Assembly (NCBI RefSeq): GCF_009176645.1
Contig: NZ_AP019007.1
Span: forward strand, 3,720,001-3,784,000
DNA from: Enterobacter oligotrophicus
GTDB taxonomy: Bacteria; Pseudomonadota; Gammaproteobacteria; Enterobacterales; Enterobacteriaceae
Length of the DNA stretch: 64,000 nt
Direction of reading: 5' to 3'
The position numbers were made by a program, and so were the translations under genes. Positions 1 through 64,000 of the stretch are shown in pieces. The stretch's first letter is position 1. The number at the start of each line of letters is the position of its first letter. Below the pieces are notes generated by a model. That model saw only the letters and a list, made by a program, of their open reading frames with translations, did no database searches and was not told where the DNA came from.

Positions 1-690
1 ATTAAAGCAATATTTGTGTCGCTTATTAATAAATAAAGTATGGAGATAGCAGATAAATGATTTTATTTCGTTTATGAAATATTTATCCCTGCTTTGATGA
101 AACTATGTTATTTTTTATACATCGCGGGGTGTGCCTGATTATCACGTAAATTATTGCCATTTATATCTCTTATGAGTGGTAAACAGAGCTGTACGCATTA
201 TGGCTTTTCTATCAGTGACTTATGATTATTCCACCACTGTTTTCAAAAGGCGGAAAGTCTTAGGGAATTATGTGGGGCTAGTGAAATGGTTTTCAATAAA
301 ACGACTGTTTTATAAAAAATAACAGCCTGACTCACAGGGTTGTAGATAAATCTGTCTGTGAGGATTAAAAATAATAATTAAAGTAAACTCTCTCCTTGCC
401 CACTTCCTGTGTGGGCTTTTTTTTAATTGGGAAAAAGGCTTATCACTCGTATTTAACGCTCTCTCATCATCGCCAGAAAACGTTTCACCGTCTGCGAGCG
501 TTCAAAACGCAGCTATCTGCCGACGACAGCGCTAATCCGCTGCTGATGGGGCTGCTCCATCTTAGCCAGATTTTGTGAAGCCATAATTTCCCCTGCATCA
601 TTGCCGGCTTTTTTTGTCTCCTCAGCCATTGTGCATTACACTGCGCGCTGCAAAAATTGAGTCATTGAGATCTGACAGGCGGTAACAGCG
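1..690. other. AT-rich intergenic region
   Basis: No supported gene is seen in these 690 bases. The first ~390 bases are very AT-rich. A rho-independent terminator lies at about 398-424. The stretch about 430-580 is less AT-rich and can be read on the plus strand as an open frame ending in LLMGLLHLSQIL, but it has no credible start: the frame opens inside the terminator. It may be a gene remnant. The last 100 bases should hold the promoter and ribosome binding site of the cold-shock-domain gene starting at 691. Confidence 0.5.
398..424 (+). terminator. Rho-independent terminator
   Basis: The stem GCCCAC/GTGGGC with a 7-base loop is followed by eight T residues. The transcript it ends starts to the left, either from a gene outside the window or from a small RNA in the AT-rich region; neither can be decided here. 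Confidence 0.7.
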
Positions 691-1164
691 ATGAACGGTA
701 CAATCACAACGTGGTTTAAAGATAAAGGCTTTGGATTTATCAAAGATGAAAACGGTGACAATCGCTATTTTCATGTGATTAAGGTCGCAAACCCTGATCT
801 GATTAAGAAAGACGCGGCGGTGACCTTCGAGCCAACCACCAATAACAAAGGCCTTTCCGCCTACGCGGTGAAGGTGATCCCGGAAAGTAAATACCTGTAT
901 ATCGCAGGCGAACGCGTGAAGCTCACCTCGATCAAATCCTTTGTGGTGTTCAGCGAAGAAGAGCCTGTCGATACTGGCATCGATAAAGTGAATGCGGTGC
1001 TGTCGGTGGGGATTTTGATGAACAATATCAAACCGAAATCCGACAAGAAGCAGGGCGAGATGCGCACGGTGAAGAAACTGGCGATCACCACCTTCCAGAA
1101 CACGACGCTGATTTTCACCGAAGATGAGATCGACATCGATGCCACGGTGAAGCTGCTGAAGTGA
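691..1164 (+). CDS. Cold-shock-domain protein
   Basis: The product is 157 residues. Residues 1 to about 65 form a cold-shock domain, with the RNP1-like stretch DKGFGFIKDE and the RNP2-like RYFHV, which in this family binds single-stranded RNA or DNA. The remaining ~90 residues are not part of the classical 70-residue Csp proteins and end in alternating strand-like segments (TTFQNTTLIFTEDEI); their role is not recognised. The ATG at 691 is preceded by CAGGCGG. It appears to be transcribed alone: an AT-rich region lies upstream and a REP-like repeat downstream. A regulatory role in RNA binding is inferred from the domain only. Confidence 0.8.
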   Translation: MNGTITTWFKDKGFGFIKDENGDNRYFHVIKVANPDLIKKDAAVTFEPTTNNKGLSAYAVKVIPESKYLYIAGERVKLTSIKSFVVFSEEEPVDTGIDKVNAVLSVGILMNNIKPKSDKKQGEMRTVKKLAITTFQNTTLIFTEDEIDIDATVKLLK

Positions 1165-1171
1165 TCCTGTT

Positions 1172-1260
1172 GTCGGGTGGCGGCTACGCCTTACCCGGCC
1201 TACGAAAAACCATCAACGCGGCACGAAACGTAGGCCCGGTAAGCGCAGCGCCACCGGGCA
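1172..1260. repeat. REP/BIME-like palindromic pair
   Basis: Two imperfect palindromes face each other: GGGTGGCGGCTACGCCTTAC and, further on, the inverted GTAAGCGCAGCGCCACCGGG. The unit recurs at several other gene ends in this window. It lies between convergent genes (691-1164 plus, 1274-1978 minus), the usual place for enterobacterial REP/BIME elements. Confidence 0.8.
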
Positions 1261-1273
1261 CAGCCGCGCGCAC

Positions 1274-1978
1274 TTAACCCATCCTGTGCTCGCCCCGTAA
1301 CATCGCCTCACGGTCAAACACCCGCTGGATCTCCCCGTGCGCCATAAACGCCGCGCGGTCGGACATATGCGCAATCACATCCGCGTCGTGGCTTACCAGA
1401 AGATAGGTCATATCGTGCTGTGTTTTCAGGCGGTTGAGCAGGTTAAGAATTTCTGCCTGTACCGACATATCCAGCGCCGAGGTCGGTTCATCCAGCAGAA
1501 GAAGCTGCGGGCGCAACAGCAGCGCACGGGCAATCGCCACGCGCTGACGCTGACCACCGGAAAGCTGGTGCGGATAACGTTTCCCTGCGTCGGCAGATAA
1601 GCCCACCTGCTGCAGCGCATCCGCGACCTTTTCAGCTATCTGCGTTTCACCGTGAATTTTCAACGGTTCCGACAGCGTGCGTGAAATGGTGTGGTTCGGG
1701 TGCAGCGACGCCCACGGGTCCTGAAACACCATTTGCACATTGCGACGAAGTGGGCCTTCAAAACGTCTGCCTGGCGTTAACGCGTCTCCCAGAACCGCAA
1801 TGCTGCCACGCCACTCGCGCTGCAATCCTGCCAGCACCCGCAGGATCGTTGATTTTCCGCAGCCGGATTCACCAATCAGGCTAAACGTTTCACCTTTCTC
1901 AATGGTAAAGCTGGCGGCAGAGACCGCTGTTTTTTCCCCGAAGGTGACCTGGAGCTGGTTGACATCAACGAGTGCCAT
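1274..1978 (-). CDS. Peptide/nickel-type ABC transporter ATP-binding protein (second ATPase)
   Basis: This 234-residue nucleotide-binding subunit has Walker A GESGCGKST (residues 36-44), the ABC signature LSGGQ (139-143) and Walker B LLLLDEPT (159-166). The arrangement and the FQDPWASLHP stretch are typical of the DppF/OppF/NikE group. It is the last gene of a five-gene minus-strand operon (binding protein, two permeases, two ATPases) and overlaps the ATPase gene before it by 14 bases. It would power uptake of a peptide, nickel chelate or similar solute through the inner membrane. The substrate cannot be read from the sequence. It is shorter than the ~320 residues of OppF and lacks the C-terminal oligopeptide-transporter extension. 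Confidence 0.88.
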   Translation of the reverse strand: MALVDVNQLQVTFGEKTAVSAASFTIEKGETFSLIGESGCGKSTILRVLAGLQREWRGSIAVLGDALTPGRRFEGPLRRNVQMVFQDPWASLHPNHTISRTLSEPLKIHGETQIAEKVADALQQVGLSADAGKRYPHQLSGGQRQRVAIARALLLRPQLLLLDEPTSALDMSVQAEILNLLNRLKTQHDMTYLLVSHDADVIAHMSDRAAFMAHGEIQRVFDREAMLRGEHRMG

Positions 1979-2801
1979 TGGTCGCCTCCCTGAACGGTTG
2001 TGTGCGGTCGAGTGTTGGCAGCATCTGGCCGTAGGTGCTGGCGTTCGGGCGGCAGGTCCACAGGGTGCGTGTATACGGGTGCGTCGCCTGCGGAAGCTGG
2101 CTTGCCGCCATTTCGTCCACTTTCTCGCCCTGATACATCACCAGCACGCGGTCGCAGTGTTCCGCCACCAGCGGCAGGTCGTGGCTAATCAGCAACATCG
2201 CCATCTGGCGTTCTGCACATTGCTGTACCAGTAGCTCCAGGATCTGGTTGCGCAGGCGCGCATCCAGCGCCGAGGTCGGTTCGTCGGCAATCAGCACCTG
2301 CGGGTTATTCATGAGCGCAATCGCAATCATTACCCGCTGGCCCATACCGCCGGAGAGTTCGCCGGGGTAACGCTGGAGCACGTTCTCAGACAGCCCGACG
2401 GCGCGGATAATGTCGTGAATGCGCGCAACGCGTTCCGAACGGGGCAGAGCCTGATGCAGGGTCAGTGCCTCGTCAAGCTGAGCCGCAACGCTTTTCACCG
2501 GATTCAGCGCATAGCGCGGGTCCTGCAATACCATCGCAATCCCGTTGCCGCGCAGCGCCTGCCAGCGACGGTTGTTCAGGGTCAGCAGATCGTTACCCAG
2601 CACGTTAAGCTGCCTGGCGCTTACCACGCCCGGTTTACGCACCAGCCCCATTAATGCGCGGGCAGACATGGATTTGCCCGAGCCGGATTCACCGACCAGC
2701 GCCAGCCGTTCGTTGCCAAGCGTAAAGCTCAGGTTGTTGACCACGCGCGCGGCGGGGTAGTCGATATTCAGCGCATCGACGATGACGCGGTGTTCAGTCA
2801 T
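1965..2801 (-). CDS. Peptide/nickel-type ABC transporter ATP-binding protein (first ATPase)
   Basis: The 278-residue product, taken from the ATG at 2801 (MTEHRVIV), has Walker A GESGSGKS (37-44), the signature LSGGMGQR and Walker B VLIADEPTSALD, as in the DppD/OppD/NikD group. An upstream in-frame ATG at 2891 would read through the end of the permease gene and adds 30 residues with no family resemblance, so it was not used. The chosen start overlaps the permease stop by 8 bases, consistent with translational coupling. It should pair with the ATPase encoded next to form a heterodimeric motor. Confidence 0.88.
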   Translation of the reverse strand: MTEHRVIVDALNIDYPAARVVNNLSFTLGNERLALVGESGSGKSMSARALMGLVRKPGVVSARQLNVLGNDLLTLNNRRWQALRGNGIAMVLQDPRYALNPVKSVAAQLDEALTLHQALPRSERVARIHDIIRAVGLSENVLQRYPGELSGGMGQRVMIAIALMNNPQVLIADEPTSALDARLRNQILELLVQQCAERQMAMLLISHDLPLVAEHCDRVLVMYQGEKVDEMAASQLPQATHPYTRTLWTCRPNASTYGQMLPTLDRTQPFREATNGTR

Positions 2802-3627
2802 GTTGCGGCTCCAGTACGTCGCGCAGGCCATCGCCCAGCAGGTTAAAGGCCAGGCTGGCAAACAGAATAGCGCCGCCCGGAATGGCGGCAATCCACCACT
2901 GGTCGAAAATCACCTGCATGCCATCGGCAATCATTGCGCCCCATTCGGCCATCGGCGGACGCGCACCGAGACCGAGGAAGCCAAGCCCGGCGGCGGCAAG
3001 AATAATCCCCGCCAGATCCAGCGCCAGTCGCACAATGGCGGACGGCAGGCACAGGGGCAGAATGTGGCCGACCAGCAGCCGCGGGCCGCGAATGCCCATC
3101 ATTTCAGCGGCGGTGAGGTAATCGCTGTGGCGCAGACGCTGAATTTCACTGCGTGCCTGACGCGCATAGGCAGGCCAGGTGGTTAAGGCCAGCGCCAGCG
3201 CACCGTTGACCAGCCCCGGACCAAGCATCGCCACAAAGGCAAACGCGAGGATCAGGCGCGGCATCGACATTACAACGTCAGTAAAACGCATCAAAATGCG
3301 CTCCATCCAGCCGCCGTAGTAGCCGGACAAAATCCCCACCAGCAACCCGGCAGGCAGAGTGATGACGGTAACTAAAGCCACCAGCCCGAGCGCCGGACGG
3401 GTACCGTAAATCAGGCGCGAGAGCAGGTCGCGCCCGTAGCTGTCGGTACCCAGCCAGTGCTGAGCGTTGGGTGCCTGCAAACGCGCGACGGCATCCTGCC
3501 AGTTCGGGTCAAGGGGCGCAAGCCAGGGGGCAAACAGGGCGATAAACACCAGCAGCGTAATGGCTATCAGCCCGCAAAATGCGGCAGGGGAGCGGCGCAG
3601 ACGGCGTAAGAAAAGATAAAACGGCAT
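2794..3627 (-). CDS. Peptide/nickel-type ABC transporter permease (DppC-like)
   Basis: A 277-residue integral membrane protein with about six hydrophobic segments; the N-terminal one is FCGLIAITLLVFIALFAPW. The text LGTDSYGRDLLSRLIYGTR is the hallmark of the DppC/OppC/NikC permease family, and the EAA-like cytoplasmic loop is near AAEMMGIRGPRLLVGHILP. It overlaps the stop of the previous permease by one base and forms half of the membrane channel. Confidence 0.88.
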   Translation of the reverse strand: MPFYLFLRRLRRSPAAFCGLIAITLLVFIALFAPWLAPLDPNWQDAVARLQAPNAQHWLGTDSYGRDLLSRLIYGTRPALGLVALVTVITLPAGLLVGILSGYYGGWMERILMRFTDVVMSMPRLILAFAFVAMLGPGLVNGALALALTTWPAYARQARSEIQRLRHSDYLTAAEMMGIRGPRLLVGHILPLCLPSAIVRLALDLAGIILAAAGLGFLGLGARPPMAEWGAMIADGMQVIFDQWWIAAIPGGAILFASLAFNLLGDGLRDVLEPQHD

Positions 3628-4655
3628 TAGCGCACCCTGGGATCGGTTGCCCGCACAAGCAGGTCGGTAAGGTTATTGATCAGCACAAAGCTCACGCCAA
3701 TCAGCAGCGTACCGCCCATTATGGCGGTCGTGTCACCGGCGAACAGGGCGGTGGTGAGATAGCGTCCGATGCCCGGCCAGGAGAAGACGGTCTCGGTTAA
3801 CACCGCACCTTCCAGCATGCTGGTATAGGCCAGCGCAATCACCGTCAGCAGGGTGCTGCGAATGTTTGGCAGCACGTGGCGCAGCAGGATAGTCATCTCA
3901 CCAGCACCTTTAGCGCGGGCGAGCAGTATGTACTCTTTGTTCATCTCGCTGAGGCACGCTGAGCGCGTCAGGCGGGTGATGCTTGCCAGCGAGTAATACG
4001 CCAGCAGCAACACTGGCAGCACCAGATGGCTGATGGCGTTGCGGAACGCCTCGCGGTCGCCGGAAAGCCAGGTATCAATCAGCGCAAAGCCGGTTCGCGG
4101 CTCTACGGTGAACTGCCAGATATCGTCCAGCCTGCCGGGGCCTGCGCTCCACTGCAGCTTTGCGTAGAACAGCGCCAGCATCAGCAGGCCGAGCCAGAAA
4201 ATCGGCACCGAGTTGCCGAGCAGCGTGAGCGTACGAACCGCTAAATCGAGCGGCGAACCGGCGTAGCGGGCGCACAGCACGCCTGCAATCACGCCGAGTA
4301 CCGTGCCGATAATTAGCGCCAGCGTTGCCAGTTCCAGCGTGGCGGGAAAGGCGTGCAGCAGATCCTGCAATACCGGTTGACCGGTAGCGCTGGCGGTGCC
4401 TAAATCACCGTGGGCGAGATTTTGCAGATAGTGCCAGAACTGCACGGGCAGCGGCTGATCCAGCCCAAGCTGGTGGCGAACCTGATCGTAAGTGGACTGG
4501 CTGGCGTGATCGCCGACGATCTGCAAAACGCGATCGACCGGAGAAAACGCAGAGAGCGCAAACGTGACCAGCAGCAGCCCGAATAGCGTGAGCAGGAGAG
4601 TCAGCAGACCCTGAAGCACGCGGGTGGAAAGATGTGGCATGGGAAATCTCTTCAT
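3627..4655 (-). CDS. Peptide/nickel-type ABC transporter permease (DppB-like)
   Basis: A 342-residue permease with an N-terminal membrane segment and the DppB/OppB/NikB-type text LGLDQPLPVQFWHYLQNLAHGDLG, followed by several membrane segments and an EAA-like loop (LARAKGAGEMTILLRHVLPN). An alternative start five codons downstream (MPHLSTRV, ATG at 4640) is as likely as the one given. It partners the next permease. A REP-like repeat separates it from the binding-protein gene, which often lowers expression of membrane components relative to the binding protein. Confidence 0.86.
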   Translation of the reverse strand: MKRFPMPHLSTRVLQGLLTLLLTLFGLLLVTFALSAFSPVDRVLQIVGDHASQSTYDQVRHQLGLDQPLPVQFWHYLQNLAHGDLGTASATGQPVLQDLLHAFPATLELATLALIIGTVLGVIAGVLCARYAGSPLDLAVRTLTLLGNSVPIFWLGLLMLALFYAKLQWSAGPGRLDDIWQFTVEPRTGFALIDTWLSGDREAFRNAISHLVLPVLLLAYYSLASITRLTRSACLSEMNKEYILLARAKGAGEMTILLRHVLPNIRSTLLTVIALAYTSMLEGAVLTETVFSWPGIGRYLTTALFAGDTTAIMGGTLLIGVSFVLINNLTDLLVRATDPRVR

Positions 4656-4730
4656 GCCGGGGGGCGGCTTCGCCTTACCCGGCCTACAAAAACCGAGAAC
4701 GTAGGCCGGGTAAGCGCAGCGCCACCCGGC
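4656..4730. repeat. REP/BIME-like palindromic pair inside an operon
   Basis: Two facing palindromes (GGCGGCTTCGCCTTACCCGG and the inverted GGGTAAGCGCAGCGCCACCC) lie between the binding-protein gene and the permease gene of the same minus-strand operon. Such elements often stabilise the upstream part of an mRNA; that effect is inferred here. Confidence 0.8.
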
Positions 4731-4742
4731 AACAAGGGCAAA

Positions 4743-6311
4743 TTACTTCGTTACGCGATCGTACCAGACCATATCCGCGTTCAGCCCCTGCTGATACCCC
4801 TTCACGTTATCGCGCACCACGATCTGGGTTTTGCCCTGATCGACAAACACATACGGCGAGTTATGCTGCAATTGTTCCTGCATCTTCTTATAGAGATCCA
4901 GGCGTTTTGCAGGATCGGGTTCGGCCACTGCCGCCAGCGTGGCCTTGTTCAGCTCCGGAATTTTCCAGCCGTTCAGCCCGGCCACGGTGCTGGATTTGCC
5001 ATCGTTCCACGCGAAGGCGCTGGCGTTGGAATGGGCGTCGAAATAGTCCGGTATCCACAGACGGATCGCCGCCTGATGCTGTTTCGCACGTACACGGGCA
5101 TACACCTGGCTACCGGCGGCGGGCAGCAGATCGACCTTCACGCCGCCCTGTGCAAAGCTCGCCTGCATGGACTGGGCGATAGTAATAAACGGCGGCTTGT
5201 TCTCCACGTCCAGCGTAAAGTGCGCGTCTTTGATGCCTGCTTTGGCGAGAATGTCTTTCGCTTTTGCCGGGTCAAATTTGAACGGATTATCTTCCAGCGC
5301 ACCCGGCAGACCGACCGGCAGGAAGCTCTGATGGACAAAATACTGGCCTTTCAGCAGATCTTTGGTGATGCCTTCATAATCCACCAGCCAGCGGGAGGCT
5401 TCCCAGAACGCCGGATTATTCAGCAGCGGGTTGGCGCTGTTTCCGGTGTTAAACACCAGATAGTTCTGCTCGGCGGACGGAATGCTCAGCACTTTCACGC
5501 CGGGTTTGCCGTTGAGCGCGCTAATCTGATCTGCACCCAGATCGCGCGCCACGTCCGCATCGCCCTGCTGGATCAGCAGGCGGCGAGAAGCCGGGTCCGG
5601 AACATTTTTAATAATGATGCTTTTAAGCGCGGGCGCGCCGCCAGGCGCGGATGCATTGGCTTCCAGCACGATGGCCTGATGCGGCTGATAGACGCGCATT
5701 TTGAACGCGCCGCTGCCCGCAGAGTGCATTTTCAGCCACGCGTTGCCGAAGTCGTTATCTTTCACATTCGCTGAGACCAGTTTCTCATCGACGATGGAGG
5801 CGATTGGCGTGGAGAGAATATTCAGCGCTACCGACGGGCTAACGTCCGCCGTCCAGTGCAGGGTGAGGGTATGATCGTCCACTTTTTTCAGCTGGCTGGC
5901 GATGTTGCTGGCGTCCCAGCCCAGCACGTTAAGAATGAAGGCCGGAGATTTGTTCAGCGTCACGGCGCGGGTATACGAGAAAATCACATCTTCCGGACGC
6001 AACGGGTTGCCGGAGGCAAATTTTGCACCGGGCTTGAGTTTGATGGTCAGGGTTTTTGCTGCTGCGTCGGCTTCCCAGCTTTCCGCGAGGATCGGCGTGA
6101 TTTTTTCCGGGTTATCGCGGTCTGGCTGCACCAGACGCTGGTACAGGCTCGGCACGGTCTGGATGCTGGAAAGCTCGTTGGCTTCAGCCGGATCGAGGCT
6201 CACGATGTCATCAAGGCCCTGGGCGACAACCAGCGTATTGGGCGGAGTAGCGGCATGGACAGCGCCTGAGAGTGCAGCCAGCACCAGTAACGGCAGCAGT
6301 TTTTTAGTCAT
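4743..6311 (-). CDS. Periplasmic solute-binding protein of peptide/nickel-type ABC transporter
   Basis: A 522-residue protein with a signal peptide at residues 1-20 (MTKKLLPLLVLAALSGAVHA, cleavage after AHA likely). It belongs to the SBP family 5 (DppA/OppA/NikA): LAESWEADAAAKTLTIKLKPG and ASGNPLRPEDVIFSYTRA are typical family landmarks. It would capture the solute in the periplasm and hand it to the permeases encoded downstream. It is the first gene of the operon. The ligand is not known: peptides, glutathione, opines, nickel or haem are all handled by family members. Confidence 0.88.
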   Translation of the reverse strand: MTKKLLPLLVLAALSGAVHAATPPNTLVVAQGLDDIVSLDPAEANELSSIQTVPSLYQRLVQPDRDNPEKITPILAESWEADAAAKTLTIKLKPGAKFASGNPLRPEDVIFSYTRAVTLNKSPAFILNVLGWDASNIASQLKKVDDHTLTLHWTADVSPSVALNILSTPIASIVDEKLVSANVKDNDFGNAWLKMHSAGSGAFKMRVYQPHQAIVLEANASAPGGAPALKSIIIKNVPDPASRRLLIQQGDADVARDLGADQISALNGKPGVKVLSIPSAEQNYLVFNTGNSANPLLNNPAFWEASRWLVDYEGITKDLLKGQYFVHQSFLPVGLPGALEDNPFKFDPAKAKDILAKAGIKDAHFTLDVENKPPFITIAQSMQASFAQGGVKVDLLPAAGSQVYARVRAKQHQAAIRLWIPDYFDAHSNASAFAWNDGKSSTVAGLNGWKIPELNKATLAAVAEPDPAKRLDLYKKMQEQLQHNSPYVFVDQGKTQIVVRDNVKGYQQGLNADMVWYDRVTK

Positions 6312-6509
6312 AGCGATCCCTGAAAAATATATTGTGATTGTTTTATGCTCCGTTACGTTAGGCCGACTCAGGAATTCCTCAAAGTCGAAATTCTGCTTTG
6401 CTTATGCCATCCGGGTATAACGCATGCAGCCTGGTTATTAGCCGCGTCGCTTTTCGTTCGCTTTTTTACCTGCTATAACAAAATCCTTACCTTTCAGGGA
6501 GTCACTGCC

Positions 6510-7205
6510 GTGCCCGAAATCAACCACCATGGTCAAACCGTTAACGATATCGTTCCCGACTGGAAATGTGCGCGCGTGTTAACCCGCACACCGCTCAGCG
6601 GTCAGTATTGTCGTCTGGAGCCGCTGGATGCGGATCGCCACGCTGCCGATCTCTTTGAGGCGTATGCACTGGGCGACGACAGCGACTGGACGTGGCTCGC
6701 CAGTACGCAACCTATGAGTGTGGAAGCCACTGCGCACTGGGTACTCGGAAAAGTGATGGATGACGAACTGGTGCCCTATGCCGTGATTGATTCAGGCACG
6801 GGGCGTGCGGTGGGGCTGGTGAGCTATATGGCGATTGAGCGAATGCAGGGCTCGGTGGAGATTGGCCACGTCACCTGGTCGCGCAGGATGAAAGGCACCC
6901 GCATCGGCACCGAAACGGTATGGCTGTTGCTGAAAAATGCGTTTGAACACGGTTACCGACGGCTGGAGTGGAAGTGTGATTCGATGAACGTGGCGTCACG
7001 CAAGGCGGCTGAGCGGCTGGGGTTTGTCTGGGAAGGCCGCCTGCGCCAGAAGCTGGTGCGCAAGGGGCGTAACCGCGACAGCGAAATGCTTTCTATGATT
7101 GACCGGGAATGGCCTGAGCGGGACGCAGAACTGCGCGCCTGGCTGGCGGCGGAGAATTTTGACGGGGAAGGGCGACAGGTTAAGCGGTTAGAGGCGTTTC
7201 GGTAA
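6510..7205 (+). CDS. GNAT-family N-acetyltransferase (RimL-like)
   Basis: The 231-residue product is read from the GTG at 6510, which is preceded by AGGGA at a good distance; an in-frame ATG at 6345 would add 55 residues of unrelated, hydrophobic text overlapping the promoter region. The segment IGTETVWLLLKNAFEHGYRRLEWKCD and the following NVASRKAAERLGFVWEGRLR are typical of the RimJ/RimL group, which transfers an acetyl group from acetyl-CoA to an amino group. The substrate is not evident. The gene is divergent from the ABC importer operon and converges on betA. Confidence 0.82.
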   Translation: MPEINHHGQTVNDIVPDWKCARVLTRTPLSGQYCRLEPLDADRHAADLFEAYALGDDSDWTWLASTQPMSVEATAHWVLGKVMDDELVPYAVIDSGTGRAVGLVSYMAIERMQGSVEIGHVTWSRRMKGTRIGTETVWLLLKNAFEHGYRRLEWKCDSMNVASRKAAERLGFVWEGRLRQKLVRKGRNRDSEMLSMIDREWPERDAELRAWLAAENFDGEGRQVKRLEAFR

Positions 7206-7210
7206 TAATC

Positions 7211-7284
7211 TCCCCTAACCCTCTCCCTGTGGGAGAGGGAACGATGACACCCTTTCCCTCCGGGAGAGGGCCGGGGTGAGGGCA
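7211..7284. repeat. CCCTCTCCC/GGGAGAGGG palindromic repeat
   Basis: Two copies of a palindrome with arms CCCTCTCCC and GGGAGAGGG lie back to back, the second followed by CCGGGGTGAGGG. Related copies are at 41435-41469, 49514-49548 and 52573-52602. It occupies the convergent junction between the acetyltransferase gene and betA. Confidence 0.75.
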
Positions 7285-7293
7285 GCAAGCAAC

Positions 7294-8958
7294 TCAGCGT
7301 CGAACCGGTGCCCCATTCGCCACATAATACGCCGCCGTACTCTTCGCCAGCGGCTCGCGCCCGCGAATGGCGTCGGCAATTTTCTCGCCAATCATGATCG
7401 TGGTGGCGTTCAGGTTACCGGTAATGATCTGCGGCATAATCGACGCATCCACCACGCGTAACCCTTCCAGCCCGTGCACGCGGCCTTCGCCGTCAACCAC
7501 CGCCATCTCGTCATAGCCCATCTTACAGGTGCCGCACGGGTGGAAGGCGGTTTCGGCGTGATTCCGCACGAACTCGTCCAGCTGTTCGTCAGTCTGGCAT
7601 TCAATGCCTGGGCTGATTTCACGGCCGCGGTACTTGTCCAGCGCGGGCTGGTGCATGATCTCGCGCGTGATGCGGATTGCGTCGCGGAACTCCTGCCAGT
7701 CCTGTTCGTGAGACATATAGTTGAACAGGATCGCCGGATGCTGGTGCGGGTCACGGGACTTGATGCGCACGTGTCCACGGCTTGGTGAGCGCATGGAGCC
7801 AACGTGGCACTGGAAGCCGTGCTCTTTCACCGCGTTGGAGCCGTTGTAGTTAATCGCCACCGGCAGGAAGTGGTACTGAATGTTCGGCCACGCAAACTCC
7901 TCGCGGCTGCGGATAAAACCGCCCGCTTCGAAGTGGTTGCTCGCACCCACGCCGGTGCCGCCAAACAGCCACTCCGCGCCAATCTTCGGCTGGTTCCACC
8001 ACTGCAGGGCAGGGTAGAGAGAAACCGGCTCTTTGCATTCGTACTGGAGGTACATCTCCAGGTGATCCTGCAGGTTTTCACCCACGCCGGGTAAATCGTG
8101 TACCAGCGGGATATCAAACTGCTTCAACAGTTCAGCATTGCCCACGCCGGAGCGCTGGAGGATCTGCGGAGACGCAATAGCGCCTGCGCACAGCAGCACC
8201 TCTTTATTCGCCGTCGCGTTGGACGGGATGGTGCTTTCGCCCTCCAGCCACTCAACGCCCACCGCGCGCTTGCCTTCGAAGATGATGCGATCGGTCATGG
8301 CGTGGGTGCGGATAGTCAGGTTCGGGCGCGGTTTCGCCTGGTCCAGATAGCCGCGCGCGGTGCTGGCGCGTCGGCCCTGCGGCGTGACCGTTCGGTCCAT
8401 CGGCCCGAAGCCTTCCTGCTGGTAGCCGTTGAGATCGTCGGTGCGCGGGTAACCCGCCTGCACGCCCGCTTCAACCATCGCCTCAAACAGCGGATTCACG
8501 CCGGGTTTGGAGGTGGTGACGCTCACCGGGCCATCGCCGCCGTGGTAGTCGTTTGGCCCCACGTCACGCGTCTCCGCCTTGCGGTAATAAGGCAGACAGT
8601 TGAGATAGCTCCAGTGCTCCAGACCGGATTCTTTTGCCCAGTTGTCCAGATCCATCGCGTTGCCGCGCACGTAGCACATGCCGTTGATCAGCGACGAGCC
8701 GCCCAGCCCTTTACCGCGTCCGCACTCCATGCGGCGGTTGTTCATATGCGGCTCTGGCTCGGTTTCATACGCCCAGTTGTAGCGCTTGCCCTGCAGCGGG
8801 AACGCCAGCGCGGCAGGCATCTGGGTACGGAAGTCGAAGCGGTGATCCGGCCCGCCCGCCTCAAGCAGCAGGACCGTGGTGTTCGGATCTTCAGTCAGTC
8901 GTGTTGCCAGCACGTTGCCGGCAGAACCGGCACCAATGATGATGTAGTCAAATTGCAA
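7294..8958 (-). CDS. betA: Choline dehydrogenase
   Basis: BetA (554 residues) oxidises choline to betaine aldehyde, and can oxidise the aldehyde further, at the inner membrane. The N-terminal FAD-binding motif is IIIGAGSAG, and the GMC-family signatures [17 protein letters not shown] and the C-terminal HPCGTCKMG are present. The start is TTG at 8958 ([11 protein letters not shown]), preceded by GGGAGG, the same rare start used in E. coli. It closes the betIBA operon 13 bases after betB. The residues are nearly identical to the E. coli enzyme throughout. Confidence 0.97.
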
Positions 8959-8971
8959 AAAAACCTCCCGG

Positions 8972-10444
8972 TTAAAATATGGACTGGAATTTACCCATCT
9001 CAACCTGGATGGACTTCACCTGGGTGTAGCTCTGGAGCGTCATTACGCCGTTCTCGCGGCCAATGCCGGAGTGTTTATAACCGCCGACCGGCATCTCTGC
9101 GGCGGATTCGCCCCAGGTGTTGATCCAGCAGATGCCCGCTTCGAGCTGATGAATAGCGCTATGTGCGCGGTTCAGATCGGCGGTAACAATGCCTGCCGCC
9201 AGACCGTAGTCGGTGTCGTTGGCGCGACGGATCGCGTCTTCATCGCTTTCGTATGTGAGGATGGACATCACCGGGCCGAAGATCTCTTCGCGCACGATGG
9301 TCATCTCGTCGGTGCAGTCGGTGAATACGGTCGGGGCCACCCACGCGCCGTTGTCAAAGCCTTCGCCCTTCAGCACGTCGCCGCCGCACAGCACGCGCGC
9401 GCCTTCCTCTTTGCCTTTGGTGATGTAGCGCAGCACGCTGTCGCGGTGCGGGAAGCTGACCATCGGGCCGAAGTTGGTGCGTTCATCGAACAGATCGCCC
9501 GCGCGGATGCGGCCCACGCGCTCAACGATTTTCTGCTCAAACGCGGCCTTACATTTCGCGGGCACAAATACGCGGGTGCCGTTGGTGCACACCTGGCCGG
9601 AGCTGAAGAAGTTCGCCATCATGGCGATGTCTGCCGCGAGATCCAGATCCGCGTCGTCGAAAATAATCAGCGGCGATTTGCCGCCCAGCTCCATCGTCAC
9701 CTTTTTCAGGGATGAGGCCGCCGAGTTCGCCATCACTTTTTTGCCGCTGGCGACGCCGCCGGTAAAGGAGACTTTCGCGATCCCTGGATGCTCGGTCAGG
9801 TACTGGCCCGTCTCCGCGCCCACGCCCGGCAGGACGTTAAACACGCCGTCTGGCAGGCCCGCTTCGGTGTAGATTTCGGCCAGTTTCAGGGCGGTGAGCG
9901 GCGTCACTTCGCTCGGCTTGAAGATCATCGCGTTGCCCGCTGCCAGCGCCGGGGCGGATTTCCACAGGGCAATCTGGATCGGGTAGTTCCACGCACCGAT
10001 GCCCGCCACCACGCCCAGCGGTTCACGGCGAGTGTAGACGAATGAAGTCTCGCGCAGGGGGATCTGGCTGCCTTCGAGCGCCGGGATCAGCCCCGCGTAA
10101 TACTCCAGCACGTCCGCGCCGGTGACGATATCCACAGCACTGGTTTCAGAGAATGCTTTACCGGTGTCGAGGGTTTCCAGCTTCGCCAGTTCGTCGTTTC
10201 GCTCGCGCAGAATGTCGACGGCGCGGCGCAGAATGCGCGAACGCTCCATCGCGGTCATCGCCGCCCAGATTTTTTGCCCGCGCGTTGCGCTTTCCACTGC
10301 GCGGTCGACGTCTTCGCGCCCGGCAGCCTGTACGCTCGCCAGGACGTCACCGTTGGCCGGGTTGATGGTCTCGAAGGTGCGACCGCTGGTGGCCGATGTA
10401 TAACCACCATTGATATAAAGCTGCTGTTCTGCCATTCGGGACAT
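8972..10444 (-). CDS. betB: Betaine aldehyde dehydrogenase
   Basis: BetB (490 residues) converts betaine aldehyde to glycine betaine with NAD(P)+ in the cytoplasm, the second step of osmoprotectant synthesis from choline. It is an ALDH-superfamily enzyme: the catalytic glutamate lies in [11 protein letters not shown] and the catalytic cysteine in [13 protein letters not shown]. The length equals that of the E. coli enzyme, and the start [10 protein letters not shown] is conserved. It sits between betI and betA on the same strand. Confidence 0.97.
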
Positions 10445-10457
10445 AAATTCTCCTCGG

Positions 10458-11045
10458 TTATTCGGTCGGTAAATGCTGGCTGATAAAGTGGCTGGTGAGC
10501 GACTGGGCCAGAGTTTTATCCAGCGGTTTGCCGCTTAACGCGGCGCGCAGCCACAGCCCGTCAATCAGTGCCGCGAGCCCGTAGCCCGCCTCTTGCGCCT
10601 GTTCACGCGACAGTTCGCGGCGGAACTCGTACACCAGGTTCGACAGCAGGCGGCGGCTGCTCACCTGCTGCAATCGGTAGAGCATCGGCTGATGCATACT
10701 GCTCGCCCAGAAGGCCAGCCAGGCCTTCATCGCGGCGCTACTGACCTGGGTTTCATCAAAGTTGCCGCCGACAATCGCCTGCAGGCGCTGTTCTGCGCTG
10801 CCGTTCGGCAGGGCATGTAAACGGCTTAATACCGCGTCGCGCAGCTGGCCGGTAATGTCGCGCATGGTTGCTTCCAGCAGACCGTTTTTATCTTTGAAAT
10901 AGTGACTGATGATCCCCGTGGAAACGCCCGCCCGACGGGCGATCTGCGCGATGGTCGCGTCATGCATTCCCACTTCATTTATTGCTTCCAGCGTGGCGTC
11001 GATAAGCTGCCTGCGCCGGATCGGCTGCATCCCCACTTTGGGCAT
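10458..11045 (-). CDS. betI: TetR-family repressor of the bet genes
   Basis: BetI (195 residues from MPKVGMQ at 11045) is the choline-responsive repressor of betT and betIBA. The N-terminal helix-turn-helix is in [21 protein letters not shown] longer reading from 11063 adds MNGVAK and is not needed. It heads the betIBA operon and faces betT across 128 bases that contain an operator-like palindrome. Confidence 0.95.
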
Positions 11046-11094
11046 TTTTGCCACTCCATTCATCAGCGTTGGTTATACATTAAAGCGGTTTTTG

Positions 11095-11108
11095 ATTGGA
11101 CGTTCAAT
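11095..11108. promoter_or_regulatory. BetI operator-like palindrome
   Basis: ATTGGACGTTCAAT, an imperfect dyad, lies in the divergent betI-betT promoter region and is flanked by A/T-rich sequence. It resembles the operator reported for E. coli BetI as I remember it. Repression of both directions is inferred from position. Confidence 0.7.
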
Positions 11109-11173
11109 ATAAAATGTGTCTTAATTGTTGCGATTTTGGATTTCAATAGTTACAAAAACAGTGGGGATACTGG

Positions 11174-13207
11174 ATGACAGGCCTTTCACAAGACAGAGAA
11201 AAAGACAAAATCAACCCGGTCGTTTTTTATACGTCCGCCGGGCTGATTTTGTTGTTTTCCCTGACGACCATCTTCTTTCGTGATTTTTCTGCCGAGTGGA
11301 TTGGGCGCACCCTCAACTGGGTGTCGAAGACCTTCGGCTGGTACTATCTGCTGGCGGCGACGCTCTATATCGTCTTTGTTGTCTGCATTGCCTGCTCGCG
11401 CTTCGGTTCGGTGAAGCTCGGGCCAGAGCATTCCAAGCCCGAGTTCAGCCTGCTGAGTTGGGCTGCGATGCTGTTTGCCGCGGGCATCGGCATCGACCTG
11501 ATGTTCTTCTCCGTGGCGGAACCGGTCACGCAGTATATGCAGCCGCCGGAAGGGGCGGGGCAGACGATGGAGGCCGCGCGCCAGGCGATGGTCTGGACGC
11601 TCTTCCACTACGGCCTGACCGGCTGGTCAATGTACGCCCTGATGGGGATGGCGCTCGGATACTTTAGCTATCGTTATAATTTGCCCCTCACCATCCGCTC
11701 TGCGCTTTATCCGATCTTCGGTAAAAAAATTAACGGACCTATTGGGCACAGCGTCGATATCGCAGCTGTGATCGGCACCATTTTTGGTATCGCGACGACG
11801 CTGGGCATTGGCGTGGTGCAGCTCAACTACGGGCTGAGCGTGCTGTTCGATATTCCGGATTCGATGGCGGCGAAAGCGGCGCTGATTGCGCTGTCGGTGA
11901 TTATCGCCACCATTTCGGTGACCTCCGGCGTGGATAAAGGTATCCGCGTGCTCTCGGAGCTGAACGTGGCGCTGGCGCTGGGATTGATCCTGTTTGTGCT
12001 GTTTATGGGCGATACCTCGTTCCTGCTCAATGCCTTAGTGCTGAACGTGGGCGACTACGTGAACCGCTTTATGGGTATGACCCTGAACAGTTTTGCCTTT
12101 GATCGCCAGGTAGAGTGGATGAACAACTGGACGCTGTTCTTCTGGGCGTGGTGGGTGGCGTGGTCACCGTTTGTCGGCCTGTTCCTGGCGCGTATTTCGC
12201 GTGGCCGCACCATCCGTCAGTTCGTGATGGGCACGCTGATTATCCCGTTCACCTTTACCCTGCTGTGGCTGTCGATTTTCGGCAACAGCGCGCTGCACGA
12301 GATCATCCACGGGGATGCAGCTTTTGCCCAGGAAGCGATGGTGCATCCGGAGCGTGGCTTCTATAGCCTGCTGGCGCAGTATCCGGCGTTCACCTTTAGT
12401 GCGTCTGTTGCGACGATTACCGGCCTGCTGTTCTATGTCACTTCGGCGGATTCCGGCGCGCTGGTACTGGGCAACTTCACCTCGAAGCTCAAAGATATCA
12501 ACAGCGATGCGCCGAACTGGCTGCGTATCTTCTGGTCTGTCGCCATTGGCCTGTTGACGCTCGGCATGCTGATGACCAACGGCATTTCGGCATTGCAGAA
12601 CACCACGGTGATCATGGGGCTGCCGTTCAGCTTCGTCATCTTCTTCGTGATGGCCGGGCTGTATAAATCGCTCAAGGTGGAAGACTACCGCCGCGTGAGT
12701 GCCAGCCGCGACACTGCGCCGCGACCGATGGGCGCACAGGACAGGCTGAGCTGGAAAAAACGCCTGTCGCGCCTGATGAACTACCCTGGCACGCGCTATA
12801 CCAGCCAGATGATGGAGACGGTCTGCTACCCGGCGATGGAAGAGGTGGCGCAGGAGCTACGCTTGCGCGGTGCCTACGTTGAGCTGAAAAACCTGCCGCC
12901 GGAAGAGGGGGAGACCCTGGGGCACCTGGATCTGCTGGTGCATATGGGGGACGAGCAGAACTTTGTCTACCAGATTTGGCCGCAGCAGTATTCGGTGCCT
13001 GGGTTTACCTATCGTGCGCGCAGCGGGAAATCGACCTACTACCGTCTGGAGACCTTCCTGCTGGAAGGCAGCCAGGGGAATGATTTGATGGATTACAGTA
13101 AAGAGCAGGTGATTACGGATATTCTGGACCAGTATGAACGGCACCTGAACTTTATCCATCTGCACAGGGAAGCACCGGGGAATAGCGTGATGTTCCCGGA
13201 TGTCTAA
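11174..13207 (+). CDS. betT: High-affinity choline transporter
   Basis: BetT (677 residues) is a proton-driven choline importer of the BCCT family. About twelve membrane segments fill residues 15-510, including the glycine-rich GIGIDLMFFSVAEP and the tryptophan-rich FFWAWWVAWSPFVGLFLARISRGRT that define the family and line the substrate site. A long cytoplasmic C-terminal tail (~170 residues) follows, which in E. coli BetT takes part in osmotic regulation. It is divergent from betIBA and supplies choline for BetA and BetB. Confidence 0.96.
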   Translation: MTGLSQDREKDKINPVVFYTSAGLILLFSLTTIFFRDFSAEWIGRTLNWVSKTFGWYYLLAATLYIVFVVCIACSRFGSVKLGPEHSKPEFSLLSWAAMLFAAGIGIDLMFFSVAEPVTQYMQPPEGAGQTMEAARQAMVWTLFHYGLTGWSMYALMGMALGYFSYRYNLPLTIRSALYPIFGKKINGPIGHSVDIAAVIGTIFGIATTLGIGVVQLNYGLSVLFDIPDSMAAKAALIALSVIIATISVTSGVDKGIRVLSELNVALALGLILFVLFMGDTSFLLNALVLNVGDYVNRFMGMTLNSFAFDRQVEWMNNWTLFFWAWWVAWSPFVGLFLARISRGRTIRQFVMGTLIIPFTFTLLWLSIFGNSALHEIIHGDAAFAQEAMVHPERGFYSLLAQYPAFTFSASVATITGLLFYVTSADSGALVLGNFTSKLKDINSDAPNWLRIFWSVAIGLLTLGMLMTNGISALQNTTVIMGLPFSFVIFFVMAGLYKSLKVEDYRRVSASRDTAPRPMGAQDRLSWKKRLSRLMNYPGTRYTSQMMETVCYPAMEEVAQELRLRGAYVELKNLPPEEGETLGHLDLLVHMGDEQNFVYQIWPQQYSVPGFTYRARSGKSTYYRLETFLLEGSQGNDLMDYSKEQVITDILDQYERHLNFIHLHREAPGNSVMFPDV

Positions 13208-13239
13208 GGCTTGAACTGAATAATATTGATGATTGAAAT

Positions 13240-13271
13240 GGGGCCAGAGGGTAATCTCTGATCCCTTTTTT
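13240..13271 (+). terminator. Probable betT terminator
   Basis: A ten-pair stem with one mismatch and one G-T pair (GGGGCCAGAG against CTCTGATCCC) is followed by CTTTTTT. It lies just after betT and marks the left edge of the AT-rich accessory island. Confidence 0.65.
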
Positions 13272-13343
13272 CATCAAGAGTGCTTCTAATGCCCTGAAGT
13301 CGAGGTGTACTATGTACTTCATTAAAGTATATCGAGGTGTGAG

Positions 13344-13499
13344 ATGGGGATCTTTGAAAAACTTAAATCTTCTCTCGAAGAAGCTGTTGAAATCCAGGTC
13401 GGTAAGAAATTGCCCGCCCGAGTAAAGCGTTACGAAGTTGTGGACGTTCAAGAAATTAGAGGGAAAATGAAAAATAAGGAATCAGAATGCAAGAATTAA
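13344..13499 (+). pseudogene. Truncated HigA/NadS-type antitoxin remnant
   Basis: A 51-residue frame starts at 13344 after GAGGTGTGAG. Its text FEKLKSSLEEAVEIQVGKK followed by ARVKRYEVVDVQEIR matches the N-terminal part of HTH antitoxins of the NadS/HigA-2 type, in which such a leader precedes an XRE helix-turn-helix. Here the resemblance stops at residue ~39 and the frame ends at 13499, so the DNA-binding domain and any toxin partner are missing. The 3' end overlaps the start of the next gene. It is most likely a recombination remnant; a function as a short peptide cannot be excluded. Confidence 0.6.
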
Positions 13500-14203
13500 C
13501 TTGTAAATGGTCACCACAATTGATTGTCGAATTAATTAAAAGTGTGGCATGGCCTATTGTGGTTATTTTAATCGGTGTTGGGTTCCGTTCTAAAATTTTA
13601 CAAGTAACCCGCTCATTTTTCTCAAAAAATTCGGTTTCTGAAATCTCTGCTTCAGTTTCAGGGGTGTCTGCAAAATTCACTGCGGCACAGCAATCAGAAA
13701 CGTTAGAAACTGCTAATTCGACTGCAACAAATCTTCCTAACAACATCAGTTTAAAAGCATTACAACAAAGACACGAGTTGGAGAGAACCGAGTTTAGTGA
13801 AGAGTTATACCAGAGCATTAAAACACATTTGTCGGTATTAAATGTTAGAGATGAGGAAAGTATAGAGTTGTTGGCTCAGGAATTATCACTCAGCCAAAGT
13901 TTTTTAAGGTATTTTGACATAAATAAAGTACTTTTTCGTTCGCAGTTTGATTTTTTTCAATTCATTTCAAATAAAGATGGTTGTATTTCAGAGAAAGAAG
14001 CGCTTCTCTATTTTGAAAAAGTAAAAGAGAGCTTTAGTGATGCGTTTTCTGATTGGGATTTAGTGAAGTATATAGCATATCCAGTCAGTAATGGCGTACT
14101 GATTGTAGAGAATGGTAATTTTATTATATCTGCAATGGGAAGGTCGTATATCAATTTCATGTCACGAAATCCTCAGTTAATTGATGGGCTTGTAAAACTT
14201 TAA
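13487..14203 (+). CDS. Hypothetical protein with one N-terminal membrane segment
   Basis: Not recognised. The 238-residue product has one clear membrane segment at about residues 13-33 (IVELIKSVAWPIVVILIGVGF), a Ser/Thr-rich linker (about 48-85), then a charged helical domain (QQRHELERTEFSEELYQSI...) and a C-terminal part ending INFMSRNPQLIDGLVKL that resembles the end of a small winged-helix or effector domain. The gene is AT-rich compared with betT and sitA, which suggests transfer. The start at 13487 lies inside the antitoxin remnant. It reads as a single gene with no partner in the same direction until symE. Confidence 0.6.
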   Translation: MQELTCKWSPQLIVELIKSVAWPIVVILIGVGFRSKILQVTRSFFSKNSVSEISASVSGVSAKFTAAQQSETLETANSTATNLPNNISLKALQQRHELERTEFSEELYQSIKTHLSVLNVRDEESIELLAQELSLSQSFLRYFDINKVLFRSQFDFFQFISNKDGCISEKEALLYFEKVKESFSDAFSDWDLVKYIAYPVSNGVLIVENGNFIISAMGRSYINFMSRNPQLIDGLVKL

Positions 14204-14661
14204 TCGTTGTTTGCAAAATTTGTACTTTAGTTTTTATTTGTTTCCCTATGATGTATTAAGGTCGAGGAGTTTTTAATGGATAGTTTTTTAAGGGTTTAAC
14301 TTGTTATTTTAACGTGAAATATGAATGGTGATTGATTTATGATTATTTGGTTTTGAATTTTAGGTTTTTGTTAATGTTATAGTGGGCTTAGCAAATTAAT
14401 ACATGATTTTTTAACTCACTTTAAAATAAAAATCAATTCTTACTACAATTTGTCTTGGCAAGTAGAAGTCAATGTTTTTTTTGAGTGTATTAATTAGAGT
14501 ATTCAAGACAACACTTCTTGCATTTGCATTTGCATTTTCCTTCGAGCCGTCTCGCATTTTTAAAATATATCCAAACATAATACCCCTGTACATAAATCCA
14601 TGGCGCTATAATGACCATAGTTAACCGCTGCAAGATGAACTGTGAAAAATATGTAAAACAG
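14204..14661. other. AT-rich intergenic region upstream of symE
   Basis: About 460 very AT-rich bases with no convincing gene on either strand. The minus-strand open frames here have no ribosome binding site and biased lysine/asparagine-rich text. The symE promoter is expected near the right end. No good LexA box was found (the nearest, CTGTACATAAATCCAT at about 14586, matches only one half). Confidence 0.5.
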
Positions 14662-14748
14662 AAAAAAAAGGAATCGCGGTACAAAGGTGTGTCACCACCT
14701 CCGTACCGCTAACCACAAACAACTAAACAGGAGTTGATTATGGCTGCG
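14662..14748 (-). ncRNA. symR: SymR-like antisense RNA to symE
   Basis: The minus strand across the symE start carries a run closely resembling E. coli SymR as I remember it: TTGTGGTTAGCGGTACGG, then a hairpin with arms GCGGTAC (14703-14709) and GTACCGC (14676-14682), then GATTCC and eight T residues (14669-14662). It would base-pair with the symE ribosome binding site and start codon and block translation. The exact 5' end is not determinable; the promoter would lie inside symE. Confidence 0.6.
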
Positions 14749-15195
14749 AAGAATTCTATGCCAGAGCGGGCTATTGCCCAAACAGAAAATGCAGAATTAG
14801 AGATTCAGCAGGAAAATCGCGAGAAGCTACGCAAAAAATGCATCCGGACATTGCACGGCGAGCCGGTTCACTTAGCGTATCTTCATGAAAGGGGGGAAGC
14901 GGGTTCTGCCTGCGTTGAGCTTTATACCCGAATGGAACGCAACTATCTGCCGTTAACCGGTGCGTGGTTAACCCGCGCAGGATTTAAAGCGGGTATAGCC
15001 GTGAAGATCCGCGTGATGCCGGATTGTATTGTCATTACGCCCCAGCATTCCCGTGAACTTTGGGGATGTCTGGAAGGCACCAGCGCGACGTATACCAATA
15101 AGCTGAAAATGATGAAGTGGCTGGAGACGTTTCCTGGGGCGTTAATTGATACAGGGGATTTACCCGTTAACGAAAGAGAGAAAGGAAAGCGGTAA
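14740..15195 (+). CDS. symE: SymE-family type I toxin
   Basis: The 151-residue product contains the SymE domain: LPLTGAWLTRAGFKAGIAVKIRVMPDCIVITPQ has the AbrB-like fold text of the family. E. coli SymE (113 residues) is an SOS-induced toxin that lowers translation, now thought to act on nucleic acid. The start ATG at 14740 follows AGGAG with a 6-base gap; a TTG at 14734 is less likely. The C-terminus is longer than in E. coli. It is paired with a SymR-like RNA on the opposite strand. Confidence 0.82.
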   Translation: MAAKNSMPERAIAQTENAELEIQQENREKLRKKCIRTLHGEPVHLAYLHERGEAGSACVELYTRMERNYLPLTGAWLTRAGFKAGIAVKIRVMPDCIVITPQHSRELWGCLEGTSATYTNKLKMMKWLETFPGALIDTGDLPVNEREKGKR

Positions 15196-15205
15196 AGTTT
15201 AACGA

Positions 15206-15231
15206 GGCGATCCTGGGAACGCAGGATCGCC
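15206..15231 (+). terminator. symE terminator-like hairpin
   Basis: A perfect ten-pair stem (GGCGATCCTG/CAGGATCGCC) with a six-base loop follows symE by 10 bases; the trailing GTTTCT is a weak T tract. It may act in both directions between symE and the converging hcp gene. Confidence 0.6.
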
Positions 15232-15284
15232 GTTTCTAAGCAAAAGCATATATTAATGTTTATTAGTCAGGTGAATCAGTAAAT

Positions 15285-15785
15285 TTATACGTTACTTTTC
15301 TCTTTTTGCGCCGGTTTCATCCATGCATCGCTATAAAGAATATTTCCTTTCACATAATTCCACTGGATGCCCCGGAATCTCAGTCCGATAACTTCATGCA
15401 TATTCGGCGCAGTGCTTCCCGGATAATACACGTGTGTGAACTCCACTGATGAGATAACCACACTTTCAAGTGTAATATTGTAGACCTCGGTTTCTATACC
15501 TGCTTCAACTATTTCATAATATTTGATAACGGCCTTTTGCAGGCGTTTGCTCTCACAAACGGCAATAGCAAGATAAGGGCTGACTTTATCTAATTGCTTA
15601 TGCAAGGTAACAGGACCGTGTTGCCGCGTACCGGTCATATTTCCTGTATGGCTGTCTACAGCTTGTTTTACGCCGTAGCTGCTGTTCATGATCTCAATAG
15701 CTCCTTCCCGGCCTGGCATCATACAATCGCCCTGGACGAGCATTCCATTCTCATCGTAGAGAAATAAGTACGCGGGTAATGACAT
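15285..15785 (-). CDS. Hcp-family type VI secretion protein
   Basis: The 166-residue product has the length and text of the Hcp (DUF796) family: AYLFLYDENGMLVQGD at the N-terminus, then SYGVKQAVDSHTGNMTGTRQHGPVTLHKQLDK and a C-terminal GLRFRGIQWNYVKGNILYSDAW. Hcp hexamers form the inner tube of the type VI secretion needle and can carry effectors in the ring. No other structural T6SS gene is in the window. It is the last gene of a tightly overlapping three-gene minus-strand unit, sharing one base with the lipoprotein gene. An accessory cargo carrier is the likeliest role. Confidence 0.85.
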   Translation of the reverse strand: MSLPAYLFLYDENGMLVQGDCMMPGREGAIEIMNSSYGVKQAVDSHTGNMTGTRQHGPVTLHKQLDKVSPYLAIAVCESKRLQKAVIKYYEIVEAGIETEVYNITLESVVISSVEFTHVYYPGSTAPNMHEVIGLRFRGIQWNYVKGNILYSDAWMKPAQKEKSNV

Positions 15786-16141
15786 TATAACCCTCCCAGG
15801 TTAGTAAGTTGTCCATCATTATCAATGAAAAATTCATGCTCATAACTCTTACCATTCAGACCATAACTAATTACATATGTATAGCCATACTCCCATTTCA
15901 CCTTTATGCAACTGTCAGGATACGACATATTAAGTTTATTGTGCCCTGAACTTACGATGGTTGTGATATCAGGGCCTTTGCTGGAATCGATTGTGTAATA
16001 ATTCACACTATCTTTTTTATCAATGCTAAAACAAATATGATCACCCTCAATAAAGGTCGCTCGGGCATCTGCTGAAGGTGGGCCACCGGGGCAACCTGTC
16101 AGGAGAAAGCATAAGGGAATAATTAATGTTATCGTTTTCAT
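15785..16141 (-). CDS. Small lipoprotein, putative immunity protein
   Basis: The 118-residue product starts with a lipoprotein signal: hydrophobic residues 5-14 and lipobox LLTGC with Cys17. The mature part is short, strand-rich and Tyr-rich (KWEYGYTYVISYGLNGKSYEHEF). No family is recognised. It lies between the HExxH-protein gene and the Hcp gene, overlapping both (4 bases and 1 base), a position commonly held by periplasmic immunity proteins for secreted effectors. That role is an inference from context only. Confidence 0.6.
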   Translation of the reverse strand: MKTITLIIPLCFLLTGCPGGPPSADARATFIEGDHICFSIDKKDSVNYYTIDSSKGPDITTIVSSGHNKLNMSYPDSCIKVKWEYGYTYVISYGLNGKSYEHEFFIDNDGQLTNLGGL

Positions 16142-16698
16142 CCAGGAAATCCTTTTAACATGTTTTTATACTTTTGCAGAAGATTATATACGGGTTCATT
16201 CGAGTTAATATCACGATACATGGGTAAATATTTATAGTTTTCAAATCCGTAATACTGTAATAACCAGTAATCACTCACGATGGATGCTTGTTGTTCTAAT
16301 CCGTAATGCATTAAATCTGCTTTATCTAAGCTGTATGAATAATCAGCAATGCCAGAAAATAATCCCCTTGTTCTGACATACATCCCTTTTTGCGCTTGCC
16401 AGACGTGCATCATTTCATGCATAAATCGATGCTTTTTTCGGAGGCTTTCCTCCAGCGAAAAATCCGGTGAATACGTTTCTTCTCTGTACCACATTTCCCC
16501 GTTGGGACTCATCGCCACATCTACAGGCTGGAGATTAAAAGGAAGATAGCTTTCTCTGTGCACCCACACCAGATGGTAACGAATGCTGTAACCATAAAGC
16601 GTCTTAGCAAGAGCAATTTCCCCAATCGTAAGTTGCCGGACCCCACCCGGATTAATCGGGGTTCCCGATGTGGTGTGAATTCTTTCGTTAACGGGCAC
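16138..16698 (-). CDS. Putative zinc metallopeptidase effector (HExxH)
   Basis: The 186-residue product holds HEMMHVWQAQKG at about residues 95-106, a HExxH zinc-peptidase motif in which the glutamate would be catalytic. The N-terminal text (RIHTTSGTPINPGGVRQLTIGEIALAKTLYG) resembles small proteins found beside VgrG/Rhs/Hcp genes in type VI loci. It has no signal peptide, as expected of a T6SS cargo. It is the first gene of the unit that continues with a lipoprotein and Hcp. A toxic or cell-wall-acting peptidase delivered by Hcp is inferred; a structural or assembly role is possible. Confidence 0.62.
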   Translation of the reverse strand: MPVNERIHTTSGTPINPGGVRQLTIGEIALAKTLYGYSIRYHLVWVHRESYLPFNLQPVDVAMSPNGEMWYREETYSPDFSLEESLRKKHRFMHEMMHVWQAQKGMYVRTRGLFSGIADYSYSLDKADLMHYGLEQQASIVSDYWLLQYYGFENYKYLPMYRDINSNEPVYNLLQKYKNMLKGFPG

Positions 16699-16817
16699 GT
16701 CAATTCCCTTTGTTTAATATGGGTATTGAGCGTAAATCATACTCCTGACCGGGAGAGAAAAAAGAAAGCACTTTTCCTAAAACTTCCGCCTGACAGTCTT
16801 CATTGACACAACTTTAA

Positions 16818-16832
16818 TGATAATTATTTTCA
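16818..16832. promoter_or_regulatory. Fur box upstream of sitA
   Basis: TGATAATTATTTTCA matches the 7-1-7 Fur consensus TGATAATnATTATCA with one mismatch. It lies about 80 bases before the sitA start and next to two MntR-type sites. Confidence 0.7.
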
Positions 16833-16838
16833 TTTAGA

Positions 16839-16872
16839 TATAGCCTGTGCTATACCATATAGCACAGGCTAA
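16839..16872. promoter_or_regulatory. Double MntR-type operator upstream of sitA
   Basis: ATAGCCTGTGCTAT (16840-16853) fits the MntR pattern ATAGCnnnnGCTAT exactly. A second site, ATAGCACAGGCTAA (16859-16872), differs from the pattern only in its last base. The two are near-perfect inverted copies of each other, forming a 34-base dyad that could also form a strong hairpin. Manganese-dependent repression of sitABCD is inferred. Confidence 0.65.
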
Positions 16873-16910
16873 TTTTGCTTTGAATTTAACCACATTAGGA
16901 GACTTCTGCG

Positions 16911-17822
16911 ATGCACCCACTGCAAGGATTGAAGCGGCTGTTGCTCAGTGCGCTGTTAATGACCGTCACTACCACGGGCGCGCTGGCGGCTGAAAAATTC
17001 CAGGTCATAACCACCTTTACCGTCATTGCCGATATGGCGAAAAACGTGGCGGGAGATGCCGCAGACGTCACTTCTATCACCAAGCCCGGTGCGGAAATTC
17101 ATGAGTATCAACCGACGCCAGGCGATATCAAACGTGCGCAGAAGGCGCAGCTGATTCTGGCTAACGGCATGAATCTGGAACTGTGGTTCCAGCGTTTTTA
17201 TCAGCATCTCAACGGCGTGCCGGAAGTGATTGTCACGAAAGGCATCACGCCGATGGGGATCACCGAGGGGCCGTATAACGGCAAGCCCAACCCACATGCA
17301 TGGATGTCGCCGGACAATGCGCTGATCTACGTCGATAACATTCGCGACGCGCTGGTGAAGTACGATCCGGCAAACGCGCAGACCTACCAGCGCAACGCGG
17401 AGATCTACAAGCAGAAAATCACCGGGACGCTTGAGCCGCTGCGCAAGCAGGTGGCGGAGATCCCGGAGAACAAGCGCTGGATGGTGACCAGTGAAGGCGC
17501 GTTCTCCTACCTCGCGCGGGATTTAGGGCTGAAAGAGCTTTATCTGTGGCCGATCAATGCCGATCAGCAGGGTACGCCTCAGCAGGTGCGCAAAGTGATC
17601 GACCAGGTGAAAAAGCACCAGATCCCGGCGGTGTTCAGTGAAAGCACCGTTTCCGATAAACCGGCGCGTCAGGTCGCACGCGAAACGGATACCCACTATG
17701 GCGGCGTGCTCTACGTTGACTCACTCAGCGCGGAGAACGGGCCAGTGCCAACCTATATCGATCTGCTTAAAGTCACCACCGGTACGCTGGTGCAAGGCAT
17801 TCGTGACGGTATGAAGGAGTAA
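16911..17822 (+). CDS. sitA: Mn/Fe ABC transporter periplasmic binding protein
   Basis: SitA (303 residues) binds Mn2+ (and Fe2+) in the periplasm. The signal peptide is residues 1-26 (cleavage near GALAAEKF). It is a cluster A-I metal-binding protein: metal-ligand histidines lie in PGAEIHEYQPTPGD and NPHAWMSPDNA, with the later glutamate in FSESTVSDKPARQVA. It heads the sitABCD operon; sitB follows after 3 bases. Confidence 0.94.
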   Translation: MHPLQGLKRLLLSALLMTVTTTGALAAEKFQVITTFTVIADMAKNVAGDAADVTSITKPGAEIHEYQPTPGDIKRAQKAQLILANGMNLELWFQRFYQHLNGVPEVIVTKGITPMGITEGPYNGKPNPHAWMSPDNALIYVDNIRDALVKYDPANAQTYQRNAEIYKQKITGTLEPLRKQVAEIPENKRWMVTSEGAFSYLARDLGLKELYLWPINADQQGTPQQVRKVIDQVKKHQIPAVFSESTVSDKPARQVARETDTHYGGVLYVDSLSAENGPVPTYIDLLKVTTGTLVQGIRDGMKE

Positions 17823-17825
17823 AAC

Positions 17826-18647
17826 ATGCAAGAGGGGATTGTCGTTTCAGATGTGACGGTGACGTACCGAAACGGCCACACGGCGCTCCACGATGCCACG
17901 TTTAGCATACCGGGCGGCTCAATTGCCGCACTGGTGGGCGTAAACGGATCGGGTAAATCTACGCTCTTTAAAGCGGTGATGGGCTTTGTGCGCGTAGCCA
18001 GCGGTTCAATTGCGATTCTGGGCATGCCCACCCATCGCGCGCTGCGCCAGAATTTGGTGGCATATGTTCCGCAGTCGGAAGAGGTGGACTGGTCGTTTCC
18101 GGTGCTGGTGGAAGATGTGGTCATGATGGGGCGCTACGGTCATATGGGGTTTCTGCGTCGTCCCAAAGAGCACGATCGCCGCATCGTCACCGAAGCCCTG
18201 AGGCGCGTCGATATGCTGGAGCTTCGCCACCGGCAAATTGGCGAGCTGTCCGGCGGGCAGAAGAAGCGCGTTTTTCTCGCGCGCGCCATCGCTCAGCAGG
18301 GGCAGGTGATCCTCCTTGATGAACCCTTTACCGGCGTGGATGTGAAAACCGAGGCCAAAATTATCAGCCTGCTGCGCGAACTGCGTGACGAGGGTAAGAC
18401 GATGCTGGTCTCGACGCATAACCTGGGTTCGGTGACCGAATTCTGCGATTACACGGTGATGGTCAAAGGCACCGTGCTGGCGAGCGGGCCGACGGAGACC
18501 ACCTTTACCGCAGAAAATCTTGAGCGCGCCTTCAGCGGCGTGCTGCGACACGTGGTACTCAGCGGTTCAGAAGAGCGCATTATCACCGACGACGAGCGTC
18601 CGTTTGTCGCGCATCGTCTGCCTGCGGGTGAGGGGAGGGCACAATGA
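17826..18647 (+). CDS. sitB: Mn/Fe ABC transporter ATP-binding protein
   Basis: SitB (273 residues) carries Walker [10 protein letters not shown], signature LSGGQKKR and Walker [13 protein letters not shown], and powers the SitCD channel on the cytoplasmic face. It overlaps sitC by 4 bases. Confidence 0.94.
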
Positions 18648-19501
18648 CCGCGCTGCTTGAACCGTTTGGTTATACCTACATGCTCAACGCCATGTGGGTC
18701 TCCGCCATGGTGGGCGGTTTGTGCGCCTTTCTCTCCTGCTACCTGATGCTCAAAGGCTGGTCACTGATTGGCGATGCGCTATCGCATTCGATTGTCCCTG
18801 GCGTGGCGGGCGCGTATATGCTCGGGCTGCCATTCTCGCTGGGCGCATTTTTATCGGGCGGGCTGGCGGCAGGCAGCATGTTGTTTCTCAACCAGCGCAG
18901 CCGACTGAAACAGGATGCGATCATCGGGCTGATCTTCTCCTCCTTTTTCGGGATTGGCCTGTTCATGGTGTCGCTTAACCCGACCTCTGTGAACATTCAG
19001 ACCATTGTGTTGGGCAATATCCTGGCCATCGCGCCGGAGGATATCGTGCAACTGACGATCATCGGTGTGGTGTCGATCCTCATCCTGCTGGTGAAATGGA
19101 AAGATCTGATGGTGACCTTCTTTGATGAAAACCACGCGCGGGCGATTGGGTTGCGTCCGGCGCGTCTGAAAATTATGTTTTTCACGCTACTGGCGGTCTC
19201 CACGGTGGCCGCGCTACAAACTGTCGGCGCTTTCCTCGTCATCTGCCTGGTGGTCACGCCGGGCGCAACCGCCTGGCTGCTGACCGATCGCTTCCCCCGA
19301 CTGCTGATGATTGCGGTAGCGATTGGCAGCATCACCAGTTTTCTTGGCGCGTGGTGCAGCTATTATCTGGACGGTGCAACAGGCGGGATTATCGTGGTGG
19401 CACAAACCCTGCTGTTTCTGCTGGCCTTTGTCTTTGCGCCTGTGCATGGCCTTCTGGCAAGCCGACGCCGTGCGCGCCAGGCACCGGAGGGCGAAATATG
19501 A
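18644..19501 (+). CDS. sitC: Mn/Fe ABC transporter permease
   Basis: SitC (285 residues) is an ABC-3 family permease with about eight membrane segments; [23 protein letters not shown] at the N-terminus and the loop [20 protein letters not shown] are characteristic. It pairs with SitD, to which it is clearly similar. ATGA overlap couples it to sitD. Confidence 0.94.
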
Positions 19502-20337
19502 TTACGCTGCTGCTTGAACCGTTCAGCTTTACCTTCATGAACAACGCACTGGTGATTGCCCTGCTGGTGGCAATTCCCTGCGCGCTGCTCTCGGTTTTTC
19601 TGGTGCTAAAAGGCTGGGCGTTGATGGGCGATGCCATGAGCCACGCGGTATTCCCCGGCGTGGTACTCGCCTGGATGGCGGGATTGCCGCTGGCGCTCGG
19701 CGCATTCGTGGCCGGGCTGTTCTGCGCCATTGCCACGGGGTATCTCAAAGATAACAGCAGAATTAAGCAGGATACCGTTATGGGTATCGTCTTTTCCGGC
19801 ATGTTCGCCGCCGGGTTGATTCTCTACATCGCCGTTAAACCTGAAGTGCATCTCGACCATATTTTGTTCGGCGATATGCTGGGGATTAACGGAATGGATA
19901 TCCTGCAAAGTGGCCTCGTTGCTGCGCTGATTGTCGCCATTATTGGCCTGAAATGGCGCGATTTTCTGCTGTTTTGTTTTGATTACCAGCAGGCGCAGGT
20001 GAGCGGTTTACGCACACGCTGGCTGCATTACGGGCTGCTGTGCATGGTTTCGCTCACGATTGTGGCAACGCTAAAAGCAGTGGGGATTATTCTGTCGATA
20101 TCGCTGCTGATTGCTCCCGGTGCCGTTGCGGTGCTGGTGACCCGGCGCTTTCACGTCGCGCTGCTGGTCGCAACCGTGATTTCGGTGGTGGTATCGCTGA
20201 GCGGCGTTTACCTCTCGTTTTACCTCGACAGCGCCCCCGCGCCGACAATAGTGGTGCTGTTTGCCCTGGTGTTTGTCATGACTTTCACGGTCACGAGCAT
20301 GAAGGCGAAGCGGCAGGAAAGCGTCACAGCAGGGTGA
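19498..20337 (+). CDS. sitD: Mn/Fe ABC transporter permease
   Basis: SitD (279 residues, from the ATG at 19498, [11 protein letters not shown]) is the second ABC-3 permease; WALMGDAMSHAVFPGVVLAW is the family loop. A longer reading from 19351 lies wholly inside sitC and is rejected. The last 14 bases overlap the end of entD on the other strand, a tail-to-tail overlap. Confidence 0.94.
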   Translation: MITLLLEPFSFTFMNNALVIALLVAIPCALLSVFLVLKGWALMGDAMSHAVFPGVVLAWMAGLPLALGAFVAGLFCAIATGYLKDNSRIKQDTVMGIVFSGMFAAGLILYIAVKPEVHLDHILFGDMLGINGMDILQSGLVAALIVAIIGLKWRDFLLFCFDYQQAQVSGLRTRWLHYGLLCMVSLTIVATLKAVGIILSISLLIAPGAVAVLVTRRFHVALLVATVISVVVSLSGVYLSFYLDSAPAPTIVVLFALVFVMTFTVTSMKAKRQESVTAG

Positions 20338-20974
20338 TAACGTTGTCACCCATGCGTTTCCAGTGCAGGGTAAACGCTGCGCCCTCCTGAAACCCTGCCA
20401 GCGGGCGAGTCAGCGCCAGCGTCAGGTGTTCAGCATCGAGCGCGATGACGCGAGCGCTGTCAAACCCCATCATGGCATTCACCCAGGGGAACAGCGCCTT
20501 AAAGAGACTCTCTTTGGCGCTGAAGGTCAGCGTCAGGGCGACGGTAAACGGCAGCGCGTTGTCACGCAGGCGCGATGCTTCCTCCGGGCTGACAATCCCC
20601 GCGTGAATCTCTTCGGCTTCCTCTGCGGGTAAAATCGTCTCGCAGTCGATACCGACAGGTTGCCGCGCACGATTTATCACCACAGCCAGCGCGCAGCCGG
20701 ACGTATGCGTAATGCTCCCGGCGATGCCAGCAGGCCACAAGGGTTCGCCGCTGCCGCCAATGGCTGGCACGGCAGAAATACCGTGCTCCTGCAAGGCATG
20801 CGCTGCGGCAAGGCGTCCGGCAAGATGCTCCGCCTGGCGTTTAGGTGCCGCGTGGGCGAGCGTGGTGTGATGAGGTAACCAGAGCAGGTCTGCGTGGGTG
20901 AAGGTTGCGGGATCAAATTCAATTCGATGGAGACGATAACCCGCAAGGGTGATAAGGCTGTGAGTGGTATGCAT
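20324..20974 (-). CDS. entD: Enterobactin synthase 4'-phosphopantetheinyl transferase
   Basis: EntD (216 residues) attaches the phosphopantetheine arm from CoA to the carrier domains of EntB and EntF. The Sfp-type motifs are GIDCE (metal binding) and FSAKESLFKA (catalytic). It is more divergent than the neighbouring enterobactin genes, as usual for EntD. It lies 54 bases after fepA on the same strand, but a terminator stands between them, so it may have partly separate expression. Its end overlaps sitD. Confidence 0.94.
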   Translation of the reverse strand: MHTTHSLITLAGYRLHRIEFDPATFTHADLLWLPHHTTLAHAAPKRQAEHLAGRLAAAHALQEHGISAVPAIGGSGEPLWPAGIAGSITHTSGCALAVVINRARQPVGIDCETILPAEEAEEIHAGIVSPEEASRLRDNALPFTVALTLTFSAKESLFKALFPWVNAMMGFDSARVIALDAEHLTLALTRPLAGFQEGAAFTLHWKRMGDNVITLL

Positions 20975-20989
20975 CGTATCCTCTGATAA

Positions 20990-21021
20990 GAAAAAAGCCC
21001 CCTTCGCGGGAAGAGGGCTTA
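20990..21021 (-). terminator. Terminator between fepA and entD
   Basis: On the minus strand a GC-rich stem (AAGCCCTCTT and AAGGGGGCTT, with mismatched middle) is followed by TTTTTT. It lies immediately after fepA and may attenuate read-through into entD. Confidence 0.75.
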
Positions 21022-21028
21022 CAGTCTA

Positions 21029-23281
21029 TCAGAAGTGCGTATTCACGCTCATGTACCAGGTACGACCCGGCTCGTTGTAGGTGTAGGCACCTGCACCGTA
21101 CATATACGCGCCAGTAGCGGTGTTCCCCGTCGTCTGGGCATTACCTGCACGCCACTGACGTTTATCGAAGACGTTATCAATCCCGCCAGTCAGGCTGACG
21201 TTTTTGGTTACGTCCCAGGTCGCGCTCAGGCCAACGATGCTGTACGGGCTGACTTCGTCTTTCTCAGAGCCCGTAACCGGCTGACCTTTGTAGTTATATT
21301 TCTTCGGCTGCTGCTTGCCGTACCAGGTGAAGGTGGACTGCAGCGACACATCCTGATGGACCTGCCAGCTCACAGTTGAGTTCAGCGTGTACTCCGGAAT
21401 GATCGACAGACGATCGCCCGTCTCCTTGTTCTTACTCTGCAGCATGTAGGTGATGTTGTTGGTCCAGTTGATCGTGTCGCTGACCGGCACATTCAGGGAA
21501 CCTTCAAGACCTTCCACCACCGCTTTTGGCACGTTTTCCCACTGATAAATATCGGTGGTGACTTTACTGGTGGAGGTCTGGCCGATTGGCGCATAGCCCG
21601 CTTCAATCTTGTCGCGGTAGTCGTTGCGGAACCAGGTCACACCCGCCAGCCAGCCGTCGTGTTTCCACTCCAGGCCAATCTCTTTGTTGATGCTGGTTTC
21701 GGCTTTCAGATCATCGTTACCCATCATGTAGCAGCCCACGCCGTCTGAACTGGCGTAGCAACCCTGGCCTTTGCTGTACAGCAGATAGTTCGGGTTGGTC
21801 TGATACAGGCTTGGTGCTTTGTACGCGCGCGCGATACCCATCTTCAGGGTGAAGTCATCGCCCAGACCTTGCGACAGGTTCAGGGACGGGCTCCAGTTGT
21901 TGCCCACGATGGTGTGGTGGTCAAAACGCAGCGCCGGCGTCAACATGGTGCTGTCGGTCAGCTCCATGTTGTTCTCAGCGAACAGAGAGAAGATCTCCGC
22001 CGATGAGTACGGGCTACGATCGTCGCTCATGCCAGGGATCGTCCCCCCTTGCTGAGGCTGGGTGTTGGAGGTGGAATCCTTCATGCGCTGCTGGTTCCAC
22101 TCAGTACCCAGCGTCAGGTTCTGGTTAACCAGGAAATCAATCGGCAGGTTGATCTCGCTGTGCAGCATCACGTCAGCCAGATCGGTATCGGTGAATTTAT
22201 CGCTGTTGAACAGCCCTTCCAGGCCGCCCGCCAGTCCTTCACCCAGACGGGAGTTACGGGTGTGTTCGTACTGTGCCCAGTTGCTGGTGGTAATGCCGTT
22301 ATCCCAGCCGCCGTTCCAGGTTACCGCGAAGTTCTGACGATAGATACGGTTGGTCTCTTTACCGTAGTTTTTCTTCACCAGACCGTTGGTGCTGTTATCG
22401 TTGTTGGTGTTCTGCGTATCGCCCGCGTAGAGGTTGTTCTGGCGGCTGTAACCCGCTTCAAACTCCAGAGACTGCATCGGCGCGAAGTCCCAGCGCACCA
22501 CGCCGTTGATGTCTTTGTTTTCCACACCTTCACGGCCTGCTGGCAGCGTGTCGGCGTAAGTACCGGTACGCTCAGACTGGTGGCCCTGGTTGATGTCCCA
22601 CGCATCGGCCTGGGTTTTGTCCAGGTTGCCGTACATGCGGAAGCTGAAGTCGCCGCCCAGCGGGCCACTCAGACTGAAGTTGGTGCGTTTAGTTGAACCT
22701 TCGTCCTTGTGTTCTGGTGCATTCAGGTAGGTGTTCCAGGAACCATGCCACTGGTCGTCGAATTTTTTGGTGATGATATTCACCACTCCACCCGCTGCAC
22801 CGTTACCGTAACGGGCGGCGGCCGGGCCACGGATCACTTCGATGCGTTCGATCATCTCTGGCGGCACCCAGCCGGTATCCCCACGGGTATCACGCTCGCC
22901 GCGCCAGCCCAGGCGGATGGAGTTACGGCTGGTGACCGGTTTGCCGTCGATCAGGATCAGGGTATTTTCCGGGCCCATACCACGGATATCAATCTGTCGG
23001 TTGTTACCGCGCTGGCCGCTGGTGGAGTTACCGGTCAGGTTAACGCCCGGCATGGTACGGATGATTTCGGCAACGTCGCGCGCGGGCGGGTTCTTACGGA
23101 TTTCGTCGGCGGTGATGGTTGATACACCAGGTGCCTGCAGGTTCTGTTCTGCGGCGGTGATCACCATTGTGTCTTCGTGCTGCGCGGTGGCGGCAGTCGT
23201 GTCGTCTGCCAGGGCTGGCAGCGCGACGCCGTAAATCCCTAAGTTGACCAGCAAGGCCAGGGAGTGAATCTTCTTATTCAT
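21029..23281 (-). CDS. fepA: Ferric enterobactin outer-membrane receptor
   Basis: FepA (750 residues; 746 in E. coli) is the TonB-dependent importer of ferric enterobactin. A signal peptide spans residues 1-25 (cleavage after PALA), followed by the TonB box (DTMVITA). The plug domain contains RDVAEIIRTMPGVNLTG, and the 22-strand barrel ends with the C-terminal phenylalanine NTHF needed for insertion. It is divergent from fes with Fur sites between. Confidence 0.96.
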   Translation of the reverse strand: MNKKIHSLALLVNLGIYGVALPALADDTTAATAQHEDTMVITAAEQNLQAPGVSTITADEIRKNPPARDVAEIIRTMPGVNLTGNSTSGQRGNNRQIDIRGMGPENTLILIDGKPVTSRNSIRLGWRGERDTRGDTGWVPPEMIERIEVIRGPAAARYGNGAAGGVVNIITKKFDDQWHGSWNTYLNAPEHKDEGSTKRTNFSLSGPLGGDFSFRMYGNLDKTQADAWDINQGHQSERTGTYADTLPAGREGVENKDINGVVRWDFAPMQSLEFEAGYSRQNNLYAGDTQNTNNDNSTNGLVKKNYGKETNRIYRQNFAVTWNGGWDNGITTSNWAQYEHTRNSRLGEGLAGGLEGLFNSDKFTDTDLADVMLHSEINLPIDFLVNQNLTLGTEWNQQRMKDSTSNTQPQQGGTIPGMSDDRSPYSSAEIFSLFAENNMELTDSTMLTPALRFDHHTIVGNNWSPSLNLSQGLGDDFTLKMGIARAYKAPSLYQTNPNYLLYSKGQGCYASSDGVGCYMMGNDDLKAETSINKEIGLEWKHDGWLAGVTWFRNDYRDKIEAGYAPIGQTSTSKVTTDIYQWENVPKAVVEGLEGSLNVPVSDTINWTNNITYMLQSKNKETGDRLSIIPEYTLNSTVSWQVHQDVSLQSTFTWYGKQQPKKYNYKGQPVTGSEKDEVSPYSIVGLSATWDVTKNVSLTGGIDNVFDKRQWRAGNAQTTGNTATGAYMYGAGAYTYNEPGRTWYMSVNTHF

Positions 23282-23451
23282 TGTACGTCCTGCTTTTCGC
23301 GCCGCATCCCCTGGTCTCCGTTCCCGAAAGGGAGAGGAGGCGGCATGTTGTCACCCGCATGTTGCGTAAGCAGCCCTGTCCTCGAGCGCACACAACGCGT
23401 GGCATGGTTATTTTATGAGCGCGCTTCCCACAGCGCGGGCACTACGCTATT

Positions 23452-23487
23452 GCAAATGCAAATAGTTATCAATAATATTATCAATAA
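23452..23487. promoter_or_regulatory. Fur sites in the fepA-fes promoter
   Basis: GCAAATGCAAATAGTTATCA followed by ATAATATTATCAATAA contains overlapping Fur-type hexamers and closely resembles the known E. coli fepA-fes operator. It should repress both directions when iron is plentiful. Confidence 0.8.
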
Positions 23488-23532
23488 TTTTTGTCTTGCA
23501 ACAAAAAAAGACTCGATAAACATGAGGTTATA

Positions 23533-24732
23533 GTGACGGCGTTAACAACGGGAAGTGAGGCCTGGTGGCAGTCGAAACGCGGCCCGGACGTGACAGGTAT
23601 TCAGGGTAACTATCGCGTGACGTTCTGGTGGCGTGACCCGGCGGGTACGCAAAACACGTCGACGGTGAAGCGCGTCTGGATCTATATCACCGGTGTGACC
23701 GATCACCATCAAAATGCCCGTCCGCAATCCCTTGAGCGTATTCCTGATACCGACGTCTGGCATTGGCAGGGCGAGTTCAGCCCCGCGTGGCGCGGAAGCT
23801 ACTGTTTTATCCCTTCTGATAACGAACATGATTTTGCCGATACGGTGTTTCACGGCGAGCAACCGGACCGCATGGCGCTGCGTGAAGGCTGGCGGAAACT
23901 GCTGCCCCACGCGGTTTCCGACCCGCTGAACCCGCAGAGCTGGCGTGGCGGGCGCGGCCATGCCGTCTCGGCGCTGGAGATGCCCGGCGCACCGGTGCAG
24001 CCAGGCTGGAACCATCCCGATACACCATACAAACAGCCTGTCTGTATTGAATGGAAGAGCGAGCGTTTGCATAACCGTCGCCGCGTGTGGATTTTCACTA
24101 CCGGCGAGGAAAGCCCTGAACGTCCGCTGGCCGTGTTGCTCGACGGTCAGTTCTGGGCGGAAAGCATGCCCGTCTGGCCTGCCCTGGCGTCACTGACCAG
24201 CGAAGGCAAACTGCCGTCCGCGGTTTACGTTCTGATTGACGTGATCGACACCGCACACCGCAGCCGCGAGCTGCCCTGCAATCCTGATTTCTGGCTGGCG
24301 GTGCAGGAAGAACTCCTTCCGCTAGTGAAAACCCTCGCGCCATTCAGCGACCGCGCTGACCGGACGGTCGTCGCAGGCCAGAGTTTTGGCGGGCTTTCTT
24401 CACTCTATGCTGGCCTTAACTGGCCGCAGCGTTTTGGCTGCGTGCTCAGTCAGTCCGGCTCCTACTGGTGGCCGCACCGCGGTGCACAGCAGGACGGACT
24501 ACTTATCGAACAACTTAAAGCGGGTGAAAAAACCGCACGCAGGCTGCGCATCGTCCTTGAGGCGGGGCGCAATGAGCCACTTATTTTCCGCGCAAATCAG
24601 GCGATTTACGCCGAACTACACACACAGCAACCGGTTATCTGGCGTCAGGTTGACGGCGGACACGATGCGCTTTGCTGGCGCGGTGGGCTGACGCAGGGGC
24701 TGATGGCTCTCTGGCAGCCACTTATTCAATAA
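23533..24732 (+). CDS. fes: Enterobactin/ferric enterobactin esterase
   Basis: Fes (399 residues) hydrolyses the trilactone of ferric enterobactin in the cytoplasm to release iron. An N-terminal domain is followed by an alpha/beta-hydrolase domain with nucleophile GQSFGG and late catalytic histidine in GGHDALCW. The start is GTG at 23533 (MTALTTGSEAWWQ), preceded by GAGGT; a reading from 23491 extends into the Fur-controlled promoter and is rejected. Confidence 0.95.
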   Translation: MTALTTGSEAWWQSKRGPDVTGIQGNYRVTFWWRDPAGTQNTSTVKRVWIYITGVTDHHQNARPQSLERIPDTDVWHWQGEFSPAWRGSYCFIPSDNEHDFADTVFHGEQPDRMALREGWRKLLPHAVSDPLNPQSWRGGRGHAVSALEMPGAPVQPGWNHPDTPYKQPVCIEWKSERLHNRRRVWIFTTGEESPERPLAVLLDGQFWAESMPVWPALASLTSEGKLPSAVYVLIDVIDTAHRSRELPCNPDFWLAVQEELLPLVKTLAPFSDRADRTVVAGQSFGGLSSLYAGLNWPQRFGCVLSQSGSYWWPHRGAQQDGLLIEQLKAGEKTARRLRIVLEAGRNEPLIFRANQAIYAELHTQQPVIWRQVDGGHDALCWRGGLTQGLMALWQPLIQ

Positions 24733-24742
24733 CGGAGTCTGT

Positions 24743-24955
24743 ATGGAATTCAGCAATCCTTTCGATAATCCGCAGGGACAGTTCGCCATTTTGCAAAACG
24801 ACCAGGGGCAGTACAGCCTGTGGCCGCAGCAGTGCGAACTGCCCGCGGGCTGGCGCGTGGTGTGCGAACCGCAATCTCAGGAAGCGTGCCAGCAGTGGCT
24901 GGCGGGACACTGGCAAACGCTTGAACCGTCTTACTTTGCGGAGGAAAACGCATGA
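24743..24955 (+). CDS. ybdZ: MbtH-like protein for EntF
   Basis: YbdZ (70 residues) is an MbtH-family partner that binds the EntF adenylation domain and raises its activity. The family text NPQGQFAILQNDQGQYSLWP and the conserved tryptophans are present. It lies 10 bases after fes and overlaps entF by 4 bases (ATGA), so both are made together. Confidence 0.95.
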   Translation: MEFSNPFDNPQGQFAILQNDQGQYSLWPQQCELPAGWRVVCEPQSQEACQQWLAGHWQTLEPSYFAEENA

Positions 24956-27900
24956 ACCGTCTTCCTCTCGTCGCCGCCCAGCCGGGTATCTGGATGGCGG
25001 AACAGCTTTCCTCGCTGCCAAACGCCTGGAGCGTGGCGCACTATACCGAACTGAAAGGCGATATCGACGCGCCGCTGCTGGCAAAAGCGATTGTTGCGGG
25101 CATGATGCAGGCCGATACCCTGCGCACACGCTTTACGGAAGATAACGGCGAGGTGTGGCAGTGGGTGGACGAGTCCATCACTCTGCCGGAGCCGTCAATC
25201 GTTCGCGCCGACACACACGACGACGCCGTGGCACTGATGGAAGCCGATCTCAATCAGAACCTGCGTGTCGACAGCGGCCAGCCGCTGGCATTTCACCAGT
25301 TAATTCAGGTGGGCGAGCGTCGCTGGTACTGGTATCAGCGTTATCATCATTTACTGGTAGATGGCTTCAGTTTTCCGGCGATTACCCGCCAGATCGCTGC
25401 CATTTACAGCGCATGGAAAAAGGGTGAACCTGCACCTGAATCGCCGTTTACACCGTTTGCCGACGTGGTGGACGAGTACCAGCGCTATCGCGACAGCGAA
25501 GCGTATCAGCGCGACGGCGCATTCTGGGCAGAGCAGCGCAGGCAGCTTCCGCCACCCGTATCGCTCTCGTCCGCGCCGTTGCCAGGGCGTGCAGCAACCA
25601 CCGATATCTTGCGCCTGAAAGTGACTGCCGACAGCCGCGCCTTCAGCCAGCTTGCACAGGCCGCAGGGCCGGTTCAGCGTACCGATCTGGCGCTTGCGCT
25701 GGTGGCGCTGTGGCTTGGCCGTCTTACCGGTCGGCTGGACTATGCCGCCGGGTTTATCTTTATGCGTCGCATGGGGTCAGCGGCGTTAACCGCAACCGGG
25801 CCGGTGCTCAACGTGTTGCCGCTGGCGGTGAATATCGCCCCGCAGGAGAGCCTGCCGGCGCTGGCGTTGCGTTTGTCCAGCCAGTTGAAAAAAATGCGCC
25901 GCCATCAGCGTTACGACGCTGAGCAGATCGTGCGTGACAGCGGGCGTGCCGCAGGCGATGAAGCGTTGTTCGGGCCGGTATTGAACGTCAAAGTCTTCGA
26001 TTATCAGCTGGATATCGACGGTGTGGACGCCATCACCCACACGCTGGCAACGGGGCCGGTTAACGACCTTGAGCTGGCGCTGTTCCCGGACGAGCAGGGC
26101 GGTCTGAGCATTGAAATCCTTGCTAACAAACAGCGTTACGATGACGCGACGCTCACCCGCCACGTTGCGCGCCTGAACGCGATGCTGACGCAGTTTGCAG
26201 CGAACCCGGACCTGCGCTGTGGGGAGGTGGAAACCGTTTCTGAGCAGGAATACCAGCAGCTTGCCCGCATCAACGACACCGGGCTGGCGTTACCGTCCAC
26301 CACGCTGGCGGAACTGGTAGCGGAACAGGCGCGCAACACGCCGGACGCCCCTGCGCTGGCCGATGCACATATCGAACTGAACTACCGCCAGATGCGTGAG
26401 CAGGTGGTCGCACTGGCAAACGTGCTGCGTGAGCGCGGCGTGAAGCCGGGCGACAGCGTGGCGGTCGCTCTGCCGCGCTCGGTGTTCCTGACGCTGGCGC
26501 TGCATGGCATCGTGGAAGCCGGGGCCGCATGGCTGCCGCTGGACACCGGTTACCCGGACGATCGTCTGCGGATGATGCTGGAAGACGCAAAACCGTCTCT
26601 GCTTATTACTACCGATGAACAGCTTCCGCGCTTTAGCGATCTGCCCGTAACGACGTTTAGTTACAACACACTATTACCTGCAACGGACGGTGAGCCGCTG
26701 CACCTGGCGAAGCCAGAGCAGACCGCGTACATCATCTTTACCTCTGGCTCGACAGGTCGTCCGAAAGGGGTGATGGTCGGGCATACCGCTATCGTTAACC
26801 GCCTGAAGTGGATGCAGGATCACTATCCGCTTGATGCGAGCGACGTGGTGGCGCAGAAAACGCCGTGCAGCTTTGACGTATCGGTATGGGAATTCTGGTG
26901 GCCGTTTATCGCCGGGGCGAAGCTGGTGATGGCCGAGCCGGACGCACACCGCGATCCGCAGGCAATGCAGAGCTTCTTTGCACAATACGGCGTCACCACC
27001 ACCCACTTTGTGCCGTCAATGCTGGCAGCGTTTGTTGCCTCGCTGACGCCGGAAAATGCCGACTGCTGCAAAACGTTGAAACAAGTGTTCTGCAGTGGCG
27101 AAGCGCTCCCGACCGAACTGTGCCGTGAGTGGGAGCAACTGACCCACGCGCCGCTGCATAACCTCTATGGCCCAACGGAAGCCGCGGTAGATGTGAGCTG
27201 GTATCCGGCGTTTGGCCCGGAACTGGCGGCGGTTACAGGTAATAGCGTGCCAATTGGCTTCCCGGTGTGGAACACGGGACTGCGCATTCTGGATGCGATG
27301 ATGCGACCGGTGCCGTTCGGCGTGGCGGGGGATCTCTATCTCACTGGCATTCAGCTGGCGCAGGGGTATCTGGGACGCCCGGATCTCACGGCGAGCCGCT
27401 TTATTGCCGACCCGTTCGCGCCCGGCGAGCGGATGTACCGCACCGGCGACGTTGCCCGCTGGCTGGATAACGGCGCGGTGGAGTATTTAGGCCGCAGCGA
27501 CGATCAACTGAAAATTCGCGGCCAGCGCATTGAGCTGGGCGAAATCGATCGGGCGATGCTTTCGCTGCCGGATGTGGCTCAGGCCGTGGCACACGCCTGC
27601 GTGTTTAACCAGGCGGCGGCCACGGGTGGGGATGCCCGTCAACTGGTGGGATACGTTGTCTCCGAATCCGGTTTACCGCTGGATCGCGATGCGCTGCTGG
27701 CTTCCCTGAGAGCACAACTGCCGCCGCACATGGTGCCGGTGGTGCTGCTGCAAATCAGCGCACTGCCGTTAAGCGCTAACGGTAAGCTCGACCGCAAGGC
27801 GCTGCCGCTGCCGGAGCTGACCAGCAAAACCTCAGGGCGTGCGCCGGAAAGTGAAACCGAAGTAGCCGTGGCGCAGGCGTTCACCGCGTTGCTGGGCTGC

Positions 27901-28809
27901 GAGGTGAACGATATCGACGCCGATTTCTTTGCCCTCGGCGGACATTCGCTGCTGGCGATGCGCCTGGCCGCACAGCTCAGCCGTGCGTTTGACCGCAAAG
28001 TGACGCCGGGGCAAATTATGGTGGCGTCGACGGTCGGCAAGCTCAGCGCGTTGATGGATTCGCAGATGAGCGATGAGCAGGCACAGCGTCTGGGTTACGA
28101 GACGATCCTGCCGCTGCGCGAAAGCGACGGCCCGACGCTGTTCTGCTTCCACCCGGCATCCGGCTTTGCGTGGCAGTTTAGCGTGCTGGCGCGCTACCTC
28201 AGCCCGCGCTGGTCGATTACCGGTATTCAGTCACCGCGCCCGGCGGGGCCGATGCAGCAGTGTGCGGATCTGGATGGTGTGATCGCGCACCATCTGAATA
28301 CGTTGCGCGCACAACAACCGCATGGCCCGTATTATCTGTTCGGCTATTCACTCGGCGGCACGCTGGCGCAGGGTATTGCCGCGCGTCTGCGCGAGCAGGG
28401 TGAAGCGGTGGCGTTCCTCGGCCTGCTGGATACCTGGCCGCCGGAAACGCAGAACTGGGCGGAGAAAGAGGCCAACGGCCTTGACCCGGAAGTGCTGGCC
28501 GAAATCGAACGCGAACGCCAGGCGTTTATCGCTGCGCAGCAGGGGCAGGGCTCCGGCGAGCTGTTTAACGCCATTGAAGGCAACTACGCCGACGCGGTGC
28601 GGTTACTTACCACGGCGCACAGCTCACGCTTCGACGGCAAAGCAACGCTGTTTGTCGCCGAGCGCACGCGAACGATGGACCCGCAGCAGGCCTGGGCTCC
28701 GTGGGTGGGGGAGCTGGAGGTTTACAGCCAGGATTGCGCCCACGTGGATATTATCTCGCCGCAGGCGTTTGAGAAGATAGGGCCGGTGTTGAAGGGGATT
28801 TTGGGATAG
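24952..28809 (+). CDS. entF: Enterobactin synthase component F (NRPS)
   Basis: EntF (1285 residues; 1293 in E. coli) is the serine-activating nonribosomal peptide synthetase. In order: condensation domain with HHLLVDG (132-138); adenylation domain with IIFTSGSTGRPKGV (near 595); carrier domain with FFALGGHSLLAMR (serine near 998 receives the phosphopantetheine from EntD); thioesterase with FGYSLGG (near 1130), which cyclises three DHB-Ser units into enterobactin. A REP-like repeat follows. In E. coli fepE comes next; here it is absent. Confidence 0.96.
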   Translation: MNRLPLVAAQPGIWMAEQLSSLPNAWSVAHYTELKGDIDAPLLAKAIVAGMMQADTLRTRFTEDNGEVWQWVDESITLPEPSIVRADTHDDAVALMEADLNQNLRVDSGQPLAFHQLIQVGERRWYWYQRYHHLLVDGFSFPAITRQIAAIYSAWKKGEPAPESPFTPFADVVDEYQRYRDSEAYQRDGAFWAEQRRQLPPPVSLSSAPLPGRAATTDILRLKVTADSRAFSQLAQAAGPVQRTDLALALVALWLGRLTGRLDYAAGFIFMRRMGSAALTATGPVLNVLPLAVNIAPQESLPALALRLSSQLKKMRRHQRYDAEQIVRDSGRAAGDEALFGPVLNVKVFDYQLDIDGVDAITHTLATGPVNDLELALFPDEQGGLSIEILANKQRYDDATLTRHVARLNAMLTQFAANPDLRCGEVETVSEQEYQQLARINDTGLALPSTTLAELVAEQARNTPDAPALADAHIELNYRQMREQVVALANVLRERGVKPGDSVAVALPRSVFLTLALHGIVEAGAAWLPLDTGYPDDRLRMMLEDAKPSLLITTDEQLPRFSDLPVTTFSYNTLLPATDGEPLHLAKPEQTAYIIFTSGSTGRPKGVMVGHTAIVNRLKWMQDHYPLDASDVVAQKTPCSFDVSVWEFWWPFIAGAKLVMAEPDAHRDPQAMQSFFAQYGVTTTHFVPSMLAAFVASLTPENADCCKTLKQVFCSGEALPTELCREWEQLTHAPLHNLYGPTEAAVDVSWYPAFGPELAAVTGNSVPIGFPVWNTGLRILDAMMRPVPFGVAGDLYLTGIQLAQGYLGRPDLTASRFIADPFAPGERMYRTGDVARWLDNGAVEYLGRSDDQLKIRGQRIELGEIDRAMLSLPDVAQAVAHACVFNQAAATGGDARQLVGYVVSESGLPLDRDALLASLRAQLPPHMVPVVLLQISALPLSANGKLDRKALPLPELTSKTSGRAPESETEVAVAQAFTALLGCEVNDIDADFFALGGHSLLAMRLAAQLSRAFDRKVTPGQIMVASTVGKLSALMDSQMSDEQAQRLGYETILPLRESDGPTLFCFHPASGFAWQFSVLARYLSPRWSITGIQSPRPAGPMQQCADLDGVIAHHLNTLRAQQPHGPYYLFGYSLGGTLAQGIAARLREQGEAVAFLGLLDTWPPETQNWAEKEANGLDPEVLAEIERERQAFIAAQQGQGSGELFNAIEGNYADAVRLLTTAHSSRFDGKATLFVAERTRTMDPQQAWAPWVGELEVYSQDCAHVDIISPQAFEKIGPVLKGILG

Positions 28810-28816
28810 TGAAAAT

Positions 28817-28887
28817 GCCCGGTGGCGCTGCGCTTACCGGGCCTACACGTCGAACGTAGGCCGGGTAAGGCGAAGCCGCCACCCGGC
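28817..28887. repeat. REP/BIME-like palindromic pair (entF-fepC)
   Basis: Facing palindromes (GGTGGCGCTGCGCTTACCGG and the inverted GGGTAAGGCGAAGCCGCCAC) fill the convergent junction where E. coli carries fepE. Confidence 0.8.
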
Positions 28888-28889
28888 AA

Positions 28890-29684
28890 TTACCGCCGAC
28901 CCAACGGCACCACCAGCGGCGTACCCGCCACCGGATCGTCAATAATCATGCAGCGCATACCGTAGATCCGCTCGATCAACTCCGGCGTCACAATCGCTTT
29001 CGGCGCGCCCTGCGCCACAATCTCACCGTCCCGCAGTGCAATCAGATGCGTGGCGTAGCGGCAGGCCTGATTCAAATCATGCAGCACCGCCGCCAGCGTA
29101 TACCCCTGCGTGCGGTTCAGTTCGCTCAGCAGCTCCAGCAGGTCAATCTGGTGGCTGATATCCAGCCAGGTTGTCGGCTCATCCAGCAGCATGATGGAGG
29201 TTTCCTGCGCCAGCACCATCGCGATCCACGCCCGCTGGCGCTGCCCGCCGGAGAGGGTGTCCACGCTTTGCTGTGCGAGATCGGTAATGCCCGTCGCCTG
29301 CATCGCCCGATTCACCGCCTCGTCGTCCTCTTTGCGCCAGCGGGTAAACAGCGGCTGGTGCGGGTAGCGCCCGCGCGAGACCAGCTCCTGCACCGTAATA
29401 TCGCCCGGCGTGGTGGCATTTTGCGCCAGCAGCCCAATGCGGCGTGCCACCTCTTTGCTGGCGAAGCGCTGGATCTGCTCGCCGTCGAGATACACGCAAC
29501 CCTCAACCGGCGTCATCAGACGGCTGAGGGTGCGCAGCAGGGTCGATTTGCCGCAACCGTTCGGGCCGATAATCGCCGTAAAGTGACCATCCGGGATTGC
29601 CACGCTTAAATCGCGGGCAATGATTTTTTTGCCATAGCCGAGGGTTAAGTTTTCGCCGCGCAAGCGGGATGCTGTGTCTGTCAT
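28890..29684 (-). CDS. fepC: Ferric enterobactin ABC transporter ATP-binding protein
   Basis: FepC (264 residues from the ATG at 29684) powers ferric enterobactin transport across the inner membrane. Walker A is GPNGCGKST, signature LSGGQRQR, Walker B IMLLDEPTTWLD. A longer reading from 29825 lies inside fepG and is rejected. It overlaps fepG by 4 bases. Confidence 0.96.
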   Translation of the reverse strand: MTDTASRLRGENLTLGYGKKIIARDLSVAIPDGHFTAIIGPNGCGKSTLLRTLSRLMTPVEGCVYLDGEQIQRFASKEVARRIGLLAQNATTPGDITVQELVSRGRYPHQPLFTRWRKEDDEAVNRAMQATGITDLAQQSVDTLSGGQRQRAWIAMVLAQETSIMLLDEPTTWLDISHQIDLLELLSELNRTQGYTLAAVLHDLNQACRYATHLIALRDGEIVAQGAPKAIVTPELIERIYGMRCMIIDDPVAGTPLVVPLGRR

Positions 29685-30673
29685 TTCTTGCGTGACTCCT
29701 GAACGAGCAACACGATGAGGTAAATCCCGCCGAGGCTGACGGTCACCACGCCCACCGGAAGTTGATAAGGCATAAACAGCTGCTGGGCGCAGAGATCGGC
29801 GGCCAGCAACAACAACGCACCGCACAGCGCCGCCTGGGTTAAGCCCCAGCGTGCCGTGCCGCTGAGACGCCGCGCAATGTGCGGTGCCACCAGCGCGATA
29901 AATGAGATCGGCCCGGCAATGGCGGTAGCGGCGGCTGTCAGTAATACCGCCACCAGCATCAACATCAGGCGCGAGCGCTCAACGCCGACGCCCAGCGCAC
30001 AGGCGCTGTCATCACCCATTTCCAGCAGGCGCATGCGGCGCACCAGCAGCAGCGCGCCAACAAACATCAGTAAAATGAGCGGGGCAGCAGGCCAGGTTTT
30101 GCCCCACGTCAGGCCGTTCAGTGAACCGGCATACCACAGCCCGGCGGAGAGCGCAGTTTCAAGCGAGGCCTGCAGTAACAGCCAGGTGTTAAAGGCCATC
30201 AGCATGGCGCGCACGCCGATACCGATGATGATCAGGCGGAAGGTGTCGATACCGTTGCGCCAGGCCAGCAGCCAGATAATCAACGAAGTTAAAATGCCGC
30301 CAGTCATTGCCGTAAAGGTAATTGCCGTCAGGTGCTGACCGAACAGCACCATCGCCACCAGTACGCCGCTCCAGGCCCCCGTGTTGAGGCCCATCACGTC
30401 CGGGCTGCCGAGCGGGTTGCGCATCAGCGACTGGAAAATCGCACCGCTGACACCCAGCGCCGCACCGACCAGAATCGCCATCGCCACACGCGGCAGCCGC
30501 CATTCCGTCACCACCAGGGTGATATTGCGCGGCGCGCTGCCGAGCAGGGCATTAAAGACCTGGGCAAAATCGAGCGTTACCGCGCCGCTGCGCAGGCTCC
30601 AGACCGCCAGCAGCACAATGGCGGCAATCAGCAGGGACACGCTGGTCACTAAACGACGGGACGGGGCCATCAT
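29681..30673 (-). CDS. fepG: Ferric enterobactin ABC transporter permease
   Basis: FepG (330 residues) is a FecCD-type permease with about nine membrane segments; GAALGVSGAIFQSLMRNPLGSPDVMG is the family landmark. It pairs with FepD and overlaps fepD and fepC by 4 bases each. Confidence 0.96.
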   Translation of the reverse strand: MMAPSRRLVTSVSLLIAAIVLLAVWSLRSGAVTLDFAQVFNALLGSAPRNITLVVTEWRLPRVAMAILVGAALGVSGAIFQSLMRNPLGSPDVMGLNTGAWSGVLVAMVLFGQHLTAITFTAMTGGILTSLIIWLLAWRNGIDTFRLIIIGIGVRAMLMAFNTWLLLQASLETALSAGLWYAGSLNGLTWGKTWPAAPLILLMFVGALLLVRRMRLLEMGDDSACALGVGVERSRLMLMLVAVLLTAAATAIAGPISFIALVAPHIARRLSGTARWGLTQAALCGALLLLAADLCAQQLFMPYQLPVGVVTVSLGGIYLIVLLVQESRKK

Positions 30674-31674
30674 GCGCCACCTCCGCGTTTACGCCGCACC
30701 AGGAAGATCAGCACCGGCGCGCCAATAAAGGCGCTCACCACCGACACGCGCAGTTCACCGGGCACCAAAAGACGGCCCAGCACATCGGCAAACAGCAGCA
30801 GGGCAGGTGTTGCCAGCAGCGTGACGGGCAATGACCAGCGGTGATCGGCCCCTACCAGCCAGCGCGCCATATGCGGCATCATCAGGCCGATAAAGGCAAT
30901 CGGGCCGACCACCGCCGTCGCGCTACCGCACAGGACGGTGATCGCGAGAAGACCCATCAACTGCGTGCGTGCCACGCGGTTGCCGAGCGCGGTAGCGGTG
31001 TCGCTGCCGAGGCTCAGGCTGTTCAGCGCGCGGCTTAAAAACAGCACCACGACGGCGGCGATAATCACCGGAACAATAACCACTTTTAAGGTTTCGAGTG
31101 TGCGGATATCCAGCGAACCGGCCTGCCAGAAGCGCAACTGATCGTAGACATCCGGGTTAAGCAGAGCGATGCCGTTCGATAATCCTTCCAGCACCGCCGC
31201 GAGCGCAACACCTGCAAGCGTCAGACGTACCGGGCTGAGCTGTCCACCGCCCTGGCTGCCGGTAAAGGCCACCACCAGCGACGCCGCCAGCGCGCCGCAA
31301 AAGGCCATCACCAGTTGTTCAGACGGAGAGGTGAAACCAAACAGTGCCGCGCCGAGCACAATGGCGAAACTGGCACCAGAGTTCACGCCGAGAATGCCAG
31401 GGTCCGCCAGCGGGTTGCGGGTGAGGGTTTGCATCAGGGCACCGGCAAGCCCGAGCGCACCACCGGCCAGCAGGCCAGCAAGGGTTCGCGGCAGACGAGC
31501 ATCCAGCACGATGATGCAGTCGGCACTCTGGCAGGTACCGGAGAGCGCATCGACAATAACGGATGCGGGCAGCGGTTTCGCGCCGACCAGCAGGCTGAGT
31601 GCAATCGCAAGGATCAACAGTAGCAACAACACGGGTACGGCAATGGCACGCACCGTGGAGGAGGAAAACGACAT
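30670..31674 (-). CDS. fepD: Ferric enterobactin ABC transporter permease
   Basis: FepD (334 residues from MSFSSSTVRAIAV at 31674) is the other FecCD-type permease; GALGLAGALMQTLTRNPLADPGILG is the family landmark. An in-frame ATG at 31686 adds MDVA; neither start has a strong ribosome binding site and the first base could be off by four codons. It heads fepDGC and faces entS across a Fur-box promoter. Confidence 0.95.
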   Translation of the reverse strand: MSFSSSTVRAIAVPVLLLLLILAIALSLLVGAKPLPASVIVDALSGTCQSADCIIVLDARLPRTLAGLLAGGALGLAGALMQTLTRNPLADPGILGVNSGASFAIVLGAALFGFTSPSEQLVMAFCGALAASLVVAFTGSQGGGQLSPVRLTLAGVALAAVLEGLSNGIALLNPDVYDQLRFWQAGSLDIRTLETLKVVIVPVIIAAVVVLFLSRALNSLSLGSDTATALGNRVARTQLMGLLAITVLCGSATAVVGPIAFIGLMMPHMARWLVGADHRWSLPVTLLATPALLLFADVLGRLLVPGELRVSVVSAFIGAPVLIFLVRRKRGGGA

Positions 31675-31690
31675 AGCAACATCCATGATG

Positions 31691-31716
31691 TGATAATGAT
31701 ATTAATTATCGTTATC
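31691..31716. promoter_or_regulatory. Fur box in the fepD-entS promoter
   Basis: TGATAATGATATTAATTATC continuing with GTTATC is a run of Fur hexamers between divergent fepD and entS, in the same place as the E. coli Fur operator. Confidence 0.85.
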
Positions 31717-31785
31717 TATCTTATTTGGCTATGTTAGCATGTGCGCCCATGAAATTGGTAGATCGTTAGACCTCAAGGCCTTGTC

Positions 31786-33024
31786 ATGAATCAAAAATCC
31801 TGGCTGCTCAACCTCAGCCTGTTGAAAACGCACCCGGCGTTTCGAGCGGTTTTTATCGCTCGTTTTATCTCCATTTTATCCCTCGGTCTGCTTGGCGTTG
31901 CCGTACCGGTGCAGATCCAGACCATGACCCACTCCAGCTGGCTGGTGGGCTTGTCCGTCACCCTGACCGGCGGGGCGATGTTTGTCGGGCTGATGGTGGG
32001 CGGCGTGCTGGCAGACCGATACGAGCGTAAAAAGCTGATCCTGCTGGCGCGTGGCACCTGCGGCGTGGGTTTTGTCGGGCTGTGTCTGAACGCGATGCTG
32101 CCGGAGCCATCATTAATTGCGATTTATGCCCTGGGGCTGTGGGACGGCTTTTTTGCTTCACTCGGTGTGACGGCGTTGCTGGCAGCCACACCTGCGCTGG
32201 TCGGGCGTGAAAACCTGATGCAGGCAGGGGCGATTACCATGCTTACCGTCCGTCTGGGCTCGGTGATTTCACCGATGGTTGGCGGCCTGCTGCTGGCGAC
32301 CGGCAACGTGGCGTGGAACTACGGCCTGGCGGCGGCGGGGACCTTTATCACCACCTTAACGCTGCTGCGTCTGCCGCTGCTTCCACCGCCCCCGCAGCCG
32401 CGTGAGCATCCGCTCAAGTCGCTGATGGCCGCCATTCGTTTTCTGTTCAGCAATCCACTGATTGGCGGTATTGCGCTGCTCGGCGGTCTGTTGACCATGG
32501 CGAGCGCCGTGCGCGTGCTTTACCCGGCGCTGGCGGGGGAGTGGCAGATGAGCGCTTCAGAGATTGGCGTGCTGTATGCTGCCATTCCGCTTGGCGCGGC
32601 GTGCGGAGCGCTGACCAGCGGCAACCTGGCGCAGAGCGCTCGTCCTGGCCTTATCATGCTGGTAGCGACGCTGGCCTCGTTTATCGCCATTGGGTTCTTC
32701 AGCCTGATGCCTGTGTGGGCGCTGGGCGTGATCTGCCTGGTGATCTTCGGCTGGTTGAGCGCCATCAGTTCTCTGCTGCAATACACCCTGATCCAGACCC
32801 AGACTCCGGAAGGGATGCTCGGTCGCATTAACGGCCTGTGGACGGCGCAAAACGTAACGGGCGATGCGATTGGCGCGGCGATCCTCGGCGGGCTGGGGGC
32901 AATCATGACGCCGGTGGCGTCGGCGAGCAGCAGCGGGTTTGTGCTGGCGATTATTGGCGTGATTTTATTAATGTCGTTGGCAGAATTGCGCCGATTCAGG
33001 CAGGAGAGTGTGTTGACCTTGTAG
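31786..33024 (+). CDS. entS: Enterobactin exporter
   Basis: EntS (412 residues) is a 12-segment MFS transporter that exports enterobactin to the periplasm. The MFS loop 2-3 motif [12 protein letters not shown] and the symmetrical second half with its own loop are visible. It is divergent from fepDGC and ends 77 bases before convergent fepB, the gap being filled by a REP-like pair. Confidence 0.95.
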
Positions 33025-33088
33025 GTCGGGTAAGGCGTAGCCGCCACCCGACAAAACGCCCGGTGGCGCTGCGCTTACCGGGCCTACG
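33021..33088. repeat. REP/BIME-like palindromic pair (entS-fepB)
   Basis: GGTCGGGTAAGGCGTAGCCG and the facing GGTGGCGCTGCGCTTACCGG lie at the convergent end of entS and fepB; the first overlaps the entS stop codon. Confidence 0.8.
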
Positions 33089-33101
33089 TGGAACGTGCCA
33101 C

Positions 33102-34061
33102 TTATTTAAAAATTGTATTTAAACGCTGCAACACCAGCATCGCGCTGTAATAATCCAGGCGGAACGTCTCGGTTCCTAATGCCCAGACGCGCTTGTTCTG
33201 CACCGCCGGCAGGTGTGCCAGAAGTGGATTGGCGTAGATCGCATCCACGTCTTTTTGATCGCCGGCAAACAGGAACAGCCCTTCACCGTTTAGCCCGGTC
33301 GCCAGATTTTCCCCACCTAACTGAATAATGTCGTGACGCTTGCCCTGGCTTTGTGAGGTGTTCATGCCAGCAGGCAGCTCAGCCAGCGTAAAGCCGAGTT
33401 GATGCAGCAGCTTGCCCTGTGCCGATTCCGCCGTCCACAGGTTGGCGCTGTGTGCGGCGGCAGTATAGACAATTGCGTTGACCGGCTGTGGCGGCAGCGT
33501 CATCTGCTGTTTTACCTGAGCGAGTTGTTTATCGAATGCGGCAATACGTTCAGCGGCCTGTTTTTCCTGACCGGTAATTGTCCCCAACTGTTTCAGCAGT
33601 TCCTGCCAGCTTTTATCGTCATAGTTGATGATAAGCGTCGGGGCGATGGCCGAAAGCTGATCGTAGAGCGCCAGTGCGGAATCCCCGCCTGTGGCGCTGA
33701 TCAAAATCAGGTCCGGCATCTGCGCGGCTACCGCTTCGGAGCTCGGCTCGCCAATGTACAGACGTGCGAGCTTACGCTGCTTCGCGATGTCGCCCCACTG
33801 GCGCAGGAAGCCCTGGGCATCGGCTACCCGGTTATTTGGCGTGGTGGCACCGCTGGCGACCACCGGCGCGTCGATTGCCAGCAGGGAGCCGGTTAACGTC
33901 ACGCTGGTGGAGACAATGCGCGTCGGTTTGCTTTCAAGCGTGTGAACCCCACGGCTGTCGGTGACCTGACGGGGCCAGTCAGCGGCGGTGGCTGAGGTTA
34001 GTCCTAAAACAAAAAGTCCTGTTAAAAGAAGGGCATTACGGCAAACGGCGGGAAGTTTCAC
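33102..34061 (-). CDS. fepB: Ferric enterobactin periplasmic binding protein
   Basis: FepB (319 residues) carries ferric enterobactin from FepA to FepDG. The signal peptide is residues 1-26 (TSATA, cleavage before ADWPRQ). The class III binding-protein text [22 protein letters not shown] and [21 protein letters not shown] is present. It is monocistronic and divergent from entCEBAH. Confidence 0.95.
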
Positions 34062-34203
34062 AGAGCGGCATCCTGTTTTTGTTGAAGTTAATGCTTCTCA
34101 TTTTCATGATTGCAGTGAAGGGATGCAAGCAATAGTCGCACAAGTTGTTTGCTCTGCGGTTGACACCGGGGCGCTGTAAGATTAGGTTAGCCGTCGAAAA
34201 TAT

Positions 34204-34222
34204 AAATGATAATCATTATTAC
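34204..34222. promoter_or_regulatory. Fur box in the fepB-entC promoter
   Basis: AAATGATAATCATTATTAC contains TGATAATCATTATTA, one or two bases from the 7-1-7 Fur consensus, 28 bases before entC. Confidence 0.85.
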
Positions 34223-34248
34223 TGCTTTTATCATTTTAGGAGGATGAT

Positions 34249-35424
34249 ATGGATACGTCATTGGCTGAGGACATCCAGCACACCGCGACCACGCTGCAAT
34301 CAGACAGCTTTTTCTTTATGTCGCCCTATCGCAGTTTTACCACGTCAGGCTGTTTTACCCGCTTCTCTGAATCCGCCGTTGGCGGTGACGATCCGGCTGG
34401 ACATTTCCAGCAAAAATTAGCCCAGGCTTTCCAGAACGCAAAGGCCAGCGGCATTGCCCATCCGATTATGGTGGGTGCGATTCCGTTCGATACCCGCAAA
34501 CCGTCGTCCCTGTTTATTCCCCAAAGCTGGCAGACCTTTTCTCGCCCGGCGCGTCAGCAGTCCGCACGTTATGTGGCGGGCGCACAGGCGCTGAATGTCG
34601 AAAAACGTACCGAGATCCCGCCACAGCCTGTTTTTGAAGAGATGGTTGCGCGTGCCGCCGCGCTTACCGCGACGCCGAAGGTGAACAAAGTGGTGCTGTC
34701 GCGTCTGATTGATATCGAGACCGACAAAACCATTGATAGCGGTGCGCTGCTGGAACGTCTGATCGCTCAGAACCCGGCAAGTTTTAACTTCCACGTGCCG
34801 CTGGAAGACGGTGGTGTGCTGCTGGGCGCAAGCCCGGAACTGCTGCTGCGCAAAGAGGGCGCGCACTTTAGCTCGCTGCCGCTGGCAGGCTCTGCGCGGC
34901 GTCAGCCGGACGATGTGCTGGACCGTGAAGCAGGCAACAAGCTGCTGGCATCCGAAAAAGACCGCCACGAGCACGACCTGGTGACGCAGGCGATGAAAAC
35001 CATTCTGGAGCCGCGCAGCCATCATCTGAGCATGCCTGCCTCTCCGCAGCTGATCACCACGCCGACGCTGTGGCATCTGGCGACGCCGGTAGAAGGCGAG
35101 GCGCGTGAAAACGAGAACGCTCTCACGCTGGCTTGCCTGCTGCACCCGACGCCAGCCCTGAGCGGCTTCCCGCATCAGGCGGCGAAACAGCTGATTGCCG
35201 AGCTGGAGCCGTTCGACCGCGAACTGTTCGGCGGCATTGTCGGCTGGTGTGACAGCGAAGGTAACGGTGAGTGGGTGGTGACCATACGCTGCGCGCGCCT
35301 GCATGAAAACAGTGTTCGCCTGTTTGCGGGGGCAGGCATTGTGCCCGCCTCCTCCCCGGTGGGCGAGTGGCGCGAAACCGGCGTAAAACTCTCCACCATG
35401 CTGAACGTCTTTGGTTTGCATTAA
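34249..35424 (+). CDS. entC: Isochorismate synthase
   Basis: EntC (391 residues) converts chorismate to isochorismate, the entry step of enterobactin synthesis. It is a chorismate-binding enzyme with [25 protein letters not shown] and, near the end, [21 protein letters not shown] and [14 protein letters not shown], which carry the Mg2+ and substrate contacts. AGGAGG precedes the ATG at 34249. It is first in the entCEBAH operon. Confidence 0.96.
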
Positions 35425-35433
35425 GGAATACTC

Positions 35434-37044
35434 ATGACCATTCCCTTTACCCGTTGGCCTGAGGACTTTGCCCGACGCTACCGTGAAAAAGGCTACTGGC
35501 AGGATCGGCCGCTGACCCACATCCTGACGGATCATGCGGATAACGATGCCGTGGCGATTATCGACGGCGAGCGACACATCACGTACCGCGCGTTTCATCA
35601 GGCGGTGAACAACCTGGCGTCAGCACTGCAGGCGCAGGGTATCCATCGCGGTGAGACGGCGCTGGTGCAGCTTGGCAACGTGGCTGAATTTTACATCACC
35701 TTCTTCGCCCTGTTGCAAATCGGTGTTGCGCCAGTCAACGCGCTTTTCAGCCACCAGCGCAGCGAACTGAATGCCTATGCCACGCAGATTAAACCCGCAC
35801 TGCTGATTGCCGACCGCGAGCACACGCTGTTTGCGGGCGATGATTTCCTCAATCGCTTTGTGGATGAACACCGCTCGGTGCGCGTTGTGCTGCTGCGCGG
35901 CGACAAGGGTGAACATGCCCTGGACGCGGCAATTGCTCGTCCGGCGGATAATTTCATCCCGAACCCGACGCCTGCCGACGAAGTGGCGTTTTTCCAGCTC
36001 TCTGGCGGCAGCACCGGCACGCCGAAGCTGATCCCGCGCACGCACAACGACTACGACTACAGCATTCGTCGCAGCAACGAGATTTGCAATATTACCGCTG
36101 ACACCCGTTATCTGAATGCGCTGCCCGCCGCGCATAACTACGCCATGAGTTCGCCGGGATCGCTGGGGATTTTCACGGCAGGCGGTTGCGTGGTGCTGGC
36201 GAACGATCCGAGCGCCACGCTCTGCTTCCCGCTGATTGAAAAGCATCAGATCAACGTGACGTCTCTGGTGCCACCGGCAGTCAGCCTGTGGCTGCAGGCG
36301 ATTGCTGAAGGTGCGGGGAACGGTCAGCTCAAATCCCTGAAGCTGTTGCAGGTGGGCGGCGCACGTCTGTCCGCTACGCTCGCCGCCCGTATTCCGGCAG
36401 AGATTGGCTGCCAGCTTCAGCAGGTGTTCGGTATGGCGGAAGGGCTGGTGAACTACACCGCGCTCGACGACACGCCGGAACGCATTATGAATACTCAGGG
36501 CCGCCCAATGTGCCCGGACGATGAAGTGTGGGTGGCGGATGAGAACGGTAATCCGCTCCCGCGCGGGGAAGTCGGCCGCTTAATGACGCGTGGGCCGTAC
36601 ACCTTCCGCGGCTATTTCAACAGCCCGGAACATAACGCCAGTGCTTTCGATGCGGACGGTTTCTACTGCTCTGGCGATCTTATCGCCATCGACGAGCAGG
36701 GTTACATCACCGTGCAGGGACGCGAGAAAGATCAGATCAACCGTGGTGGCGAGAAGATCGCCGCAGAAGAGATCGAAAACCTGCTGTTGCGCCACGAATC
36801 GGTGATCCACGCCGCGCTGGTGAGCATGGAAGACAGCCTGCTGGGTGAAAAGAGCTGCGCGTATCTGGTGGTGAAACAGCCCCTGCGCGCGGTGGAGGTT
36901 CGTCGCTTCCTGCGGGAACAGGGCGTTGCCGAATTCAAACTGCCGGACCGCGTGGAGAGCGTTGATGCGCTTCCGTTAACGCCCGTCGGCAAAGTCGATA
37001 AAAAACAGTTGCGCCTGTGGCTTGCTGAACGCGCCCAGGGCTGA
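35434..37044 (+). CDS. entE: 2,3-dihydroxybenzoate-AMP ligase
   Basis: EntE (536 residues) activates 2,3-dihydroxybenzoate with ATP and loads it on the EntB carrier domain. It is a stand-alone adenylation enzyme: core motif [19 protein letters not shown], later [14 protein letters not shown], and the C-terminal lysine in [13 protein letters not shown]. It follows entC by 9 bases. Confidence 0.96.
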
Positions 37045-37054
37045 GGAACAGAGT

Positions 37055-37909
37055 ATGGCCATTCCAAAATTAACCGCTTACGCACTGCCAACCGCCGCAG
37101 ACCTGCCGACCAATAAGGTGAACTGGGCGTTTGAGCCAGAACGCGCCGCGCTGTTGATTCATGATATGCAGGAGTACTTCCTGAACTTCTGGGGTGAAAA
37201 CAGCGCGATGATGCAACAAGTGGTGGCGAATATCGCCAAACTGCGTGCGTACTGCAAAGAACACAATATTCCGGTGTACTACACCGCCCAGCCGAAAGAG
37301 CAGAGCGATGAAGACCGTGCGCTGCTGAACGACATGTGGGGGCCGGGCCTGACCCGTTCGCCGGAACAACAGCGTATCGTGGCTGAACTGACGCCGGACG
37401 AAGCGGACACGGTGCTGGTGAAGTGGCGCTACAGCGCGTTCCACCGCTCGCCGCTGGAGCAGATGCTAAAAGAGACCGGCCGCAACCAGCTGTTGATCAC
37501 TGGCGTTTACGCGCACATTGGTTGCATGACCACCGCCACCGATGCGTTTATGCGTGATATCAAGCCGTTCTTTATTGCCGACGCACTGGCCGATTTCACC
37601 CGCGACGAGCACCTGATGTCGCTGAAATACGTGGCAGGGCGCTCTGGCCGCGTGGTGATGACCGACGATCTGCTGCCGTCCATTCCGGTATCGAAAGCGG
37701 AATTGCGTGAAATCGTCCTGCCGCTGCTGGACGAATCCGATGAGCCGATGGATGACGAAAACCTGATTGATTACGGTCTGGACTCGGTGCGCATGATGGC
37801 GCTGGCGGCGCGCTGGCGCAAAGTACACGGCGATATCGATTTTGTGATGCTGGCAAAAAATCCGACCATTGACGCCTGGTGGGCGCTGCTTTCCCGTGAG
37901 GTGAAGTGA
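37055..37909 (+). CDS. entB: Isochorismatase / aryl carrier protein
   Basis: EntB (284 residues from MAIPKLTAY) has two domains. Residues 1 to ~210 are the isochorismatase that makes 2,3-dihydro-2,3-dihydroxybenzoate: LLIHDMQEYFLNFW with the catalytic aspartate, and KWRYSAFHRSPLEQML. The C-terminal ~75 residues are an aryl carrier domain with the phosphopantetheine serine in DYGLDSVRMM. It starts 10 bases after entE and its stop overlaps the entA start by one base. Confidence 0.96.
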   Translation: MAIPKLTAYALPTAADLPTNKVNWAFEPERAALLIHDMQEYFLNFWGENSAMMQQVVANIAKLRAYCKEHNIPVYYTAQPKEQSDEDRALLNDMWGPGLTRSPEQQRIVAELTPDEADTVLVKWRYSAFHRSPLEQMLKETGRNQLLITGVYAHIGCMTTATDAFMRDIKPFFIADALADFTRDEHLMSLKYVAGRSGRVVMTDDLLPSIPVSKAELREIVLPLLDESDEPMDDENLIDYGLDSVRMMALAARWRKVHGDIDFVMLAKNPTIDAWWALLSREVK

Positions 37910-38664
37910 TGGCCGGATTCGATTTTACCGGCAAAACCGTCTGGGTGACGGGCGCAGGTAAGGGCATTGGTTACGCCACGGCGCTGGCGTTTACCGAGGC
38001 GGGTGCGCAGGTGACCGGGTTCGACCTGGCGTTCCCGCAGGACGATTATCCGTTTGCCACCGAAACGCTGAACGTGGCGGACGCCGCGCAGGTAAACGAG
38101 GTTTGTGGGCGTTTGCTGGCAACGCTTGAGCGCCTGGATGTGCTGGTCAATGCCGCCGGTATCCTGCGTATGGGCGCAACCGATCAGCTCTCGCAGGAGG
38201 ACTGGCAGCAGACGTTTGAGGTTAACGTCGGTGGGGCATTTAACCTGTTCCAGCAGACGATGGGCCAGTTCCGCCGTCAGCAGGGCGGGGCGATTGTGAC
38301 GGTGGCCTCTGACGCGGCCCACACGCCGCGCATTGGCATGAGCGCTTATGGTGCCTCGAAAGCGGCGCTGAAAAGCCTGGCGTTGACCGTCGGGCTGGAG
38401 CTGGCGGGCAGCGGCGTGCGCTGTAATCTGGTATCGCCGGGTTCAACAGACACCGATATGCAGCGCACCCTGTGGAAAAGCGATGATGCGGAACAGTTGC
38501 GTATTCGCGGCTTTGGCGAGCAGTTTAAGCTCGGCATTCCGCTGGGAAAAATTGCCCGTCCGCAGGAGATTGCCAGCACGGTGCTGTTCCTTGCGTCCGA
38601 TGCCGCCAGCCACATTACCCTGCAGGATATTGTGGTGGACGGCGGTTCCACGCTGGGGGCGTAA
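37909..38664 (+). CDS. entA: 2,3-dihydro-2,3-dihydroxybenzoate dehydrogenase
   Basis: EntA (251 residues) is an SDR enzyme making 2,3-dihydroxybenzoate with NAD+. Cofactor motif VTGAGKGIGYATA, NAAG motif, catalytic serine in VTVASDAAH and YGASK with Tyr and Lys. A GTG three bases earlier is possible; the ATG at 37909 is preferred. Confidence 0.96.
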   Translation: MAGFDFTGKTVWVTGAGKGIGYATALAFTEAGAQVTGFDLAFPQDDYPFATETLNVADAAQVNEVCGRLLATLERLDVLVNAAGILRMGATDQLSQEDWQQTFEVNVGGAFNLFQQTMGQFRRQQGGAIVTVASDAAHTPRIGMSAYGASKAALKSLALTVGLELAGSGVRCNLVSPGSTDTDMQRTLWKSDDAEQLRIRGFGEQFKLGIPLGKIARPQEIASTVLFLASDAASHITLQDIVVDGGSTLGA

Positions 38665-39078
<414 letters not shown>

Positions 39079-39091
39079 AACGTGCCAGATT

Positions 39092-39121
39092 GCCGCGTGG
39101 CGCTGCGCTTACCCGGCCTAC
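39092..39121. repeat. Single REP-like unit (entH-cstA)
   Basis: One half element, GTGGCGCTGCGCTTACCCGG, lies after entH without its inverted partner. Confidence 0.7.
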
Positions 39122-39279
39122 AAAACCAAAGTGTGAGTCCGGGAAGTGATCGGCTTAACACTGTGGTGTAAATGTCTGGTTTGACCACACATTATTGCGT
39201 TTCAAAGTTGTTAAATTTTATCCGTTGTTCTAGAAACAAAATGTAACATCTCACTGTTTCACGACAACGGATAACCATT

Positions 39280-41385
39280 ATGAACAACTCAGGGAAATAC
39301 CTTACATGGGCAGTGCTCTCGGTTGTGGGAGCATTTGCCCTGGGCTACATCGCCCTCAACCGGGGGGAGCAGATCAATGCGCTCTGGATCGTCGTTGCCT
39401 CCGTCTGCATTTATCTGATCGCATACCGTTTTTATGGCCGCTATATTGCCAGAAATGTGCTGGGCGTTGACAGTACGCGCATGACGCCCGCCGTGCGTCA
39501 TAACGACGGGCTGGACTACGTGCCGACGGATAAAAAAGTGCTGTTTGGTCACCACTTTGCGGCCATTGCCGGGGCAGGCCCGTTGGTGGGGCCGGTGCTG
39601 GCCGCGCAGATGGGCTATCTGCCGGGAATGATCTGGCTTCTTGCAGGCGTGGTGCTGGCAGGGGCTGTGCAGGACTTTATGGTGCTGTTCGTCTCAACTC
39701 GCCGCGACGGGCGTTCGCTCGGTGAGCTGGTGAGAGAGGAGATGGGGGCGACCGCCGGGGTGATTGCGCTGGTGGCGACCTTTATGATTATGGTCATCAT
39801 CCTTGCGGTGCTGGCGATGATCGTGGTGAAAGCGCTGACCCACAGTCCGTGGGGAACTTACACCGTCGCCTTTACCATTCCGCTGGCGCTGTTTATGGGG
39901 ATCTACATTCGCTATCTGCGTCCGGGACGCATAGGCGAAGTGTCGGTGATTGGCCTGGTATTCCTGGTCTTTGCCATTATCTCCGGCGGCTGGGTGGCGG
40001 AAAGCTCAACCTGGGCCCCGTGGTTTGACTTTACCGGCGTGCAGTTGACCTGGATGCTGGTAGGGTACGGTTTTGTGGCGGCGGTGCTGCCCGTGTGGCT
40101 GCTGCTGGCCCCGCGTGATTACCTTTCCACTTTCCTGAAAATCGGCACTATTGTCGGGCTGGCCATCGGCATTCTGATTATGCGCCCGACGCTGACCATG
40201 CCTGCGCTGACCAAATTCGTTGACGGTACTGGCCCGGTCTGGACCGGTAACCTGTTCCCGTTCCTCTTTATCACCATCGCCTGTGGTGCGGTGTCGGGTT
40301 TCCACGCGCTGATCGCCTCCGGTACGACACCGAAGATGCTGGCCAATGAAAATCAGGCCTGCCTGATTGGTTACGGCGGGATGCTGATGGAGTCCTTCGT
40401 GGCGATTATGGCGCTGGTCTCTGCCTGTGTTATCGATCCGGGCGTTTATTTTGCGATGAACAGTCCGATGGCGGTGCTGGCTCCGGCCGGAACCGTTGAC
40501 GTAGTGGCATCGGCTGCACAGGTTGTGAGCGGCTGGGGCTTTAGCATCACGCCTGAAACGCTAACGCATATCGCCAGTGAAGTGGGCGAGCAGTCGATTA
40601 TCTCGCGTGCGGGCGGTGCGCCGACGCTGGCTGTGGGCATGGCGTATATTCTGCACGGTGCGCTGGGCGGACTGATGGACGTGTCGTTCTGGTATCACTT
40701 CGCCATTCTGTTTGAAGCGCTGTTTATCCTGACGGCGGTGGATGCGGGTACGCGTGCGGCGCGCTTTATGCTGCAGGATCTGCTCGGCGTGATCTCCCCG
40801 AACCTGAAACGTACTGATTCCTTACCCGCTAACCTGCTGGCAACGGCGCTGTGCGTGCTGGCGTGGGGCTATTTCCTGCACCAGGGCGTGGTTGATCCGC
40901 TGGGCGGGATTAATACTCTGTGGCCGCTGTTCGGTATCGCCAACCAGATGCTGGCAGGAATGGCGCTGATGCTTTGTGCCGTGGTGCTGTTTAAAATGAA
41001 GCGTCAGCGTTATGCGTGGGTGGCGTTAGTACCAACCGCATGGCTGCTGATCTGTACGCTGACCGCAGGCTGGCAGAAAGCGTTCAGCCCGGATGCGAAA
41101 GTGGGCTTCCTGGCCATCGCCAACAAGTTCCAGGCGATGATCGACAGCGGGGCTATTCCGCCGCAATACACGGAATCTCAGCTGTCGCAACTGGTGTTTA
41201 ACAACCGTCTGGATGCCGGACTGACCATCTTCTTTATGGTGGTGGTCGTGGTGCTGGCGTTGTATTCTCTGAAGTCTGCACTGGCGGCGCTGAAAGAAGA
41301 CAAGCCGACGGCGAAAGAGACACCGTATGAGCCAATGCCTGAGAACCTGGAAGAGATTGTGACCCAGGCGAAAGGGGCGCATTAA
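39280..41385 (+). CDS. cstA: Carbon-starvation peptide/pyruvate transporter
   Basis: CstA (701 residues) is a large membrane protein with about 17 hydrophobic segments. DYVPTDKKVLFGHHFAAIAGAGPLVGPVLAAQMGY is spread over the typical CstA N-terminal signature. In E. coli it is induced on carbon starvation and imports peptides and pyruvate. No clear CRP site was found upstream, although E. coli cstA is CRP-dependent. ybdD follows after a REP unit and a second repeat. Confidence 0.95.
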   Translation: MNNSGKYLTWAVLSVVGAFALGYIALNRGEQINALWIVVASVCIYLIAYRFYGRYIARNVLGVDSTRMTPAVRHNDGLDYVPTDKKVLFGHHFAAIAGAGPLVGPVLAAQMGYLPGMIWLLAGVVLAGAVQDFMVLFVSTRRDGRSLGELVREEMGATAGVIALVATFMIMVIILAVLAMIVVKALTHSPWGTYTVAFTIPLALFMGIYIRYLRPGRIGEVSVIGLVFLVFAIISGGWVAESSTWAPWFDFTGVQLTWMLVGYGFVAAVLPVWLLLAPRDYLSTFLKIGTIVGLAIGILIMRPTLTMPALTKFVDGTGPVWTGNLFPFLFITIACGAVSGFHALIASGTTPKMLANENQACLIGYGGMLMESFVAIMALVSACVIDPGVYFAMNSPMAVLAPAGTVDVVASAAQVVSGWGFSITPETLTHIASEVGEQSIISRAGGAPTLAVGMAYILHGALGGLMDVSFWYHFAILFEALFILTAVDAGTRAARFMLQDLLGVISPNLKRTDSLPANLLATALCVLAWGYFLHQGVVDPLGGINTLWPLFGIANQMLAGMALMLCAVVLFKMKRQRYAWVALVPTAWLLICTLTAGWQKAFSPDAKVGFLAIANKFQAMIDSGAIPPQYTESQLSQLVFNNRLDAGLTIFFMVVVVVLALYSLKSALAALKEDKPTAKETPYEPMPENLEEIVTQAKGAH

Positions 41386-41392
41386 CCTGTTT

Positions 41393-41424
41393 GCCGGGTG
41401 GCGGCTTCGCCTTACCCGGCCTAC
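41393..41424. repeat. Single REP-like unit (cstA-ybdD)
   Basis: GGTGGCGGCTTCGCCTTACC lies between cstA and ybdD, which are probably cotranscribed; a CCCTCTCCC palindrome follows at once. Confidence 0.75.
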
Positions 41425-41434
41425 ATTCCTTATC

Positions 41435-41469
41435 CCCCTCTCCCTGTGGGAGAGGGCCGGGGTGAGGGA
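41435..41469. repeat. CCCTCTCCC/GGGAGAGGG palindromic repeat
   Basis: The arms CCCTCTCCC and GGGAGAGGG with TGT between them are followed by CCGGGGTGAGGG, as in the copy beside betA. Confidence 0.75.
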
Positions 41470-41488
41470 AACAAACGAGAAATGACCT

Positions 41489-41686
41489 ATGTTCGACACC
41501 CTCTCCAAAGCAGGTAAGTACCTCGGCCAGGCCGCCAAAATGATGATTGGCGTGCCGGATTACGACAACTACGTCGAGCATATGCGCGTCAACCACCCGG
41601 ACCAGACGCCAATGACCTACGAAGAATTTTTCCGTGACCGCCAGGATGCCCGCTACGGCGGCAAGGGCGGGGCGAAGTGCTGTTAA
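41489..41686 (+). CDS. ybdD: YbdD-family small protein, CstA partner
   Basis: The 65-residue product is almost identical to E. coli YbdD (DUF466): [20 protein letters not shown] and the C-terminal [10 protein letters not shown] with two cysteines. YbdD/YjiX proteins accompany CstA-type transporters and are needed for pyruvate uptake by CstA/BtsT. It ends 4 bases into the 3' end of the antitoxin gene on the other strand. Confidence 0.95.
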
Positions 41687-42087
41687 CCCTCTTTCGGTAA
41701 ATAGAGGCTGATCTGTTCCTGTTTACAGCCGTAGATGGCCGCCAGCTTTTCGCGGGTGCGTTTTTGCGGGCGAGAGTCCAGCGCTTCCAGCTGTGACACG
41801 GCGGACTGGCTGATACCGAGTTTGTCTGCCACCTCCTGCTGGGATAACCCGCGCAGGATACGCCACGCGGCCTGCAGGCTGACGTTTTGCCAGGTCATGA
41901 TGCTGCACACTTCGCCGGGCAATTCCACGTTATCCAGACTATCGTGTTCGACCTCAATATCCTCCAGGTCATCGTCGGTTTCGTCGTCAATTTCTGCCAT
42001 CTGTAAAAGCATACGAAAATATTCGTGATAGGGAATAACGACGTACTGCGTTTTCCCGTTATCGTCCTTGATTAGCTGTACAGCCAT
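41683..42087 (-). CDS. XRE-family antitoxin of a RelE-type toxin system
   Basis: The 134-residue product (from [12 protein letters not shown] at 42087) has an acidic N-terminal half beginning like a Phd/YefM-type domain ([15 protein letters not shown]) and a C-terminal helix-turn-helix ([22 protein letters not shown]). It follows the toxin gene and overlaps it by 29 bases, the order found in HigBA-type operons. It should bind the toxin and repress their promoter. Confidence 0.82.
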
Positions 42088-42364
42088 AGTTGGCACTCTC
42101 CTCATGCAGGTAAGTTGTTGAAGTTCTGCGCTTGACGGCCAAAACATAACAATGGTCATCGGGATCGTCCCGAAGCGTATAGATGATGCGGTAATCGCCA
42201 ACGCGTAGCCGGAAATGATTTTCTGTCGTCGATATTTTTTTGATATCGGGCCGGGGAGCCGAGCGGTCATCCAGCCCGGAGAGCTTTATCTCAATGCGGC
42301 GCTGATACCGCTCGTCAATTCTGGAAAATGCCTTTTTGGCACCATTGGACCAGACAATCTTCAT
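42059..42364 (-). CDS. RelE/ParE-family toxin
   Basis: The 101-residue product (from MKIVWSNGAKKAF at 42364) is a RelE-superfamily toxin: KISTTENHFRLRVGDYRIIYTL and the C-terminal VLAVKRRTSTTY carry the family's basic residues. Such toxins cleave mRNA at the ribosome or inhibit gyrase. It comes before the antitoxin in the operon. The pair is placed between ybdD and hcxA, which are neighbours in E. coli, so it was gained here. Confidence 0.84.
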   Translation of the reverse strand: MKIVWSNGAKKAFSRIDERYQRRIEIKLSGLDDRSAPRPDIKKISTTENHFRLRVGDYRIIYTLRDDPDDHCYVLAVKRRTSTTYLHEESANYGCTANQGR

Positions 42365-42503
42365 CCGTACCTCCACTGTACGCCCACACAAAACATAAGG
42401 AAATAATAAGACTATTAGATAAATTCCGAATTTCTAATGGGGTACTGTAGAGCGGAGAAAAACCGTGAGAAAGCGGCAAAACGCGAACCGTCGAGACGGC
42501 TCG

Positions 42504-42532
42504 GAAAGGCCTCTGCCGGGCGACAGAGGCTT
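42504..42532 (-). terminator. Terminator after the SDR gene
   Basis: The stem GCCTCTG/CAGAGGC (42509-42530) lies just beyond the minus-strand SDR gene and is followed on that strand by CTTTCC, a weak T tract. Confidence 0.5.
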
Positions 42533-42547
42533 GCAGAAAATATGCGA

Positions 42548-43291
42548 TCAGGCGTTCAAACCGCCGTCAACGTCCAGCCCCGTGCCGGAGATCTGCCCGG
42601 CGGCCGGGCTTGCGAGGAACGTCACCGCTGCAGCGATATCTTCCGGCTGGCCGTAATGACCCACGGCAATCATCTGGCGCTGGGCTTCAGCCTGCTCGCC
42701 ATCCTCCGGATTCATATCGCTGTTTGTCGGACCCGGATGCACAAGGTTAACGGTAATACCGCGTGGGCCCAGATCGCGCGCCAGACCACGGGTGAGAGAG
42801 TTGAGGGCCGATTTGGTCATCGAATAGACGGCAATGCCCGGCATCGCCACACGGTTTGCCAGACAACTGCCGATGTTAATAATCCGTCCGCCGTCAGACA
42901 TATGCACCAGTGCTTCCTGGATGGCGATCACCACGCCGCGAATATTAACGTTGATAAGGGCGTCGATATCCGCCAGCGTCATGGATTCCAGCGGGCCACC
43001 GCGCGCAATGCCGGCGTTGTTGACCAGAATATCCAGCCCGCCGAGGGTGCGTGCCGCCTGCGTGACGGCATCCTGGATGGCCTGCGCACTGGCACTGTCG
43101 GCCTGTATGGCCTCGCTTTTACGCCCAAGTGCCGTTATCTCGTCGGCGACCATCCTGGCTTTATCCGCGGATTTTTCATACGTAATAACCACATCGGCAC
43201 CGGCGCGTGCCAGCGACAGTGCAATGGCACGACCCAACCCACGGCTGGCACCGGTAACCAGCGCCTTCTTACCTGTTAAATCGATCTGCAT
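42548..43291 (-). CDS. SDR-family oxidoreductase
   Basis: The 247-residue product is a classical short-chain dehydrogenase: cofactor motif VTGASRGLGRAIA, NNAG motif, catalytic serine in IINIGSCLANR and YSMTK. It resembles FabG-like NAD(P)-dependent reductases; the substrate is unknown. It lies alone between the toxin gene and hcxA, with a 15-base palindrome (43312-43326) just before its start. E. coli has no gene here. Confidence 0.82.
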   Translation of the reverse strand: MQIDLTGKKALVTGASRGLGRAIALSLARAGADVVITYEKSADKARMVADEITALGRKSEAIQADSASAQAIQDAVTQAARTLGGLDILVNNAGIARGGPLESMTLADIDALINVNIRGVVIAIQEALVHMSDGGRIINIGSCLANRVAMPGIAVYSMTKSALNSLTRGLARDLGPRGITVNLVHPGPTNSDMNPEDGEQAEAQRQMIAVGHYGQPEDIAAAVTFLASPAAGQISGTGLDVDGGLNA

Positions 43292-43311
43292 GATGACCTC
43301 GTTGCGAGAGT

Positions 43312-43326
43312 GATGAGAATCATCAT
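43312..43326. promoter_or_regulatory. Palindrome, possible Fur box, upstream of SDR gene
   Basis: TGATGAGAATCATCA is a perfect dyad apart from the centre and agrees with 11 of 14 positions of the 7-1-7 Fur consensus. It sits 21 bases before the SDR start. It could instead be the operator of another regulator. Confidence 0.4.
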
Positions 43327-43347
43327 TAGGTATAGACGGTGGGGAGA

Positions 43348-44436
43348 TTAACGGTTGAAGGTTTCCACCTTCTCAAACGCGGCACGCAAAACTTCAGGCG
43401 TTAGCTCAACCGGCAAGTAGTGAATCGACTCCACCGGGCGCAGGGTGTGGGTAATCACCTTGTCCACGTCTTCACGGTTGTCGATGTCGACGTCCAGCTC
43501 GCGAAGCCGGGTCGGCAGGTTAAAGCGCTGATACGCGGCCACCAGCTGTGCCAGCACGTCGTCCTGGCCGAGCAGGGCGCTTTGCACCAGGATGCCGTAG
43601 GCTACTTTGGTGCCGTGCAGGTATTTTTCGGTTTGCGGCAGTACAGTTAACCCGTTGTGCACAGCATGCGCCGCCGCCACGCGGGTGTAGCGCTCGCCCA
43701 GGCCGCCCACCATACCGCCTCCGGCGATAATCGCATCCACCACATCCCTGAATGCCTGTGTCGCTTCGCCGCGCTGCTGGTCAGCCAGCGCTTCCTCGCT
43801 GCGTTCGAGCAGCACGTCACGGATCGCCAGCGCACCGTTGATCCCAAGACGCACCGTCAGCGGCAGGTTTTCAGGTTCTGGAGCCAGTACGACCGCTTCG
43901 TACCATTTCGCCAGCGTATCGCCGATCCCTGCCAGCAGATACTCCGCCGGGGCGTTAAGGATGATTTGCGGCTCCACCAGCACCAGGAAGTTAGCGTCGT
44001 CGAAAATCTCGAACTGCAATGCCTGACCGGCATCGTTATACCAGACGGAGAGTGGCGTCCATGCCGCGCAGGTGGCGGCAATGGTTGGGATAGCGACAAC
44101 CGGTACGCCCAGGCGACGCGCCACCGCTTTGGCGGTATCGAGCAGCGCACCGCCACCAACACCGATAACCACACTGGCATCACTGCCGGATTCGTTCACC
44201 AGATGAGTGACGTCGCGCTCGCTGCAGTGGCCCTTAAACAGCAGATGTTTTGCCCCCGGTGCGTTAAAGCTCTCCGGGAGGAAAGGCCGCGCGCCTTCGA
44301 TTGCACGCTCGCCATAAATCCATACCGCGCGGGAAAGTTGGTCCGAAGCGAAGAAATCATTCAGACGCGCCAGGCTGCCGGGATGAGAGAAGTAGTTCGC
44401 CGGGCCAGGCACGACGCGGATATCGGTGTTGCTCAT
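43348..44436 (-). CDS. hcxA: Hydroxycarboxylate dehydrogenase A
   Basis: HcxA/YbdH (362 residues from MSNTDIRVVPG at 44436) is an iron-type alcohol dehydrogenase/glycerol dehydrogenase-fold enzyme. The nucleotide-binding text is VIGVGGGALLDTAKAVA, and metal-ligand histidines are expected in AAAHAVHNGLTVLPQ and later. The E. coli enzyme reduces 2-oxo acids such as 2-oxobutanoate and oxaloacetate with NADPH. It is divergent from the ribose-type ABC operon. Confidence 0.9.
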   Translation of the reverse strand: MSNTDIRVVPGPANYFSHPGSLARLNDFFASDQLSRAVWIYGERAIEGARPFLPESFNAPGAKHLLFKGHCSERDVTHLVNESGSDASVVIGVGGGALLDTAKAVARRLGVPVVAIPTIAATCAAWTPLSVWYNDAGQALQFEIFDDANFLVLVEPQIILNAPAEYLLAGIGDTLAKWYEAVVLAPEPENLPLTVRLGINGALAIRDVLLERSEEALADQQRGEATQAFRDVVDAIIAGGGMVGGLGERYTRVAAAHAVHNGLTVLPQTEKYLHGTKVAYGILVQSALLGQDDVLAQLVAAYQRFNLPTRLRELDVDIDNREDVDKVITHTLRPVESIHYLPVELTPEVLRAAFEKVETFNR

Positions 44437-44450
44437 GATGTTGTCCTTTT

Positions 44451-44464
44451 TTAGCAAGCGCTAA
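44451..44464. promoter_or_regulatory. Dyad in the hcxA leader
   Basis: TTAGCAAGCGCTAA has five-base arms (TTAGC/GCTAA) and lies 15 bases before hcxA. It could be an operator or part of the leader; no regulator can be assigned. Confidence 0.3.
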
Positions 44465-44471
44465 CCCGATG

Positions 44472-44495
44472 TTATGTCTGGACATCCGGATGGCT
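44472..44495. promoter_or_regulatory. Candidate weak MetJ boxes between hcxA and ABC operon
   Basis: Three adjacent 8-mers, TTATGTCT, GGACATCC and GGATGGCT, each agree with about five of eight positions of the MetJ box AGACGTCT. They are weaker than the boxes at mtnKA and mtnE, and are reported because of the shared neighbourhood. Confidence 0.3.
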
Positions 44496-44578
44496 AATAA
44501 TATTTTGCTTTATCTTATGCCTTTTCCGTTGTTGTCAGTCAACCGGAGCTGTGAAAAATTCGATAAATCAGAAGAGTA

Positions 44579-46099
44579 ATGAAGGATTTAACGCAGATGG
44601 TTTCCAGTCGCCTTGAAATGCGTGGTATCAGCCTGGCCTTTTCCGGCTTTCAGGCATTATCGCGCGTGGACTTCACGTTGACCGGCGGCACCGTACACGC
44701 GCTGACCGGGGCGAACGGCGCGGGGAAATCGACGCTGATGGCGGTGCTGTGTGGCACGCACGATCACTATGAAGGTGAAATTTGCATTAATAACCAGCCG
44801 GTGGCGATCCGCGAGCCGCTCGATGCCAAACGGCTGGGTATTCACCTGGTGCAGCAGGAAGTGGACGTGGCACTCGTGCCGGGTTTAAGCATCGCTGAAA
44901 ACATTATGCTCGATCAGCTGGCGCAGCCGGGGCACCACTACAACTGGCGCGCTGTACGCCAGCAGGCAAGACAGGCGCTGGCACAGCTGGATGTCTCCCT
45001 TGACGTTCGCCGTGCCATCGATAGCTGTACGCTGGCCGAAAAGCAGCAGATTTTGCTGGCACGGGCGCTGTCGCACCACTGCCGTTTTTTAATTCTCGAT
45101 GAGCCGACCGCGCCGCTGGATGCACACGAAAGCGAACGCCTGTTTACCGTGGTAAAACGCCTGCAACAGCAGGGCATCGGCGTGGTGTTTATCTCTCACC
45201 GTATCCACGAGCTGAAAGCCATCTGCGACACCTTAACGGTGCTACGCGACGGCAAGCTGATTGAGTCCGGCCCGATGGCGGATCTCAGCGGCGAAGAGAT
45301 TGTCGAGAAAATGCTCGGCCATGAGCTGAACGACATCTATCCCCCTGCGCGACCGCCGCACAGCGAAGAGACACTGCTGCGGGTGGAAGGGCTGCACGAC
45401 GACGCGCTGCTGAAAGATATCTCACTGCACCTGCGCAAAGGTGAAATTCTTGGCATTGCCGGGCTGGCGGGGGCAGGGAAAACCGAACTTTGTAAGGCGC
45501 TGTTTGGTGCCAGCAAAAGCCGCGTGGAACACGGTGAGCTGAATCATCGGCCCTGGAAACCGCGCGACCCGGCGGACTCGGTGCTGCGCGGGCTGGCGCT
45601 GGTGCCGGAAGAAAGGCGCAAAGAGGGCATTTTTATTGATGAGCCGGTGAGCATGAACCTGGCGGTGGCGGCGGATAACACCTTTTCGCGCTGGAGCCTC
45701 TTCGGCCATCGGCAGGCGTGGCGCTGGGCGGAAGAGGTGATTGCCCGCGTCGGTGTGCGTGCGCGGGGGCCGGGGCAGGTGCTGCGTCGGCTTTCTGGCG
45801 GTAACCAGCAGAAGATCGCCATCGGAAAGTGGTTGCGAAACGACGCCAGCGTGTTGATTTTCGACGAGCCGACCAAAGGCGTGGACGTGAAAGCCAAAAC
45901 CGATCTGTTCCAGCTGATCGACGGCCTGGCGCGCGAGGGCAAAGGGGTGATTTACGCCTCCGGCGAATTTGCTGAACTGGTCGGGCTGTGCGACCGCATC
46001 TGCGTATTGTGGGACGGACGCATCGTGGCGGAAATCGCCGGGGCCGAAGCCCGTGAAGAGACACTACTTTATTATTCAACCGGAGGAACGGCGTCGTGA
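44579..46099 (+). CDS. Sugar-type ABC transporter ATP-binding protein (RbsA-like)
   Basis: The 506-residue product has two fused nucleotide-binding domains as in RbsA/XylG/MglA. The first has Walker A GANGAGKST and a degenerate signature (LAEKQQ); the second has GLAGAGKTE and signature LSGGNQQKIAIG. Such asymmetry is normal in this family. An alternative ATG lies six codons downstream. It overlaps the permease gene by 4 bases. The neighbouring methylthioribose genes suggest a pentose-like ligand, which is an inference. Confidence 0.9.
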   Translation: MKDLTQMVSSRLEMRGISLAFSGFQALSRVDFTLTGGTVHALTGANGAGKSTLMAVLCGTHDHYEGEICINNQPVAIREPLDAKRLGIHLVQQEVDVALVPGLSIAENIMLDQLAQPGHHYNWRAVRQQARQALAQLDVSLDVRRAIDSCTLAEKQQILLARALSHHCRFLILDEPTAPLDAHESERLFTVVKRLQQQGIGVVFISHRIHELKAICDTLTVLRDGKLIESGPMADLSGEEIVEKMLGHELNDIYPPARPPHSEETLLRVEGLHDDALLKDISLHLRKGEILGIAGLAGAGKTELCKALFGASKSRVEHGELNHRPWKPRDPADSVLRGLALVPEERRKEGIFIDEPVSMNLAVAADNTFSRWSLFGHRQAWRWAEEVIARVGVRARGPGQVLRRLSGGNQQKIAIGKWLRNDASVLIFDEPTKGVDVKAKTDLFQLIDGLAREGKGVIYASGEFAELVGLCDRICVLWDGRIVAEIAGAEAREETLLYYSTGGTAS

Positions 46100-47091
46100 G
46101 CAAGGCCCTTTCAGTGACGGCGGCGGAGTCTGGCCGTCAGCAAATTTTCGATTTTCTCTACAAGTGGGGCATGTTGCTGACCGTCGTCGCGCTGGTGGCC
46201 GTCTTTGGCCTGGCGTCGGACAACTTCCTCGATCCGAACAACATCATCAATATTCTGCGCTCGATTGCCATCGTGACGGTGATTGCCATCGGCGTGTCGA
46301 TCTCCCTGACCATTGGCGGGTTTGACCTTTCTGTGGGATCAACCGCGTCGCTGGCGAATGCGCTGGTGATTTCACTTTTCGTCTGGCACGGCTTTGGCAC
46401 CACCGAATCAATTCTGATCACTCTCGCGCTCTGCACGCTGGTGGGGCTGTTTAACGCGTTTCTGATTGTCGTTCTGCGTATTCCGGACATGCTCGCGACG
46501 CTTGCCAGCCTGTTTGTGATCCAGGGTGTGGCGATGACCTACAGCTACGGCGGCTCGATTACCGAGAACATGGTACTGCCGAGCGGCGACATGGCGGAAG
46601 GCACCATTCCGGCGGCGTTCAGCCTGCTGGGGCAGGTGCCGACCATTGTTGTCATCATGCTGGTGGTGACCATTGTGGCGCAGCTTGGACTCTCGCTGAC
46701 GACCCACGGTCGCCGCATGTATGCCATCGGCGGTAATCCGGAAGCGGCGCGGCTTTCTGGCATTCGCACCACGCGTTACAAGGTGGCAGCCTACGTGATT
46801 GCTTCACTGCTGGCGGGGCTGGGCGGCATTTTGCTGGCCTCGCGCATCGGTTCGTCGCAGGTGAATGCGGGCGGCGGCTATCTGATGGACGCGGTGGCAG
46901 CGGCGTGGATTGGCTTTTCGCTGGCCGGTTCCGGTAAACCGAACGCGCTGGGTACGCTGGTGGGGGCGGTCATTCTCGGTGTGCTGTCGAACGGGCTGGT
47001 GATGCTCTCCGTGCCGTATTACGCCATGGACATTATAAAAGGGCTGGTGCTCGCGGTGGCGCTGGCTATTACCTACATACAAAAACGCTGA
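46096..47091 (+). CDS. Sugar-type ABC transporter permease (RbsC-like)
   Basis: The 331-residue product is a BPD_transp_2 family permease with 8-10 membrane segments; TIGGFDLSVGSTASLANAL is the family landmark. It forms the channel for the neighbouring ATPase and binding protein. Confidence 0.9.
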   Translation: MSKALSVTAAESGRQQIFDFLYKWGMLLTVVALVAVFGLASDNFLDPNNIINILRSIAIVTVIAIGVSISLTIGGFDLSVGSTASLANALVISLFVWHGFGTTESILITLALCTLVGLFNAFLIVVLRIPDMLATLASLFVIQGVAMTYSYGGSITENMVLPSGDMAEGTIPAAFSLLGQVPTIVVIMLVVTIVAQLGLSLTTHGRRMYAIGGNPEAARLSGIRTTRYKVAAYVIASLLAGLGGILLASRIGSSQVNAGGGYLMDAVAAAWIGFSLAGSGKPNALGTLVGAVILGVLSNGLVMLSVPYYAMDIIKGLVLAVALAITYIQKR

Positions 47092-47111
47092 CAACACAAC
47101 GGGATATAAAA

Positions 47112-48176
47112 ATGAAAAAGATTGCACTCTCTTTGATGACACTGGGGTTACTCACTTCTCTGCCGGGCTTAGCGGCCACCCCCGCACCGGTTCCGGCCGC
47201 CATTGCAAACCACGACGGTCCAATCCGCATCGCGGTGATCCGTAACCTCGGCTCTGATGACAACACCACGCAGTTTGTTGCAGGGGCGATTCAGGAAGGG
47301 AAGAAACTCGGCTTTAAAGTCAGCACCTTTTTAAGCAACGGTGACGATGCCAAATTCCAGGACTTCGTGAACCAGGCGATCAGCCAGAAATACGACGGGA
47401 TTATTCTTTCTCAGGGGCGTGACCCGTATGCGACCGCGCTGGTGAAAAAAGCGGTGGATGCTGGCATCAAGGTTTCCGTGTTTGATACCGCGGTTAACGG
47501 CGAGATCCCCGGCGTAACCGTGACCCAGCAGGACGACGCTTCCCTGACCAATCTCTCCTTCGGCCAGTTGGCAAAAGATTTCAACGGCAAGGCGAATATT
47601 GTGAAGCTGTGGGTTGCGGGCTTCCCGCCGATGGAGCGCCGTCAGGCGGCCTATAAAGAACTGCAAAAACAGTACCCGGACATCAAAGAGCTGGAGTCCA
47701 TCGGTGCGGTTTCTTCTGACGTTCAGGGCGATACCGCCAACAAAGTCGGCGCGATCCTGGCGAAATATCCGAAAGGTAAAATTGACGCCATCTGGGGAAC
47801 CTGGGATGCCTTCAGCCAGGGAGCCTATAAAGCGCTGAAAGAGAATGGTCGCACGGAAATTAAACTCTACAGCATCGACATCTCCAACCAGGATCTGCAG
47901 CTGATGCGCGAGCCGGGCAGCCCGTGGAAGGTGAGCGTGGCGGTAGATCCGAAACTGATTGGTGCGACCAACGTGCGTCTGATTGCGAACAAGATTGCCG
48001 GTGAAACCACGCCTGCGACCTACGATTTCAAAGCGGCTGCGATTCCGCAGGCGCTGCTGACGGCGCAGCCTGGCGCGGTGAACGTGGCGTCTCTGGGGAA
48101 AATTATTCCAGGCTGGGGCCAGACGGAAGATTTCATTGCCCCGTGGTTTGCGACGCTCGAAGCCAGGTCAAAATAA
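47112..48176 (+). CDS. Sugar-type ABC transporter periplasmic binding protein
   Basis: The 354-residue product has a signal peptide at residues 1-21 (cleavage near GLAATPAP) and a peripla_BP_4 fold as in RbsB: IRIAVIRNLGSDDNTTQFVAGA, then YDGIILSQGRDPYATALVKKAVDAGIKVSVFDTAV. The ligand is unknown. It starts 20 bases after the permease; a REP-like pair follows, then the LVIVD gene. Confidence 0.9.
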   Translation: MKKIALSLMTLGLLTSLPGLAATPAPVPAAIANHDGPIRIAVIRNLGSDDNTTQFVAGAIQEGKKLGFKVSTFLSNGDDAKFQDFVNQAISQKYDGIILSQGRDPYATALVKKAVDAGIKVSVFDTAVNGEIPGVTVTQQDDASLTNLSFGQLAKDFNGKANIVKLWVAGFPPMERRQAAYKELQKQYPDIKELESIGAVSSDVQGDTANKVGAILAKYPKGKIDAIWGTWDAFSQGAYKALKENGRTEIKLYSIDISNQDLQLMREPGSPWKVSVAVDPKLIGATNVRLIANKIAGETTPATYDFKAAAIPQALLTAQPGAVNVASLGKIIPGWGQTEDFIAPWFATLEARSK

Positions 48177-48177
48177 T

Positions 48178-48245
48178 GCCCGATGGCGCTTCGCTTACCG
48201 GGCCTACGGTGTTGTAGGCCGCATAAGGCGCAGCCGCCATCCGGC
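48178..48245. repeat. REP/BIME-like palindromic pair (binding protein-LVIVD gene)
   Basis: GATGGCGCTTCGCTTACCGG and the facing GCATAAGGCGCAGCCGCCAT lie between two genes read in the same direction, probably inside one operon. Confidence 0.75.
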
Positions 48246-48259
48246 GAAAGGAATCCACT

Positions 48260-49501
48260 ATGTCTGCATTACCTCAACCCGAATACAGCCGCAATATGCG
48301 GCTGATTGGTCATAGCGATCAGGGCGGTCGCCCGGACGGCGTACAGCTTATGGTGCACCGCGGCTTTGCATATATCGGCCATATGGTGTCGCAGGGCTTT
48401 TCGATTGTGGACGTGCGCGACCCGAAAAACCCAAAAGCGGCAGGCTATGTACCCGCCCCGCCGGGCACCTGGAACGTGCACCTTCAGGCGCACGATGACC
48501 TGCTGCTGGTCATTAACGCCCGCGATCTGTTTGCCGATGCCCGCTTTGCTGACGAAAAGGTTTACTATACCCGTCAGGTGGGGGAAACCGTCAGCGACGT
48601 GCAGGATAAAGGCTGGAGCGCCGGGCTGCGGGTGTTTGATATCTCCACGCCCGATAAGCCGCGTGAAATCAGCTTCCTGTCCCTGAACGGTATTGGCATT
48701 CACCGTATCTGGTACGTGGGCGGGCGCTGGGCGTATGTATCAGCGCTGATCGACGGTTTTACCGACTACATCTTCCTGACCATCGATCTGGCTGACCCGC
48801 GTAAACCCGAAGTGGCGGGGCGCTGGTGGCTGCCGGGGATGAACCAGGCCGAAGGCGAAAACCCAACGTGGCCGGACGGCAAACGCTACGCGCTGCACCA
48901 CGCGATTATCGCAGGTGATACCGCTTACGGCAGCTGGCGCGACGGCGGGTTGACGCTGCTGGATGTGAAGGATCGGACGCAGCCGAAGCTGATTAGCCAC
49001 CGCAACTGGAGCCCGCCGTTTGGCGGCGGCACGCACACCGCGCTGCCGCTGCCGGACCGCGATCTGCTGGTGGTGCTGGACGAAGCGGTGCTGGATAACC
49101 AGCAGGACGGCGAGAAGCTGATCTGGCTGTTTGATATCCGCGAGACGTCGAATCCGGTGAGCATTTCCACCTTCCCGCAGCCGGATGAAATCGACTACGT
49201 GGCGAAAGGGGCGCATTTTGGCCCGCACAACCTGCATGAGAACCGGCCAGGAAGTTTTATTAGCTCAACGCTGATTTTTGCCACGTACCAGAATGCGGGC
49301 GTGCGCGCGTATGACATCTCTAATCCGTATCGCCCGGTTGAAACCGGTGCGCTGGTGCCCGCCGCGCCGGAGAGGATGATGGATACGCGGCCCAATCGCC
49401 CGCAGGTAATCCAGTCTTGCGACGTGTTTGTGGATGCGCAGGGGATTATTTACAGCACGGATTATAACGGCGGGCTGTCGGTGATTGAGTATTTGGGGTG
49501 A
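48260..49501 (+). CDS. LVIVD-repeat protein
   Basis: The 413-residue product is made of LVIVD-type beta-propeller repeats: GFSIVDVRDPKNPKAAGYV, GLRVFDISTPDKPREISFL, GLTLLDVKDRTQPKLISH and GVRAYDISNPYRPVETGAL. No signal peptide is seen, so it is probably cytoplasmic. Several conserved histidines (HAIIAG, GGTHTALPL, HFGPHNLHENRPG) could bind metal or substrate. It follows the ABC importer on the same strand and converges with mtnK. No enzyme activity is known to me for this type; a role in processing the imported compound is inferred from context. Confidence 0.75.
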   Translation: MSALPQPEYSRNMRLIGHSDQGGRPDGVQLMVHRGFAYIGHMVSQGFSIVDVRDPKNPKAAGYVPAPPGTWNVHLQAHDDLLLVINARDLFADARFADEKVYYTRQVGETVSDVQDKGWSAGLRVFDISTPDKPREISFLSLNGIGIHRIWYVGGRWAYVSALIDGFTDYIFLTIDLADPRKPEVAGRWWLPGMNQAEGENPTWPDGKRYALHHAIIAGDTAYGSWRDGGLTLLDVKDRTQPKLISHRNWSPPFGGGTHTALPLPDRDLLVVLDEAVLDNQQDGEKLIWLFDIRETSNPVSISTFPQPDEIDYVAKGAHFGPHNLHENRPGSFISSTLIFATYQNAGVRAYDISNPYRPVETGALVPAAPERMMDTRPNRPQVIQSCDVFVDAQGIIYSTDYNGGLSVIEYLG

Positions 49502-49513
49502 GTGCGGTTTGAT

Positions 49514-49548
49514 GCCCTCACCCCGACCCTCTCCCACGGGGAGAGGGC
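49514..49548. repeat. CCCTCTCCC/GGGAGAGGG palindromic repeat
   Basis: CCCTCACCCCGACCCTCTCC followed by CACGGGGAGAGGG is the inverted orientation of the copy beside betA. It fills the convergent LVIVD gene-mtnK junction. Confidence 0.75.
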
Positions 49549-49563
49549 GAAAACCAAAAGCAC

Positions 49564-50763
49564 TCAGCTATACTGCCGCACTCGCGCCACCAGCTCTTCC
49601 GCGCTGTCGATACGGTCGGCAATCACAATGAGCGCTTTACCGAGCGTAATCGCGTGGCGCAGGCATTCGTGGCGCATCGCCTCATCCTGAATGGTGTCGA
49701 TGTCCGCCACGTGCGACAGCCCGACGCTGCGGCGAATCAGCTCGGTGCCGCAGAAACCGATGGTATCTTTCCAGACTTTTTTCAGGAACTCAGAGGCATA
49801 GCCTGGCGCGCTGAGTGCGGCATCACGCGTTTTTTCGTTCGCCAGCGCCTGGAAGCGCTCCGCAAAGGTATTCCACAGCTCCTGAATATCGGCCAGACGC
49901 TGTTCGCGGGCGGCAGCGGCATCGCGGATGCCCAGGTGCCCCGGCAGGCCGCAGAAGTTAAGCAGCAGGTTGCCGATGGCGGTGCCCACGTCAAAGCCAA
50001 CCGGACCAAAGTAGCCGAACTCGGCGTCGATGGCTTTCAGGCTGTTTTCGGCCACAAAAATCGAGCCGCTGTGAATATCGCCGTGCAGCAGCGCTTCCGC
50101 CTGGGAGAAGAACCGGTGCTTAAGAGAGGCCACGGCAATTTTTAGCTGGGCGTCGTCGCGCAGGGCGGCTACGTCGTTTTCCAGCTCTGCCGGGTAGTTG
50201 TTGCGCGCGTGGATCTGGTAGGGATCGTTGAAGAACAGATCTTCGGTGATCTCACACATCTCCGGATTAATGAATTTCGCGACCTGCGCTTTTTTCTCGT
50301 GCGGGTGCAGGTAAAAATCGCTGGTGTGGAACAGCGTGTGGGCGAGGTATTCACCCAGCTGTCGCGCTGCCTGCGGGTAATAATTATTTTTGATCAGCTC
50401 GCCGCGCCAGATGCGATGGCTGGAGAGATCTTCCATTACCATCACCGCCAGCGCCGGGTCGAAGTGGTGGATTTTCACCGTGTGCTGCGGGCTGTGCTGG
50501 TAGTGCTCAACGAGGGTTTGTGCCTCAAGACGCGCGCGGTCCAGCGTCAGCGGCCAGGACTCGCCAACGCAGCGCACGTAGGGCAACGCCTGCTTGACGA
50601 TGATGCGGCTCACGCCTGCGCTGTCGAAAATTTTAAACACCAGATTGAGGTTACCGTCGCCCACTTCCTGCGCCTCCACCAGCGATGAAGGGTCATCAAG
50701 GCCGCCAAACTGCTTTGCATACTCCACGGCGTCCTGGGCGGTAAAGGTACGGTATTGCGACAT
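49564..50763 (-). CDS. mtnK: 5-methylthioribose kinase
   Basis: MtnK (399 residues from [10 protein letters not shown] at 50763, the same length as the Klebsiella enzyme) phosphorylates 5-methylthioribose at C1 using ATP, the entry step of salvage of the methylthio group. Kinase-fold landmarks are [15 protein letters not shown] (Brenner-type catalytic loop) and [16 protein letters not shown] (metal-binding DxE). A longer reading from 50853 crosses the MetJ boxes and is rejected. It is divergent from mtnA. Confidence 0.96.
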
Positions 50764-50792
50764 TGCCTGTTCCTCATTGGTTTTGCTAATAA

Positions 50793-50816
50793 AGACATGT
50801 AGACGTCTATACATCT
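50793..50816. promoter_or_regulatory. Three tandem MetJ boxes between mtnK and mtnA
   Basis: AGACATGT, AGACGTCT and ATACATCT stand side by side; the middle one is the exact MetJ consensus. MetJ with S-adenosylmethionine binds such tandem 8-mers cooperatively, so both mtnK and mtnA should be repressed when methionine is plentiful. Confidence 0.88.
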
Positions 50817-50868
50817 GGATTTCATCCTGACACAATGTGATACAACAACGCAACAGGGAATTAACGAC

Positions 50869-51903
50869 ATGCAGACATTACAGACGACCAGCCTGCGGGT
50901 GGCGGATAATCAGCTCTTTATTCTCGATCAGCAGGCGCTTCCGCAGGAGAAACGCTGGCTGGATGCCTCGACGGTCGAGGCGCTGGTTGGGCATATCCAC
51001 GCCCTGCGGGTGCGTGGCGCGCCGCTGATTGGTCTCTCTGCAAGCCTGCTGCTGGCGCTGCTGGCGGAAAACGGCAAAAGCCGCGACGAGCTGGCGGTGG
51101 CGCTGGAAACCCTGCGCGCCTCCCGCCCGACGGCGGTTAACCTGATGAACAATCTTGATCGCATGAAACAGGCGCTGCGGCGGGAAGATTTTGTTCCGGC
51201 GCTGGTGGAAGAAGCGTTACGCCTGATTGACGAAGATAAACAGCTTTGCGATGCGATTGCGCGAGCGGGCAGCGCGCTGGTGAAGCCCGGCAGTCGCCTG
51301 TTGACCCACTGCAACACCGGCGGGCTGGCAACGGCGGGTGTCGGTACGGCGCTGGGCGTGATTGCCCGCGCGCATGAAGAAGGTAACGTCAGCAATGTGT
51401 GGGTAGACGAAACGCGTCCGCTGTTGCAGGGCGGTAGATTAACCGCATGGGAGCTTGGCGAGCTGGGTGTGCCGTATCAGCTGATTACCGATTCTATGGC
51501 CGCGAGCCTGATGGCAAAAGGGCAGGTTGATGCCGTGTGGGTCGGTGCCGATCGCATTGCCGCTAACGGCGATGTGGCGAATAAAATCGGCACCTACTCC
51601 CTGGCGGTACTGGCGAAATTCCACGGCATTCCGTTCTACGTTGCCGCCCCGCACACGACCCTTGACCCGGACTGCCCGAACGGTGATGCGATCCCTATCG
51701 AGCAGCGCGCCGCCAGCGAAGTGACGGGCGTGGCGGGGAGCTTTGGTGCAGTGCAGTGGGCTCCGGAAAACGCACAGGTGTATAACCCGGCATTTGACGT
51801 CACGCCTGCGGCGCTGATTAGCGGCTGGGTGCTGGATACAGGCGTGGTTACTTCTGAAGAGGTCGCCAAAGGGAAATTTCTCTCCATTGAGGAAGAGGGG
51901 TGA
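50869..51903 (+). CDS. mtnA: Methylthioribose-1-phosphate isomerase
   Basis: MtnA (344 residues) isomerises 5-methylthioribose-1-phosphate to methylthioribulose-1-phosphate. It belongs to the eIF2B-like family: [12 protein letters not shown], the active-site cysteine in [11 protein letters not shown] and the aspartate in [19 protein letters not shown]. It stands alone on the plus strand and converges with the Ner-like gene. Confidence 0.95.
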
Positions 51904-51925
51904 GGTGACGGGGTGAGTTCAATGA

Positions 51926-52198
51926 TCATGTCGTAGAGATTTTTCTCTTTTTGGTTGTCCTCATCTGACGGAATATCGGCTCGCCTTTTTCATCAAAATA
52001 TCTTTCAGGCCATATCTCATCCGGTGGAATGTTCAGCGCCTGAGCAATAAGCAATTCTCCTTTAGGCCACGGGCGTGATAGTGCGTTTGCCAGTGTGGAT
52101 GAAGATAGTCCAGCCTTACGGGACAACGCCGCCAGGCTTGTCCCATGTTTCTTTAATGCGGCAATGATATCGGCAGGATGCCAGTTCTGATGACGCAT
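51926..52198 (-). CDS. Ner/Nlp-family DNA-binding protein
   Basis: The 90-residue product resembles Mu Ner and E. coli SfsB/Nlp: HPADIIAALKKHGTSLAALSRKAGLSSSTLANALSRPWPKGE is a lambda-type helix-turn-helix spread over residues 7-48, followed by LNIPPDEIWPERYFDEKG. A phage-derived regulator is likely. It is divergent from the next HTH gene with ~105 bases between. Confidence 0.8.
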   Translation of the reverse strand: MRHQNWHPADIIAALKKHGTSLAALSRKAGLSSSTLANALSRPWPKGELLIAQALNIPPDEIWPERYFDEKGEPIFRQMRTTKKRKISTT

Positions 52199-52304
52199 TG
52201 TGTCCTCCTTACAGGTTTTCGTTACAAGTACAGTTATCCAGTTTTGGGATAAAAACGCAATGGGAGGATATTCGATTTCAGGATATTTGTATGGAATCGG
52301 AACA

Positions 52305-52529
52305 ATGGCTTCTGTCTACTCAGCTGAATACCAGAGTGTTATCAATGCGTTGAAAAAAGCCCGTAAAGAGCGTGGGATCACTCAGGCGCAGCTTGCGGAG
52401 GCGTTGGGCAAACCGCAATCATTCATCGCCAAAGTTGAAAACGGTGAACGGAGGTTGGATGTGGTGGAGTTTGTGCATTTGGCGAAACTCGTGGGTGCGG
52501 ACATACAGAGGATTATTGGGAGTATTTAA
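52305..52529 (+). CDS. XRE-family HTH regulator
   Basis: The 74-residue product (from MASVYSAEYQSVINALK at 52305) is a stand-alone helix-turn-helix protein: RGITQAQLAEALGKPQSFIAKVENGERRLD. It may be a phage-type repressor or an antitoxin without a toxin. Earlier in-frame starts back to 52200 lie in the promoter region and give no family text. It stands between mtnA and mtnD, where the mtn order is otherwise simple. Confidence 0.75.
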   Translation: MASVYSAEYQSVINALKKARKERGITQAQLAEALGKPQSFIAKVENGERRLDVVEFVHLAKLVGADIQRIIGSI

Positions 52530-52572
52530 CGAATGGTCGGATAAAGGAACGTGCTGTGCGGCTCGTTCCCCT

Positions 52573-52602
52573 CGCTCCGTCCCTCTCCCTGTGGGAGAGG
52601 GA
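52573..52602. repeat. CCCTCTCCC/GGGAGAGGG palindromic repeat
   Basis: The arms CCCTCTCCC and GGGAGAGGG (TGT loop) lie between the XRE gene and the end of mtnD, convergent genes. Confidence 0.7.
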
Positions 52603-52609
52603 GAAAACA

Positions 52610-53152
52610 TCATGCCAGCCTCGGATACGCATCCGCAATCGCATCCCCGGTAAACTGTGCAATCCAGCCTTCCGGGTTATCGAAAATACGAATCGCCGTA
52701 AAGTTCGGCTCTGAACCCATGTCAAACCAGTGCGGCGTGCCTGCGGGCACAGAGATCAGGTCGTTTTTCTCGCACAGAACCTGATACACCTCATCGCCAA
52801 TATGCAGGCAAAACAGTCCCGCCCCCTCAACGAAGAAACGGACTTCATCTTCGCCGTGGGTGTGCTCGTTCAGAAATTTCGCGCGCAGCGCCTCTTTCTG
52901 CGGATTGTCGGCGCGCAGGCTGATCACGTCCCAGCTCTGATAGCCTTTCTCCGCCACCAGTTTGTCGATCGCATGCTGATAAGCCTCGATCACCGCTTCA
53001 GGTGCGGGATCGTGGCCTAAATCACGATCCGCCGCCCAGCGTTCAAAACGCACCCCTTTGGCATTGAGCTGTTGGGCGATCTCGGCGGCGTCGGTGCTGT
53101 GCCACTGTGGCTGGCTGGCGTCTTTGTCGGAATAAATGGTTAATGCGCTCAT
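52610..53152 (-). CDS. mtnD: Acireductone dioxygenase
   Basis: MtnD (180 residues) oxidises acireductone: the Fe form gives 2-oxo-4-methylthiobutyrate and formate, the Ni form an off-pathway product. The cupin metal site is in [14 protein letters not shown] (His, His, Glu) plus the later histidine in GTPHWFDMG. It is the last gene of mtnBCD, overlapping mtnC by 4 bases. Confidence 0.96.
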
Positions 53153-53838
53153 GAAGGGATCTGCTCCGGGTTAATCTCGTCGAACTGGTGGACCTGATGA
53201 TGGTGGCTGGTGCCATCTTCATCACCACGAATCAGCTGCAGGGTGCGAAAACCTGCCTGCTCAGCGGCGTCCAGCTCCTGATGAACATCCGACAGGAACA
53301 GGATCTGCGACGGGGCAATGCCCGTGTGTGCCGCAATGTTCTGATAAGAGTGCACCTCGCGCTTGGCACCGATGTGCGTATCAAAATAACCGCTGAACAG
53401 ATGAGTAATATCACCTTCGTCGCTGTAGCCAAATAACAGTTTCTGCGCAGCAACGGAGCCAGAGGAATAAACATAGAGATCAATGCCTTGTGCCTTCCAT
53501 TTTTCCAGCGCAGGCAGGACGTCCGGGTAAAGATGGCCGGTAAAGTCGCCGTTGACGTAGCCATCCTGCCAGATGATGCCCTGCAGGGCTTTCAGCGCGG
53601 TCGATTTGCGGTCCTCATCCATAAAGGCGAACAGCGTGTCGATAAGCGCATTGATGCTGGCGTGGGGATTGCCAGTTTCATCGCGCAGGTTGTCCAGGAT
53701 TGATTTGACCGGCTCGGCGTACTGCTGGGCGGTCACAAAGGCCGCCAGTCGCTCACGCGCGTAAGGGAACAAAACATCATGGACAAAACGGATATCGCTG
53801 GTCGTCCCTTCAATATCCGTCACAATTGCGCGAATCAT
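53149..53838 (-). CDS. mtnC: Enolase-phosphatase E1
   Basis: MtnC (229 residues from [13 protein letters not shown] at 53838) is a HAD-family enzyme that enolises and dephosphorylates 2,3-diketo-5-methylthiopentyl-1-phosphate to acireductone. The nucleophile aspartate is in [24 protein letters not shown] is HAD motif II and [13 protein letters not shown] motif IV. It overlaps mtnB and mtnD by 4 bases each. Confidence 0.96.
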
Positions 53839-54449
53839 ACTCTCTCCAGTTGTCGTAAACGCATTTCGCATTCAAATAAGAATTCTAACCCTTCCAGGTG
53901 ACGGCGGGCTTCTGCCACATCGCGTCCCCAGCAGGTTAAGCCATGACCGCGCAGAAGAAAACCATAATTAAGCGGCCGTTCCTGCGCGTAATGGGCGATG
54001 CGCGAGGCGAGGGCATCGATATCCTGGTCGTTATCAAACACCGGGATGGCGACCGTATCCAGATGCGTGGTCTGCCCGGCGAGGGATTTCTGCATCTCGA
54101 AGCCGCTAATTTTCAGTTCGGCTTCTTTGACCAGACGGGATAACACCGTGGCGTTGACGGTGTGAACGTGCAGGACGGCATTGGCTTCCGGAAACAGGCG
54201 ATAGATCAACGTATGCAGGCCCGTTTCGGCCGATGGTTTGCGGCCAGACGGCGCGCGGTTGGTGGCGATCTCCACCTGCAGAAAATCATTGGTTGTGAGG
54301 CTGCCTTTATCCTTGCCGGATTCACTGAGCCAGCAGAGGTGTTCGTCCTGACGCACCGACATATTGCCGCCGGTGGCCGGGGCCCATCCTTTAGCGCCAA
54401 TCCAGCGGCAGGCGTCGATCAGGTGTGTGAGTTGCAGGTTGTCTGTCAT
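53835..54449 (-). CDS. mtnB: Methylthioribulose-1-phosphate dehydratase
   Basis: MtnB (204 residues) dehydrates methylthioribulose-1-phosphate. It is an aldolase-class-II fold protein: [13 protein letters not shown], zinc histidines in [15 protein letters not shown] and the later [14 protein letters not shown]. It heads mtnBCD and is divergent from mtnE across MetJ boxes. Confidence 0.95.
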
Positions 54450-54492
54450 TTCCTTTTGCCCTCCCGGTCAGGCAGGAATATTGATATGGTTT

Positions 54493-54508
54493 AGACGTCT
54501 AAGCGTCT
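54493..54508. promoter_or_regulatory. Tandem MetJ boxes between mtnB and mtnE
   Basis: AGACGTCT (exact consensus) is followed directly by AAGCGTCT (two mismatches). They lie 44 bases from mtnB and 68 from mtnE and should control both by S-adenosylmethionine. Confidence 0.85.
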
Positions 54509-54575
54509 TGATTGCCAAAGACTAACATCGTGTTATAGTGTCAGCAACATAAGTATTACAAGCAGGCACAACACA

Positions 54576-55736
54576 ATGAGCAACAACGCATTGATTCCGC
54601 AAAGTAAACTTCCCAACCTCGGCACCACCATCTTTACGCAGATGAGTGCCCTGGCGCAGCAGCACAATGCCATTAACCTCTCGCAGGGGTTTCCGGATTT
54701 TGATGGCCCGACATATTTGCAGGAACGTCTTGCGTATCACGTCGCGCAGGGGGCGAACCAGTATGCGCCGATGACGGGCGTGCAGGCGCTGCGGGAAGCT
54801 ATTGCGGATAAAACGGCGGAGTTATATGGCTATAAGCCAGACGCGAACAGCGACATTACGGTAACGGCTGGTGCGACCGAGGCGCTGTATGCGGCGATTA
54901 CTGCGCTGGTGCGCACGGGTGATGAAGTGATCTGCTTCGACCCAAGCTACGACAGCTACGCACCTGCAATTGAACTTTCCGGCGGTGTGGTGAAGCGTGT
55001 GGCGCTGCAGCCACCGCATTTCCGCCCGGACTGGCAGGCGTTTTCTGCGCTGCTGAGCGACAAAACCCGCCTGGTGATCCTCAACACGCCACACAATCCA
55101 TCCGCAACCGTGTGGCAAAACGTGGATTTCGCTGCCCTGTGGCAGGCCATTGCCGATCGTGAAATCTATGTGCTGAGTGATGAAGTCTATGAGCATATCT
55201 GTTTTGCCGAAGAGGGGCATGTGAGCGTGCTGGCACATCCGCAGCTACGCGAGCGCGCCATAGCCGTTTCGTCGTTTGGCAAAACCTACCATATGACTGG
55301 CTGGAAAGTGGGTTATTGCGTGGCTCCCGCGACGATAAGCGCGGAACTGCGTAAGGTGCATCAATACCTGACGTTTGCGGTGAATACGCCTGCCCAACTG
55401 GCGCTGGCGGATATGCTGCGCGCCGAGCCGGAGCACTATCGTGAATTGCCTGCGTTTTACCGGGCTCGTCGCGATCTGTTTGTGGATGCCCTGAGCCAGA
55501 GCCGTCTGGAGATTTTGCCCTGTGAAGGCACGTACTTCCTGCTGGCGGACTACAGTGCGATTTCGGACCTGGATGATGTGAGTTTCTGCCAGTGGCTGAC
55601 AAAAGAGATCGGTGTGGCCGCTATACCGCTGTCTGTGTTCTGCGCCGATCCTTTCCCGCATAAGCTGATTCGCCTTTGTTTTGCGAAACAGGAATCGACG
55701 CTACTGGCGGCGGCAGAGCGACTGAATTTACTCTGA
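54576..55736 (+). CDS. mtnE: Methionine aminotransferase
   Basis: MtnE (YbdL in E. coli, 386 residues) is a class I PLP aminotransferase that makes methionine from 2-oxo-4-methylthiobutyrate, the last salvage step. PLP lysine lies in VSSFGKTYHMTGWKVGY; ILNTPHNPSATVW and YVLSDEVYEHI are conserved cofactor contacts. It is divergent from mtnBCD and convergent with ybdM, which it nearly touches. Confidence 0.95.
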   Translation: MSNNALIPQSKLPNLGTTIFTQMSALAQQHNAINLSQGFPDFDGPTYLQERLAYHVAQGANQYAPMTGVQALREAIADKTAELYGYKPDANSDITVTAGATEALYAAITALVRTGDEVICFDPSYDSYAPAIELSGGVVKRVALQPPHFRPDWQAFSALLSDKTRLVILNTPHNPSATVWQNVDFAALWQAIADREIYVLSDEVYEHICFAEEGHVSVLAHPQLRERAIAVSSFGKTYHMTGWKVGYCVAPATISAELRKVHQYLTFAVNTPAQLALADMLRAEPEHYRELPAFYRARRDLFVDALSQSRLEILPCEGTYFLLADYSAISDLDDVSFCQWLTKEIGVAAIPLSVFCADPFPHKLIRLCFAKQESTLLAAAERLNLL

Positions 55737-56363
55737 TTACTTCACTGTCCAGGCTTCTGAATAACGACGGTTTGCAAACAGCTCCAGCAGGCCGTTGATT
55801 TGCTTAAGTCGCAGCACTTCGTCGCTGTCCATGCCAAGCTCCTTGCCAATTTTCTCGTTATCCCAGCCGAGTAACACCAGCTCACGCACGATTTCCGACA
55901 TGGCGTTAATCTGGTGTCGACCACGCGCGCGGTTGTGGCGAATCGTGGCGGCCATCCTGTCGACCTTTTGCTGACGTTCCTTGCGCAGGCAGGTAACCGG
56001 CAAATATCCTTTAAGCTGACGCTTTAACACGGCGCGGTTTGAACCAATTTCGTGGCGATGAAAACCATCAACAATTTCATAATGTTGTGGTTCGTTTTCG
56101 GTCACTACAATGGGCTGCGTGAAACCATCCAGCTCAAGCGACTTGCTGAGCAGCCGTTTTTCCGGCGGGGCGACATTATTGGGGTTGTAGTCGTTGGCAA
56201 TGATATCGTCCTGCTTAATCCAGAGTACGCAGTCGACAGGCTGTTCCCGAAAAGGGCTGTTTTCATGAATAGCCTGACGAAAAGTGTTGATGGCTTCAAT
56301 TCGCTCATTTTCAGAGAGCGATCCGAGATAGCTATTTATTTCTTTTATCAATCGTTGTTGCAT
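55737..56363 (-). CDS. ybdM: ParB/sulfiredoxin-like protein (IbrB-like)
   Basis: The 208-residue product (from MQQRLIKEINSYL at 56363) matches E. coli YbdM. A ParB/sulfiredoxin-type domain is seen in KSLELDGFTQPIVV and YEIVDGFHRHEIGSN, followed by a KorB-like HTH stretch ELVLLGWDNEKIGKELGMDSDEVLRLKQ. It overlaps the end of ybdN by 16 bases. The YbdM-YbdN pair is homologous to IbrB-IbrA, regulators of Eib proteins in some E. coli. The biochemical role is unknown. Confidence 0.88.
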   Translation of the reverse strand: MQQRLIKEINSYLGSLSENERIEAINTFRQAIHENSPFREQPVDCVLWIKQDDIIANDYNPNNVAPPEKRLLSKSLELDGFTQPIVVTENEPQHYEIVDGFHRHEIGSNRAVLKRQLKGYLPVTCLRKERQQKVDRMAATIRHNRARGRHQINAMSEIVRELVLLGWDNEKIGKELGMDSDEVLRLKQINGLLELFANRRYSEAWTVK

Positions 56364-57571
56364 AAGAGCCCCCACTCCTGTCGTTTGGTCTTCATTCGTT
56401 CACTGTAGCGCTGGTAATGTTTTGGTTTAGTGGGGCTAAAAGAGAGCGCGCGGCACCAGTAGTCATTATTAAGAAGTACCTTACATATGCGCCTCCAGGA
56501 GGGAATATCTCTGGAGCCGATATCGCCTTCCTGGGTCTCCGGGATGTCGGCCATCCCTCTTTTTTGATACCAGTGCAGATAGATCGCAATTTTATTGCGG
56601 TAATGTTCCGCCGTTTGCTGCGGCATGCTGTCGAGTAAGAACATCGCGTATTCTTGCCAGCAAAGATGATCGGGCTTAAGAAGTTTGCGGTGTCCGTAGA
56701 AGTGGTTATTGTGACCCGCGTATATCCCTCCGCTGCGCACGCCGCTGACCCTTTCGCACATGGCCGCCCAGCGTTCTGGCTCTACCACGTGATAGAGCCA
56801 TAATCCCTGACGCTGCTCCGGGCCAAACGGTTCACAGATGCGCATATAGCGCGGCGGAACGCCCGCCTGATACATCAGGTCGTAGAGAGGGTTATAGCAA
56901 CAGCCACTCCTGGCGAACCATGTCCAGATATCGGCCGTTTTCCAGTCGTACATTGGATAGATGTACCAGGCATGCCCGCCTGGTGCGACGGTCGTCCAGG
57001 GTTTATCGTCGGCAAAACGCTGTTTGCGTTCATTCGCGATAGTGAGAAAACGATTGTAGGATTCATCGGCACGGATACCGATCATGACTGCGGCGGGACG
57101 CTTCTGCGCAAACCAGTCTGAGAATGAACGTACAAATGCTTCGAATGTCATGCCGGGCTGGTAGAAATCAAAGTAATCAGTAACGGTAATCGCCCATTCA
57201 GGTGGTTGACGAACCCATGTTTTGCCAGGTTCCCAGCATTGCCATTCAGGCTGGTATTGTGAAAGCGAATTTTGCGTGGTGAGCGGCAGTGCAACCCAAT
57301 AAAAGTGGTCAATCACGTCCTGATATTGTGCGTACATTTTATTGACGTGCTCAATGGTACAGGAAAATTGTGCTTCCCAGTCAATAAACAGTACGCTGAA
57401 CTTTTTATGTTGCGCACGTGCCCGTTGCGCGGTGAGATGCAACATAATGGTGGAATCTTTGCCCCCGGAAAAGGAAACGCAGACGCGAGAGAAATTCGCG
57501 AGTGTCCATTCGATTCGCTCTTGCGCGGCTTCAAGCACATTACAGGAAAGGGGATATTTATAGAGTGACAT
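56348..57571 (-). CDS. ybdN: PAPS-reductase-like PP-loop protein (IbrA-like)
   Basis: The 407-residue product (from MSLYKYPLSCNV at 57571; 406 in E. coli) has an N-terminal PP-loop ATP pyrophosphatase motif VSFSGGKDSTIMLHL (about residues 31-45) like PAPS reductases. A central WYIYPMYDWKTADIWTWFARSG and a C-terminal DUF3440-type part follow. It is cotranscribed with ybdM. PP-loop enzymes activate their substrate with ATP, often to insert sulfur; the substrate here is not known. Confidence 0.88.
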   Translation of the reverse strand: MSLYKYPLSCNVLEAAQERIEWTLANFSRVCVSFSGGKDSTIMLHLTAQRARAQHKKFSVLFIDWEAQFSCTIEHVNKMYAQYQDVIDHFYWVALPLTTQNSLSQYQPEWQCWEPGKTWVRQPPEWAITVTDYFDFYQPGMTFEAFVRSFSDWFAQKRPAAVMIGIRADESYNRFLTIANERKQRFADDKPWTTVAPGGHAWYIYPMYDWKTADIWTWFARSGCCYNPLYDLMYQAGVPPRYMRICEPFGPEQRQGLWLYHVVEPERWAAMCERVSGVRSGGIYAGHNNHFYGHRKLLKPDHLCWQEYAMFLLDSMPQQTAEHYRNKIAIYLHWYQKRGMADIPETQEGDIGSRDIPSWRRICKVLLNNDYWCRALSFSPTKPKHYQRYSERMKTKRQEWGLLCNND

Positions 57572-57734
57572 GTTCAATCTCTTCTTGAGGATGAATGTCC
57601 GGAATCTTTTTTACTCCAAATAGAGATTGATAGTAACGTAATTGCTTGAAGATTAAAACGATAAATCATTCCTGACTCTAATAGCTGCGGTGTTGCTTAA
57701 ATGCGATGTTCAACATTTAAGCAACACCCGGAAT

Positions 57735-58634
57735 TTATTCTTCGTCTATTTTATCAATGAAGTGAGAAAACACGTGGCTGTTCAGTGCAGAGCGGTTGTA
57801 CAGCATATAGGCATCCATGTCGGGTAATTCAAACGGCATGGTTATACTCTTCAGATTTAATACTTTTTTATATTGTTCAAAAATCGGGGCAGGTACAGTT
57901 CCTATTAAATCAGTCGTACTAATAATATTTAGTATGGAAATAAATGAGTCGCCGCGAAAGGCAATGTTCCTCTCCGGGAAGAGAAGCTCAGTCTGCGCAC
58001 GATACTCTTTTATGCCATTTTCCTGGCTACGGAGTTGGGCGAATTTCTCCTCAACCAGCCCTTCATAAGTGATGTGATCGTTAAGGCGGGAGTGCTCATT
58101 ACGGGCGACTAAAAGCACAGGGAACTTGAAGTACGGACGACAAATCACCGAGCGGTTATTGATGGGGGCGAGGGTAACAATCAGATCCGCTTTACGGTAG
58201 GCCAGTAAATCTTCAGCGGTTTCGGGTGCCAGTACCACATCGTATTGATCTACCTGATAGTTTTCTTCTGTCAGTAAATGTTCCAGCAGTCCGGACAAGC
58301 GCCCCTGGATGATGATCTGCGGACAGTAGATAACAAAACTTTTCTTAAGCTCTGAACCATTCATAATGTTAATGGTTTGCTCTAACTGATTGAGATTTTT
58401 TTCCAGATGTTGGTGTAAGTTCGCACCCACTGTTGTTGGTGTGATTCCCTTACCTGAGCGTATAAACAGCGGGTCATTGAGTTGTGTACGCAGACGCTGC
58501 AAGGACTGGCTAACCGCTGACGGAGTGATATAGAGCGTTTCTGCTGCTCTGCTGATGCTGAGATGCTGGTAAATGCATTCAAAAATAACCAGCAGATTGA
58601 GATCAAATTTTTTAAGGTCATAGAGGTTTGCCAT
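57735..58634 (-). CDS. ybdO: LysR-family regulator
   Basis: The 299-residue product matches E. coli YbdO (CitR). The N-terminal winged helix-turn-helix is in HLSISRAAETLYITPSAVSQSLQRLRTQLNDPLFIR, and the rest is the effector-binding domain. It is transcribed alone toward ybdN. In E. coli dsbG lies beyond it; here a long intergenic region does. Confidence 0.9.
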   Translation of the reverse strand: MANLYDLKKFDLNLLVIFECIYQHLSISRAAETLYITPSAVSQSLQRLRTQLNDPLFIRSGKGITPTTVGANLHQHLEKNLNQLEQTINIMNGSELKKSFVIYCPQIIIQGRLSGLLEHLLTEENYQVDQYDVVLAPETAEDLLAYRKADLIVTLAPINNRSVICRPYFKFPVLLVARNEHSRLNDHITYEGLVEEKFAQLRSQENGIKEYRAQTELLFPERNIAFRGDSFISILNIISTTDLIGTVPAPIFEQYKKVLNLKSITMPFELPDMDAYMLYNRSALNSHVFSHFIDKIDEE

Positions 58635-58994
58635 ACTTCATCCTGAGTGAGCTGTGTTTATGGTGGTTATCTCATAATTGATAACTATAGTTCGAAGCTA
58701 ACCATTTACAATCCGTGTAGTTAACTTACTTAAACTGCTTTGAATACCAGCTTAATATATCATGACGCTGGATAAATGAAATAGAACTTCATGGGTCTTT
58801 AAGATATTTTTATCTTTGAAAATTTATATGTTTTTCGCATCTACTAATTATGATGAATACATTTGCTTGAGATATTATTATTTCAAATTATATCCCAGGA
58901 TACCTTTCCGGAGTTTGTTGCTATTCATTCTCATTAATGGGGGTGAAAATAATTTATCGGTAAAAGGAAAGTATATTCGACAAAACCTATCACA
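58635..58994. other. AT-rich intergenic region between ybdO and the candidate RNA
   Basis: No convincing gene is seen. The dyad at 58687-58701 may be regulatory. A plus-strand open frame at 58816-59001 has no ribosome binding site and was not called. E. coli carries dsbG in this interval; no remnant of it could be recognised by eye. Confidence 0.5.
58687..58701. promoter_or_regulatory. LysR/OxyR-type dyad upstream of ybdO
   Basis: ATAGTTCGAAGCTAA contains the imperfect dyad TAGTTCGAAGCTA with the T-N11-A layout of LysR-family sites. It lies 53 bases before ybdO, so autoregulation is the simplest reading. It also fits one OxyR half-site pattern, but ahpC is more than 600 bases away. Confidence 0.35.
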
Positions 58995-58999
58995 GCCAT

Positions 59000-59178
59000 A
59001 GGCAGGAACGCCTGCAGGATGGATTGCCCTGAGCTTTCACCAGTGTTGTAATCAATGCGCTGTTACGACCTTGATATAAAGGTATGTAGAGCGCAACGCA
59101 ACGCCAGCTTCGGCTGGCACTGAATGTACCTGCGGGGAGTTCAGGTATCAGGGCCGCCCGGTGAGGCGGCCTTTTTAC
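59000..59178 (+). ncRNA. Candidate structured small RNA with terminator
   Basis: Four hairpins stand in a row: GCAGGAACGCCTGC (59002-59015), GCCAGCTTCGGCTGGC with a TTCG tetraloop (59103-59118), ACCTGCGGGGAGTTCAGGT (59128-59146), and GGCCGCC/GGCGGCC (59152-59171) followed by TTTTTA, a good terminator. There is no open frame of note. The GC-rich folded block is framed by AT-rich sequence and ends about 145 bases before ahpC. I cannot assign it to a known RNA family. The 5' end is a guess. Confidence 0.55.
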
Positions 59179-59322
59179 TTTAGGGGCCTCTTCACAAGGT
59201 TCACCATGCTGTCTTGTTTAAGTTGTTAGGTATGGCTGATTGATTTGATACAGCAAACACATTAGCCCCGACGAGCAAAGTTGGTTACCTTACATCTCAA
59301 CGAAAACACGGAGGAAGTACAG

Positions 59323-59886
59323 ATGTCTTTGATTAACACCAAAATTAAACCTTTCAAAAACCAGGCGTTCAAAAACGGTGAATTCATCGAAGTCACCGAG
59401 AAAGATACCGAAGGCCGCTGGAGCGTCTTCTTCTTCTATCCGGCTGACTTCACCTTTGTTTGCCCGACTGAACTGGGCGACGTGGCAGATCACTACGATG
59501 AACTGCAGAAACTGGGCGTAGACGTTTACTCTGTGTCTACCGACACCCATTTCACCCACAAAGCGTGGCACAGCAGCTCTGAAACCATTGCGAAAATCAA
59601 ATACGCGATGATCGGCGACCCGACTGGCGCCCTGACCCGTAACTTCGACAATATGCGTGAAGATGAAGGCCTGGCCGACCGCGCCACCTTCGTTGTTGAC
59701 CCGCAGGGTATTATCCAGGCTATCGAAGTTACCGCTGAAGGTATCGGCCGTGATGCTTCTGACCTGCTGCGCAAAGTGAAAGCCGCTCAGTATGTTGCTT
59801 CTCACCCAGGCGAAGTCTGCCCGGCGAAATGGAAAGAAGGCGAAGCGACTCTGGCTCCATCTCTGGACCTGGTTGGCAAGATCTAA
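59323..59886 (+). CDS. ahpC: Alkyl hydroperoxide peroxidase subunit C
   Basis: AhpC (187 residues from [11 protein letters not shown] at 59323, preceded by GGAGG) is a typical 2-Cys peroxiredoxin removing H2O2 and organic peroxides in the cytoplasm. The peroxidatic cysteine is in [10 protein letters not shown] (Cys47) and the resolving one in GEVCPAKW (Cys166). Almost identical to E. coli. A REP-like pair lies between it and ahpF, which could lower ahpF level relative to ahpC. OxyR control is expected, but no clear tandem site was found by eye. Confidence 0.97.
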
Positions 59887-59895
59887 GTCTGTAAA

Positions 59896-59962
59896 GCCTG
59901 GCGGCGCTGCGCTTGCACAGGCCTACAGTATCGTAGGTCGGGTAAACGAAGTGCCACCCGGC
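59896..59962. repeat. REP/BIME-like palindromic pair (ahpC-ahpF)
   Basis: GGCGGCGCTGCGCTTGCACA and the facing GGTCGGGTAAACGAAGTGCC are degenerate REP units between ahpC and ahpF. Confidence 0.7.
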
Positions 59963-60073
59963 AATCAATGGGCGCACCCGCGCCCATTTCATTCCAGCAC
60001 CATGATGCAAGTTGCATTCAGGCCGCCCGTATAAGGCAGCTTGCATGATGACGTTTTTAGAGAGGGAAGAACA

Positions 60074-61639
60074 ATGCTCGACACAAACATGAAAACCCAG
60101 CTCAAGGCCTACCTTGAGAAACTGACCAAACCTGTTGAGCTGATTGCCACGCTGGACGACAGCGCGAAATCGGCAGAAATCAAGGAACTGCTGGCAGAGA
60201 TCGCCGAGCTGTCACCGAAGGTGACCTTCAAAGAAGATAACGCGCTGCCAGTGCGTAAGCCATCCTTCCTGATCACCAATCCTGGTTCTGACCAGGGGCC
60301 ACGCTTCGCGGGTTCTCCGCTGGGGCATGAATTTACATCACTGGTGCTGGCCCTGCTGTGGACCGGTGGTCATCCGTCAAAAGAGGCGCAGGAATTGCTG
60401 GAGCAGATCCGCGATATCGACGGTGATTTTGAGTTTGAAACCTATTACTCACTCTCCTGCCACAACTGCCCGGACGTGGTGCAGGCGCTGAACCTGATGT
60501 CGGTGCTGAACCCGCGCATTAAACACACGGCGATTGACGGTGGCACGTTCCAGAACGAAATCACCGATCGCAACGTGATGGGGGTTCCGGCGGTCTATAT
60601 GAACGGTCAGGAGTTCGGCCAGGGGCGTATGACGCTGACCGAAATCGTGGCAAAAGTGGATACTGGCGCGGAAAAACGTGCGGCAGAAGCGCTGAACAAA
60701 CGCGATGCCTATGATGTGCTGATTGTGGGTTCCGGCCCGGCGGGCGCAGCGGCTGCAGTGTATTCTGCCCGTAAAGGGATTCGTACCGGTCTGATGGGCG
60801 AACGCTTTGGTGGTCAGGTACTGGATACCGTGGATATCGAAAACTACATTTCCGTGCCGAAAACCGAAGGCCAGAAACTGGCGGGCGCACTGAAGGCGCA
60901 CGTCAGCGATTACGATGTGGATGTCATTGACAGCCAGAGTGCCAGCAAGCTGGTTCCTGCCGCGGTAGAAGGTGGTTTACACCAGATTGAAACCGCGTCT
61001 GGCGCGGTGCTGAAAGCACGCAGCATTATCATTGCCACCGGTGCTAAATGGCGCAATATGAACGTGCCGGGTGAAGATCAGTATCGAACCAAAGGCGTGA
61101 CCTACTGCCCGCACTGCGACGGCCCGCTGTTCAAAGGCAAACGTGTGGCGGTCATCGGCGGTGGTAACTCCGGTGTGGAAGCGGCTATCGACCTGGCGGG
61201 TATTGTTGAACACGTTACCCTGCTGGAGTTCGCCCCTGAAATGAAAGCGGACCAGGTGCTGCAGGATAAAGTCCGTAGCCTGAAAAACGTCGACATCGTG
61301 TTGAATGCGCAGACGACGGAAGTGAAGGGCGACGGCAGCAAAGTGACGGGTCTGGAATACCGTGACCGCGTGAGTGGCGATGTTCACAGCGTGGCGCTGG
61401 CGGGAATTTTCGTTCAGATTGGTCTGCTGCCAAACACCACCTGGCTGGAAGGCGCGATCGAGCGCAACCGTATGGGCGAAATCATCATTGACGCCAAATG
61501 CGAAACCAGCGTGAAAGGTGTGTTTGCGGCGGGTGACTGCACCACCGTTCCATACAAACAGATCATCATTGCCACCGGTGAGGGGGCGAAAGCATCGCTG
61601 AGTTCGTTTGATTATCTGATTCGCACCAAAACAGCATAA
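60074..61639 (+). CDS. ahpF: Alkyl hydroperoxide reductase subunit F
   Basis: AhpF (521 residues from [13 protein letters not shown] at 60074) passes electrons from NADH to AhpC. The N-terminal double thioredoxin-like domain has the redox pair CHNC; then comes the FAD motif [11 protein letters not shown], the second redox pair CPHC, the NADH motif [14 protein letters not shown], and [15 protein letters not shown] near the end. A reading from 60041 adds 11 residues upstream of AGAGAGGGAAG and is rejected. Confidence 0.97.
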
Positions 61640-61667
61640 TAAAAGAAAGTAAGACTACACCTGCACA

Positions 61668-61696
61668 GCCGCCTCATCATGGGGCGGCTTTTTTTT
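61668..61696 (+). terminator. ahpF terminator
   Basis: AGCCGCC and GGGCGGCT form a stem with a short loop followed by eight T residues, 30 bases after ahpF. Confidence 0.85.
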
Positions 61697-61820
61697 ACGC
61701 TTATTTTACTCTCGATTCTTTCTCTTCCGAAAGTGACTGCCTGCTTTGATCAAAGAAATAAATGCATGTGCTGATAATATCTGCCAGATTTTTTTTCGCA
61801 GATAATTATTTATATTTTAT

Positions 61821-62396
61821 ATGAATGATACAAATGTATTTACAGCTTCAATATATGACGCATTGTCATCATTTGAATTAACGGGATTAGCCTTTCGCGA
61901 TTTTTTTAATGCGGAAGAAATGACCTCGCGACAACGCGCAACAGGCCAGTTATGCCCGGAGAGTGGAAAGTGGCTTGAGGCTGCCTGGCTGGATATGGAG
62001 TATGACTTCAGCGCGCTGTTTCTGGGCCCGATGGCACCCCTGGCTGCACCTTATGCCTCGGTTTACCTTGACGATGAGCCGCTGTTGATGGGGGCCACAA
62101 CCCTTGGCGTCCGTGAGTTTTTGCACAGTGTTGGGCTTTTCGTCAGCGAAGAAAACCGTATTCCGGATGACCATATCAGTTTTGAGCTGGAACTGGTCGT
62201 GATGCTCTCCGCCTGTGCCCGGAAATCACCGCAGTACCACGATGCGCTTAACCGATTTGTATGTGGCCATCTTGAATTATGGCTGCCCGCATTTATCGAG
62301 AAAATAAACAATAACGCGAAAACATCTGCAATTAAACATATCGCATTGCTATTGACTAATTGGTTTGATGAATTAAAAGCGAGAGTAATATTATGA
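61821..62396 (+). CDS. TorD/DmsD-family molybdoenzyme chaperone
   Basis: The 191-residue product resembles DmsD/TorD chaperones: the all-helical fold, the text LGPMAPLAAPYASVYLD and a late ALNRFVCGHLELWLPAFIEKI fit the family. Such proteins bind the Tat signal of the partner enzyme and hold it until the molybdenum cofactor is in place. It overlaps the molybdoenzyme gene by 4 bases and comes first, the reverse of the E. coli dmsABC layout. FNR control is plausible for this function, but only a single half-site (TTGAT near 61746) was seen. Confidence 0.82.
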   Translation: MNDTNVFTASIYDALSSFELTGLAFRDFFNAEEMTSRQRATGQLCPESGKWLEAAWLDMEYDFSALFLGPMAPLAAPYASVYLDDEPLLMGATTLGVREFLHSVGLFVSEENRIPDDHISFELELVVMLSACARKSPQYHDALNRFVCGHLELWLPAFIEKINNNAKTSAIKHIALLLTNWFDELKARVIL

Positions 62397-64000
62397 GCAA
62401 TGATACTGGACAACTGAACAGACGCTCCTTTTTAAAAGGTCTGATTGCGTTGGGTGCAGTTGCCGCGTTACCGGGTGGATTACTCTCCTCCCGCTGCGCG
62501 CTGGCGCAACCGCCCATTCCGTTTAACCCAAAAACCTACAAAATTTTCCGTAACGCCTGTCCGCGTAACTGCTACGACACCTGCAGCTTAAAGACCTGGG
62601 TGAAAGATGACGTTATCACCTTCGTTGACGGGGCTAGCGAATCGACCTACACCCACGGCGCGCCTTGCGTGAAAGGGCTGACCTATCCGCGTCGCGTTTA
62701 CTCCCCGGATCGTATCAAGTACCCGATGATTCAGGATGGACGTGGCAGCGGCAAATGGCGTCGCGTCTCGTGGGATGAAGCCATGCAGAAGATAGCCAGC
62801 AAGATGCTGGAGATCAAAAAGAAAGACGGTTCCATGCTTGGTCTCGCGCTGTCGAAATACTCCGGTAACCTCGGCGTAATGAGTTATGCCGTTGAGGGGA
62901 TGATGTCCTCTCTGGGCTACACCACGCGCTTTGCGGGTACGCCATGCTGGCCTGCGGGGATCGACGCACAGCATTACGACATGGGTGACATGTGGTGTAA
63001 CGACCCGGAAGACATGGTGAAAGCCAAATACATCATTCTCTGGGGGGCGAACCCGGCGTGGTGCTCCATGCACTCCATGAAGTACATCTACCAGGCGCGT
63101 GAGAAAGGGGCGAAGGTGGTGGTGATTGACCCACTGTTCTCGCAAACTGCCGCAAAAGCCGATCTCTATCTGCGCGTTCGCCCAGGTTCTGACGGTGCGC
63201 TGGCGCTGGGCATGGCGCGCCATTTGCTGGATATTGGCCGCGTCGATCAGGATTTTGTAAACAACTTTGCTCACGGTTACCCGGAGTTTGAGCAATATCT
63301 GCGTAATAACATTACGGTGGAGTGGGCGTCTGAGATCTGTGGTCTTTCCGCCGATGTGATTCGTCAACTGGCAGAAGAATTTACCGCCGTGAAGCCTGCC
63401 ACCGTCTGGATTGGTTATGGCATGCAGCGCCACGTTAACGGTGGCGCGAATGTGCGCGCAATTGATGCATTTGTCGCCATGACCGGCAACATCGGTGTGG
63501 AAGGGGGCGGCGCTCGCTACGGTCACTTGCAGACCTGGGGCTACAACTATCACGCGATGACGCAGAAGCCACCTGAGGGATCTGTGGGCATGGAGGGGGC
63601 GGGTGGCCCGGTGGGCGAGTTCGTCAGCGACAGCGGCGAAAAGCGCCAGTACGCCGACCGTGCGCTGAACCTGAACCAGACCGCGCAGAGCATTCTGGAC
63701 GCTAACGATCCGCCAATCCGTATGCTGTGGGTCGCCTGTAAGAACCCGTTCGCACAGGACTTCGACCGTAACAAAATGGAAAAGGCCTTCAGCAAGCTGG
63801 AGATGGTGGTGTGTGTCGATCAGTTCTTTAACGAGACGGTACAACACGCGGACATCGTACTGCCGGTGACCACCACCTTTGAGCACTGGGATCTCTCATC
63901 GTCGTACTGGCACTACTGGCTCTCGATAAACGAACCGGCGATCAAGCCAATGTACGAGTGCAAGAGCGATCTCGATATTGCCGTACTGCTCTCCCGCACC
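62393..64000 (+). CDS. Tat-exported molybdopterin oxidoreductase, DMSO reductase family (partial)
   Basis: The first 536 codons are in the window and the gene runs off the right end. A Tat signal is seen in NRRSFLKGL (residues 9-17) followed by a hydrophobic stretch. A [4Fe-4S] site is C56-x3-C60-x3-C64-x27-C92. The molybdopterin-guanine-dinucleotide text VIDPLFSQTAAKADLYLRVRPGSDGALALGM is clear. The expected molybdenum-ligand position appears to be Cys185 (GTPCWPAGIDAQ), not the serine of true DMSO reductases. It is likely periplasmic, followed by iron-sulfur and membrane-anchor genes outside the window. The electron acceptor is not known; a sulfur compound is possible. Confidence 0.85.
   Translation, partial: MSNDTGQLNRRSFLKGLIALGAVAALPGGLLSSRCALAQPPIPFNPKTYKIFRNACPRNCYDTCSLKTWVKDDVITFVDGASESTYTHGAPCVKGLTYPRRVYSPDRIKYPMIQDGRGSGKWRRVSWDEAMQKIASKMLEIKKKDGSMLGLALSKYSGNLGVMSYAVEGMMSSLGYTTRFAGTPCWPAGIDAQHYDMGDMWCNDPEDMVKAKYIILWGANPAWCSMHSMKYIYQAREKGAKVVVIDPLFSQTAAKADLYLRVRPGSDGALALGMARHLLDIGRVDQDFVNNFAHGYPEFEQYLRNNITVEWASEICGLSADVIRQLAEEFTAVKPATVWIGYGMQRHVNGGANVRAIDAFVAMTGNIGVEGGGARYGHLQTWGYNYHAMTQKPPEGSVGMEGAGGPVGEFVSDSGEKRQYADRALNLNQTAQSILDANDPPIRMLWVACKNPFAQDFDRNKMEKAFSKLEMVVCVDQFFNETVQHADIVLPVTTTFEHWDLSSSYWHYWLSINEPAIKPMYECKSDLDIAVLLSRT

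Follow-up and report, generated by a model that had tools for sequence, protein, structure and literature searches.

The window, a 64,000-nucleotide stretch of the Enterobacter oligotrophicus genome (contig NZ_AP019007.1, positions 3,720,001 to 3,784,000), carries a methionine-salvage island in which a three-gene importer and an LVIVD-repeat gene lie between hcxA and mtnK. This is the arrangement described in the original prediction, which had proposed that the four genes form an undescribed uptake and processing system for 5-methylthioribose (MTR) or a related pentose. Its gene names and boundaries across 44437–49501 agree with the gene set obtained from open reading frames (ORFs) and Pfam and NCBIfam scores. 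The features of the island are as follows:

43348–44433, minus strand: hcxA (ybdH), iron-containing alcohol dehydrogenase family (NF007880, 707 bits against a cut-off of 429; PF00465), which we take to be a hydroxycarboxylate dehydrogenase
44472–44495, hcxA–mtrA intergenic region: weak run of MetJ boxes, TTATGTCT GGACATCC GGATGGCT, scoring 15/24 against the AGACGTCT consensus
44579–46099, plus strand: mtrA, ATPase with two ABC domains (PF00005, two stretches)
46096–47091, plus strand: mtrC, permease (PF02653)
47112–48176, plus strand: mtrB, periplasmic binding protein of the 4ry8/5ulb type (PF13407)
48260–49501, plus strand: mtrY, LVIVD/COG5276 protein, predicted seven-bladed propeller without a signal peptide (PF08309)
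49564–50853, minus strand: mtnK, methylthioribose kinase (TIGR01767, 505 bits against a cut-off of 275), with an alternative internal ATG at 50763
50793–50816, mtnK–mtnA intergenic region: strong MetJ boxes, AGACATGT AGACGTCT ATACATCT, scoring 20/24, the best three-box run in the window
50869–51903, plus strand: mtnA, methylthioribose-1-phosphate isomerase (TIGR00512, 412 bits against a cut-off of 279)
52610–55736: mtnD, mtnC and mtnB (minus strand) and mtnE (plus strand), the remaining salvage pathway, as ORFs
54485–54508, mtnB–mtnE intergenic region: MetJ boxes scoring 17/24

The names mtnD, mtnC, mtnB and mtnE come from reading the sequences rather than from family-library scoring, and these genes served as tblastn queries. 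The closest named relatives of the mtrY gene are from Enterobacter (97% identity), and its product exceeds the Pfam gathering score for PF08309 (25.7 against 20.2 bits). Scanned in six frames with the LVIVD Pfam model, the genome gave no match, mtrY itself being missed, probably because single repeats alone score too low.

Augustus & Spicer (2011; PMC3228920) named both mtrACB, as a probable methylthioribose importer, and mtrY, whose role they called "a mystery". The system they described is identical in gene order, neighbors (ybdH, mtnK and mtnA) and regulon, and their species include Enterobacter cloacae. Thus, "undescribed" is wrong for the importer, which was already predicted in 2011; what is new is the set of leads on MtrY. 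That paper gives mtrY no function, and the homology to the phosphotriesterase Sb-PTE, the mtrY–hcxA counts and the rhizobial operons presented below appear to be additions to it. Among later sources, a 2014 regulon study places mtnXYZ and mtnKABCDE under MTR uptake and salvage (PMC4239095), mtrB is among the PhoP-dependent genes of Pectobacterium (PMC7843439), PMC6302742 points to MTR transporter experiments in the supplement of another paper, and a Klebsiella study lists the gene row (PMC5566837). Among the matches listed, literature searches by name showed no function for LVIVD/COG5276 or MtrY and, under the name hcxA, no title on the dehydrogenase.

Class, regulation and probable ligand of the importer

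With a double-ABC ATPase, a BPD_transp_2 permease and a Peripla_BP_4 binding protein in one operon, mtrACB has the composition of a CUT2 (RbsABC-type) transporter, and by eye the N-terminus of MtrB resembles a signal peptide. The pentose-type label given to it originally is right; its identity as a ribose importer is without support, as no subunit reaches the cut-off of any NCBIfam model among the matches listed. For the ATPase these are the best 25 of 194 families, headed by AraG with 430 bits against a cut-off of 689, and for the permease the best score among the matches listed is 168 bits against 398. On these scores, importers of ribose, arabinose, xylose and AI-2 were rejected. MtrB is 81% identical to the solved structure 5ulb; the next structural match is 4ry8, titled 5-methylthioribose transporter binding protein, of which MtrB is a homologue carrying the 4ry8 class motifs. 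4ry8 is the binding protein Tlet_1677 of Thermotoga lettingae, and with MtrB 31% identical to it, the ligand preference could have shifted.

The weak MetJ-like boxes originally noted upstream of the importer recur, in that a three-box run beats shuffles (p < 0.05) in 58 of the 59 hcxA–mtrA intergenic regions of related loci, mostly as the window's own run or a near variant of it; the test used 200 single-base shuffles per region, and the source species are related, so that these regions are not independent. Three-box runs scoring at least as high as this one occur at eight places in the 64 kb. Tandem met boxes as expected of MetJ regulon members are present upstream, weakly at hcxA–mtrA and strongly at mtnK–mtnA and mtnB–mtnE. 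In E. coli, Yersinia or Klebsiella, the published MetJ repression ratios of mtrB, ybdH and several of the mtn genes are at most 0.12; the Klebsiella mtrA gene gave 0.42 (PMC3228920). None of 13 hcxA–mtrB intergenic regions has a three-box run above shuffles, two boxes being retained in some; thus, the stand-alone hcxA-mtrB-mtrY module described below seems to be largely out of MetJ control.

The assignment of mtrACB as an importer for MTR is strong, and very probably correct as judged from homology (the 4ry8-type binding protein), genome context (nesting within the mtnK genomes, see below) and the published MetJ control, so that the uptake originally proposed is well supported and MTR would be the physiological ligand. 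It is quite unlikely that the main ligand is some other 5-modified pentose, either 5-deoxyribose or a broad set, with MTR being incidental. This possibility draws on 5-deoxyribose being also a substrate of MtnK and MtnA in E. coli (PMC12632272); however, MetJ control, the island shared with the mtn genes and the naming of MTR in the title of 4ry8 all argue against it. Since E. coli, and perhaps other bacteria lacking the salvage pathway, excrete MTR (PMC3228920), the importer marks bacteria able to scavenge its sulfur.

Phyletic patterns of mtrY, hcxA and the importer

Among 217 Enterobacteriaceae genomes, we counted mtnK in 78, mtrB orthologs in 60, mtrC in 59, hcxA in 56 and mtrY in 47. The patterns are nested with no exceptions, the mtrY genomes lying within the mtrB genomes and these within the mtnK genomes, and none of the 139 mtnK-less genomes has an mtrB ortholog. 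The importer and the LVIVD gene thus always accompany mtnK in these 217 genomes, the co-occurrence that the original prediction had offered as a check, and a cluster without mtn genes, its stated refuting case, is found in none of them; a wider form does occur in rhizobial operons, with no mtnK within the fetched stretch. In these counts, mtrB orthologs are matches at roughly 60% identity and above, fragments of broken genes of this kind included, and mtrC orthologs are matches with E up to 1e-100. For hcxA, matches with E up to 1e-80 were taken (58–100% identity over most of the length) and weaker relatives left out; they include a partial copy (G087) and two copies with an in-frame stop (G130 and G250). 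The mtrY count takes in two broken copies (G087 and G172), and the mtnK count includes four broken copies (G087, G110, G113 and G163) and five at about 40% identity, all from importer-less genomes.

In 46 of 47 genomes mtrB immediately precedes mtrY, including those where both are far from mtrAC. Thirteen of the 60 mtrB genomes lack mtrY, yet have mtrC and mtnK; therefore, import and salvage do not depend on MtrY, and its being a pump subunit or a salvage requirement was rejected. The conserved histidines that the original prediction cited for the LVIVD protein are real (see below); the part that it gave this protein in processing is tentative.

For the comparison of loci, 80 of 148 were kept as named loci, two of them truncated. 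The full set of hcxA, mtrA, mtrC, mtrB and mtrY is present in 59, a stand-alone hcxA-mtrB-mtrY module in 12 (Rahnella, Serratia, Erwinia, Winslowiella and Pantoea coffeiphila), mtrB-mtrY alone in five, all Tatumella, and hcxA-mtrY in one metagenome contig; Providencia burhodogranariea has mtrACBY and the mtn genes with no hcxA within the stretch examined (for Tatumella and Providencia the hcxA status covers the locus stretch only). As reported earlier, ybdH and mtrY are both missing from most Pantoea and Erwinia, being found there with mtrB2 as a trio (PMC3228920).

Both mtrY and hcxA are present in 47 of the 60 mtrB genomes and neither in the other 13, with none holding one alone. Concordance of intact genes is imperfect: G130 and G250, from one genus, are mtrY genomes with an in-frame stop in hcxA, and the mtrY copies of G087 and G172 are themselves broken. 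On an mtrC gene tree (58 genes; G172 dropped for stops and G087 without mtrC), mtrY and hcxA each change seven times, always together; five of the joint changes are forced by well-supported branches (sign test p 0.0625, the lowest possible with five pairs). Within the genus of G084, the same eight of 30 genomes hold mtrY and hcxA as one linked island, the search there covering these two genes, and within the genus of G134 the same two of three genomes hold both.

Linkage and shared inheritance could have produced this concordance as a functionally meaningless by-product, given that 33 of the 47 pairs lie within 10 kb, that linked islands exist and are partly plasmid-borne, and that only five independent pairs are well supported. 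We regard this as doubtful because the remaining 14 pairs are not within 10 kb on one contig, seven being at least 31 kb apart on one contig and seven on different contigs, although the latter come from drafts in which the true spacing could be closer. Moreover, the full island has mtrACB separating hcxA from mtrY, and in four of the genomes lacking both genes mtrACB and mtnK stay in place while the two flanks are missing, hcxA ahead of mtrA and mtrY from the space separating mtrB and mtnK, with gaps of about 20 to 300 bases. Of the others among the 12 of 13 such genomes inspected, six show mtrACB in a stretch free of both genes and two a lone mtrB. From these patterns, we infer that MtrY and HcxA share a metabolic branch. 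As nine genomes have hcxA without the importer or mtrY, HcxA also works alone.

MtrY: predicted fold, candidate site and relatives

MtrY is predicted to fold as a seven-bladed propeller and to reside in the cytoplasm, and over most of its length it is homologous to the binuclear-metal phosphotriesterase Sb-PTE, the haloalkylphosphorus hydrolase of Sphingobium TCM1 (5hrm, 5ioj). The propeller fold alone proves little, because WD40 proteins outscore 5hrm in the structure list (Z up to 32.3, against 30.7 for 5hrm in eighth place). The wider family runs to thousands of homologs, 6649 of the 8000 candidates that were scored, and in family alignments the residues H41, H74, H148, H213, H259, E275 and H323 are conserved. 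If the metal ligands of Sb-PTE are, as we assume, E201, H258, H389, E407 and H475, then H148, H259, E275 and H323 align with four of the five, and the complete ligand set of an Sb-PTE-like hydrolase is not found: E201 has no clear counterpart, as counting residues from a shared histidine leads to W71 and the HMM alignment to a gap. The pairing of E275 depends on the aligner, MAFFT placing it with E407 and the HMM alignment with another glutamate of Sb-PTE, and H213 falls outside one HMM alignment. MtrY further differs from Sb-PTE in an additional, invariant histidine, H41, and in having no assigned activity. On these residues, MtrY is likely to be a metalloenzyme, with hydrolase or lactonase activity as a tentative and less probable extension. 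Sb-PTE has been described for flame-retardant esters (PMC11656708), and a natural function for MtrY would extend a fold whose studied member is that enzyme.

Inspection by eye of nine MtrY proteins, the window's included, found no signal-like N-terminus in any, and a periplasmic MtrY was rejected. Two distant, longer homologs do have a signal-like N-terminus.

Sixty-nine plasmid records have an MtrY match. Of the 21 stretches inspected, 19 come from outside Enterobacterales; annotated genes are absent from five in this group, where neighbors were named by tblastn only. The order ATPase, permease, binding protein, MtrY is present at four loci from rhizobia (Agrobacterium leguminum, Ensifer, Shinella and Sinorhizobium BG8), with MtrY 70–72% and the importer parts 32–43% identical to those of the window. 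Among solved structures, the Agrobacterium binding protein matches 4ry8 best (E 4e-57), ahead of 5ulb (2e-32), with all other chains falling short of 1e-15; it is therefore of the MTR type. Neither mtnK nor hcxA was matched within the 19 non-enterobacterial stretches or locus L068 (tblastn, E up to 1e-10, half of the query); one of the 19 carries a different iron-containing alcohol dehydrogenase. The A. leguminum locus adjoins genes for two SfnB-type oxidoreductases and one luciferase-like monooxygenase, and SfnB-type genes also neighbor MtrY in Rhizobium NXC24 and Sinorhizobium chiapasense, giving a sulfur theme in three of the 19 loci. At three other loci, the partners of MtrY are tetronate genes, an FAD oxidoreductase and an importer of the ribose type; further neighbors include an FMN-dependent hydroxy-acid oxidase (one locus), FAD-linked oxidases (two) and tricarboxylate-type transporters (two), and four loci have none of these themes. 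As Pararhizobium-type homologs pair with a ribose-type importer, the family is not MTR-specific, and a fully MTR-specific MtrY was rejected on these tetronate, tricarboxylate-type transporter and hydroxy-acid oxidoreductase-like associations. The recurrence of hydroxy-acid and acid-sugar oxidoreductases makes hydrolysis to a hydroxy acid our preferred guess for MtrY.

A putative side branch of methylthioribose salvage

MtrY can now be given a predicted fold, a candidate site and a partner gene, and a few of its relatives stand in a sulfur context; from these we infer its chemistry. The best overall explanation, to which we give a modest preference, is that mtrACB imports MTR and that MtrY is a metal-site propeller enzyme in a side branch with HcxA. 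MtrB would capture external MTR for import by MtrAC, MtnK would phosphorylate it for the methionine salvage pathway, and MetJ would shut off importer and salvage set when methionine is plentiful. Outside the pump, MtrY would act as a cytoplasmic seven-bladed propeller whose central channel contains a metal site, as an evolutionary relative of Sb-PTE. Its substrate may be a compound arriving with or derived from MTR, of which it would hydrolyze an ester or lactone to yield a 2-hydroxy acid; HcxA would interconvert this with the 2-oxo acid. The pairing may explain the presence of hcxA in the methionine regulon, and it turns an unknown gene into a testable pair, a probable metallo-propeller enzyme co-varying with HcxA.

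Two other roles for MtrY were weighed. It might be an oxidase related to SBP56/methanethiol oxidase, likewise a propeller, acting on methanethiol or on some methylthio product of salvage; of 26 family members, 25 give an SBP56 (PF05694) match with an E of 0.1 or lower, the best being 6e-5, and the conserved histidines and the sulfur context of three of the 19 fetched loci fit such a role. However, PF05694 scores only 17.1 bits in the window protein and 18.8 in a second one against a gathering score of 34, over one repeat only, and the near full-length match of MtrY is Sb-PTE and not SBP56, while three other loci have acid-sugar rather than sulfur genes as neighbors. Membership of SBP56 was thus rejected on the window protein's score, and a more distant kinship in function appears decidedly improbable. 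A somewhat better, if still slim, chance attaches to MtrY being a mutarotase or a binding or handover protein that passes the right anomer of imported MTR to MtnK with no net hydrolysis. RbsD is an example of a mutarotase that accompanies CUT2 importers, an RbsD/FucU gene is present at one MtrY locus, and the adjacency of mtrY and mtrB would suit a handover; against this stand the 13 importer and mtnK genomes without mtrY, the homologs that adjoin TauA/SsuA-like or tricarboxylate-type transporters instead, and the tracking of mtrY with a dehydrogenase gene, hcxA.

A bolder extension of the side branch with HcxA, which we consider unlikely, is that the two proteins handle sulfur sugars in a second branch that works independently of MtnK. 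Here, MtrY would be a propeller lactonase: by opening a lactone of methylthioribose, or of a sugar close to it, it would yield the 2-hydroxy acid for oxidation by HcxA, and hcxA-mtrB-mtrY would travel as a plasmid-borne module in Enterobacterales. The rhizobial importer–MtrY pair would feed flavin-dependent desulfurization by the SfnB-type and luciferase-like enzymes, so that rhizobia would scavenge sulfur from methylthioribose without mtn genes.

Plasmid-borne and divided forms of the island

Plasmids of Erwinia and Rahnella bear a trio of genes, hcxA-mtrB-mtrY, that encodes the iron-ADH family dehydrogenase, the binding protein of the probable methylthioribose importer and the LVIVD propeller protein (stretches L251, L252 and L139); the trio can therefore move as one unit. 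In several genomes mtrB-mtrY (L165, L169, L174, L175) or a lone mtrB (L166, L172) is found separate from the ATPase and permease genes mtrAC, with neighbours which, named by eye, read as metG or formate-dehydrogenase genes.

Other arrangements of these genes were also observed. The metagenome-derived genome G083 has hcxA-mtrY without an intervening mtrB (L073/L149), its mtrB being on a different contig. In Providencia burhodogranariea mtrACBY adjoins mtnKADCB, and hcxA was not found in this stretch (L144). Stops or breaks are present in mtrY, mtrB and mtnK of genome G087, and, given the 49% completeness of that genome, these may represent either a sequencing problem or true decay.

Genes bordering the island

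A Pfam search of the window recovered a toxin gene of the ParE/RelE type adjoining a helix-turn-helix gene just beyond the island edge:

41683-42391, minus strand: ParE/RelE-type toxin gene and helix-turn-helix gene (PF05016 and PF01381)

Wider MtrY homologs

In two database proteins, P0004 and P0005, MtrY is joined with the plug domain of a TonB-dependent receptor, a fusion that is possibly an assembly artefact. Distant MtrY homologs are immediately adjoined by tricarboxylate-type transporter genes in three loci (L070, L264, L265). The name “RNA polymerase subunit sigma-70” given to some relatives appears to be a misannotation.
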